The notes beneath the pieces are model-generated. The model did no database searches. It was not told the DNA's origin and saw only the letters and a program-made list of their open reading frames with translations. The position numbers and the translations under genes were made by a program. From Actinomycetota bacterium (GTDB lineage: Bacteria; Actinomycetota; Actinomycetes; Nanopelagicales; Nanopelagicaceae), in NCBI GenBank assembly GCA_016870715.1, contig VGAL01000009.1:1-40240 (forward strand): a stretch of 40,240 nt of DNA, read 5' to 3'. This document shows positions 1 to 40,240 of the stretch, piece after piece (the stretch's first letter is position 1; every line of letters starts with the position of its first letter).

Positions 1-1043
1 ATTCCCAACGCGAAGAAAATTGTTCGGTTTATCGGCCACTTATCTCCTCGTCGAGTCAGGACTACTACACCCTTTATATATAAGGCCACAAGTAAGACTA
101 GGAAAGCCAGGAAAAGACCATTGGGTTGGTAACCAAGAAGCACTCGAGAGAATGTGGGTGACTCTGGCATCACAGAGCCAAGTATCGGATTAATCTCCTG
201 AAGACCACTTTGAATAGGCGGTTGCGTCCTGGCGAGAATTACTGCCATCCCCATTGTGACTGTAAAGAGAAGGCCTTCAATGCCAAGTTGCCTACTTAAT
301 ACGCCATCGTCGAATTCACTTCTTTGTTGAACCCGGAATCGGAACGCGACCGCAAAAATGATGAGTAAAAGGAGAGACTTTCCGAGTAGCAAAATGCCAT
401 AACTACTCGAGATATTTCCGATCTCCCCCAATCGAACCCAACCATTTATTAGTCCACTAAGCGCAACAGCCACCAAGGACCAGAGGGCAATCGTGTGGAA
501 TCGAGAAGCCGCAAATCTTCGCTCTTCTTTTGAAATGAGCGCTAGTGCAACTAAACCGCCAATCCAGAGCGCTAGTGCGAAGACATGCACCAAGACCAGA
601 CCCACGGCCAACATATGATTGCCGGAGGATGTGCTGTGATTCTCTAAATATGGTGCTAACAAGCCAATGAAAGTAATTGTCAAGGCGGCGACGGCGCCAC
701 CAGTTCTCTTGATCACTGGAATTATGAGCAATAGCAAGAGGGCTGCAAAGATATTGATTGCCAGAACTTTGCCAAGCACGACCTGCATGGCAAATGAACG
801 AATCAGGTTTCCGCTAAAAATCTCGAGTAGCGGCTTATCAACTATCACCGCAAGTTCTGTTAGAAAAACTCCAATTGATGAGAGCGCCCATATTGCCGCA
901 ATTGGGGTGAGAATCTTCTTTAACTTTATAGCCGACTCTTGAAAGTATCCTTCGATTTCCGGAAGTAAAAAAGAGATAGCGGTAAGGATTCCTACCAGAG
1001 AGAATGCGCTTGCTAGTGCAAGATACTTAAAAAGCGAAATCAT
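1..1043 (-). CDS. copD: CopD-type copper resistance membrane protein (3' part beyond window)
   Basis: The reading frame stays open from an ATG at 1043 to the window edge, giving about 347 residues without a stop. The translation is almost entirely hydrophobic, with roughly nine predicted membrane segments. Segments such as LVHVFALALWIGGLVAL resemble the CopD domain, which in this family carries inner-membrane copper uptake. The ATG overlaps the TGA of the upstream copC (ATGA), so the two are co-translated. In actinobacteria CopD is often fused to a C-terminal CtaG (cytochrome oxidase assembly) domain; whether that holds here lies outside the window. The family call rests on hydrophobic pattern and the copC partner, so copper transport is inferred. 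Confidence 0.8.
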   Translation of the reverse strand, partial: MISLFKYLALASAFSLVGILTAISFLLPEIEGYFQESAIKLKKILTPIAAIWALSSIGVFLTELAVIVDKPLLEIFSGNLIRSFAMQVVLGKVLAINIFAALLLLLIIPVIKRTGGAVAALTITFIGLLAPYLENHSTSSGNHMLAVGLVLVHVFALALWIGGLVALALISKEERRFAASRFHTIALWSLVAVALSGLINGWVRLGEIGNISSSYGILLLGKSLLLLIIFAVAFRFRVQQRSEFDDGVLSRQLGIEGLLFTVTMGMAVILARTQPPIQSGLQEINPILGSVMPESPTFSRVLLGYQPNGLFLAFLVLLVALYIKGVVVLTRRGDKWPINRTIFFALG

Positions 1044-1612
1044 TTCTTCTTGCGCTTTTTACTTTTTGGATTACGCAGCGACTTGCCAATAAAGATCAGC
1101 ACCAGGAACGAAACGATTAATAGTGCAATCATGAAAATATCTGTTGCACGTGAACTCTTTCCAGTTGCTTGAGCGGGAGTAGCCTGGGTCGTATCTGGAG
1201 ATGCGATGACTGTTGGAGACGGTGCAGTCACCACAGCTGGTGCATCAAAAGTGAAAACGTAGGAGCCATTGAGAATTTCACCGTCGGTGCTCATAAATTG
1301 ATAGGTGACGGTATACCTGCCACCCTCGGTCAACTTCTTCAGGCCTATGAGCGCATTAGCGCCATCAATGAGAAGCGACCCATCGTCTACCGCCATGCCA
1401 CTTGGCGCGCGCACGGTCAACGAACTTCCGGTATCTGTCACTTCAGTCGAAAAAACTAAAGTGACCGCTCCTGGCGAAATGGTGACAGTTGAATCGATCA
1501 CAGGATCGGCGCTCACTAAATCGAATGCGAAAGCGGGTGAACTCGAGAGTGTGAAGGCGAACGCGATGAGAAGTGGAATCAACGCTTTGGTCTTTAAGGC
1601 CTTTGGCAGCAT
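1040..1612 (-). CDS. copC: CopC-domain exported protein lacking the usual copper-binding histidines
   Basis: A 190-residue protein with a signal peptide (residues 1-29, ending AFA), a CopC-like beta-sandwich (about 30-124), a Pro/Thr/Ala-rich linker and a C-terminal membrane anchor (about 155-175) followed by a Lys/Arg tail. The start was set at the internal ATG at 1612 because AAGGGAG lies at the right distance upstream; the longer frame to 1657 lacks this and would put extra residues before the signal peptide. CopC proteins bind Cu(II) through the N-terminal His of the mature chain and the His of a DGH motif. Here the mature chain starts FDLVSADP and the second motif reads DGEI, so both histidines are absent. 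It may bind copper differently or serve only as a partner of CopD, which follows with an ATGA overlap. Confidence 0.85.
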   Translation of the reverse strand: MLPKALKTKALIPLLIAFAFTLSSSPAFAFDLVSADPVIDSTVTISPGAVTLVFSTEVTDTGSSLTVRAPSGMAVDDGSLLIDGANALIGLKKLTEGGRYTVTYQFMSTDGEILNGSYVFTFDAPAVVTAPSPTVIASPDTTQATPAQATGKSSRATDIFMIALLIVSFLVLIFIGKSLRNPKSKKRKKK

Positions 1613-1730
1613 GGCCACTCCCTTCGCACTACATTGAAGGTACCCCCTGATTAGCAACTATCCTTCCACGCTTCTAAACTAGGCACCTAACATTTAGCCA
1701 GTTACAGCGCTAACTTATTGGAGGTGGCCG

Positions 1731-1973
1731 ATGCCCACGTATCAATACTTCTGTGATGCCTGTTCCCTGGATTTCGAGGCGAGCCGCTCCTTCACCGATA
1801 CCTCAAATCAGAGCTGCCCTCAATGCACAGGGGTCGCTCGGAAAGTCTTCGCTCCTGTGGGCGTGCACTTCAAGGGATCTGGCTTCTACCGGACCGACTC
1901 GCGCCCAAGTAAGGGTGGATCGGGCGAGGGAAGTTCCACAAGCAGCAGCTCCTCCTCCACAAGTAAGGAGTAA
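1731..1973 (+). CDS. FmdB-family zinc ribbon protein
   Basis: An 80-residue protein whose first 50 residues match the FmdB/CxxC_CxxC_SSSS regulatory family: it starts MPTYQYFC and has two CxxC pairs (C8/C11 and C29/C32) that should hold one zinc. The rest contains the usual GSGFYRTD segment and a Gly/Ser-rich low-complexity tail. A strong ribosome binding site (GGAGG, seven bases before the ATG) fixes the start. The family is named after a putative regulator of formamidase in Methylophilus, but the function of the short actinobacterial versions is not known. It is divergent from copC, with a 118-base gap between the start codons that must hold both promoters. Confidence 0.9.
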   Translation: MPTYQYFCDACSLDFEASRSFTDTSNQSCPQCTGVARKVFAPVGVHFKGSGFYRTDSRPSKGGSGEGSSTSSSSSSTSKE

Positions 1974-2010
1974 ATAACTTTTCGCGAGGCTTTCGTGAGA
2001 ACCTCCGCTG

Positions 2011-2217
2011 GTGCTAAGAGGCAAAAGAGGCCGACAACAGCTACAACATCAGCTAGAAAAATTCTTCTTCACGCTGACAACCCCTGAAGATCGAGAGCGG
2101 TTACGCCGATTTCTGGGATTCGCTCTCGTATTAGTGATGCGGCGGTCGGTCACGAAGAATTTCTTGATCACGGGAGGAGCCCTTCTGGCTCTCTTCCTGA
2201 TCTACCTCTTCATGTGA
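2011..2217 (+). CDS. possible small membrane protein, unassigned
   Basis: A GTG-started frame of 68 codons. The first 35 residues are basic and the last 20 form a clear hydrophobic helix ending at the stop. I recognise no family. There is no good ribosome binding site in front of the GTG, and the frame could equally be the decayed end of a longer gene. It follows the FmdB-type gene by 37 bases on the same strand, which is the main reason to list it. The start is uncertain. Confidence 0.3.
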   Translation: MLRGKRGRQQLQHQLEKFFFTLTTPEDRERLRRFLGFALVLVMRRSVTKNFLITGGALLALFLIYLFM

Positions 2218-2257
2218 GGGTTGTGGATCTTCAGGGCCCATAGTTATCTTGTCATCC

Positions 2258-2872
2258 TCATCTCTTAAGTAACGCATCTTGAACGCCATCCATTACTGCA
2301 GAGCGAAAGAACTGTATCTCTGAGGCAGAAACCGCTCGGTTAGCAACAAGAGTAGCAACACCATGTACTGTGCTCCACGCCACAAGAGGGGCAGAATCGC
2401 GCTTACTTTTAGGAGTCATACCTAATTCGATGAATTTCTCGATACTTTCGTTGAGCAATTGCCAGGCTAGCTCACCAAATTCACGCGTGCTCTTATCCTG
2501 ATGTTGAATAAAAGCAATCTCGAAAAGTCGTGGATGTTGATCTGCATAATCAATATATGCATCTCCCATCGCACGAAATTTATCTAGCTCATATTTCTTC
2601 TTGTCGCGATGCTTACGTACTCGTCTTATTCGCTCCTGCATTAGCTCGCCTAACTCCTGACGCACTTGAGCAGTAATCTCCACGAGAAGTTCCTCGAGGG
2701 AAAGGAAGTGTCGGTAGAGCGCAGGAGCAGTGACACCAATCTTCTCGGCAACCCGCCGTATCCCAAGAGCCGACAGCCCACCAGACTCGATCAAACCTCG
2801 ACCAGCGACGATTGCTGCTGTTTTGAGATCTCCATGGTGGTAATCGGAGCCTTTGCGCTGAAGTGTTAACAT
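2258..2872 (-). CDS. TetR-family transcriptional regulator
   Basis: A 204-residue protein with the N-terminal TetR helix-turn-helix (about residues 12-58): YHHGDLK, then RRVAEKIGVTAPALYRHF, which is the recognition helix region ending in the family's YxHF. The C-terminal two thirds is a ligand-binding and dimerisation domain with no recognisable specificity. It is divergent from the MMPL exporter with only 55 bases between the start codons, the usual layout of a repressor controlling its neighbouring efflux pump. A 17-bp near-perfect palindrome covers its own start codon (2864-2880), which fits autoregulation plus control of the pump. Ligand unknown. Confidence 0.9.
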   Translation of the reverse strand: MLTLQRKGSDYHHGDLKTAAIVAGRGLIESGGLSALGIRRVAEKIGVTAPALYRHFLSLEELLVEITAQVRQELGELMQERIRRVRKHRDKKKYELDKFRAMGDAYIDYADQHPRLFEIAFIQHQDKSTREFGELAWQLLNESIEKFIELGMTPKSKRDSAPLVAWSTVHGVATLVANRAVSASEIQFFRSAVMDGVQDALLKR

Positions 2873-2880
2873 TGTTTACA
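2864..2880. promoter_or_regulatory. probable TetR operator (inverted repeat)
   Basis: TGTTAACATTGTTTACA is an inverted repeat with seven of eight base pairs matching around a central T. It lies across the tetR start codon and in the tetR/MMPL intergenic region, as expected for a TetR dimer site that blocks both genes. Binding is inferred. Confidence 0.55.
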
Positions 2881-2927
2881 TTCTCCCACTAAGCGAAATT
2901 CACGTCAAGTAACTAAGGTGGGGCAAT

Positions 2928-5033
2928 ATGTTTGAGCGACTAGGCCGCTTTATCGCGCGGCGAAGCAAATCGGTTCTTGTCATCTCTCTCCTGCTGATTA
3001 TTGCCGCCGGCGCCATTGGCTTCCAAGCCTTTGGAAAGCTGGATGGCGGCGGATATAACGATCCCCAGAGTGAGTCGTCACGTGCATTCGAATATCTCAA
3101 ATCCGAATTTAACGTTGAAGATCCTGCAGTAATTCTCGTTATCGATTCGCCAACGTCGACCGTTGATGATGTACAAGTTCGCCAGAAAGTCGATGCGCTC
3201 ACTGCAAAAGTTAATTCCACAGAAGGTATCTCGCGAGTAATCTCTTATTGGTCAACTGGTTCTCCACAATTGATCAGCGATGACCGCAAGGCTGGCTATC
3301 TCTTCGCTTACGGCACAGACGATTCATTTGATGGATTGAGCGAGAGTGCAAAGAAGGTCGAAGAATTAATAGGCAGTGAATTTCAAGGCCTGAAGATCTA
3401 TTACACCGGAACCGGTGCAGTTGGCGATGCCTTAAATACAAAAATCAGCGATGACCTCAAGAAATCTGAATCAATCGCCATCCCACTTGTCTTCATTCTG
3501 CTCCTCTTTGTTTTCGGCGGTGTAATCGCTTCCGCTATGCCGTTGGTAGTTGGAATCAGCGCCATCCTCGGGGCATTTTTCATTATCTATCTACTGACGT
3601 TGATGACCGATGTGAGCATCTACGCCTTGAACTTGATCACCGGTCTTGGTCTTGGTTTAGGAATTGATTACTCCCTCCTTATTGTCAACAGATTTCGAGA
3701 GGAGTTCCATCAAGGAAAAAGTATTCAAGAAGCGGTGATTCGAACCGTTACTACCGCTGGCAGAACCGTCTTTTTCTCCGGTCTAACTGTTCTTGTGACA
3801 TTAGCTTCACTACTCTTCTTCCCCCTTAACTTCTTGAAATCCTTTGGTTATGCAGGAATTGCGGTAATCGCACTTGCAGTAATTGGTGCACTCATTCCAC
3901 TTCCCGCGACCCTGGCTCTCCTTGGAAACAAGATAGATAAATGGGCAATCAAGAAATCCTCCATTACGCCAAAGGAGGATGGACGTTGGGCTGATCTTGC
4001 ACGATTTGTTATGCGCAAACCGCTAACCATCACCATTCTTACTCTCATACTTCTAGGAATTCTTGCTGCCCCAATACGCAATATTGCATTCGGTGAAACC
4101 GACGTCACGGTGCTTCCTAAATCTCATCCTGTTGCGCAAACCTCACAACTTATCGATAAGCGCTTTCCTGGACGGGAGGCGACTCCAATTGAATTCCTAT
4201 TTATCGATGGTGAGAAACAAGTAACTTCAGAGGGGATCGCCACTTACAAGGAAAAGGTGCGGAAGGTTTCCGGAATCACCTACATCGCTGAGAACACCAC
4301 TGCAAATGGCATCATCAGATTCCAGGCGATTCACAAAATGAGTCCTCGCACTGCAGATGCTCAAACGCTGATAAATGAGATTCGTGATATTCCTGCGCCA
4401 GTTGGCTTACTCATTGGTGGTGTTGCTGCTGATTACACCGATACTCAGAACGGCATTGCTGGTGCTCTTCCCGTTGCGCTTGGTTGGATTTTCTTGAGCG
4501 TACTCATACTGCTCTTTGCATTCACCGGCTCGATTGTCTTGCCAATCAAGGCTGTACTACTCAACATACTTTCACTGAGCGCCACACTCGGGGTGATTAC
4601 CTGGATCTTCATCGAAGGAAACCTTGCAAAGTATCTTGGTGACTTCACTATCACGGGGACAGTTGATACCGGCATGATTATTTTGATGTTGCTCACTACC
4701 TTCGGTCTTTCGATGGATTATGAGGTCTTCCTGCTCTCTCGAATCAAAGAGGAGTATGAGAAGAGTGGGAACAACAGAGAATCGGTCGCGTATGGCCTTC
4801 AGAAATCTGCTCGTATCGTCACAGCAGCTGCATTGATTCTGGCTGTGGTCTTCGCCGCCTTCCTCCTCAGTGGGGTCACTTCCATCAAGATTCTCGGTCT
4901 GGGTGTGGCTTTTGCGATTCTGCTTGATGCGACAGTGGTTCGGGCGCTGCTCGTCCCTGCGCTGATGCGAATGTTTGGTAATGCGAACTGGTGGGCTCCG
5001 GCGAAACTCAAGCGCTTTTCCATCTTGCACTAA
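2928..5033 (+). CDS. MMPL-family RND-type exporter
   Basis: A 701-residue membrane protein of the MMPL/RND superfamily. There is one TM helix near residues 16-36, a large extracytoplasmic loop (about 40-175), a block of five helices (about 180-330), then the same arrangement repeated (TM near 363-383, loop 390-505, helices 510-690). Both repeats keep the family's Asp-Tyr pair in the fourth helix: GIDYSLL (D247, Y248) and SMDYEVFLLSR (D597, Y598), which carry proton relay in MmpL proteins. Export is driven by proton motive force; the substrate is a lipid, glycolipid or drug and cannot be told from sequence. AGGTGG precedes the ATG. The divergent tetR suggests inducible expression. Confidence 0.93.
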   Translation: MFERLGRFIARRSKSVLVISLLLIIAAGAIGFQAFGKLDGGGYNDPQSESSRAFEYLKSEFNVEDPAVILVIDSPTSTVDDVQVRQKVDALTAKVNSTEGISRVISYWSTGSPQLISDDRKAGYLFAYGTDDSFDGLSESAKKVEELIGSEFQGLKIYYTGTGAVGDALNTKISDDLKKSESIAIPLVFILLLFVFGGVIASAMPLVVGISAILGAFFIIYLLTLMTDVSIYALNLITGLGLGLGIDYSLLIVNRFREEFHQGKSIQEAVIRTVTTAGRTVFFSGLTVLVTLASLLFFPLNFLKSFGYAGIAVIALAVIGALIPLPATLALLGNKIDKWAIKKSSITPKEDGRWADLARFVMRKPLTITILTLILLGILAAPIRNIAFGETDVTVLPKSHPVAQTSQLIDKRFPGREATPIEFLFIDGEKQVTSEGIATYKEKVRKVSGITYIAENTTANGIIRFQAIHKMSPRTADAQTLINEIRDIPAPVGLLIGGVAADYTDTQNGIAGALPVALGWIFLSVLILLFAFTGSIVLPIKAVLLNILSLSATLGVITWIFIEGNLAKYLGDFTITGTVDTGMIILMLLTTFGLSMDYEVFLLSRIKEEYEKSGNNRESVAYGLQKSARIVTAAALILAVVFAAFLLSGVTSIKILGLGVAFAILLDATVVRALLVPALMRMFGNANWWAPAKLKRFSILH

Positions 5034-5041
5034 ATATCAAT

Positions 5042-5047
5042 TAGACT
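5042..5047 (+). promoter_or_regulatory. -10 box of a leaderless purU transcript
   Basis: TAGACT lies exactly six bases before the purU ATG, and no Shine-Dalgarno sequence is present. A start point at or next to the A of the ATG is inferred. Confidence 0.55.
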
Positions 5048-5053
5048 AAGCGT

Positions 5054-5893
5054 ATGGATTTGCTCGCGACATTAACCTGCAAAGATACTTCGGGAATCGT
5101 GCACACGATGACTGATGCAATCTTGAAATGTCGCGGTAACATCATCGAGAATCAGCAATTCACCGATCCGCTCACGGGCATGTTTTGTATGCGGACTCGA
5201 TTCACAACTGATTCCTCCCTTTCTGAATCTGAAGCAATCCTTAAGGGTGAGTTGTCGCGCTTTGCTCCTGAACTTAAAGTTCGAGAGTTAAATAAAAGAC
5301 CCCGCGCACTAATTCTTGTCACTAAAGAGAGCCATTGCCTCCGAGATCTTCTTTACTTGCGTGAACTCGGAGAACTGCCCGTAGAAATTCCACTTGTAGT
5401 CTCTAATCATGAAGATCTCCGCTCTCTTGTTGAATCTCACGGCATACCATTTGAGCACATACCAGTAAACGCTCAAAACAAGAGCGGGCAAGAGCCGGAG
5501 ATTACGGCTCGAATCAAATCTCTTGAGATTGATGTGGTTGTCTTGGCGCGTTATATGCAAATACTTTCAAAAGACTTCTGTAATCAATTTGCTGGGCACA
5601 TCATCAATATCCATCACTCTTTCCTTCCAGGATTCAAAGGAGCACGCCCCTACCATCAAGCGTATGAACGTGGTGTGAAAATTATCGGCGCGACTGCCCA
5701 CTTTGTTACTGAAGAACTTGATGAAGGTCCGATTATCGAACAAGATGTTGCTCACGTTACCCATTCGGCAACTCCTGAAGAATTGATCTCTATTGGTAGA
5801 GATATCGAAAGACGAGTACTCGCGAAGGCAGTACGCATGTATGCCGAAGATCGCATCTTTCTTCTCGGTAATCGCACAGTAATTTTCAATTAA
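5054..5893 (+). CDS. purU: formyltetrahydrofolate deformylase
   Basis: PurU hydrolyses 10-formyl-THF to formate and THF, balancing one-carbon pools and supplying formate to the PurT route of purine synthesis. The 279-residue length is standard. An N-terminal ACT domain (residues 1-80) is followed by a formyltransferase-type hydrolase domain (about 88-279). The catalytic residues are visible: N185 and H187 in NIHHSFLPGF, and D223 in ELDEGPIIEQD. It starts 20 bases after the MMPL gene but has its own -10-like box six bases before the ATG, so it is probably transcribed separately without a leader. It ends 11 bases before a tRNA gene on the other strand. Confidence 0.96.
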   Translation: MDLLATLTCKDTSGIVHTMTDAILKCRGNIIENQQFTDPLTGMFCMRTRFTTDSSLSESEAILKGELSRFAPELKVRELNKRPRALILVTKESHCLRDLLYLRELGELPVEIPLVVSNHEDLRSLVESHGIPFEHIPVNAQNKSGQEPEITARIKSLEIDVVVLARYMQILSKDFCNQFAGHIINIHHSFLPGFKGARPYHQAYERGVKIIGATAHFVTEELDEGPIIEQDVAHVTHSATPEELISIGRDIERRVLAKAVRMYAEDRIFLLGNRTVIFN

Positions 5894-5904
5894 TTATTGA
5901 GCTG

Positions 5905-5978
5905 TGTCCCCGACCAGAATCGAACTGGTGACCTACCGCTTAGGAGGCGATCGCTCTATCCAACTGAGCTACGAGGAC
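5905..5978 (-). tRNA. tRNA-Arg (anticodon CCT)
   Basis: A 74-base cloverleaf: seven-pair acceptor stem GTCCTCG/CGGGGAC with discriminator A, D arm GCTC/GAGC, anticodon stem ATCGC/GCGGT with loop CTCCTAA (anticodon CCT, reading AGG), and T arm ACCAG-TTCGAAT-CTGGT. CCA is not encoded; the gene is followed by CAG. Confidence 0.96.
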
Positions 5979-6011
5979 ATTTAATGCATACGCGCTGATT
6001 ATCCCCTAATT

Positions 6012-6040
6012 TTGCGAACTTTTACCGAATGTATTAGCCT
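6012..6040 (+). promoter_or_regulatory. promoter of the saccharopine dehydrogenase-like operon
   Basis: A -35-like TTGCGA (6012-6017) and -10-like TAGCCT (6035-6040) are separated by 17 bases. A leader of about 20 bases follows, with AGGAG at 6054-6058, nine bases before the ATG. In contrast to many genes here, this one has a leader with a ribosome binding site. Confidence 0.5.
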
Positions 6041-6067
6041 GAGGGCAACGTTCAGGAGTTATTTCTT

Positions 6068-7306
6068 ATGAGAGCCCTAGTTATTGGCGCCGGCGGTGTT
6101 GGGCGCGCAATAGCCAACATCGCATCCAGGCGACCGTTTATCAAAAGTATGGTTATCGCCGATCGAACGCTGGCCCGCGCCGAAGATGCCGTCACTCGAG
6201 TCAAGGATGCGCGTTTTTCCGCTGCTCAAGTGAATGCCGCGGAATTGGAAGATGTTCGCGACCTCATCCGTAAGACCAAACCAGATATCGTCATTAATGC
6301 CGTTGATCCGCGTTTTGTCATGCCCATCTTCCTTGCCTGCGAAATCGAAAACACCAACTACATGGATATGGCGATGTCGTTATCGCGACAACATCCGCAC
6401 TACCCATATAGCGAAACGGGCGTAAAACTCGGAGACGAACAATTTGCACGTGATTGGAACTGGTCAGAGCGTGGCATCTACGCATTAGTGGGAATGGGAA
6501 TCGAACCTGGTTTAAGTGATGTCTTTGCAAAATATGCATCTGAAGAACTCTTCTCGCGCATTGATCAAATTACTATCCTTGATGGTTCTAACATCGTGGT
6601 TGAGGGATATGAATTCGCACCTTCTTTCTCAATCTGGACAACTATCGAAGAGTGTTTGAATCCTCCTATCGTTTGGGAGGATGGGCGCGGTTGGTTTACC
6701 ACTGAACCATTTAGCGGTATCGAAACTTTTGATTTCCCAGAAGGAATCGGTCCAGTTCAATGCGTCAATGTAGAGCACGAAGAGGTTGTCTTGATACCGC
6801 GAAAAATCGATGCTAAGCGCGTTAACTTCAAATATGGTTTAGGAGACCAATTCATCACGATTCTCAAAACCATCCATCTACTCGGTATGGATCGCAAGGA
6901 GAGCGTGGATGTTCAAGGTATTCCGGTCTCGCCGCGAGACCTGCTCTCTGCATCTCTACCTGATCCTGCAACCCTTGGCTCACGTATGAAAGGAAAGACC
7001 TGCGCCGGCGCACTCGTTAAAGGTCTTGATAAGAAGGGTAATCCACGTGCGGTCTACCTCTATCACGTCGTCGATAACGACTGGTCTATGGAGAATTACG
7101 GCGACCAAGCAGTGGTCTGGCAGACAGCCATCAATCCGGTGATTGCTATGGAATTGATTCACGAGGGTATCTGGAAACCGGAGGGAGTAAATGGCCCTGA
7201 GTGGTTCCCAGCGAAACCATATTTGGATAAATTAGAAGAGTACGGCACGAGCTGGGGACTAAGAGAAGAGGATGCAAGCGATATCTCTCGCGAACTAACG
7301 GTATGA
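6068..7306 (+). CDS. saccharopine dehydrogenase family protein
   Basis: A 412-residue NAD(P)-binding protein. The Rossmann motif GAGGVGRA is at residues 7-14, followed by the saccharopine dehydrogenase C-terminal domain. The family includes saccharopine reductase/dehydrogenase (lysine breakdown) and carboxynorspermidine dehydrogenase (polyamine synthesis). The overall length and layout suit a saccharopine or carboxyspermidine dehydrogenase, but I cannot assign the substrate. It is the first gene of an operon: its TGA overlaps the ATG of the ChoD-like gene (ATGA), and an SDR follows. Flavoenzyme and SDR partners do not belong to the textbook lysine pathway, so the operon may serve another oxidative pathway. 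Confidence 0.85.
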   Translation: MRALVIGAGGVGRAIANIASRRPFIKSMVIADRTLARAEDAVTRVKDARFSAAQVNAAELEDVRDLIRKTKPDIVINAVDPRFVMPIFLACEIENTNYMDMAMSLSRQHPHYPYSETGVKLGDEQFARDWNWSERGIYALVGMGIEPGLSDVFAKYASEELFSRIDQITILDGSNIVVEGYEFAPSFSIWTTIEECLNPPIVWEDGRGWFTTEPFSGIETFDFPEGIGPVQCVNVEHEEVVLIPRKIDAKRVNFKYGLGDQFITILKTIHLLGMDRKESVDVQGIPVSPRDLLSASLPDPATLGSRMKGKTCAGALVKGLDKKGNPRAVYLYHVVDNDWSMENYGDQAVVWQTAINPVIAMELIHEGIWKPEGVNGPEWFPAKPYLDKLEEYGTSWGLREEDASDISRELTV

Positions 7307-8976
7307 CCGAACACTTCGATGTCTTAATAATCGGATCAGGTTTTGGTGGAAGTGTTAGCGCGCTCCGACTCTCGGAAAAAGGGTATCGAGTTGCCGTTCT
7401 CGAAGCGGGGCGTCGGTTCCACGATAAAGATTTCCCGAAAACTTCCTGGCGACTCAATCGGTTTCTCTTCTTCCCACGACTTGGCCTCACCGGAATTCAA
7501 CGAATTCATGCGCTCCCAAATGTTCTCATTCTTGCTGGCGCTGGAGTAGGCGGTGGCTCACTTGTCTACGCCAACACCTTGTATCGGCCAACAGAAAGAT
7601 ACTTCAATGATCCACAATGGTCCGACATCACCGATTGGAGGGAGGAGCTCGCGCCTTGGTATGACCAAGCAGAACGAATGCTCGGCGTGCAAACAAATCC
7701 CTATTTCACTAATTCAGATAAAGCGATGAAGGAAGTTGCTGATGAAATGGGCGTTGGCCACACCTTCAAGATGGCGCCGCTCGGAGTGCATTTTGGGAGT
7801 AAACCTGGAGAGATAGCTGCCGATCCATACTTTGGTGGCGTTGGCCCGGAGCGAATCGGCTGCTTGCAATGTGGTGGCTGCATGACCGGTTGTCGCCACA
7901 ATGCAAAAAACACGCTTCCTAAGAACTATCTTGGACTTGCAGAGAGCGCAGGCGCCGAAGTCCTTGCCTTAATGACAGTCACCTCTATTGAACACCGTAA
8001 TGGTCAATGGGTGGTCATCGCGCGCAGGAGTAATTCATGGTTTGGACGAAAGAAGAGATTTACTGCAGAACAAGTAATCGTTGCTGCTGGCACATATAAC
8101 ACTCAGAAATTGCTCCATAAGATGAAAGCATCAGGAAAATTGGCAGAGATTTCACCACGACTTGGTGAACTCTCTCGAACTAATAGTGAATCCCTTGTGG
8201 GTGCAATCATGCCCAATACCGATATCGACTTTAGCCATGGCGCTGCTATCACATCCTCCTTCTTCCCAGATGAAAATACCCATGTGGAACCGGTCCGTTA
8301 TGGGAGAGGGAGCAATCTCATGGGATTACTCCAGACAGCAATGACAGATGGCACAAGTGTATCTATGCGGCGTCGACAATGGCTTCGCTCGCTGATAAAA
8401 CAACCTTCGCTGATTACCACGATTCTCAACGTCAAGAGATGGAGTGAGCGCACAGTCATCGCATTAGTGATGCAGGATGTTGACTCTGCAATCAAAGTAA
8501 AAAGTAAACGATTTCTCTTGGGATGGCGCTTGACCTCTGAGAATGATGTCGAACGCCCTAACGCGACTTACATTCCTGCAGCTAACGAGACTGCGCGTCG
8601 AATCGCCAATCGTTATGGTGGTATCGCTGGTGGCCATATCGGCGATTTAGTCAACGCTCCCTTCACTGCCCACTTTGTTGGCGGATGCGTGATTGGCAAG
8701 AGCAAAGATGAAGGTGTAATCGATCCTTATCATCGAGTTTGGGAGTACCCCACTCTTCACATCATTGATGGATCGACAATCACTGCAAATCTTGGTGTTA
8801 ACCCATCACTGACTATCACTGCACAAGCAGAACGTGCCCTCTCTATGTGGCCCAACAAAGGCGATGTTGATCCTCGACCTTTGCAGGGCGCACCCTACAA
8901 ATCAATCAAAGCGCAGGCTCCACGTCATCCAGTCGTCCCAATTCATGCACCAGCTGCCCTGAAGATAATTGATTAA
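7303..8976 (+). CDS. choD: ChoD-like GMC-family flavin oxidoreductase
   Basis: A 557-residue FAD enzyme that aligns by eye along its whole length with mycobacterial ChoD, a putative cholesterol oxidase whose activity on sterols is disputed. Features: FAD-binding GSGFGGS (residues 11-17), the GAGVGGGSLVYANTLY segment, a putative active-site His (H457 in TAHFVGG) and Asn (N500 in GVNPSLT), and the WPNKG ending typical of this group. A cysteine cluster C187-x2-C190-x2-C193-x3-C197 looks like a [4Fe-4S] ferredoxin motif; as I recall it, mycobacterial ChoD has a similar one. Start overlaps the previous stop (ATGA). It oxidises an alcohol or hydroxyl group, but the substrate (sterol, hopanoid or other) is unknown. 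Confidence 0.9.
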   Translation: MTEHFDVLIIGSGFGGSVSALRLSEKGYRVAVLEAGRRFHDKDFPKTSWRLNRFLFFPRLGLTGIQRIHALPNVLILAGAGVGGGSLVYANTLYRPTERYFNDPQWSDITDWREELAPWYDQAERMLGVQTNPYFTNSDKAMKEVADEMGVGHTFKMAPLGVHFGSKPGEIAADPYFGGVGPERIGCLQCGGCMTGCRHNAKNTLPKNYLGLAESAGAEVLALMTVTSIEHRNGQWVVIARRSNSWFGRKKRFTAEQVIVAAGTYNTQKLLHKMKASGKLAEISPRLGELSRTNSESLVGAIMPNTDIDFSHGAAITSSFFPDENTHVEPVRYGRGSNLMGLLQTAMTDGTSVSMRRRQWLRSLIKQPSLITTILNVKRWSERTVIALVMQDVDSAIKVKSKRFLLGWRLTSENDVERPNATYIPAANETARRIANRYGGIAGGHIGDLVNAPFTAHFVGGCVIGKSKDEGVIDPYHRVWEYPTLHIIDGSTITANLGVNPSLTITAQAERALSMWPNKGDVDPRPLQGAPYKSIKAQAPRHPVVPIHAPAALKIID

Positions 8977-8977
8977 C

Positions 8978-9736
8978 ATGTGGGCTCTCGTAACAGGTGC
9001 CAGTTCTGGAATTGGAGCTGAATTCACAGAGCAACTCGCACGTGATGGCTACGACATCATTTTGGTAGCACGCGATGAGGCTCGACTTAACGAACGGGCA
9101 GAATCTCTCTCGAACGCATACAACGTATCGTGTGAAGTTCTGGTTGCAGATCTCTCTGATCGCCTTCAGATTCGCAGAGTCGAGGAGCGAATCGCAAAAG
9201 GAGGAGTGGAATTCTTAGTAAACAATGCGGGTTTTGGGATTAATAAGAGATTTGCAGATAGTGATATCGAGCGCGAGAGCGAAAATCTCGAAGTATTGGT
9301 AAGCGCGGTGATGCGATTGACCCATGCAGCGTTACCTTTCATGAGAGAGCAGAGAAAGGGGTACATCATCAACGTCAGCAGCGTTGCTGGTTGGATTGCA
9401 GGTGGTACATACAGCGCCTCAAAGTCCTGGGTTACTGTTTTCTCAGAATTTCTCTCCGTTGATTCTGCTAAAGATGGAATCTCAGTGACCGCTTTGGCGC
9501 CGGGCTTTACCCACACTGAATTTCATCAACGCGGGAACATGAATATGTCTGGATTGCCCAAATGGCTCTGGTTGGAGAGCGCCGATGTAGTCGCTCATGC
9601 CATCAAAGCAGTCCGTTCCGGCGCTGCGCTTTCAATCCCAGGGCGCCAATATCGCCTTCTCTATCTCTTAATTCGCCATTTACCTCGGTCTTTAGTTCGA
9701 CGAGCAGGGATTGGGGTTCGCCGTCGTCAGCGGTAA
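8978..9736 (+). CDS. short-chain dehydrogenase/reductase (SDR)
   Basis: A 252-residue classical SDR. The cofactor motif TGASSGIG (residues 6-13), NNAG in the central strand, catalytic Ser in NVSSVAG and the YSASK (YxxxK) pair are all present. ATG at 8978 is preferred to the in-frame TTG at 8969, because the TTG would add three residues before the first beta strand and lies within the end of the previous gene. It begins one base after the ChoD-like stop, so it is part of the same operon and may reduce or oxidise the same substrate. The C-terminal 35 residues are basic and hydrophobic, as in SDRs that sit on membranes or act on lipids. The exact substrate cannot be read from sequence. Confidence 0.92.
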   Translation: MWALVTGASSGIGAEFTEQLARDGYDIILVARDEARLNERAESLSNAYNVSCEVLVADLSDRLQIRRVEERIAKGGVEFLVNNAGFGINKRFADSDIERESENLEVLVSAVMRLTHAALPFMREQRKGYIINVSSVAGWIAGGTYSASKSWVTVFSEFLSVDSAKDGISVTALAPGFTHTEFHQRGNMNMSGLPKWLWLESADVVAHAIKAVRSGAALSIPGRQYRLLYLLIRHLPRSLVRRAGIGVRRRQR

Positions 9737-9797
9737 CTTCCCAGGAAATCCCCAATCATTGTTGGTGTAAATGCCCGCTATTCAGAGGAAAAAAAGT

Positions 9798-9803
9798 TAG
9801 GCT
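9798..9803 (+). promoter_or_regulatory. -10 box of a leaderless transcript
   Basis: TAGGCT lies six bases before the ATG of the secreted protein gene; the intervening CTACCC holds no ribosome binding site. Confidence 0.55.
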
Positions 9804-9809
9804 CTACCC

Positions 9810-10259
9810 ATGATCAAACGCCTTCTTACCGTTGCCATCGCAAGTCTATTTATGGTGGGTTCATTTATCGTTCCCGCAGAGGCAGCAAACAAGGCTGGCG
9901 GCACCTGCAAGACCGCTAATAAAAAAGCGAAGATCGGTGGTTTTGATTACATCTGCCAGAAGAATCCAACGGTGAAGCGCGCAAAACTCACCTGGTTAAT
10001 TAAAGAATGCCTCGATTCAAACCGTCAGTATCTCTCCGGAAAACAAGCTTATGCAAAGAAACTTCAGGAGAAAGCCGAACTACTCGCTCAGTTTGCCGCA
10101 GCTGAAGCTGATACCAGCTTGACCGCCGCAGACAAAGAAGAATTAGCTCGCTCAAAGAGTGCGCTACTTGATACCTTCGATAAATTATCGAAGACTTCGA
10201 AAGATATGTATGAGATGGCTCTGACTGTGCGCGACCTTGCTTGCACAGTGGGAATCTAA
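9810..10259 (+). CDS. small secreted protein, function unknown
   Basis: A 149-residue protein with a signal peptide (residues 1-25, ending AEA). After it comes a short module with a two-cysteine pattern, G-G-T-C (C32) and Y-I-C (C50), ending in LTW. It resembles the xGxxC...YxCxKxxxxLxW modules attached to many exported proteins of planktonic actinobacteria, by my recollection. The C-terminal 90 residues are Ala/Lys/Glu-rich, probably alpha-helical, with a final Cys (C146). No catalytic motif is seen. It has its own leaderless-type promoter. It is convergent with the Rieske-like gene: the stop codons overlap (TAA on plus at 10257-10259, TAG on minus at 10256-10258). Confidence 0.75.
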   Translation: MIKRLLTVAIASLFMVGSFIVPAEAANKAGGTCKTANKKAKIGGFDYICQKNPTVKRAKLTWLIKECLDSNRQYLSGKQAYAKKLQEKAELLAQFAAAEADTSLTAADKEELARSKSALLDTFDKLSKTSKDMYEMALTVRDLACTVGI

Positions 10260-10693
10260 CTCACCACCAACTTCTTTCCTTTAGTAGTTACCTTCAATCT
10301 CTTGAGTGGCGCTTCTGCCGGTCCTTGGCTAACAGCACCTGTCTTCGTGAAGGCTGATCCATGCCCACCAGCTCCTGGTTCGCAATAGAACCCACTCCCC
10401 TTTGTTTGCACGTTAATACCAGCATGTGTACAGCGCATATCAATGGCAATGTATTTCTTTGCCCCAGAACGAACTAACGCTGTTGGCGCTCCGTTGACTT
10501 CGCCAATCAAGGCAACGCCACCGACTTTATTGAGAGCCTTAATTACAGAGGGAGTTACCTCTACTGACCCATTAGGTAGAAGTTTTATTCCCGAATTTGC
10601 CAATGCGCCTTCAGCCGTGGCGACAGTGGCCGTTGTCGTACCAAGCGCAGTAAGTAGAGCTCCACATAAGAAATGACGACGATTGATTTCCAT
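10256..10693 (-). CDS. Tat-exported Rieske-like [2Fe-2S] protein
   Basis: A 145-residue protein (ATG at 10693). It opens with a twin-arginine signal, NRRHFLCGALL, so it is exported folded. The C-terminal 80 residues are a Rieske domain: first cluster motif C-T-H (C88, H90), second motif C104...H111 followed by GSAF, then GAVSQGPA and PLKRL as in the family. Two oddities: the second motif is C-x6-H instead of C-x2-H, through an apparent four-residue insertion (GAGG), and the paired disulfide cysteines of bc1-type proteins are missing. A GTG at 10729 would add 12 residues and cannot be excluded. No cytochrome b lies nearby, so it is probably not a bc1 subunit; it could be an electron carrier or a membrane-associated redox protein. 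Confidence 0.85.
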   Translation of the reverse strand: MEINRRHFLCGALLTALGTTTATVATAEGALANSGIKLLPNGSVEVTPSVIKALNKVGGVALIGEVNGAPTALVRSGAKKYIAIDMRCTHAGINVQTKGSGFYCEPGAGGHGSAFTKTGAVSQGPAEAPLKRLKVTTKGKKLVVS

Positions 10694-10762
10694 CTGCCCA
10701 GTTTGCCCTATCTCGTGCGGTGAAGACACTTGAAAACTCTTCTCACGTCACCTTTACTGCCC

Positions 10763-10768
10763 TAACGT
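10763..10768 (+). promoter_or_regulatory. -10 box of a leaderless GGDEF gene transcript
   Basis: TAACGT lies six bases before the ATG of the GGDEF gene; TCACCT between them is not a ribosome binding site. Confidence 0.45.
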
Positions 10769-10774
10769 TCACCT

Positions 10775-12079
10775 ATGCTCCGGTTTATCCCATTCGGCGC
10801 TGGGGTAATTCACCTGGTCATCGCCCTTCTCTCCCCCGCGACTTCGACCTTCTGGGATGTGATCGCTTACAACGGAATTCTTATTCTGACTGCCCTCTGG
10901 TTATTTCTGAGAAGAGAGCGGGTCCTTGGGTCGACGCTTGCAGTTTGGGTCCTGGGCTCTACCTATTCTGCATTGACCGAACTCACTAACCTCAATCTCT
11001 CTCCTTTGTTGAGCGGCTTCGGTTTTGTCGCCATATACCCAGCGCTCTTCTACTTCATCATCCGTACCCAACAATTGGAAAAACTATCCCGTAGTCAAAT
11101 TCTCGATTCACTCATCATTACAGTGGGAATCTCTTCTCTTGTCACGACACTTGCGCTTTCAGCTACCACTAACGCTGATTCGACTGCAGAAGTTTTTCTG
11201 CTGACTCTCTATCCGATTGGTGATCTTCTCTTAATTTTCCTCCTTATTTTGATTGGCGTTCGCAGCGGCACAACAGGTGAGTTCTTCCTTCTGTTGATTG
11301 CGATTGTGATTTTCACTTTGAGTGATGTCGGCTATCTCTGGCTCTACAGCAGAGATAGCTATGCCATCGGAAGTTTGGTTGATGAAGGCTGGTTGATTGC
11401 GCTCCTCTTGCTCGCTGCGATACCTCGCCTTCCCCAGACTCAAGGACGCGCGTTAAATACCTACCCGCCAATCTTCATCGCCCTCGCCCTCGCCCTCTCA
11501 ACCTTGGGTTGGTACGCGCTCAATCCAGCAGAGCGCTCTGCCTTGGCGCTGATCCCCGCTATTGCAACTTTGCTCTTGGCTTTTATCCGAATGGCCCTCG
11601 CCCTTGAAGAGGCAGAGGAGGGAAAAGCCCTTCGAGAAATTGCCATCACCGATGAATTAACTGGGGTGGGAAATCGAAGAGAGTTTCTCAGTCGACTTGC
11701 ACAGACTCCGCGCGATGGTTTGACCTACCTTCTTCTCCTGGATTTAGATGGCTTCAAATCAATCAACGATGAATGTGGTCACAGCGCAGGAGATACCGTT
11801 CTGCGCGAAGTTGCCCTTCGTTTCCGCTCTGCCTTGCCTCAAGAGAGCTTCCTCGGACGTCTTGGTGGCGACGAATTTGGCGTTCTCCTTCACGGTGATG
11901 GCGCACGAGCGGAGCAATTGGCTAAGCGTCTGGAGTTATCCCTGGCTACTCCCTTCTACGTTGGAGAGCGAGCGCTAACCGTTCAGGTGAGCATTGGCGC
12001 CGCTGAGATCTCTGAGGGAGCAAATCCCCTAGAGGAAGCTGATGCGCGAATGTACGAGGCTAAGCGCTCTGCTCGCTGA
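10775..12079 (+). CDS. membrane-bound GGDEF diguanylate cyclase
   Basis: A 434-residue protein. About 275 N-terminal residues form eight or nine membrane helices with no recognised sensor domain. A GGDEF domain follows (about 285-434): ITDELTGVGNRREF, then LLLDLDGFKSINDECGHSAGD, and an intact GGDEF signature at 364-368. The intact signature predicts synthesis of c-di-GMP from two GTP. The RxxD inhibitory site normally found five residues before GGDEF is absent (PQES instead), so product feedback is not expected. No EAL or HD-GYP phosphodiesterase and no PilZ protein is seen in the window. It is divergent from the Rieske-like gene. Confidence 0.93.
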   Translation: MLRFIPFGAGVIHLVIALLSPATSTFWDVIAYNGILILTALWLFLRRERVLGSTLAVWVLGSTYSALTELTNLNLSPLLSGFGFVAIYPALFYFIIRTQQLEKLSRSQILDSLIITVGISSLVTTLALSATTNADSTAEVFLLTLYPIGDLLLIFLLILIGVRSGTTGEFFLLLIAIVIFTLSDVGYLWLYSRDSYAIGSLVDEGWLIALLLLAAIPRLPQTQGRALNTYPPIFIALALALSTLGWYALNPAERSALALIPAIATLLLAFIRMALALEEAEEGKALREIAITDELTGVGNRREFLSRLAQTPRDGLTYLLLLDLDGFKSINDECGHSAGDTVLREVALRFRSALPQESFLGRLGGDEFGVLLHGDGARAEQLAKRLELSLATPFYVGERALTVQVSIGAAEISEGANPLEEADARMYEAKRSAR

Positions 12080-12153
12080 GCAATTGGTAATTGAGCGCGA
12101 ATTTTTGCCCTACCATTTCCAGGTTGGTTTCATCTCACATCTTGGGAGGTTCG

Positions 12154-13587
12154 TTGGCCGCTAAATTCCACAATCGAGTTCTAGTCCTCGGTGCAGGATC
12201 CGTATCGCAATGTGTAGTTCCTATCCTTCTCGACAAATTAGTCGAACCTCATCAAGTGACAATTGTGGATTTCAAAGATAATTGCGAGCGTTTTACCTCA
12301 TCAATTAATCGTGGCGCCACGTACGTAATTGATCGACTCACCAAAGAGAATATGGATGAGTTCCTCAACAAATACCTCTCTGCAGGAGATTTTCTCCTCG
12401 ATTTAGCCTGGAACATTGATGCCAATGCAATCATTGGCTGGGCGCATGATCACGGAGTTCTTTACCTCAATACTTCAGTTGAAGAGTGGGAGCCTTACGC
12501 TGGTGGGTCTTCCCGTGATCCAATCGAACGCACCCTCTACTACCGACATATGCGACTACGCGAAATGAAGAGTTCCTGGAGCGATAAAGGCGCCACGGCG
12601 ATTGTCGAACATGGCGCAAATCCCGGGATGGTCTCCCATCTGGTCAAGCGCGCACTCATCGAGATTGGTACCCGCGCTCTGAAGGAGGGTAAATCAGGTG
12701 CAAATGTCGAGAAGGCAATTACTGCCGACGATTATCCAGCACTTGCCCAGGCACTTGATGTTCGAGTCATACATATTGCAGAACGTGATACCCAAATATC
12801 TGATGAACCAAAGCGCGTCGATGAATTTGTTAATACGTGGAGCGTTGAAGGGTTCTACGAAGAGGGAATTGCACCTGCAGAATTAGGTTGGGGCACGCAC
12901 GAAAAGAAGTTGCCTCCCACTGCATACACTCACAAGGTTGGTCCGCAGAACCAGATTGCTCTCGCACAACCTGGCGCAACAACTTGGGTTCGTTCATGGG
13001 TGCCATCGTGCGAGACCACAGGAATGGTCATTCGCCATGGTGAGGCATTTACCCTCTCGGATCACCTTACGGTCTGGGATGGCAGCAAAGCGCTCTACCG
13101 TCCAACAGTCCACTATGCATATTGCCCGACCGATGCTGCGATTGCGTCGATGCGTGAGACAGAGATGCGTCAGTGGAACCTTCAAGAAGATCAACGAATC
13201 ATGAATGAAGAGATCATTAGCGGTGAGGATCGCCTAGGCGTACTTCTGATGGGACATCCCTTCAAATCCTGGTGGTGCGGTTCGCTTCTCTCCATTGAAC
13301 AGGCGCGCGCACTTGCACCCGGACAATCAGCGACCACTCTTCAAGTTGCCGCATCGGTCTACGCCGCGGTGGCGTGGGCGATGGCTAACCCGCAGGCGGG
13401 GCTTCTGGTTCCAGATGAACTCCCCTGGCGCGAGGTATTGCCTCTGATCGAGCCTTATTTGGGCACGATCTGGTCCGATGCAGTCGATTGGGATCCACTA
13501 TCGACCCGCTTTGATCCATTCAAGGGATGGAATCATCGCCAATACGATGAGAGCGATCCCTGGCAGTTCACTAACTTCCTTGCTTAA
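12154..13587 (+). CDS. hss: homospermidine synthase
   Basis: A 477-residue enzyme of the saccharopine dehydrogenase-like fold. Homospermidine synthase makes sym-homospermidine from putrescine (or spermidine plus putrescine) using NAD. The N-terminal Rossmann motif is VLVLGAGSVSQC. Characteristic segments are LYLNTSVEEWEPY and HGANPGMVSHLVKRAL, which match bacterial Hss; the length also equals that of Blastochloris Hss as I recall it. Start: TTG at 12154 is chosen because GGGAGG lies just before it and the glycine motif then sits at the usual distance; an earlier in-frame TTG at 12091 lacks this. A -10-like TACCAT (12110-12115) would give a short leader. The 3' end overlaps the photolyase 3' end by 17 bases (convergent). 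Confidence 0.88.
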   Translation: MAAKFHNRVLVLGAGSVSQCVVPILLDKLVEPHQVTIVDFKDNCERFTSSINRGATYVIDRLTKENMDEFLNKYLSAGDFLLDLAWNIDANAIIGWAHDHGVLYLNTSVEEWEPYAGGSSRDPIERTLYYRHMRLREMKSSWSDKGATAIVEHGANPGMVSHLVKRALIEIGTRALKEGKSGANVEKAITADDYPALAQALDVRVIHIAERDTQISDEPKRVDEFVNTWSVEGFYEEGIAPAELGWGTHEKKLPPTAYTHKVGPQNQIALAQPGATTWVRSWVPSCETTGMVIRHGEAFTLSDHLTVWDGSKALYRPTVHYAYCPTDAAIASMRETEMRQWNLQEDQRIMNEEIISGEDRLGVLLMGHPFKSWWCGSLLSIEQARALAPGQSATTLQVAASVYAAVAWAMANPQAGLLVPDELPWREVLPLIEPYLGTIWSDAVDWDPLSTRFDPFKGWNHRQYDESDPWQFTNFLA

Positions 13588-14926
13588 TCTCCTCTAACCG
13601 AGCAAGGGATTCGATCCGCTCTTTCGCGTGATCGACGATTCGTTCTACATAGCCCTGGCTATATCCATCGAGATAGAGCCAGGGTTCATGTATTTGGTCG
13701 TTATCGAGATGGGCAAGCTCGGGAACATATTTTCGGATGTATGCCCCCTCCGGATCGAACTTCTTACCTTGTTCGATGGGATTAAATACCCGGTAATACG
13801 GTGAAGCATCGGTGCCACATCCTGCAGTCCACTGCCAACCATGGCTATTCGATGCGACATCAAAATCCACCAGATGCTCCATGAAGAAATTAGCCCCATG
13901 TTGCCATTCGAGATGTAAATCTTTGACTAAGAACGATGCTACGACCATTCGAGTGCGATTATGCATCCACCCTTCTTTAACTATCTGTCGCATTGCCGCA
14001 TCGACAAATGGGTACCCAGTCTTACCTTGGCACCATTTTTCAAATTTCTCCCCTGGTTCGTCATATCGCATATTGGCGTACTGGGGTGAGTAGTACTCAT
14101 GTTCCGTGTGCGGATAATGATGAAGTACATCAGCATAGAACTCTCGCCAGGCAATCTCTTTTCGATATACCTCGTGCGCTTTACTAGAACCCAACTCAGC
14201 CAGAAGGGTACGTGGATGAATCTCTCCCCACTTTAGATGAGCACTTAATTTACTTGTGCCATCGATGCCAGCCATGTTGCGCGCTTCGTCGTAGTGAGCA
14301 AGTGCACCTTTTTTAAATTCACTCCATCGTCTATGGGCTGCAGCTTCACCAGCCTCAAAAATCTCACTACCGGCAGGTGCGCTCCAGGTTGGAAAATTTC
14401 GCGCATCAAGACCTGGTTCAAGCGCATTAATCGACTTCGGCGCAGCAATTGGCTTACGCCATCCATGAATGACCCATCCTTTGTAGAACGGGGTGTATAC
14501 CCGGTAATTAGTGTCATCAGGTTTTCGCACTCGACCCGGCGATACTGCATACGGGCTTCCGACTTTGATCAGCGGGATATCCGCGTCAGCAACACGCTTA
14601 TCACGTGCTACGCCATAGGGTTCGAATTCTTCTGAGATGTAAACACCGGTGACATTATGTTTGGACATCAAATCTTTCAAGACAGTTACTTGATCACCCA
14701 CATGGATATGTAACTTGTTCCCAAGCGATTGATCGAGGGCGCGGAGTGAGTTGGCTAGATACGCTAAACGCTTAGAGCCTGCATGCTTAATCAACTTCTC
14801 ATCAAGGATAAATAGTGGGATTATCGCCTCAGAATTTGCAATCGCATCTGAGAGCGCAGGATGATCGATAAGTCGCAAGTCGCGCCGAAACCACATAATG
14901 GCTATCTGACGCTCTGCCTCCGCCAT
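13571..14926 (-). CDS. phr: deoxyribodipyrimidine photolyase
   Basis: A 451-residue class I cyclobutane dimer photolyase. The antenna domain (about 8-130) starts IMWFRRDLRL; the FAD domain (about 200-445) contains SAHLKWGEIHPRTLL, KTGYPFVDAAMRQ, EGWMHNRTRMVVASF and the WQWTAGCGTDASPYYR segment, which line the FAD and DNA-dimer pocket. It uses blue light to split UV-induced pyrimidine dimers, a sensible gene for an organism of sunlit water. It follows the citrate synthase stop by three bases on the same strand and probably shares its transcript. The second chromophore (folate or deazaflavin) cannot be told. Confidence 0.96.
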   Translation of the reverse strand: MAEAERQIAIMWFRRDLRLIDHPALSDAIANSEAIIPLFILDEKLIKHAGSKRLAYLANSLRALDQSLGNKLHIHVGDQVTVLKDLMSKHNVTGVYISEEFEPYGVARDKRVADADIPLIKVGSPYAVSPGRVRKPDDTNYRVYTPFYKGWVIHGWRKPIAAPKSINALEPGLDARNFPTWSAPAGSEIFEAGEAAAHRRWSEFKKGALAHYDEARNMAGIDGTSKLSAHLKWGEIHPRTLLAELGSSKAHEVYRKEIAWREFYADVLHHYPHTEHEYYSPQYANMRYDEPGEKFEKWCQGKTGYPFVDAAMRQIVKEGWMHNRTRMVVASFLVKDLHLEWQHGANFFMEHLVDFDVASNSHGWQWTAGCGTDASPYYRVFNPIEQGKKFDPEGAYIRKYVPELAHLDNDQIHEPWLYLDGYSQGYVERIVDHAKERIESLARLEEIKQGS

Positions 14927-14929
14927 ACG

Positions 14930-16042
14930 CTAGTTATGGAGTGAGTGGATTGAGCTATCCCAACCTTTAACATCCTCTGGCTTACGCGGCCCTGGGCCGA
15001 TGTAGCGAGCAGATGGCCTGATCAAACGTCCAGTTCGCTTCTGTTCGAGAACATGTGCTGCCCATCCTGCAGTTCGCGCAGAGGTGAACATAGAGGTGAA
15101 GAGGTGTGAAGGTACTTGTGCAAAGTCGAGGACGACTGCTGCCCAGAATTCTACGTTGGTAGCAAGAACGCGCTCTGGATAGCGTTCTTGAAGCTCGGCG
15201 AGCGCTGCTTGTTCAAGGGCAAGTGCAATCTCATAACGCGGTGCGCCAAGTTCCTTTGCAGTTCGACGTAGGGTGCGAGCACGTGGATCTTCAGCGCGAT
15301 AGACGCGATGGCCAAACCCCATCAAGCGCTCACCGCGATCCATAACATCCTTGACGTACTTGCGAGCATCGTCAGTTTTCTCTACTCCTTCAATCATGTG
15401 AAGTACGCGAAGTGGTGCGCCGCCATGAAGTGGTCCGGACATCGCTCCGATAGCGCCGGAGATCGACGCGGCAACATCGGCACCAGTTGAGGCAATGACA
15501 CGGGCGGTGAAAGTCGAAGCATTCATGCCATGTTCAGCGGCAGAGACAAAGTAGGCATCAATCGCGCGCACGTGGAGTGGATCAGGTTCACCACGCCAGC
15601 GGATCATCATTCGCTCGACAACTGTATGCGCCTTATCAATCTCTGATTGCGGAACCATTGGTTGCCACGTTCCACGAGCAGATTGCGCAACATAAGAGAG
15701 AACCATTACTGATACGCGAGCAAGATTGCTTCGCGCTTCATCATCTGAGATATCTAGTAGCGGCTTTAAGCCCCACGCAGGCGCGAGCATTGCAATCGCC
15801 GATTGCACATCAACGCGGACATCACCTGAGTGCACTGGTAGCGGAAATTGTTCGGCAGCAGGAAGTCCTGGATTAAATTCATTATCAACGAGTAAGCCCC
15901 AGACATTTCCAAATGTCACGCGACCAACGAGATCCTCGATGTCGACTCCGCGGTAGCGCAGCGCGCTTCCCTCTTTATCCGGCTCAGCAATCTCTGATTC
16001 GAAGGCAATGACACTTTCAAGACCCGGTTTAAAGTCGTCCAT
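14930..16042 (-). CDS. citA: citrate synthase (CitA/citrate synthase 2 type)
   Basis: A 370-residue enzyme that condenses acetyl-CoA and oxaloacetate. The start is the ATG at 16042 with AAGGGAG upstream; the open frame continues to 16219 but those residues do not belong to the family. Catalytic histidines are H206 (GPLHGGAP) and H245 (GFGHRVYRAEDPR). The third catalytic position, normally Asp in an NVDF motif, reads NVEFW (E298); I believe the actinobacterial CitA group shares this Glu. It is divergent from pdxH with 150 bases between the start codons, and photolyase follows three bases after its stop. It may be a second citrate or 2-methylcitrate synthase; the canonical GltA is not in the window. 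Confidence 0.93.
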   Translation of the reverse strand: MDDFKPGLESVIAFESEIAEPDKEGSALRYRGVDIEDLVGRVTFGNVWGLLVDNEFNPGLPAAEQFPLPVHSGDVRVDVQSAIAMLAPAWGLKPLLDISDDEARSNLARVSVMVLSYVAQSARGTWQPMVPQSEIDKAHTVVERMMIRWRGEPDPLHVRAIDAYFVSAAEHGMNASTFTARVIASTGADVAASISGAIGAMSGPLHGGAPLRVLHMIEGVEKTDDARKYVKDVMDRGERLMGFGHRVYRAEDPRARTLRRTAKELGAPRYEIALALEQAALAELQERYPERVLATNVEFWAAVVLDFAQVPSHLFTSMFTSARTAGWAAHVLEQKRTGRLIRPSARYIGPGPRKPEDVKGWDSSIHSLHN

Positions 16043-16179
16043 GGGGCTCCCTTGAGAGTAGGTACTGGCACGTATTCTGCCCCTGCTTTGCGCTCTGGCA
16101 AACCAGAAGTGCGCCTTATCTCCAGGTTTTAGAGAGTGGCGCGCCACACACTCACCTCTCACAGGCGCCTTCAGGGGTC

Positions 16180-16185
16180 TAGATT
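16180..16185 (+). promoter_or_regulatory. -10 box of a leaderless pdxH transcript
   Basis: TAGATT lies seven bases before the pdxH ATG at 16193 and supports that start over an in-frame ATG at 16136. Confidence 0.55.
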
Positions 16186-16192
16186 TGCGCAT

Positions 16193-16864
16193 ATGAGCGA
16201 ACCCTCTGATATCAATCAATCGATACGAGAGATGCGCCGCTCGTATGGACAGGTCGGACTTACCGAAGCCCTAGCCGGCGATAATCCACTCTCGCTCTTC
16301 TCGCTCTGGCTCCAGGAGGCGGCGGGCAATCCCTACATCGTCGAGGCCAATGCCATGGTGCTAAGCACCTTCGATGGCAAACAGATCTCGGCACGAACCG
16401 TCTTACTCAAAGGCTTTGATTCAGAGCGCGGAGGATGCACCTTCTTCACCAACTATCGCTCACGTAAAGCTCAAGCGATGGATGCCAATCCAGAGGTCTC
16501 ACTTCTCTTTCCTTGGTTTCCCATGGAGCGACAAGTAATTATCAATGCTCGCGTCGAGAAAGTATCGCGAGGGGAATCCGAGGAGTATTTCGCCTCTCGA
16601 CCATGGGGGAGTCGGATTGGCGCATGGGCCAGTAATCAATCGACAGTGATCACGGATCGAAGTGACCTGGAAGAGAAGTGGCGCGTGACTTCAGAGAAAT
16701 ACCCTGAAGGCTCCAATGTTCCGCTCCCCGATAACTGGGGTGGGTATTGTGCAATTCCTCACTCTTTTGAATTTTGGCAAGGTCGATACTCCCGTTTACA
16801 TGACCGGATTCGCTTCGCGCGTATGAGTGATGGCTCATGGTTGCGCCAACGATTAGCTCCCTAA
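16193..16864 (+). CDS. pdxH: pyridoxamine/pyridoxine 5'-phosphate oxidase
   Basis: A 223-residue FMN enzyme that oxidises PNP or PMP to pyridoxal 5'-phosphate. Family segments are in order: SIREMRRSYGQ at the N terminus, QISARTVLLKGFD, FFTNYRSRKAQ, LLFPWFPMERQV, SEEYFASRPWGSRIGAWAS, and the C-terminal FEFWQGRYSRLHDRIRF, with the Arg/His that contact PLP, ending WLRQRLAP as usual. Length is normal. The start at 16193 fits both the family N terminus and a leaderless -10 box. serC follows 35 bases downstream on the same strand but has its own -10 box. In an organism with many PLP enzymes (SerC, kynureninase and the CefD-like protein here) this is the salvage or final step. Confidence 0.96.
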   Translation: MSEPSDINQSIREMRRSYGQVGLTEALAGDNPLSLFSLWLQEAAGNPYIVEANAMVLSTFDGKQISARTVLLKGFDSERGGCTFFTNYRSRKAQAMDANPEVSLLFPWFPMERQVIINARVEKVSRGESEEYFASRPWGSRIGAWASNQSTVITDRSDLEEKWRVTSEKYPEGSNVPLPDNWGGYCAIPHSFEFWQGRYSRLHDRIRFARMSDGSWLRQRLAP

Positions 16865-16887
16865 TCCACCTGCTATCCAAACTTCGG

Positions 16888-18092
<1,205 letters not shown>

Positions 18093-18099
18093 ATATTTC

Positions 18100-19278
18100 C
18101 TAGAAATACTTCCGAAAAACTCGCTTTATCTTTCGAGTAATTGGGAAATCCTTAATTACCTTATGTTCAGCTGGCTCATCAGGGGTTGCCACTTTGTCTA
18201 ATGCAGGTGAACTTTGATCTAGGGAGTCTGCGATGCGCTCCAAGTTTGTTGCAATTGAAATATTTCGAGCAAGTTGCTCAGAATCTGCCTTACTCGCATC
18301 CTCAATCAATTTCTCCGTGAGATCAGCTCCGGCTTGGCGTACATCATCAGTGATAGAGGAATCGCCATCATGCCCATCAACGATAGCGAAGTCCTTTACT
18401 TTCTCCGATATTGCAGAGCTCGCAGTGGCTAGCGCCTGCGCTATTTGAACCCGCGTACCTTCGCTTATTCCCCCTTCGACTGCGGTGTCAAAGAGCGTTC
18501 GCGCAATGGTACGCACCTGAACGACAGTGTGCTCCACAGCAACCCCGCGCGCATAGAGCTCCTCTGCTTCATCGAATTCCGCTGTAGGAAACCACCGGGC
18601 AAAACTCTTCGCCTCGAGCGCTTGTGCGCGAACTTTAGGAATCTCTTCTACTAACAGGCGCGCTTGTGCTAACCAATTACCAGCATCTTTTTCGGTAAAA
18701 CCATGGGCAACTCCTGACGACATCTTGGCTAGAAGTAATGCGCACTTGTTACCAAGGCGGGAGATTTGATCGATTGTTCGCCCTGCTGGAGTTTTCGGAT
18801 GTGAGAAGTAGGAGAAGAGAATGGCAATCGCGGCTCCCAAAAGAGTGGATTGTGTTCGATGGATTGCTGTGTTCTCACCGAATGCCGGTCCAATCACAAT
18901 GAGCGCTGTCACTGGAACGTTGATGGAAGCGACTTCTCCTAGGTGTAGCGCGCGAGCGACAACCGCGCAGAGAAAGACCGTGATACCCACGGTGATGAAG
19001 CCGAAACCAAAGAGCCACACTGCGGTCAGCGCGATACCGGCGCCGATTGAAGTGCCAACAATCTGACCAAACCCCTCGCGAATTGATTTATGGACGGAGA
19101 TGCGCGTTGAGAGGCTGGCTACGATCGCTGCTACTAATCCCCCATCAACTATGAGTAGGTCGCCTAACACCCAGGCAACCGCTGCGGCAACAGCTGTGAC
19201 GGTGATCTGACGAACCCATACGGCGCGGTCGGTGAAGAGTTTGATAAACCGCTTACCGACATTGGGCTTGCCCACCAT
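18100..19278 (-). CDS. FUSC/aromatic acid exporter-like membrane protein
   Basis: A 392-residue protein. The N-terminal 165 residues carry about six membrane helices in the pattern of the FUSC/ArAE (DUF939-like) domain, with a conserved-looking segment of residues in the loop RISVHKSIREGFGQIVGT. The remaining 225 residues are soluble and mostly helical, with an acidic middle and a basic end (IKRVFRKYF). Relatives are thought to export aromatic acids or other small molecules, but few have been tested. The gene is alone on its strand, convergent with the serC microprotein gene and divergent from the GNAT gene by 37 bases. Confidence 0.82.
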   Translation of the reverse strand: MVGKPNVGKRFIKLFTDRAVWVRQITVTAVAAAVAWVLGDLLIVDGGLVAAIVASLSTRISVHKSIREGFGQIVGTSIGAGIALTAVWLFGFGFITVGITVFLCAVVARALHLGEVASINVPVTALIVIGPAFGENTAIHRTQSTLLGAAIAILFSYFSHPKTPAGRTIDQISRLGNKCALLLAKMSSGVAHGFTEKDAGNWLAQARLLVEEIPKVRAQALEAKSFARWFPTAEFDEAEELYARGVAVEHTVVQVRTIARTLFDTAVEGGISEGTRVQIAQALATASSAISEKVKDFAIVDGHDGDSSITDDVRQAGADLTEKLIEDASKADSEQLARNISIATNLERIADSLDQSSPALDKVATPDEPAEHKVIKDFPITRKIKRVFRKYF

Positions 19279-19315
19279 GTGCTAAGTATCTCGCGAATTA
19301 TGTAAGACTTGCCAA

Positions 19316-19780
19316 ATGGCTTCTGAGGTCAGGATTCGAGCGGTTGAGCGCGACTACCCCGTCAAACGCTCAACAAGTCCATTCGATGATTGGGGGGCGA
19401 TCTCGGAAGAGGCTCAATCAATGACGATATTCCGTTGGCTGATTGAAATGCAAAGCGCAGGCCAATGGCAAGAAGTTGGCAATCTTTCAGCGCATGCAGT
19501 CTGGTATGGCCCGACGGAGAGCTCGAAGGCGATGAATATCGGCATTAGCGTGCTCGAGGAATTTCGAGGGCAGGGAATCGGTTCGATCGCCCAGCGTTTA
19601 CTTGCAGAGGAACTTCATGCGCAAGGGGTGGTACGTGTAGAAGCATCGACCGATGTTATAAATATCGCCGAGCAGAGAGCGTTGAAAAGCGCTGGATTTA
19701 TCTATGAAGGAACTCTGCGAAAAGCCCAAGGGCGAGCCGATGGAGTACATGACTTACAGGTCTGGTCACATCTTTCGTAA
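19316..19780 (+). CDS. GNAT-family N-acetyltransferase (RimJ/RimL type)
   Basis: A 154-residue acetyltransferase. The acetyl-CoA binding motif A is visible: ISVLEEFRGQGIGSIAQRLL (about 75-94), followed by VEASTDVINIAEQRALKSAGF, YEGTLRKAQ and DLQVWSHL, as in RimJ/RimL enzymes that acetylate protein N termini or small amines. The substrate is unknown. A weak -10-like TAAGAC lies seven bases before the ATG with no ribosome binding site. Its 3' end overlaps the 3' end of the L-lactate dehydrogenase gene by 15 bases (convergent). Confidence 0.88.
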   Translation: MASEVRIRAVERDYPVKRSTSPFDDWGAISEEAQSMTIFRWLIEMQSAGQWQEVGNLSAHAVWYGPTESSKAMNIGISVLEEFRGQGIGSIAQRLLAEELHAQGVVRVEASTDVINIAEQRALKSAGFIYEGTLRKAQGRADGVHDLQVWSHLS

Positions 19781-21022
19781 GTAAGAGACATGATCCGGAT
19801 TTAGCTCCGAGAGATCACGTGCTCCGAGTAATTTCATCGTCCTTAACATCTGTGAACGTAAAATCTCGAGCGCTCGATCGACTCCCGCGCGACCACCGGC
19901 CATCAGACCGTAGAGATAGGCGCGCCCTGCCCAGGTGAAATTGGCACCAGATGCAATAGCGGCAATGACATCGCCGCCATGCATGATTCCGGTATCCATA
20001 TGTACTTCCGCGCGCTTACCGACCGCTGCTACGACATCGGGAATTAAGGTATAGGGGACGACTGCTCGGTCTGCTTGTCGACCGCCATGATTAGAGAGAA
20101 TGAGGGCATCTGCGCCAGCTTCGACTGCAGCGATTGCATCATCTACTCGTTGAATTCCCTTGACGACAAGTTTTCCATTCCATTGAGTTCTGATCCAACG
20201 GAGATCTTCATAACTAATCGTGGGATCGAAGACAAAGTCCATCAACTCAGCGACTGTGCCCTTCCATGAATCCAATGAGGCAAATTTCAACGGTTCGGTA
20301 GTAAGAAAGTTCATCCACCAGGCTGGTCGTGGAATCGCGTTGAGAATAGTCTTCGTCGAAATCGATGGTGGAATCGTCATGCCATTTCTCGTGTCACGAA
20401 GTCGAGCTCCTGCTACCGGGACATCCACGGTGAGGATCAGAGTATCTACGCCGACATTTGCCGCGCGATGAACGAGCTCCATGGAACGTTCACGGTCTTT
20501 CCACATATACAACTGAAATGCGTTTCGCCCTTCAGGGGCTGCCTTAACCACCTCTTCGATAGAAGTTGTTCCTAATGTGGAGAGACAGAAGGGGATTCCA
20601 GCTGCTTGCGCCGCTGCTGCGCCTGCGCGCTCGCCTTCATGCTGCATCATTCGTGCAAAACCAGTTGGTGCAATTCCCAATGGCATCGAATGTCTCTGTC
20701 CAAGCATTTCAACTGAGAGATCGACTTTGGAGACATCAATCAAAACTTTGGGATGAAATTGAATACTCTCGAAAGTTTGACGGGCCCGTTCAAGTGAACT
20801 CTCAGTCTCAGCAGATCCATCGGTGTAATCGAACGGCGCCTGCGGAGTTCGACGTTTCGCGATTGTGCGGAGATCCCAAATCGTTAGAGCGCGAGCGAGT
20901 CGACGTCGCTTCGGGCTGAGGATTGGCTTACGAAATCTCATCAACCCAGCCAGCTCTTTAAAGCCAGGGAATCTACGCTTGACCTTGGTTTTTGCTAATT
21001 TCTTTGCTTTCGCATTCGCCAT
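19766..21022 (-). CDS. lldD: FMN-dependent L-lactate dehydrogenase (alpha-hydroxy acid oxidase family)
   Basis: A 418-residue member of the FMN-dependent alpha-hydroxy acid dehydrogenases. Active-site residues by family position: Y66 (FDYTDG), Y172 (FQLYMWKD), D200 (LTVDVPVAG), K288 (LVVKGI), H312 and R315 (SNHGGRQ). LldD oxidises L-lactate to pyruvate and passes electrons to quinone; glycolate or mandelate cannot be excluded. The N terminus is Lys/Arg-rich (residues 3-17), which may aid membrane association. The start at 21022 is preferred to the in-frame codon at 21073 because TATGCT lies six bases before it (leaderless). It is divergent from the K+ channel gene. Confidence 0.92.
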   Translation of the reverse strand: MANAKAKKLAKTKVKRRFPGFKELAGLMRFRKPILSPKRRRLARALTIWDLRTIAKRRTPQAPFDYTDGSAETESSLERARQTFESIQFHPKVLIDVSKVDLSVEMLGQRHSMPLGIAPTGFARMMQHEGERAGAAAAQAAGIPFCLSTLGTTSIEEVVKAAPEGRNAFQLYMWKDRERSMELVHRAANVGVDTLILTVDVPVAGARLRDTRNGMTIPPSISTKTILNAIPRPAWWMNFLTTEPLKFASLDSWKGTVAELMDFVFDPTISYEDLRWIRTQWNGKLVVKGIQRVDDAIAAVEAGADALILSNHGGRQADRAVVPYTLIPDVVAAVGKRAEVHMDTGIMHGGDVIAAIASGANFTWAGRAYLYGLMAGGRAGVDRALEILRSQMLRTMKLLGARDLSELNPDHVSYLRKM

Positions 21023-21028
21023 GTCCGA

Positions 21029-21034
21029 AGCATA
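21029..21034 (-). promoter_or_regulatory. -10 box of a leaderless lldD transcript
   Basis: On the minus strand TATGCT lies six bases before the ATG at 21022, with TCGGAC between. It supports this start over the in-frame codon at 21073. Confidence 0.5.
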
Positions 21035-21076
21035 CCCGTGGCTAAACAGAGATAGACATCTCGACGAGGGCAAGGC

Positions 21077-21082
21077 TAGATT
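21077..21082 (+). promoter_or_regulatory. -10 box of a leaderless K+ channel transcript
   Basis: TAGATT lies six bases before the ATG at 21089, with GCCGAT between and no ribosome binding site. Confidence 0.55.
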
Positions 21083-21088
21083 GCCGAT

Positions 21089-21478
21089 ATGAAATCACTA
21101 TCGAACCTCTTCGTGAAGGTAGCAAACTCCCCCAGGTTACTGGTGCTCACCTCGCTCATCCTTTTATCTGTCGCCTCGATCTCTTATTCCATCTTCGAGA
21201 AGAAGAACGTCATTGACTCGCTCTGGTGGGCGCTCATCACCTCGACCACAGTTGGATATGGGGACTTCTACCCTGCGAGCCTAGGTGGGCGCGTTACGGC
21301 AATCGTGCTCTTGCTCGTGATGATTGTCTTCTTGATTCCGATGATTACCGCATCATTTGCATCGAAGCTCATCGTGAATCGTGATGCATTCACTCACGAA
21401 GAGCAGGAAGAAATGAAGATTCTTCTGAAAAAAATCGTGGAGATTGAAGAGAAGCAACTCAAAGAAAAAGGCGAATAG
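21089..21478 (+). CDS. two-TM potassium channel protein
   Basis: A 129-residue protein with the minimal K+ channel design: a first helix (about 16-34), a pore helix with DSLWWALITS, the selectivity filter TTVGYGD (53-59), and a second helix (about 66-92). The C-terminal 35 residues are charged and likely form a coiled coil (EEQEEMKILLKKIVEIEEK) that could help tetramer assembly. There is no RCK/TrkA_N or cyclic-nucleotide domain, so gating cannot be inferred. Four subunits would form the pore in the cytoplasmic membrane. It is divergent from lldD and convergent with the lipoprotein gene, ten bases away. Confidence 0.92.
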   Translation: MKSLSNLFVKVANSPRLLVLTSLILLSVASISYSIFEKKNVIDSLWWALITSTTVGYGDFYPASLGGRVTAIVLLLVMIVFLIPMITASFASKLIVNRDAFTHEEQEEMKILLKKIVEIEEKQLKEKGE

Positions 21479-21488
21479 CTTCTATCTC

Positions 21489-22037
21489 TTAGGCGATTGT
21501 TCCTTCGAAGTTGACCTTCGCTGCCGAGAACCATGTCTTCACGACAAGATTTTCGCCAGGCTTACCAACGCAACCGGTTGCATACTTGAAACTAATCGTC
21601 TCGCCAATAGGAAGAATGACAACTGGAACACCTTCATAGCCATTTTCTGGATCCACAATCTCAAGACAGGTATTCACGCCGGAATCTGCAGAGAAGACAA
21701 TTGAAGAAGTATCAAGATCTTCCGTAGAGCCATTCTTGATTGAGATTTCCATGGTGTTGACCGTCAAATTCTCGGTGTAGTTCTGTGCATCAGCGCTTGG
21801 CATAAAGTTCATAGGTTGTGAGACCGTGACGTCGATGCCACCTTCGATTGCAGTGGTCTCACCAAATACACCCTTGATAGAGACGAGGGCGCCATCGGTT
21901 TGATCCTCGGTCAATTTATTAGCCTGAGTACCAGCTACCTCATCAGAGGCTGACTTTTCGGAATTGCCACCGCCACCACCGCATGCAGAGAGCAGGAGAG
22001 CAAGTAGCGCGACGGGAAGAATTACCAATTTCTTCAT
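21489..22037 (-). CDS. exported lipoprotein, function unknown
   Basis: A 182-residue lipoprotein: basic start, hydrophobic stretch and lipobox LLSAC, giving a lipidated Cys after cleavage, then a Gly-rich, Ser/Glu linker. The remaining 120 residues look like an Ig-like beta-sandwich resembling DUF4352-type exported domains; two further cysteines (NTCLE and ATGCVG) could form a disulfide. ATG at 22037 was chosen over one six bases upstream because AAGG lies at a better distance. The tRNA-Tyr gene lies upstream on the same strand. Confidence 0.82.
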   Translation of the reverse strand: MKKLVILPVALLALLLSACGGGGGNSEKSASDEVAGTQANKLTEDQTDGALVSIKGVFGETTAIEGGIDVTVSQPMNFMPSADAQNYTENLTVNTMEISIKNGSTEDLDTSSIVFSADSGVNTCLEIVDPENGYEGVPVVILPIGETISFKYATGCVGKPGENLVVKTWFSAAKVNFEGTIA

Positions 22038-22090
22038 TATCAACCTTTTCTAGTGTGAATGGGTGGTTCAGGTACAAATCATAATAGCAA

Positions 22091-22176
22091 TGGTGGCGGG
22101 TAGAGGATTTGAACCTCTGAAGGCGTAAGCCGGCGGATTTACAGTCCGCTCCCATTGGCCGCTCGGGCAACCCGCC
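22091..22176 (-). tRNA. tRNA-Tyr (anticodon GTA)
   Basis: A class II tRNA: acceptor stem GGCGGGT/ACCCGCC with discriminator A, anticodon loop CTGTAAA (GTA, reading TAC/TAT), a long variable arm as normal for bacterial tRNA-Tyr, and T arm with GTTCAAATC. The CCA end is encoded (22091-22093), unlike the tRNA-Arg in this window. Confidence 0.96.
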
Positions 22177-22213
22177 ATTGGCTATTGAGCAGGTGAACTA
22201 TACCCGTAAACCA

Positions 22214-24607
22214 CTAGCTGTTGAGACTCAGCGCTGCAAGGGCGCCATTGACGATGGAGCCGGAATCAAGATCATGAATCTTGTAGAGGTCAGGAATATT
22301 TCCGGACTGACCGAAACTATCCACGCCCATCGCCACTTGTGGGGCGCCAAGTGCCGAACCCAACCATGCCAGCGCATGCGAAGAACTGTCATGAATAGAA
22401 ACTATTGGTGCACGTTCGGAGAAGATTGGACGCATTGAACCAGGAAATGATGGTGTGTTCGCAGTTCTAATCCCTTGCTTTAAGGTACGTTGCCAACTTC
22501 CGTAGAGGCGACCGGGTGAAGTGACATCAACTACGTGCGCGATAACTCCCTCATTCGCTAATTCCTCTGCCGCTGCAATCACCTCTGGCATCACTGCGCC
22601 ACAGCCAACTAAGTGAACTGTAGGCGCGTGGTAATCCTCACTCTTAGCCAATGCAGCGCGTCCATCTATTAGTCGATAGGCCCCAGCAAGAACTTGCGCG
22701 CGAAGCGTTGCTTCACCAAGTCGTTCCCGAGCGCTTACAAATGGGCTTTGATCAATCGCACGAGTGGTTAGTCGGAAGTAAAAAGCTAATTCGTTTGGAC
22801 GAAGATCAGGAGTGGTATCGACTTTGCTTCCAGCAACGTGCGCGACCGCATCACAGAGGAGCCAATCAAGAGCCTGTCCGTATGCAGGCTCAATAAGTAC
22901 CACACCAGGTAATTCGATTCCCACTGAAGGAGTGATAGTCGATTGATGTGCTCCACCTTCCGGAGCAAGCGTCAATCCTGATGGCGTTCCAGTCACGATA
23001 AATTTCGCACCCGAATAGACGCTATAAATAAATGCATCAAGACCTCGCAAGACAAACGGGTCGTAGACCGTTCCGATCGGAATGAGCGGTTGATTGTGCA
23101 GGTCTTTGGATAGGCCCAATTGCCCTAAGAGGCTAAACAAATTCATCTCACTGATACCAAGTTCAATATGTTGTCCCGTAGGTCCTTCGGCCCACTTCAA
23201 TATCGGATCTTCATTCCATCGACGCCGTTGCTCTGGATGGAACACACCTGCTCTATTGATGAAGCCACCAAGATTGGTGGATGTGGCAACATCAGGTGCG
23301 GTTGTGACAAGTAGGGGGCGTATCGATTCGTCGCGACTCATCTCACTCAAGACTCGTCCGAAAATCTCTTGAGTTGAGGATTTGCCTCCACCTTTTACCC
23401 CAGTGGTTATTGGAATACTCACCTGAGCGTCAGGGTCGGGTTGAGGGTGAGTGAGCGCTACTCCTCGAGCGCGCACGAGTGCATCTTCAGCGCTGCCAGG
23501 TTCGAAGCGTTCCCATTCGTTCTCGCGAGTAAGTCCGACGCGAGCGCGGAGCGCATCAATTTGAGCCTCGGAGATCTGAGCCGAGTGATTACGTGGATCG
23601 CCAGCTATTGGTAAGTGCCAACCTTTGATGGTGTAAGCAAAAACAACGCTTGGTCGATCGGTTACTGCATCACATTCGGCAAATGCTTGGAGAAGTGATT
23701 CAACGTTATGTCCGCCCAAGTCGGTAAGAATCTCGAATAATTCCTCATCAGCAAAGCTCGTTAAGAACTCAGAAGTTCCAGCAGGAGCACCTTCGAGGAA
23801 ACGCGCCCGAGCTTGCGCAGGTGTCAATCCAAAGAGGGATTGATATTGCTCGTTGGGAATGTCATCAAACCAACGCTTGAAGGGTTCACTGCCTGGTCGA
23901 GTGAAAACCTCTTCTAATCTCGAGCCATATTTGATTTCGCGAACATGCCACCCTGCCGCCTGGAATTGCGCTCTCCATTGAGCGATGCGAATTCCTGGTA
24001 TCACCCGATCCAAGGATTGGCGATTGAAATCAACAATCCACATCACATTACCAAGGCCATCAGTCGCGGGGTCTGCTAAAGCCTCCCAAATATTTCCCTC
24101 ATCTAACTCTGCATCTCCGATAATTGCGACGAAGCGCGAATGTGGCCGAGGACCAAAATGTGCATCGATGTATCGTCGAGTCGCTGCGGCAAAAAGCGGT
24201 GCGACCGCGCCTAGCCCAACCGATCCCGTGGAGAAATCAACGATGTCAGGATCTTTGGTGCGCGAGGGATAACTCTGCAATCCCCCTGCAGTCCGCAGCT
24301 GGGTTAAGTACCTCTTATCTAAATTGCCGAGCAAATATTGGATTGCGTGGAAGACTGGTGAGGCGTGCGGTTTAACGCTTACTCGATCATGTGCATCAAG
24401 ATAGTTGAAATAGAGTGCGGTCATCAAAGAGACCATAGAAGCACTTGAAGCTTGATGGCCACCGACCTTTAATCCATCGAGATTCTCCCGCTCGCGGTTT
24501 GCGTAATCAATCATTCGAGTAGATAGCCAGAGCACCCGCTCTTGAATCTTTTCCAGCATCTTGATTTCATCAGCAGGCAGGCTGGTGGGTAGCTTCACAT
24601 CTCTCAT
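22214..24607 (-). CDS. homodimeric E1-type 2-oxoacid (pyruvate) dehydrogenase / AceE-like transketolase-family protein
   Basis: A 797-residue thiamin diphosphate enzyme with the layout of AceE: ThDP-binding N domain (about 1-360), pyrimidine-binding middle domain (about 430-630, with GISEMNLFSLLGQLG) and a C-terminal transketolase domain (about 650-797). The ThDP/Mg motif is GDAELDEG (164-171) leading to FNRQSLD with N195, close to the GDGEMDE...NLQRLD of E. coli AceE. It is about 90 residues shorter than AceE. The family decarboxylates pyruvate for the pyruvate dehydrogenase complex, but no E2 or E3 gene is near, and shorter homologues have untested roles. AGAGGGGG precedes the ATG. It is divergent from the gntR gene. 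Confidence 0.85.
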   Translation of the reverse strand: MRDVKLPTSLPADEIKMLEKIQERVLWLSTRMIDYANRERENLDGLKVGGHQASSASMVSLMTALYFNYLDAHDRVSVKPHASPVFHAIQYLLGNLDKRYLTQLRTAGGLQSYPSRTKDPDIVDFSTGSVGLGAVAPLFAAATRRYIDAHFGPRPHSRFVAIIGDAELDEGNIWEALADPATDGLGNVMWIVDFNRQSLDRVIPGIRIAQWRAQFQAAGWHVREIKYGSRLEEVFTRPGSEPFKRWFDDIPNEQYQSLFGLTPAQARARFLEGAPAGTSEFLTSFADEELFEILTDLGGHNVESLLQAFAECDAVTDRPSVVFAYTIKGWHLPIAGDPRNHSAQISEAQIDALRARVGLTRENEWERFEPGSAEDALVRARGVALTHPQPDPDAQVSIPITTGVKGGGKSSTQEIFGRVLSEMSRDESIRPLLVTTAPDVATSTNLGGFINRAGVFHPEQRRRWNEDPILKWAEGPTGQHIELGISEMNLFSLLGQLGLSKDLHNQPLIPIGTVYDPFVLRGLDAFIYSVYSGAKFIVTGTPSGLTLAPEGGAHQSTITPSVGIELPGVVLIEPAYGQALDWLLCDAVAHVAGSKVDTTPDLRPNELAFYFRLTTRAIDQSPFVSARERLGEATLRAQVLAGAYRLIDGRAALAKSEDYHAPTVHLVGCGAVMPEVIAAAEELANEGVIAHVVDVTSPGRLYGSWQRTLKQGIRTANTPSFPGSMRPIFSERAPIVSIHDSSSHALAWLGSALGAPQVAMGVDSFGQSGNIPDLYKIHDLDSGSIVNGALAALSLNS

Positions 24608-24755
24608 GGAATCCCCCTCTTGTTGGATTTCAACGTCAGGTGCTTATAGGCAGATTAGCCGTTTGGCGAGCCCTATTCCACTGAATCCCACGCACGTTAT
24701 CCGTTCGTAACAATCTACAATCTAGTAATAAAGGGGGTACCTAGTTACACTCGGG

Positions 24756-24767
24756 TTTCCTAGGAAA
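24756..24767. promoter_or_regulatory. perfect palindrome upstream of gntR
   Basis: TTTCCTAGGAAA is a perfect 12-bp palindrome five bases before the first possible gntR start codon (GTG at 24772). It could be an autoregulatory operator; GGTACC at 24736-24741 is a second small palindrome. Function inferred only. Confidence 0.3.
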
Positions 24768-24771
24768 GTAG

Positions 24772-25464
24772 GTGAGCAGCATCAACATGGAGCCTAAAAA
24801 GAATTTGCCTAGTCTTAATCTTGGGTCACTCTCTCCGACACGAAATCAATTGGTTGATATTCTCCGTGAATCTATTATTTTTGGAACGCTCCCTCCTGGA
24901 ACCCAGATAAAACAAGAAGAGATTTGCAGACAGTTCGCCTGTAGCCCAGGGCCAGTCCGTGAGGCGCTCCGGGAACTTGAGAGCGAAGGGCTCCTCTTTC
25001 ATTATCCCAACAGAGGCGTATTTGTCGCAGAGGTTTCAAATCACGAAATAGCCGAAGTTCTCATACCTATGCGCCTGCTTCTTGAAAAATTTGCTCTATG
25101 CAACTCAAGTCTGAAATTTACGACTGCCGCTGTTAACTCATTGAACGAGCAGATTTCTGCCATGCGTATTGGGGCGGAAACCGGCAATTCAAAAATGGCG
25201 GAAGAGGCCGATGCTAAATTCCATTTGATTACAATGCAGGTTGGTGGAAGCGAACATACCCTTCAGTTATGGAACAGCATTCTCTCTCGAATTCGTATGA
25301 AATTTGCCCGCATGGGTCCTATGGATGACACTTCACATAAAGCTGCCGAACATCAGAAATTGCTCGACGCTCTCCTTGCCAAAGATCCGGTTGAAATCTC
25401 CGAATTACTCGAAGAACATATCGTTGCCAGTGTCATCGATAAAGTACGTAGCAGTTCCCTCTGA
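24772..25464 (+). CDS. GntR-family regulator, FadR/FCD subgroup
   Basis: A 230-residue regulator. The winged helix (about 22-85) holds RESIIFGTLPPGTQIKQEEI, CSPGPVREALRELESEGLL and the wing NRGVFVAEVS. The C-terminal FCD domain (about 92-220) carries the usual acidic/His metal or ligand positions, including DAKFH and H210-type residues in LLEEHIV. FCD regulators bind small organic acids or sugar acids and mostly repress nearby catabolic genes. It is convergent with the CefD-like aminotransferase gene (three bases apart) and divergent from the AceE-like gene; either could be a target. An ATG at 24787 is an alternative start. Confidence 0.92.
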   Translation: MSSINMEPKKNLPSLNLGSLSPTRNQLVDILRESIIFGTLPPGTQIKQEEICRQFACSPGPVREALRELESEGLLFHYPNRGVFVAEVSNHEIAEVLIPMRLLLEKFALCNSSLKFTTAAVNSLNEQISAMRIGAETGNSKMAEEADAKFHLITMQVGGSEHTLQLWNSILSRIRMKFARMGPMDDTSHKAAEHQKLLDALLAKDPVEISELLEEHIVASVIDKVRSSSL

Positions 25465-25467
25465 CTA

Positions 25468-26613
25468 TTAGGTAAATGTCTTTCGAACCGCCACGGCCAA
25501 TGCCTCGTAGTTTTCAGGAGTGTTGTACAACATACCTGAGATTCGTAAGTAGTACTTCTCTGCGATAAATGAAATTGGCACCTCAACCTTAAATTCCTCC
25601 GCAATTTTTACCTGCACTGCCGCGGCACCGTCGCGACCACCTGACATCTTATGAATAGGTACAACTCCAAGAGGGAGGAAATCAGCGCGAATTTCCTCCT
25701 TTGAAATCCCGAGTTCTTTCATGACAAGTTCTCGTCCGAACATCATTCGCTGATGATTGGCCTTTCGTACCCGCTCCCAACCCAATTGTGAGAAGAAATC
25801 GATAGCGCTAGGTGCACTCAGCCATGATGTTGGATCAACAGTTCCGAGCATGTCCCAGGGGTAGGGATAAGGCTCATCATCACGCCATGACACTATGAGA
25901 GGGCGTAAAACCTCCTGCCAACGAGGTGCGATTCGCAATACTCCCACTCCCAAAGGGGTTGAGACCCACTTGTGAAGATTGCCAAACCAAAAATCTGCAT
26001 CCAACTTATCGAGATCAATATCTACAGTTCCTGGCGAATGCGAAGCGTCCACAACATAAACCACTGAATGAGCCTTACATAGAGCGCCTAATTCATAGAT
26101 TGGAAAACTACGAGCCGTAGCAGAGGTGATGTGATCCACCACTAGTAATCGAGTTTTTTTCGTGATTCCAGCGGTTATCTTTTCAATTACCCGCTGATCA
26201 GAATCAAGGTAGTCGACATCAATTTCGACCAGCTTGGCTCCTGATGCTTCACAGGCTCGAATCACAGCCTTCGTAACAGCCCCATATTCTTGGTTGAGCA
26301 CAATTACTTCATCACCGGAGTTCAGCGGGAAACCTCGCATCACAGTGCTGGCTCCCTCAGTTGTATTTCGAATCAATGCAATCTGGTCTGCTTGTTGACC
26401 TAGAAAGCGCGCAACAGATCCTCGCGCTGTTGCTACTTCTTCCTTAAGTTCCCTGGCAAAAAACTTCACTGGATTCTTCTGAATTCGATCTCGCCACTCT
26501 TGCTGAACTTTCTGGACAGAAATTGGTACTGCACCGAAGGAGCCATGATTGACGTGGTGATAAGCAGGGTCCAGGCTCCAATGAGATTTGAGTTCTTGAA
26601 GATCGAATTCCAT
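25468..26613 (-). CDS. CefD-like class V aminotransferase / isopenicillin N epimerase family
   Basis: A 381-residue PLP enzyme. Family marks: the opening YHHVNHGSFGAVP typical of isopenicillin-N epimerase-like proteins, the PLP Asp in VVDASHSPG (D189) and the Schiff-base lysine K215 in FGNLHKWVSTPLG. Members act as epimerases, desulfurases, lyases or transaminases, so the reaction is not fixed; a beta-lactam role is unlikely without other antibiotic genes. It is the last gene of the ABC importer operon, two bases after the second permease, so it probably processes the imported compound, which would then carry an amino group. Confidence 0.88.
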   Translation of the reverse strand: MEFDLQELKSHWSLDPAYHHVNHGSFGAVPISVQKVQQEWRDRIQKNPVKFFARELKEEVATARGSVARFLGQQADQIALIRNTTEGASTVMRGFPLNSGDEVIVLNQEYGAVTKAVIRACEASGAKLVEIDVDYLDSDQRVIEKITAGITKKTRLLVVDHITSATARSFPIYELGALCKAHSVVYVVDASHSPGTVDIDLDKLDADFWFGNLHKWVSTPLGVGVLRIAPRWQEVLRPLIVSWRDDEPYPYPWDMLGTVDPTSWLSAPSAIDFFSQLGWERVRKANHQRMMFGRELVMKELGISKEEIRADFLPLGVVPIHKMSGGRDGAAAVQVKIAEEFKVEVPISFIAEKYYLRISGMLYNTPENYEALAVAVRKTFT

Positions 26614-26615
26614 TG

Positions 26616-27440
26616 CTAACCCTTAACTATCCCAGCGGAGAGTCCACTAATCATGAATTTAGACATCAAACCAAACATAATCATTGTTGGAATGATTCCA
26701 ATCATGACTGAGGCGGCTAGCCCACCCCACTCGATGAAATACGCACCTATGAACGATCGTTCCGCTACAGGAAATGTCTTATTGGCATCCGAATCTATGA
26801 GGACCATAGCTAAGAAAAGTTCATTCCAACATTGCACGAAAGAAAAGATGAAGGTTGCAGCAACTCCTGGTAGCGCCACCGGAAAAATTACTCTAAATAG
26901 AGCTGAGACTCTATTACACCCATCGATAAGGGCTGCTTCATCGAGTTCGGGAGGGATTTGTTGTAAGAATCCCCTAAGCATCAACGTGGCAAAGGGAATC
27001 ATGCCCCCCAAATAGCATAGGACCAGAGCAATTAGGGTATTGAGTAAATTCAATCGTGACAGTAAAAGATAAAGTGGAGCCAGAGCAATCAAGCCGGGGA
27101 TCATTTGGGTAACTAAAAAGACGAGCATGACCTGGGATTTACCCTTGAATCGATAACGCGCCAATGAGTAAGCGCCTAGCATGCCAATAAAAATAACAAG
27201 TGCCGATGCTGCAATTGCAACGACAAAGCTATTCTTCAAGTACGTTCCAAATGCATAATCTCGGAATAGAGCGCGATAGCTCTCAAGCGTTGAATTGCTC
27301 CGTGGCCAGAAGAAATGTTTAGTTACTTCACGTACTGGACGTATTGAAGTCAAAAACATCCAGTACAGCGGGAAAATAGTAAAAAGGAACCAAATAGTTA
27401 GGACCGTGACTTTAGTTCCTTTGGAAAAACCCTTGAGCAT
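26616..27440 (-). CDS. ABC importer permease, CUT1 (MalG-like) type
   Basis: A 274-residue inner-membrane permease with six predicted helices. The EAA loop that docks the ATPase is present: ELDEAALIDGCNRVSALFRVIFPVALPG region (about 180-205). The protein opens with a short cytoplasmic tail and a helix carrying PLYWMFLTSIRP, the typical MalG-like start. It is the MalG partner of the permease encoded two bases upstream. No ATP-binding subunit is encoded in the operon, so a shared ATPase (MsmK/MsiK type) elsewhere is expected. Confidence 0.93.
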   Translation of the reverse strand: MLKGFSKGTKVTVLTIWFLFTIFPLYWMFLTSIRPVREVTKHFFWPRSNSTLESYRALFRDYAFGTYLKNSFVVAIAASALVIFIGMLGAYSLARYRFKGKSQVMLVFLVTQMIPGLIALAPLYLLLSRLNLLNTLIALVLCYLGGMIPFATLMLRGFLQQIPPELDEAALIDGCNRVSALFRVIFPVALPGVAATFIFSFVQCWNELFLAMVLIDSDANKTFPVAERSFIGAYFIEWGGLAASVMIGIIPTMIMFGLMSKFMISGLSAGIVKG

Positions 27441-27442
27441 GG

Positions 27443-28360
27443 TTACTTGTCACCATCCTCAATCTTGACAGCAAGTAGGTAAAAGACTGAGAAAATAAAG
27501 AGGATTATCAAAATGAACATGCCTAAGGCAGAACCTGCACCCCAGTCTTGATCGTAGGTGATTTTCTGCACGAGCCAGGAAGACAAGATATGGGTCTGCT
27601 CGTTAGGGCCACCACTAGTCATACCAAAGATCAAATCAGGGAAATTAGTAATCCAGATAACGCGGAGCAGAATAATGAGAACCAAAGTATTTTTGATGAA
27701 AGGAACGATGACAAGAAATAACCGTTGTCGCGAGGATGCTCCATCGAGTTCAGCTGCCTCGAGTATTTCTTTTGGAACGCCCTGTAGGGCAGCAAGAATC
27801 ATGATTACAAAGAAGGTGACGCCGTACCAGATATTGGCGATGATTACCGCAGCCATTGCCCACTTATCGTTGGATAACCACGGAATTGGTTTATCAATAA
27901 GGCCGATTCCCTCAAGAATCGTATTCATGATTCCTAGGTTGTCATCGAAAATCCATTTCCAGATGAGCCCCATGAGGAATCCGGATAGCGCCCACGGAAT
28001 AAAAATAATTGCTTGATAGAGCCCTGAAAATTTAAATTTTGTATTGAGATACAGAGCCAGAACAAATCCGATTGTAAATTGGAAAAAGAGAGAAACAACG
28101 ACCCAGATTACCGAGTTCACCATAATTCGCTTGAAATGTAAGTCGTTGAAGATTACAGAAAAGTTTTGAAAGCCAGCGAAGTAAATGTCATCTTGAGCAA
28201 ATAACTTGAAGTTTTGAAGGGAGAGTCCAGCAGTTCTGATGACTGGGTAATAAATGAAGATACAAATTAGAATTAGTGCTGGAAGCAGGAACCAAAGTGG
28301 TGCAAGGATGTTTCGAGTCTTGCCGCTGTTCTTCTCTTGAATCCGAAAAGTGCTACTCAA
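27443..28360 (-). CDS. ABC importer permease, CUT1 (MalF-like) type
   Basis: A 305-residue permease with six helices; the EAA loop reads EILEAAELDGASSRQRLFLV followed by IVPF. The frame opens at a GTG at 28411, but I prefer TTG at 28360: it has a run of six G (GGGGGG) as ribosome binding site and the protein then starts directly before the first helix, while the extra 17 residues look unrelated to the family. It pairs with the MalG-like permease. Between it and the solute-binding protein gene lies a 12-bp perfect stem-loop that may lower permease expression relative to the binding protein. Confidence 0.9.
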   Translation of the reverse strand: MSSTFRIQEKNSGKTRNILAPLWFLLPALILICIFIYYPVIRTAGLSLQNFKLFAQDDIYFAGFQNFSVIFNDLHFKRIMVNSVIWVVVSLFFQFTIGFVLALYLNTKFKFSGLYQAIIFIPWALSGFLMGLIWKWIFDDNLGIMNTILEGIGLIDKPIPWLSNDKWAMAAVIIANIWYGVTFFVIMILAALQGVPKEILEAAELDGASSRQRLFLVIVPFIKNTLVLIILLRVIWITNFPDLIFGMTSGGPNEQTHILSSWLVQKITYDQDWGAGSALGMFILIILFIFSVFYLLAVKIEDGDK

Positions 28361-28420
28361 CTCGCTATCCCCCCTGCCTATGTATATATACGTATGACTT
28401 TTCTGCGACACATTAGAGAA

Positions 28421-28448
28421 CAGTGGTCGACATTTCTGTCGACCACTG
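28421..28448. repeat. perfect inverted repeat between binding-protein and permease genes
   Basis: CAGTGGTCGACA, four-base spacer TTTC, then TGTCGACCACTG: a perfect 12-bp stem. In the operon mRNA (minus strand) it folds just after the binding-protein stop. No T-run follows, so it is not a classical terminator; a 3'-end-protecting hairpin giving more binding protein than permease is the likely role, as in malE-malF. An operator is the alternative. Confidence 0.6.
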
Positions 28449-28484
28449 ACTCGTCGTGTTTTGGATTACGGTAGCGCTAGTCCG

Positions 28485-29822
28485 TTAGGACTTGCACTTA
28501 GGACCATCCCAGTATGCAGCCCATTGTTTGAGAGCATCCTCGGTCTTCAGATTGCCTGCAAACATCGCAGCCATATCTTTATCTGCTTGAGTGAAGAACT
28601 CGCCGAAGCATGGCTTCGCTCCATCGCTTCCATCAAGCTTGATCTCCTTAGGGTCCTTACCAATCTTGTCGTAGATAGCCCAGGCGCCAGTCTTAAAGAA
28701 TGGATCCTTTGCTGCTGTCTTGGTGATTGGGCCAACGCCATAGGCGCGGGCGAAGATTGAGGCTTGTGGGTCAGAAGAGATGAAAGCAAGGAAATCCGTG
28801 GCAATGTTCTTGCACTTCGATGCCTGGGTTACCGACCAGCCGCCACCGCTTACATCCTGTGCGGAGTAACCAGTTGGACCCTTTGGCATTTGCGCCATGA
28901 TCCATTTTCCGCTCTCAAATGGTGCGTACTTATCCTCAACAATTTGGATGACCTCATTATCTTGGATTAAGTAATTGGCAATTCCATCGATAAAGCCCTG
29001 CACCATCTCTGGGTAACCCCATGAGACGGATGCTGGTGGGGAGACGTCATTCCAGATCTTCATGAGGAGATCTAGAGCTTCCTTTGACTTTGGATTGTTG
29101 AACATCGATTTGCCATCCTTGTTGTAATAACCGCCAGCATTAAGGTCTGGCGCGTTATATGCGCGGATGATGAAGATTGCTTGAGTGAAAGAGGCACGAG
29201 CGCCACGCATCGAATAAATGTATGACTTATCTGTCTGTGCTTTCTTTGCATTCAGGATATCTGTCCATGTAACTGGAATGGCTACTCCAGCATCCTTAAA
29301 TGGTTGGACACGAACGAAGGAAGCCTTGACATAGTAGCCATTTGGCACCATGTACATCTTGCCTTTGCCTTTATTGATCTGCGCTTGCAACTGTGAGTAC
29401 TCAGTTAGGCCAGTCCATGCCTTCGTCTTGGTGAAGTATGGATAGATATCTGCGAGTTGGTTAGCAGAGAGGGCTTGTCCCATGATTGCGCCTGCTGGCT
29501 CAACGATGTCTACAGCCTTGGCTTGTAGAAGTTGAGTGATCTTGGCTGGTGAATCTGCCTGCGATGGAGAGATGATCTCAACCTTGACTCCAGGACGGGT
29601 CGATTCAAATTGACGGGCAAATGCATTAAGCAGTGGAGTACGGGCTGGACCAGCAAAATACTCGATTACTCGAATCTTCACAGGTTTTGCCTTAGTCGGC
29701 TTGCAGTTCCATGTTTTATCTTTAGAAGCTGCGCTGCTCGTAGTCACAGTCATAAGACTGAGACCAAGAGCTGCGACAGCCGCCAAGGAAACTACCTTGC
29801 GACTGGTTAGGTTCTTTTTCAA
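28485..29822 (-). CDS. ABC importer solute-binding protein, family 1
   Basis: A 445-residue exported binding protein. The signal peptide covers residues 1-32 (ending SSAA, no lipobox, so it is not a lipoprotein unless anchored otherwise). The mature chain is a type-1 (sugar-type) solute-binding fold: IRVIEYFAGPARTPLLNAFARQF at the N terminus, then GYYVKASFVRVQPFKDAGV and the domain crossing near WIMAQMPKG. Four cysteines (near 40, 363, 404 and 443) could form disulfides. Start is TTG at 29822 with GGGGG just before. The ligand is unknown; the CUT1 type suggests a sugar, polyol or derivative. It is the first gene of the operon with two permeases and a CefD-like enzyme. Confidence 0.92.
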   Translation of the reverse strand: MKKNLTSRKVVSLAAVAALGLSLMTVTTSSAASKDKTWNCKPTKAKPVKIRVIEYFAGPARTPLLNAFARQFESTRPGVKVEIISPSQADSPAKITQLLQAKAVDIVEPAGAIMGQALSANQLADIYPYFTKTKAWTGLTEYSQLQAQINKGKGKMYMVPNGYYVKASFVRVQPFKDAGVAIPVTWTDILNAKKAQTDKSYIYSMRGARASFTQAIFIIRAYNAPDLNAGGYYNKDGKSMFNNPKSKEALDLLMKIWNDVSPPASVSWGYPEMVQGFIDGIANYLIQDNEVIQIVEDKYAPFESGKWIMAQMPKGPTGYSAQDVSGGGWSVTQASKCKNIATDFLAFISSDPQASIFARAYGVGPITKTAAKDPFFKTGAWAIYDKIGKDPKEIKLDGSDGAKPCFGEFFTQADKDMAAMFAGNLKTEDALKQWAAYWDGPKCKS

Positions 29823-29843
29823 TTTTCCCCCAGATTGGTTTTC

Positions 29844-29859
29844 AATCTCTTTCGAGATT
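29844..29859 (-). promoter_or_regulatory. hairpin in the binding-protein mRNA leader
   Basis: On the minus strand AATCTC-GAAA-GAGATT forms a six-pair stem closed by a GAAA tetraloop about 15-20 bases before the GGGGG ribosome binding site. A role in mRNA stability or translation is inferred. Read on the plus strand, the stem is followed by TTTT, but no plus-strand gene lies in front of it. Confidence 0.35.
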
Positions 29860-30268
29860 TTTTACGAGAGTAATTGAGCAGGTTTTCATTTACAATCAAA
29901 TTGTGGGTTATTGGTAGAAGTTTATTTAACTGTGACACTAGATAGTAGAAAATCTACAAAGTGCTTTCGTGCATCTGGACGAAACAACCGCCTACTCAAT
30001 TAAGTTTTCTGAGATCCGGCCCCTGAATCAGGGAAGTATTCGAAATTACCCTGGAGATTCTTCACATAAGCACCACTTGGTATACGGCGGTTTCCGGCTA
30101 CCTGAAAACGAGCAAAATCGCCATTTCTGCCAAGAACCCTCGACCAAACGTTGAGGAAATAGTGAGGAAAACCCCCTTGTGCGCCCATTCCTTCAGGAGT
30201 AGAAATTCCCTAACTTCATTGAGAGTAGACAAAAGGAAATCAATGAGGCTTCGGATCGGATAACAACT

Positions 30269-30482
30269 ACATAAATAGCAATATTTATGTAAAACGCAAC
30301 TGATCATCGCGGAGTTGGTACACGTAAGGTTCGAGCCGTAGAAGGCGCCCATTGTGCGTAACTAGGAGACTAGTTACATCGTGGATGTGATGTAAGGATC
30401 AGCTCACATCGCGCGGTGAAGGCCGAAGGAGATGCGCGCCGGCGAAGAGTTAAGGCCCCTGGAACTGATACTTCCAGGGGCC
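30269..30482 (+). ncRNA. candidate structured RNA (or operator cluster)
   Basis: In 214 bases there are: ACATAAATA-GCAA-TATTTATGT (30269-30290), GTAACTAG-GAGA-CTAGTTAC (30358-30377), GATGTGA with TCACATC around a 13-base loop (30384-30410), and GGCCCCTGGAA with TTCCAGGGGCC (30454-30482). Only when read on the plus strand do the first two close with GNRA tetraloops (GCAA, GAGA). CTGATC (30300-30305) can also pair with GATCAG (30397-30402) inside the third loop, a possible pseudoknot. I cannot match it to rnpB, ssrA, SRP RNA, 6S or any riboswitch I know. The last stem may instead end the minus-strand gene at 30541. Confidence 0.3.
30454..30482 (-). terminator. strong stem-loop after the DUF4236 gene
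   Basis: GGCCCCTGGAA and TTCCAGGGGCC form a perfect 11-bp GC-rich stem with a seven-base loop, 58 bases after the DUF4236 stop on the minus strand. It is followed on that strand by TTAACTCTT, a weak T-rich tail, so it is a plausible terminator of the kynU-DUF4236 operon. A terminator for a plus-strand RNA is less likely, since no T-run follows on that side. Confidence 0.5.
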
Positions 30483-30540
30483 AACTCATATTCTCAATCC
30501 TTCTCTCCTGGATTCCATGAAAGACACGCCAGAACTGTTA

Positions 30541-31596
30541 TCAATCTTCTGCACGTAGGGCAGTAATCCGCTCCATTACTTCTGGATATTTGCTATCGGC
30601 TAAGACGATCTTCTCTAATTCCTTGAGCGCTTGCCCTCGTTTGCCCTGTCGCTGGTAAATGTTGGCACGCTCCCAAAGCGCTCGATTATGAACCTCTTCA
30701 TCCAATGATCGCTTGGCAATCACCTTTTTAATAGCTTCAAGCGCGCCATCGTGAAATCCCAATTCAGAGAGGGCAGCAGCGCGCATGATAAAAAGCATCC
30801 CTGTTGCTTCATCTTCTAACTCAAGATCTTCAGTGGAATCGAGTACATCTTGAAATTTTTTCTCAGCAAGCTCGATATCCACCACTGAAACGGCACTCAA
30901 CTGATTGGCATCTAACATCTCCAGAACCTTAAAGGCGCTCACGCTATCGCCAGCATCCTGGAGAATCTCGGCGTAGATGAAACCAAACGCAGAAGCAGAG
31001 AATGATTCATCGAACCAAATTCCAGGGGTGATCTGAATCTTCATATTTAGTAATGGAAAGTACTTGCGCGCCTCATAGGTGCCAAAGGCATTTTTCCGAT
31101 TACTCCACACCTCCCCTGCGCTCTTGAGTAAGTCAGGAAAGTTCTCGTCATTACGCGCTCCTGCCAAACAAGCAAGTGCTAAGCAGGTGTATTTGATCTT
31201 TGAATACTTCTCAGAGAGGGCAATAGCTCGTTCGATGATTACCTTGTCGACGGGAACATTTTCACCCTCAAAATGTTCCCTCAAGAAACGGTAGAAAGCG
31301 CGCTCGCGCCTATTAGCAAAGAGACTCGGTTTTGGAGGTTTAGGTGGCAGATAAAAATCGTCATTCTCCTCTTCCGAAGTACGCCTAGAACGAGAGGACT
31401 TCGAACCACGAATTGAACTTCGTTCCACGTTGTACAACCCGGTGCCAGGAATTCCTGCAGAGGTATAGATATCGCCCTTGCTATTGATACTTACTCGAGC
31501 CCCTGGTACCCCCACCGATAAACCAATTGCGCTCTTACTAAAGTTAAGTCGCACTCCGGGGATAAGAGAGATGGAGCGACGGAAGCGTAAGGACAT
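30541..31596 (-). CDS. DUF4236 protein with TPR-like C-terminal region
   Basis: A 351-residue cytoplasmic protein. Residues 1-55 are a DUF4236 domain: FRRSISLIPGVRLNFSKSAI, GLSVGVPGARVSIN and AGIPGTGLYNV, a short Gly-rich beta domain of unknown function that is common in bacteria and phages. A Ser/Arg/Glu-rich, Pro-containing linker (about 60-95) joins it to a helical region (about 95-351) with repeated Ala/Leu/Glu patterns and a final ALWERANIYQRQGKRGQAL block that looks like tetratricopeptide repeats. Its ATG overlaps the kynureninase TAA by one base (TAATG), so translation is coupled. A link to tryptophan breakdown is not known. Confidence 0.85.
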   Translation of the reverse strand: MSLRFRRSISLIPGVRLNFSKSAIGLSVGVPGARVSINSKGDIYTSAGIPGTGLYNVERSSIRGSKSSRSRRTSEEENDDFYLPPKPPKPSLFANRRERAFYRFLREHFEGENVPVDKVIIERAIALSEKYSKIKYTCLALACLAGARNDENFPDLLKSAGEVWSNRKNAFGTYEARKYFPLLNMKIQITPGIWFDESFSASAFGFIYAEILQDAGDSVSAFKVLEMLDANQLSAVSVVDIELAEKKFQDVLDSTEDLELEDEATGMLFIMRAAALSELGFHDGALEAIKKVIAKRSLDEEVHNRALWERANIYQRQGKRGQALKELEKIVLADSKYPEVMERITALRAED

Positions 31597-32867
31597 TACC
31601 TCACCCTACTTTGGCTCGATTCGATTGCCAGGTATTCCGCTGCCATTACGCTCTCCCTAATTCTGGCAAAACCGTCAAAAACCTCCGTAAAGGAGGTGGC
31701 CAATGGTGAGATTGCTAATCGAATCTGGTTGGGCTCTCGATAGTCGGGAATGACTCTTTGCATCTTTCGAAGGGCGATACTTATGCGTTTCGCTTCAGGG
31801 TGCGCCAGTGAGATGTGGCCACCTCTTTGAGCGGGATCTCGCGGGCTCTTTAATTCAAAACCAAGCGGGGCTAACCATTGCTCATATAACTCCACCATCA
31901 ATGAGGTGCCTACGCGAGCTTTCGCTTCTATCGCCGCTATGCCGGCCTGCGCAATCATGGCGAAGGCGCTGTTGGCCGAGCGCAATCCAATGATTGATGG
32001 GCTAGCAATCTGGAAGCCACGAATATCTTCAGAGCGTTGAAAGGTTGGACCCATTGCAAATTGATCACGCTGGGCAAACCATCCTTGAATCGGCACCTGC
32101 AACTGGCGCTGGAGCTCCTGACGTACATATAACCAGGCTGGTGCACCCGGTCCAGAATTTCCATATTTATAGGTACAGCCAACTGCCAGGTCGACCCCAT
32201 TCTTGTCGAAGTCGAGAGCAATCGCCCCAATTGCATGTGCAGCATCCCACACTACAAGTGCACCATGAGCCCGAGCCAAAGCGGTGATCGACTTGAGATC
32301 TGAACGAGCACCAGAGCGGTATTGGATTACTTGTAGCGATACTAAGGCGACATCATCATCGAGATAACCTGCAAGTAATTCAGGTGTGATCTGTTCATGC
32401 TCGGCAACTTCAGGATTTTCGTTATCAATCATGATTAATTCCATGCCGTGATCTTGGGCAATCCCCTCCAGGATGTACCTATCGGTGGGAAAGTTTGCGC
32501 GATCAGTGATGATTTTTTTACGACCTGGACGGGCTTTTATCGCCGCGCTACATAATTGATAGAGATTAACTGAAGTGGTATCGCATGCTAGTACCTGCCC
32601 TGGTGCAGCACCTAGCGCGCTCTTTCCAATCAAGTCTCCCGTTTGTTCCGCTTCATCTATCCAATCTGCCCAACCATCGACAACTTTGCTTCCCCACTCG
32701 TTGGTAAGGAATGAATTGATGTCGACTAGGGTTTGCTTTGGCAATCTGCCAAGGGAATTTCCGTCAAGGTAGCAAACCTCTGGGGCGGCAACGAAAAATT
32801 GTGATGCGAAGTGAGCAAGAGCATCTTCCTTATCAAGACGCACTGCATCTGCGCGGGTCACAGCCAC
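31596..32867 (-). CDS. kynU: kynureninase
   Basis: A 423-residue class V PLP enzyme that splits kynurenine (or 3-hydroxykynurenine) to anthranilate and alanine. Family segments: [11 protein letters not shown] (33-43), [22 protein letters not shown] in the PLP-phosphate region, the PLP Asp and His in [11 protein letters not shown] (D208, H211), and the Schiff-base lysine K234 in [12 protein letters not shown], then SPSIIGLRS and the C-terminal domain with GGHISLAHP. The start is GTG at 32867, supported by TAGGCT seven bases upstream on the minus strand (leaderless). Other steps of the pathway (tryptophan dioxygenase, formamidase) are not in the window. The DUF4236 gene follows with a one-base overlap. 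Confidence 0.94.
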
Positions 32868-32874
32868 ATGAAAA

Positions 32875-32880
32875 AGCCTA
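32875..32880 (-). promoter_or_regulatory. -10 box of a leaderless kynU transcript
   Basis: On the minus strand TAGGCT (within TATAGGCT) lies seven bases before the GTG start at 32867, with TTTTCAT between and no ribosome binding site. Confidence 0.5.
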
Positions 32881-32906
32881 TAGACTTTGAGGTATTGGAG
32901 GAAGAG

Positions 32907-33398
32907 ATGGCCGACTCAAGTTTTGACATAGTCTCAAAGGTAGATCGGATGGAGCTTGATAATGCTCTCAATCAAGCCGATCGAGAACTTGGTACCCGCT
33001 TTGATTTCCGCGGAACTGAAACCAAGATTGCGATGAGTGGCACAGATATTGTCGCCATCGAATCAGGAAGCGAAGAGCGAGCAAAGGCAGCGCTCGATGT
33101 CTTCAAGGAGAAATGTGTAAAACGTGGCGTCTCGCTCAAACATCTCGACCCAAGTGAGCCACAGCCTTCCGGAAAGCTTTTTAAAATCACTGTGAAAATC
33201 AAAGAGGGAATAAGTACCGAAAATGCCAAGAAGCTCGCCAAATTCCTTCGGGATAGCGGGCCGAAATCCTTGAAAACTCAGATCCAAGGCGAAGAGCTTC
33301 GCGTCTCCTCAAAGAGCAGAGATGACCTCCAGGAGGCAATTGCCCTTGTCAAAGCGGAGAGTTGGGACTTTGCCCCTCAATTCACTAACTACCGATAA
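32907..33398 (+). CDS. yajQ: YajQ-family nucleotide-binding protein
   Basis: A 163-residue protein of the YajQ/DUF520 family (two ferredoxin-like domains). It starts [17 protein letters not shown], as is standard, and contains [35 protein letters not shown]-type segment and [12 protein letters not shown], ending [11 protein letters not shown] as nearly all members do. Some members bind c-di-GMP, others GTP/ATP or RNA; the ligand here is unknown, though the GGDEF protein in this window makes c-di-GMP possible. The start at 32907 is fixed by GGAGGAAG just upstream; the longer frame to 32811 runs antisense into kynU. It is divergent from kynU. Confidence 0.94.
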
Positions 33399-33421
33399 CT
33401 CAGATTAACAAAGGGACTTAA

Positions 33422-34318
33422 GTGAACAAGTATCAGAGCGGGTTAATCTATGGCTTGTTCGCATACATCATCTGGGGTGCACTGCCCATCTATTGGGGAT
33501 GGATGCGCGCTGCAAGCGCATGGGAGATTATCGCGCACCGAGCTATTTGGTCGCTCGTCGTCTGTTGGTTTGCACTCGCCTTTAGAAACCAACTCAAATC
33601 CGCAGTGGCAATCTTGCGCACTCCCCGAATGTTCTTCCTCCTCGCTCTGACGGCTGGGCTCGTGGCAGGGAATTGGTCGATCTACATCTGGTCGGTAACA
33701 GTTGATCGAATTGTCGAATCATCCTTGGGCTACTACATCACACCTTTGATGAATGTTGCTTTCGGGGTAATCATCCTTCGTGAACGGATGCGAGTCCTGC
33801 AATGGATTGCCGTTGCAATCGCGGCTATCGGGGTGGGGGCGCTCACTTATGACTACGGCCAACTACCTCTGATTGCACTCGGCCTTGCCTGTACTTGGGG
33901 TATGTACAGCGTAATAAAGAAGAAATTGGATGTTGATCCGCTTACTGGTTTAGCAATTGAGACAATTTTTGCAGCAATCCCCGCTCTGATATTTCTCGTA
34001 AACCTTGAGTTTGAGGGGCGCGCGCAATTTGGTTCAGGGCTATGGATCTCTATTGGATTAGCGACCGCAGGGCTAGCGACCGTCTTGCCGCTTCTCGCCT
34101 TCAACAATGCCGCTGTGAGCCTGCCCTTAACTACATTGGGATTGATGCAGTACATCACTCCAACGGTCATGTTCCTGGTGGGTGTCTTTATCAATCATGA
34201 AGAGATGTCTGGTTCGCGATGGATTGGCTTCTTAACAATCTGGTTGGCGTTGAGCTTCCTTGCTACAGATATGGTTCGCTCAGGCAGACCTGGAGACAAG
34301 AGCGTCGCACATAGTTAA
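33422..34318 (+). CDS. rarD: RarD-like EamA-family transporter
   Basis: A 298-residue inner-membrane permease of the drug/metabolite transporter superfamily with ten predicted helices (two EamA halves). RarD hallmarks: GLIYGLFAYIIWGALPIYW at the start, EIIAHRAIWSL, the NWSIYIWSVTVDRIVESSLG segment and GLMQYITPTVMFL near the end. Originally linked to chloramphenicol sensitivity in Pseudomonas; the natural substrate is not known. The start is GTG at 33422 with AAAGGGA ten bases upstream. It follows yajQ by 23 bases and may share its transcript. The 3' end overlaps the polyprenyl synthase 3' end by 39 bases. Confidence 0.93.
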   Translation: MNKYQSGLIYGLFAYIIWGALPIYWGWMRAASAWEIIAHRAIWSLVVCWFALAFRNQLKSAVAILRTPRMFFLLALTAGLVAGNWSIYIWSVTVDRIVESSLGYYITPLMNVAFGVIILRERMRVLQWIAVAIAAIGVGALTYDYGQLPLIALGLACTWGMYSVIKKKLDVDPLTGLAIETIFAAIPALIFLVNLEFEGRAQFGSGLWISIGLATAGLATVLPLLAFNNAAVSLPLTTLGLMQYITPTVMFLVGVFINHEEMSGSRWIGFLTIWLALSFLATDMVRSGRPGDKSVAHS

Positions 34319-35263
34319 GAGCCCCTCTGTTGTTCCATTCAGGGGCAAAGTAGCCAATTTCTTCCGCGCGCTCTCGGCATACTGCATAGTGATTTTCTTC
34401 GCCTCACTGAGCGCCTGATGGCTTCGTAACTCTTTGAGTGCATAGGTGACATCGTCTTCATTGGTGATAGGGCCGGCGAGTAATTCGAGTAATCGCGAAT
34501 CGTCTGGTTTAGCCATTCGTTGAACTAATAAGGTGACTAGCGTAGGAACTCCCTCACGCAGATCGGTTCCTGGTGTCTTGCCCGATTGGTTAGATGAACT
34601 TTCGATATCGATTACATCGTCAGCTAATTGAAAAGCAATTCCCAATTCCTCACTAAAACTCACGAGCGTCTCGACTATCTCAGGGTGAGCGCCAGATAAA
34701 TATCCGCCGTAACGCGCGCAAAGACCGAAGAGCGAACCAGTTTTTTCTGCAACTACTCGCAAGTAGTGCTCCAGGGCATCCTCGCCCACTGGCGCCCCCT
34801 GGGTCTCCATAATTTGACCAATTACCAACCGCTCAAATGTCATCGCTTGATGACGGACCGCATCGGGACCAAGATCGGCGAGCAATAACGATGACTTCGC
34901 AAAGAGATAATCACCGGTCAAGATGGCGACCGAATTTCCCCAGCGCTTGTTGGCGCTCTCTACCCCCCGACGCAATGGCGCCTCATCCATGACGTCATCG
35001 TGATAGAGAGTAGCTAAATGGGTTAATTCCACGACAACCGCCGCTTTTATGATCTCTTCTCGCGTTGGATCACCGTAATTTGATGCCAATAAGGTAAGCA
35101 ATGGACGAAATCTCTTTCCGCCTGCAGAGATCAAATGTCGTGAAGTCTCAGTAGCAAAAGGGAGCGTGCCAGCAGCGTGGTCGTAGAGAAATTCCTCAAC
35201 CGCTTTCATTCGAGCAGTTAAGTCGCGCTCAACCTCTGCTGAAAGAGATGGCAGAGTGACCAT
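34280..35263 (-). CDS. long-chain polyprenyl diphosphate synthase
   Basis: A 327-residue trans-isoprenyl diphosphate synthase. Both Asp-rich motifs are present: DDVMD (89-93) and DDVID (215-219), with the substrate motif GGKRFRPLL (48-56). The residue five before the first motif is Ala (A84), small, as in enzymes that make long chains. Relatives beside nuoN in actinobacteria are called hepta- or octaprenyl diphosphate synthase and make the menaquinone side chain. It starts nine bases after the nuoN stop, so it is the last gene of the complex I transcript, which fits quinone supply to that enzyme. Chain length cannot be fixed from sequence. Confidence 0.94.
   Translation of the reverse strand: MVTLPSLSAEVERDLTARMKAVEEFLYDHAAGTLPFATETSRHLISAGGKRFRPLLTLLASNYGDPTREEIIKAAVVVELTHLATLYHDDVMDEAPLRRGVESANKRWGNSVAILTGDYLFAKSSLLLADLGPDAVRHQAMTFERLVIGQIMETQGAPVGEDALEHYLRVVAEKTGSLFGLCARYGGYLSGAHPEIVETLVSFSEELGIAFQLADDVIDIESSSNQSGKTPGTDLREGVPTLVTLLVQRMAKPDDSRLLELLAGPITNEDDVTYALKELRSHQALSEAKKITMQYAESARKKLATLPLNGTTEGLLTMCDALVSRSA
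34321..34346 (+). terminator. weak stem-loop after rarD
   Basis: GCCCCT and AGGGGC pair around a 14-base loop two bases after the rarD stop. No T-run follows and it lies inside the polyprenyl synthase coding region, so it is a weak candidate at best. Confidence 0.2.
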
Positions 35264-35272
35264 TAAACCCTC

Positions 35273-36790
35273 TTAACCGGCAACAAAGATTGCCAGTGAA
35301 TCAATTACGTTGATTACTGGTTGTGGGAAGATACCTAAAATTAAAGTAGCAAGAGCACAGATTCCAATTGCTGTTGCCGTCACTGGCGAAGGAATCATCA
35401 CAGATGTGCCATCTTCCTGTGGATCGTTGAAATACATCAAGACAACGATTCGAATGTAGAAGAAGGCGGCAATCGCAGAGGCAAGCACACCTGCAATAAC
35501 CACCGAGATATTTCCACTCTCATACGCAGCTGAGAAAATTGCGAACTTACCAACGAATCCTGAGGTAAGTGGAATTCCCGCTAGCGCTAACAAGAAGAGG
35601 GTAAAAATGGCGGCAATCAATGGTGAACGCTTACCCAATCCGCTCCATCGATTAAGGTCAGTCACTTCGCCACCTGCATCACGGACCAGCGTGACAATTG
35701 CGAAGGTTCCAAGTGTGGTAAAACCATACGTTGCTAAGTAAAGCAAAGTCGCTTCGACTCCAGATTTATTGAAAGCGACGATTCCAGTGAGCAAAAATCC
35801 TGAGTGAGCAATAGCTGAATATGCGAGTACTCGTTTTACATCTCTCTGCGCGATTGCCACGATGGTGCCGATTGCCATTGTGAGAATCGAGACCACGATA
35901 ATGATCGGGCGCCAGGTCCAGACCATTCCGCCAATAGTCGCGTAGAAGATCCTCAAGAAGGCGCCGAATGCGGCCACTTTCGTCACTGCTGCCATGAAGG
36001 CTGTGACGGGAGTTGGAGCGCCCTGGTACACATCAGGGGTCCATGAGTGGAATGGCGCTGCTGAAACCTTGAAGAGTAAACCGACGGTCAGGGTCGCCAA
36101 GCCCACCAAGAGGAAGAGGTCATTACCAGGAGCAACGCTTATTTGATTCTTGATTCCCTCGAAGGTGGTTGTGCCAGCGTAGCCATATAGGAAAGCCGAG
36201 CCGAAGAGGAGGAAGGCAGAAGAGAAGGCGCCGAGAAGGAAATATTTCAAAGCCGCCTCTTGCGAAAGTAATCGACGGCGCTGTGAGAGCCCTGCCATCA
36301 AATACAACGGCAGTGAGAGGACTTCCAACGCCACAAAAAGAGTGATTAAGTCGTTTGCTGCCGGGAAGAGCAGCGCTCCACCTATCGCAAAGAGGGTGAG
36401 CGGAAAGACTTCGGTTTGTTGTAATCCTGATGCAAGTGCGCGTTGCTCATCTGCTGAGCCGGGAAGAGTTGATGCTTGAGCAGTAAATGATTGAAAACCA
36501 CGTTCTGCAATGAGAAGTAATCCAAGAAGAGAGAAGACCAAGATTGTTCCTTGAAGGACAACCGTGACGCCATCGACTGCGACAGATCCTTCTGCAAATC
36601 GCCCTGAAACCTCCTTGTTCAGCGCTACCGAGAGGATTCCTAATCCAATTGCCGAAAATGACAACGTTGTCTGAATAACATAGCGATACTTACGCGAGAC
36701 AAATGCCTCAACAAGTACAGCAATCACGCCGGCTGCTAGCAGAATCAAGACTGGCGCAAGAACTGCATACTCAATTTCCGGAGCTGGCAT
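35273..36790 (-). CDS. nuoN: NADH-quinone oxidoreductase subunit N
   Basis: A 505-residue antiporter-like subunit of respiratory complex I with about 14 membrane helices. Family features: the pumping Glu in the helix with VALEVLSLPLYLMAG, the central KVSAAPFHSWTPDVYQGAPTP segment with the conserved Lys, and VKRVLAYSAIAHSGFLLTG. It is one of the three proton channels. Its ATG overlaps the nuoM TAA (TAATG). Standard gene order nuoL-M-N is kept. It is followed nine bases later by the polyprenyl diphosphate synthase gene. Confidence 0.97.
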   Translation of the reverse strand: MPAPEIEYAVLAPVLILLAAGVIAVLVEAFVSRKYRYVIQTTLSFSAIGLGILSVALNKEVSGRFAEGSVAVDGVTVVLQGTILVFSLLGLLLIAERGFQSFTAQASTLPGSADEQRALASGLQQTEVFPLTLFAIGGALLFPAANDLITLFVALEVLSLPLYLMAGLSQRRRLLSQEAALKYFLLGAFSSAFLLFGSAFLYGYAGTTTFEGIKNQISVAPGNDLFLLVGLATLTVGLLFKVSAAPFHSWTPDVYQGAPTPVTAFMAAVTKVAAFGAFLRIFYATIGGMVWTWRPIIIVVSILTMAIGTIVAIAQRDVKRVLAYSAIAHSGFLLTGIVAFNKSGVEATLLYLATYGFTTLGTFAIVTLVRDAGGEVTDLNRWSGLGKRSPLIAAIFTLFLLALAGIPLTSGFVGKFAIFSAAYESGNISVVIAGVLASAIAAFFYIRIVVLMYFNDPQEDGTSVMIPSPVTATAIGICALATLILGIFPQPVINVIDSLAIFVAG

Positions 36791-38289
36791 TATTTATCTC
36801 CCTCAATATTGAGCGCGGCAACAGATGCTTGCGTACCAGGATTGATGACATTTAGTAGAACTTGTGGGAAGAAACCGAATGCGATGATGAGCGCAATAAC
36901 GGGTGCAATGGCGATCTTCTCGCGGAGATTGAGGTCTTTGAGATTCTCATTTCCTGGAAGAACCGGTCCATGGAACGCACGTTGGACCGGAATCAATATG
37001 TATAGCGCAGCCAGGATGATTCCAAGGGTTCCAATAACCGCTGCTACTGGATATCGAACGAAGGTCCCTACCAGAACTAAGAATTCACTGACGAACGATG
37101 AGAGGCCAGGCAGCGCCAAACTTGAGAGGCCCGCAACAAAGAAGGTCCATGCAAGTAGCGGAGTAACTCGTTGTAGCCCTCCAAAATCGGCAACTTTGGA
37201 GGAGTTTCGCCGTGCAATCATCCAACCCGCAATCAAAAACAGCGCAGCAGTCGAGAATCCATGGTTGACCATATAAAGAATCGATCCAGATTGACCTTGA
37301 GCGGTGAATGCGAAGATACCTAAGGTGATGAATCCGAAGTGTGAAATTGAAGTGTAAGAAATCAATCTCTTGATATCTCCATTGCTCTGCCATATTGCAA
37401 GGAATGCACCATAGAAGATAGAGATTAACGAGAGAACAATGATTGTTGGTCCAAGTTGCTTGGATGCATCAGGGAAGAGTGAGAGACAGAAGCGAATCAT
37501 TCCGTAAGTACCGACTTTATCGAGAACTCCGAGCAAGAGCACAGAGGTTCCAGGAGTCGCTGCCTTTGCTGCGTCCGGCAGCCAGGTATGGAATGGCCAT
37601 AGTGGTGCTTTGATTGCGAATGCGATGAAGAAACCAAGGAAGAGAAGTAATTCGGTCTGATTATTTAAGCTTAGTTTCTGCAACTCACTGACATCAAATG
37701 TTGCTGCGCCTAGTTGATCGCCGCTTACGACATAGAGGCCGATAATTGAGGCTAGCATCAACAAACCGCCGAAGAGCGAATAGAGCAGGAATTTCACAGC
37801 CGCAGCTGCGCGTTCTCCACTTCCATATCCACCAATGAGGAAGTAAACCGGAATCAGCATTGCCTCAAAAAATAGATAGAAGAGGAATATGTCAGTTGCA
37901 GCAAAGACGCCAATCATCATCGTTTCAAGAATGAGTAAGAGTGCGAAGAAGGTTTTCACGCTCCAGCGGCCACCTTCAGCCTCGTTCCAGCAAGCCAGAA
38001 TTACAACGGGAGTAAGAATGAGCGCAAGCAAGATAAGAAGGAGCGCCATTCCATCAACGCCTAATCCATAATTGATGCCGAACGCGGGAATCCATGAGTA
38101 TTTCTCGACGAACTGGAATCCACTGACTCCTCGATCAAAAGATGTGGCCATTACAAGGCCAGCAACTGCAACAAGTGATGAGATGCCAAGGGCCAACTGC
38201 TTCGCCAGTGCCGCTCTCTCTCGTGGCACGAGGAATACTGCTGCGCTCCCAATAAGCGGCAATAAACCAAGAATCGTCAACCAATTCAT
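36790..38289 (-). CDS. nuoM: NADH-quinone oxidoreductase subunit M
   Basis: A 499-residue complex I subunit with about 14 membrane helices. Family features: the pumping Glu in [36 protein letters not shown] with the conserved Lys and His, and [19 protein letters not shown]. The start at 38289 (MNWLTILG) overlaps the nuoL TGA as ATGA; the longer frame to 38343 runs into nuoL and is not used. It pumps protons together with NuoL and NuoN. Confidence 0.97.
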
Positions 38290-40208
38290 AGTGACATCAC
38301 CGCAATCGCTCCAAGAATTCCCACGGCACCAACAATTATCCAAAGGGCATAGGAGCGAACAAATCCAGTCTGCGTCTTTCGAACGCCGGAGGCAACATCA
38401 AGGGTTATCGAACCTACTCCCCGAACTGCGCCATCTATTACCTTCTCGTCGATGACTGCTAACGCTTTAGTCAGCTCTTGGCCAGGGCGCATGAAGAGCG
38501 TTTCGTTGAACTCATCTTGCAGAAGATCCCGTCGCGCGACCTTAGTCCATAGTGAAACATCACTTGGCGCTACCGCAGGAATTGCCTTACCTCGCCCATA
38601 TTTAGCAATCGCAATCGACACTCCGATTGCCACAGCGGTCAGCGCGAGCGCTGATACCACTATTGGCGGTAGGAGATGCTCCTTTTCACCGTGACCTGAA
38701 TGCCCTGAATCTCCTGCATGAAAGAGTGGCGCAAGGAAGTTGATGAAGCGATCACCCATATTGAAGATGAATCCTGCGCTCACCGAACCAATTGCAAGCA
38801 GAATCATGGGAATGGTCATGAGAGCGGGAGATTCGTGGGGGTGTGCGCCGGCCTCCCAACGTTTTGCACCGAAGAAGGTCATCAACATCACTCGTGACAT
38901 GTAAAAAGCGGTGATTGCTGCACCGAGCAAGGTAATTGAGCCCAAGATGATTCCTTTGGCACCACCAGCATCGAGCGCGATTTCAATAATTTTATCTTTG
39001 GAATAGAAGCCAGCAAATGGCGGTACGCCGATGATTGCAAGATATCCAAGTCCGAAAGTTGCGAAGGTGATGGGCATGTACTTTCGGAGCCCTCCATATT
39101 TCCGCATATCTACTTCATCATTCATGCCATGCATGACTGATCCTGCACCGAGGAACATCCCTGCTTTGAAGAAACCGTGGGTTAAAAGATGCATCATTGC
39201 GAAGGCATACCCAACCGGGCCTAGTCCAGTTGCGAGAATCATGTAGCCGATTTGTGACATCGTCGAGGCGGCTAGCGCCTTCTTGATGTCATCTTTAGCC
39301 ATTCCGATGATGGCACCAAATAGCAACGTGATTGCACCGACAATCACCACAAGCAACTGTGCAATCGATGCGACATCGAAGACAAAATGTGAGCGAGCAA
39401 TCAGATAAACGCCGGCAGTGACCATGGTCGCTGCATGGATGAGCGCAGAGACTGGAGTTGGACCAGCCATCGCATCTCCAAGCCATGATTGAAGTGGGAA
39501 CTGCGCAGACTTTCCTACCGCCGCAAGCAAGAGCGCGATACCAAGAGCATTAAGGGCTAGCGAGCTAGCCTTGCCAGCCTCTACTCCCTCAGCAACTCCG
39601 CTAAATGAGACCGACCCGAATTGGACGAAGGCGATCATCACCGCAAGCGAGAGTCCGACATCGCCAACCCGATTGGCGACAAATGCCTTTTTAGCAGCAG
39701 TGGCATAGGCAGGCTTCTGATTCCAGAATCCGATGAGCAAGTAGGAGGCAAGTCCTACACCCTCCCATCCGACATATAGGCTCAAGTAAGAGTCACCCAG
39801 GACCAACAGCAACATGGCGGCGATGAAGAGATTTAGGAAGGCAAAGAACCGACGGCGATCCCGATCATGCGACATGTAGGCGATCGAGTAGATGTGAATG
39901 AGCGTTCCGACTCCAGTGATCAAAAGCACGAAACAGACTGAAAGTTGATCCAATAACAATGTGGCACCCACATTGAAATTTCCTACTTCAATCCAGGTGA
40001 ATAGTGGTTGAGTTACCGCACGACTTTCTGGCGCCCGTCGAAGCATTGCCAAGAATTCGATGACACCTACAGCGAAGGCGGCGCCAGAAGCGAGAGTGCC
40101 CACGAAGTGACCAACTTTGTCCAAAGCCCGTCCACCCAAAAGCAATAGTGCAGCGCTAAAAAGTGGGATGGCAATTAGGAAAACGAGCATCTGTGAAGTT
40201 TCGTTCAT
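38286..40208 (-). CDS. nuoL: NADH-quinone oxidoreductase subunit L
   Basis: A 640-residue complex I subunit with about 16 membrane helices and the long lateral helix at the C terminus that clamps NuoM and NuoN. Features: the pumping Glu in [38 protein letters not shown] with the conserved Lys, [15 protein letters not shown], and [18 protein letters not shown]. Between the core and the lateral helix is a His/Gly-rich loop ([15 protein letters not shown], near residue 500). Its ATG overlaps the nuoK stop by one base (TAATG). Confidence 0.97.
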
Positions 40209-40240
40209 TAGAGCTTCAACAATCGTGCATCATCAACAGA
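40208..40240 (-). CDS. nuoK: NADH-quinone oxidoreductase subunit K (C-terminal end only)
   Basis: Only the last ten codons are in the window, reading [10 protein letters not shown] then TAA. NuoK proteins usually end with a similar VDD-x-LLKG tail, and the stop overlaps the nuoL start as TAATG, which is the expected nuo gene order. Confidence 0.75.

Follow-up and report, generated by a model that had tools for sequence, protein, structure and literature searches.

The window, by which we mean the whole stretch of 40,240 nucleotides of contig VGAL01000009.1 that was analyzed, contains a gene-free stretch of 718 bases (29823-30540) flanked by two minus-strand genes. A TPR-like gene occupies 30541-31596, and a sugar-importer operon occupies 25468-29822; the operon is present in the congeners G003 and G004 and cleanly absent from G001 and G002. 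Within the gene-free stretch lie four hairpins, at 30269-30290 (GCAA loop), 30358-30377 (GAGA loop), 30384-30410 and 30454-30482, and the GCAA and GAGA loops read as GNRA on the plus strand only. The letters CTGATC at 30300-30305 and GATCAG at 30397-30402 are perfectly complementary over six bases each. A preliminary description, made from the sequence alone, had pointed out the gene-free stretch, the four hairpins and the plus-only GNRA loops, all of which held; the interval it assigned to the element (30269-30482) was too short, as the element extends from near 30212 to about 30490 and is preceded by a promoter at 30177-30206. The segment 30212-30490 was more stable than dinucleotide shuffles on the plus strand (z = -6.6), and 30250-30500 gave z = -5.0 on the plus and -5.4 on the minus strand against such shuffles.

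The gene borders, promoter, terminator, secondary structure, kissing helix and independence from neighboring genes were all established computationally, and we regard 30212-30490 on the plus strand as very likely a free-standing non-coding RNA gene with its own promoter and terminator, its expression being inferred. The criteria for a free-standing structured non-coding RNA, namely a promoter and terminator of its own and compensatory base changes, are both met. Against this reading stand the lack of transcript evidence and a start site, 30212, that is an inference from promoter spacing and the edge of the conserved structure. The features of the locus are as follows:

30136-30162, plus strand: upstream conserved element ACCCTCGA-N7-TTGAGGAAATAG with the inverted repeat CTCrA/TTGAG, found in all congeners and recognizable in genus g12
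30172-30182, plus strand: -35 region CCCCCTTGTGC, with TTGTGC at 30177-30182, invariant in the genus
30196-30206, plus strand: -10 region GGAGTAGAAAT, with TAGAAAT at 30200-30206, at a fixed 17-nt spacing
30212-30490, plus strand: the RNA, about 279 nt, with full-length covariance-model matches in 8 genera and a covarying structure of 82 pairs
30214-30248, plus strand: hairpin P1, 30214-30222 with 30240-30248, two-sided changes in 11 of 14 consensus-helix pairs
30251-30334, plus strand: P2, closing helix of domain A, UCGGAUC (30251-30257) with GGUUCGA (30328-30334), near-invariant
30264-30317, plus strand: P3, CAACU (30264-30268) with AGUUG (30313-30317), two-sided changes in 7 of 7 consensus-helix pairs
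30269-30290, plus strand: hairpin P4, GCAA (GNRA) loop at 30278-30281, all 6 pairs of the inner helix covarying
30295-30311, plus strand: hairpin P5, from the alignment of homologs, its loop bearing kissing strand 1
30300-30305, plus strand: kissing strand 1, CUGAUC, pairing with 30397-30402
30335-30443, plus strand: P6, GCCG (30335-30338) with CGGC (30440-30443) and GCGC (30345-30348) with GCGC (30436-30439), from the alignment
30358-30377, plus strand: hairpin P7, GNRA loop GAGA at 30366-30369, the GNRA kept while stem letters change
30384-30410, plus strand: hairpin P8, 30384-30390 with 30404-30410, two-sided changes in 7 of 8 pairs, its loop bearing kissing strand 2
30397-30402, plus strand: kissing strand 2, GAUCAG, pairing with 30300-30305
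30454-30482, plus strand: terminator hairpin P9, GGCCCCUGGAA-CUGAUAC-UUCCAGGGGCC, 11 bp, 92.7% paired, two-sided changes in 11 of 15 pairs

The boxes CCCCCTTGYGC and GAGTAGAAATT are invariant in the genus, the spacer between them being fixed in length and variable in sequence. Distant homologs in other genera carry TTGACA-N17-TATAAAT at the equivalent position, with TAGAAAT aligned to TATAAAT in the genomes G007, G017 and G169. Invariant boxes around a variable spacer, together with the TTGACA/TATAAAT of the distant homologs, thus identify a promoter, from which the RNA would start about 6 nt further on (30212); its sigma70-like character is shown computationally, as an inference from sequence. 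The upstream element at 30136-30162 sits just 5' of this promoter and could be an activator or UP-type site for it. In many members the -10 box TAGAAAT is bracketed by complementary letters (GGAG..CTCC, GGGT..ACCC; 30196-30211 in the window, and in class members), an arrangement that might resemble an operator over the box.

We found the locus DNA to be 89-95% identical in all four available congeners, one of which (G003) is IMCC26077, a strain of tribe acI-C1 (record CP015606.1; PMC5301498), and the RNA is present in 5/5 genomes of this genus of acI-C freshwater actinobacteria. Aligned conservation among relatives spans about 30136 to 30490. Partial matches were obtained in a second genus of the same family, a first covariance model built from seven sequences retrieved full-length homologs in two more genera, and a second model reached 8 of the 17 genera of the order, the window's genus included, a result confirmed with a third model. 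Of the order's 296 genomes, only 19 matched the third model, which may mean that the RNA is dispensable, fast-diverging, patchily present or incompletely detected; the covariance-model E-values are rough. A first blastn match in G025 was discarded as a chance match within an isochorismatase-like coding gene, and a scan of viral contigs with the neighboring binding protein found nothing.

Several observations on individual assemblies were made along the way. Contig RFXN01000017.1, labeled 'Candidatus Fonsibacter lacus', bears the acI-C locus with the RNA and is mislabeled or mis-binned. One genome with a full-length RNA also has a second, shorter (~150 nt) copy-like match (G232:C24:7593-7742). 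In two of the three g12 genomes (G015 and G044) the contig terminates within or next to the RNA gene, possibly as if assembly had broken at a repeat-like or variable RNA.

For covariation, 14 homologs were aligned with MAFFT and 82 pairs, belonging to 12 helices, were counted; this plain alignment was used since the covariance-model-fitted alignment of all matches (505 columns) was too wide to model. Paired cells amounted to 82.5% vs 68.5% in shuffles, two-sided changes were seen in 59 of the 82 pairs vs 38, and the covariation score was 0.445 vs 0.213, a value reached by none of 500 shuffles; when the partner was shifted one to three columns, pairing fell to 33-46%. Some of the scored sequences, which are related to one another, also served as the basis for drawing the structure by hand. 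The GNRA loops of P4 and P7 persist while stems and loop letters vary, the P4 loop being GCAA, GCGA, GUAA, GAAA or GAGA in most homologs and the P7 loop GAAA in other genera and, among congeners, any of GAGA, GAAA, GCAA and GUGA. A G-U pair in P2, compatible with the plus strand only, is unchanged in 14/14 homologs. P6 has a conserved UAGAAG bulge, and P6a is 98% paired with exchange among UA, CG and UG; the P9 heptaloop reads CUGAUAC in the window and CUCAUAC in class-wide members.

The kissing helix alone scored 0.436 for covariation vs 0.190 in shuffles, was 84.5% paired in the 14 homologs and showed two-sided changes in 4 of its 6 pairs. It occupies the same columns across lineages, joining the P5 loop with the P8 loop, and is spelled CUGAUC/GAUCAG in genus g1, GGCU/AGCC in g12, and CGACGA/UCGUCG or GACGA/UCGUC in other genera. 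The preliminary description had suggested a six-pair pseudoknot between 30300-30305 and 30397-30402 and had named compensatory changes in relatives as a check; the pseudoknot held, as a loop-loop kissing helix supported by covariation, and the compensatory changes were strong throughout, pseudoknot included. Its proposal of an independent plus-strand RNA is likewise supported by the conserved promoter and terminator, the GNRA loops and the invariant P2 G-U pair, with transcription inferred in the absence of RNA-seq. A long-range GAGT/ACTC pairing suggested by RNAalifold was dropped, its 5' strand falling inside the promoter.

Rfam searches of the window returned only two tRNAs, at 5904-5978 (Arg) and 22091-22176 (Tyr). 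The gene-free stretch gave no match to 6S, raiA or others up to E = 10, in keeping with the preliminary description, which had named no fitting family, and Rfam searches of the distant homologs and class members were also without a match, gathering cut-offs and relaxed ones alike. The RNA thus matches no catalogued family and is probably new, with the reservation that it may have been described earlier, as the literature searched and Rfam do not cover everything published.

Beyond the order, the third model gave full-length matches in family f34 (E 2e-12 to 5e-10), where the genomes G467 and G357 carry 2-3 copies each, and matched the terminator alone in many other actinobacteria. Matches limited to model positions 238-278 were at first dismissed as terminators, a dismissal that was withdrawn on finding a promoter and a GNRA-rich body upstream in almost all of them: a like promoter, CCCTTGYGC-N16..18-TAGAAAT/TAGAACT/TACAAAT, lies ~150-480 nt before the terminator and is followed by a hairpin-rich body. 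Of the 420-nt segments taken from these loci, true ones included, 2.3% contain the strict form of the promoter pattern. The 33 class-wide bodies contain 80 GNRA-capped hairpins vs 7.7 expected in shuffles, fold with z of about -2 to -11, measure ~135 to 460 nt and show no sequence alignment among them. Scanning all GTDB genomes with the promoter pattern matched acI-C genomes, three Jiangella species and one Micropruina, the other matches being without the RNA. Jiangellaceae RNAs keep the domain order, in which the GNRA hairpin P4 and the kissing hairpin P5 precede the GNRA hairpin P7 and the kissing hairpin P8; their P5/P8 loops are CCGAU/AUCGG, or CCGAC/GUCGG in one genome. The GACGA/CGUC kissing motif of the acI relatives is also found in Micropruina and families f21, f38 and f40, and as a P5/P8 motif it occurs in 5 of the 33 bodies vs 0.5 expected. 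In single GC-rich RNAs loop-loop complementarity did not exceed chance in shuffles, a test without power, and at class level the model scores derive largely from the terminator hairpin. Outside class Actinomycetes the terminator-loop pattern is essentially absent, as it is from genomes that we take, from their size, to be Streptomyces-like and Mycobacterium-like, an identity that is a guess. Two class members stand near protein-quality genes, L071 between trigger factor and clpP and L122 downstream of groEL; the neighbors of other members are unrelated.

Together, these data make it likely that the class-wide RNAs with the same promoter and terminator belong to the same family, a link that is strong but indirect because the bodies do not align and because, in GC-rich RNA, kissing loops of single sequences fall short of significance. 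A bolder reading, which we also consider probable, is that of an undescribed RNA family throughout the Actinomycetes (acI, Jiangella, Micropruina and some twelve other families), marked by a promoter of its own, a fast-evolving GNRA-studded body, a conserved kissing helix and a CUCAUAC terminator heptaloop; jointly with the class-wide reading, it would probably be a major structural or regulatory RNA. By this reading the family escaped notice because ordinary searches cannot keep up with its rapid sequence divergence. The alternative is that the order-level RNA is real and the class-wide RNAs form another family sharing only the type of promoter and terminator. In its favor are the variable, unalignable bodies, the terminator-dependent scores and the non-significant single-sequence kissing loops; against it are the same -35/-10 motif at the same relative place, the full-length matches of the f34 RNAs, the layout shared by Jiangellaceae and the GACGA/CGUC loops in four other families, and we consider it unlikely.

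As for the action of the RNA, the proposed sequence of events is inferred. A housekeeping-type RNA polymerase would transcribe the plus strand from the RNA's own promoter to its own terminator, and the transcript would form a hairpin at its 5' end followed by two domains, P2-P5 and P6-P8, GNRA-capped and joined by the loop-loop kissing helix. It would then act in trans, recognized by its shape, most probably either complexed with protein as the RNA component or as a decoy of some housekeeping protein machinery. We propose such a trans-acting scaffold or decoy because a compact, kissing-locked shape is conserved along with little sequence, in a variable context and behind a promoter of its own; trans action, a protein partner and function are inferred only, and no evidence identifies the partner or the function. 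RNA polymerase is a possible partner, at low probability, by analogy with Ms1 and CoRP, without binding data. Well-supported new structured RNA families are rare, and broad ones often serve basic machinery (RNase P, tmRNA, 6S, SRP, Ms1). The lineage that carries the RNA is among the most abundant bacteria of fresh water, and the RNA bears on which housekeeping or RNA-polymerase-binding RNA serves actinobacteria without a recognized 6S or Ms1. If the class-wide link is true, the RNA is found in many cultured actinobacteria, e.g. Jiangella, and is open there to deletion and pull-down; the promoter and terminator-loop signature finds members missed by sequence or structure searches.

The same RNA gene could also be read as one whose kissing loops act between molecules, yielding a symmetric multimer like ROOL, GOLLD or OLE. 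Covariation is blind to the difference between intra- and intermolecular kissing, and interactions that covariation had first revealed in GOLLD and ROOL turned out to bridge separate molecules (PMC12286853). There is, however, no direct evidence for a multimer, and raiA, of similar size, is a pure monomer (PMC12286853), so that we hold this to be improbable. Like raiA, OLE, ROOL and GOLLD, the RNA is ornate, stands alone, has an unclear function and abounds in GNRA/A-minor contacts and kissing loops (PMC12286853), but there is no sequence or covariance match in Rfam and the architecture is different.

A divergent Ms1 or 6S RNA, which would bind RNA polymerase as a stationary-phase mimic of an open promoter, is suggested by the similar length (Ms1 304 nt), the single-gene unit with its own promoter and terminator and the wide occurrence in actinobacteria (PMC4191392, PMC9130861). 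Like Ms1 (MTS2823, scr3559; mycobacteria and Streptomyces), the RNA is actinobacterial, ~300 nt long and without an ORF; Ms1, however, is a 6S-like long bubbled hairpin by HAD hydrolase genes, whereas the window RNA has two domains, a kissing helix, GNRA loops and other neighbors. A long 5'-3' hairpin with a central bubble is lacking, P1, P2-P5, P6-P8 and P9 being consecutive, and the Rfam 6S model does not match. Inspection by eye of the RNA's neighbors in the order showed no HAD-IB hydrolase, CpaE or oxidoreductase gene next to it in the genomes checked, and the TIGR01490 (HAD-IB) loci of 8 genomes lie elsewhere and are without the RNA's promoter. The terminator-loop pattern is also missing where Ms1 is expected (the genomes guessed to be Streptomyces-like and Mycobacterium-like), and we judge this explanation very unlikely. 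CoRP of Corynebacterium is likewise an actinobacterial RNA that is structured and free-standing, at its own site; it binds RNA polymerase in C. glutamicum, is 516 nt long and lies between tRNA-Gln/Glu genes, with homologs only in Corynebacterium (PMC11077062). In contrast, the window RNA has no flanking tRNA-Gln or tRNA-Glu genes, and kinship by sequence was left unjudged. With 6C RNA and other actinobacterial sRNAs in Rfam it would share trans action in actinobacteria, but there is no Rfam match at E<=10, and unlike 6C RNA it has no C-rich loops.

A cis-acting element, either protein-binding inverted repeats or an importer leader, is favored only by the location, upstream of the importer operon on the minus strand. 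G001 and G002 lack this operon, and G002 also the TPR-like gene, yet both retain the RNA, and in genera g4, g12 and g14 it stands between other, unrelated genes; these differing neighbors among congeners and genera therefore indicate a gene of its own rather than an importer leader or operator. Covariation, GNRA loops and the orientation of promoter and terminator moreover demand an RNA on the strand opposite the importer. The riboswitch or leader criterion, a place upstream of the regulated gene on the same strand, is not met, as the flanking genes are on the minus strand, the context varies and the terminator directly follows. A cis element is thus all but excluded, and with it the earlier alternative of protein-binding sites upstream of the importer operon failed. 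A small-protein gene, in which the short ORF ATGAGGCTTCGGATCGGATAA (30242-30262) following AAAAGGA would make the structure that of an mRNA, can be virtually ruled out: the SD-like AAAAGGA does lie 5-6 nt 5' of the ATG at 30242, but congeners differ in frame length, one and the same codon being either the stop TAA or the sense codon TAC, g12 has lost the ATG, and conservation tracks base pairs.

Past the end of the RNA gene, a motif GACACGC at 30523-30529 (GACACGCCAG in the genus) lies ~35-40 nt beyond the last hairpin and is kept in g1 and g12. CCACGC-like letters occur at a similar distance downstream in the f34 relatives, and the GACACGC motif may mark a 3' extension or a downstream signal.
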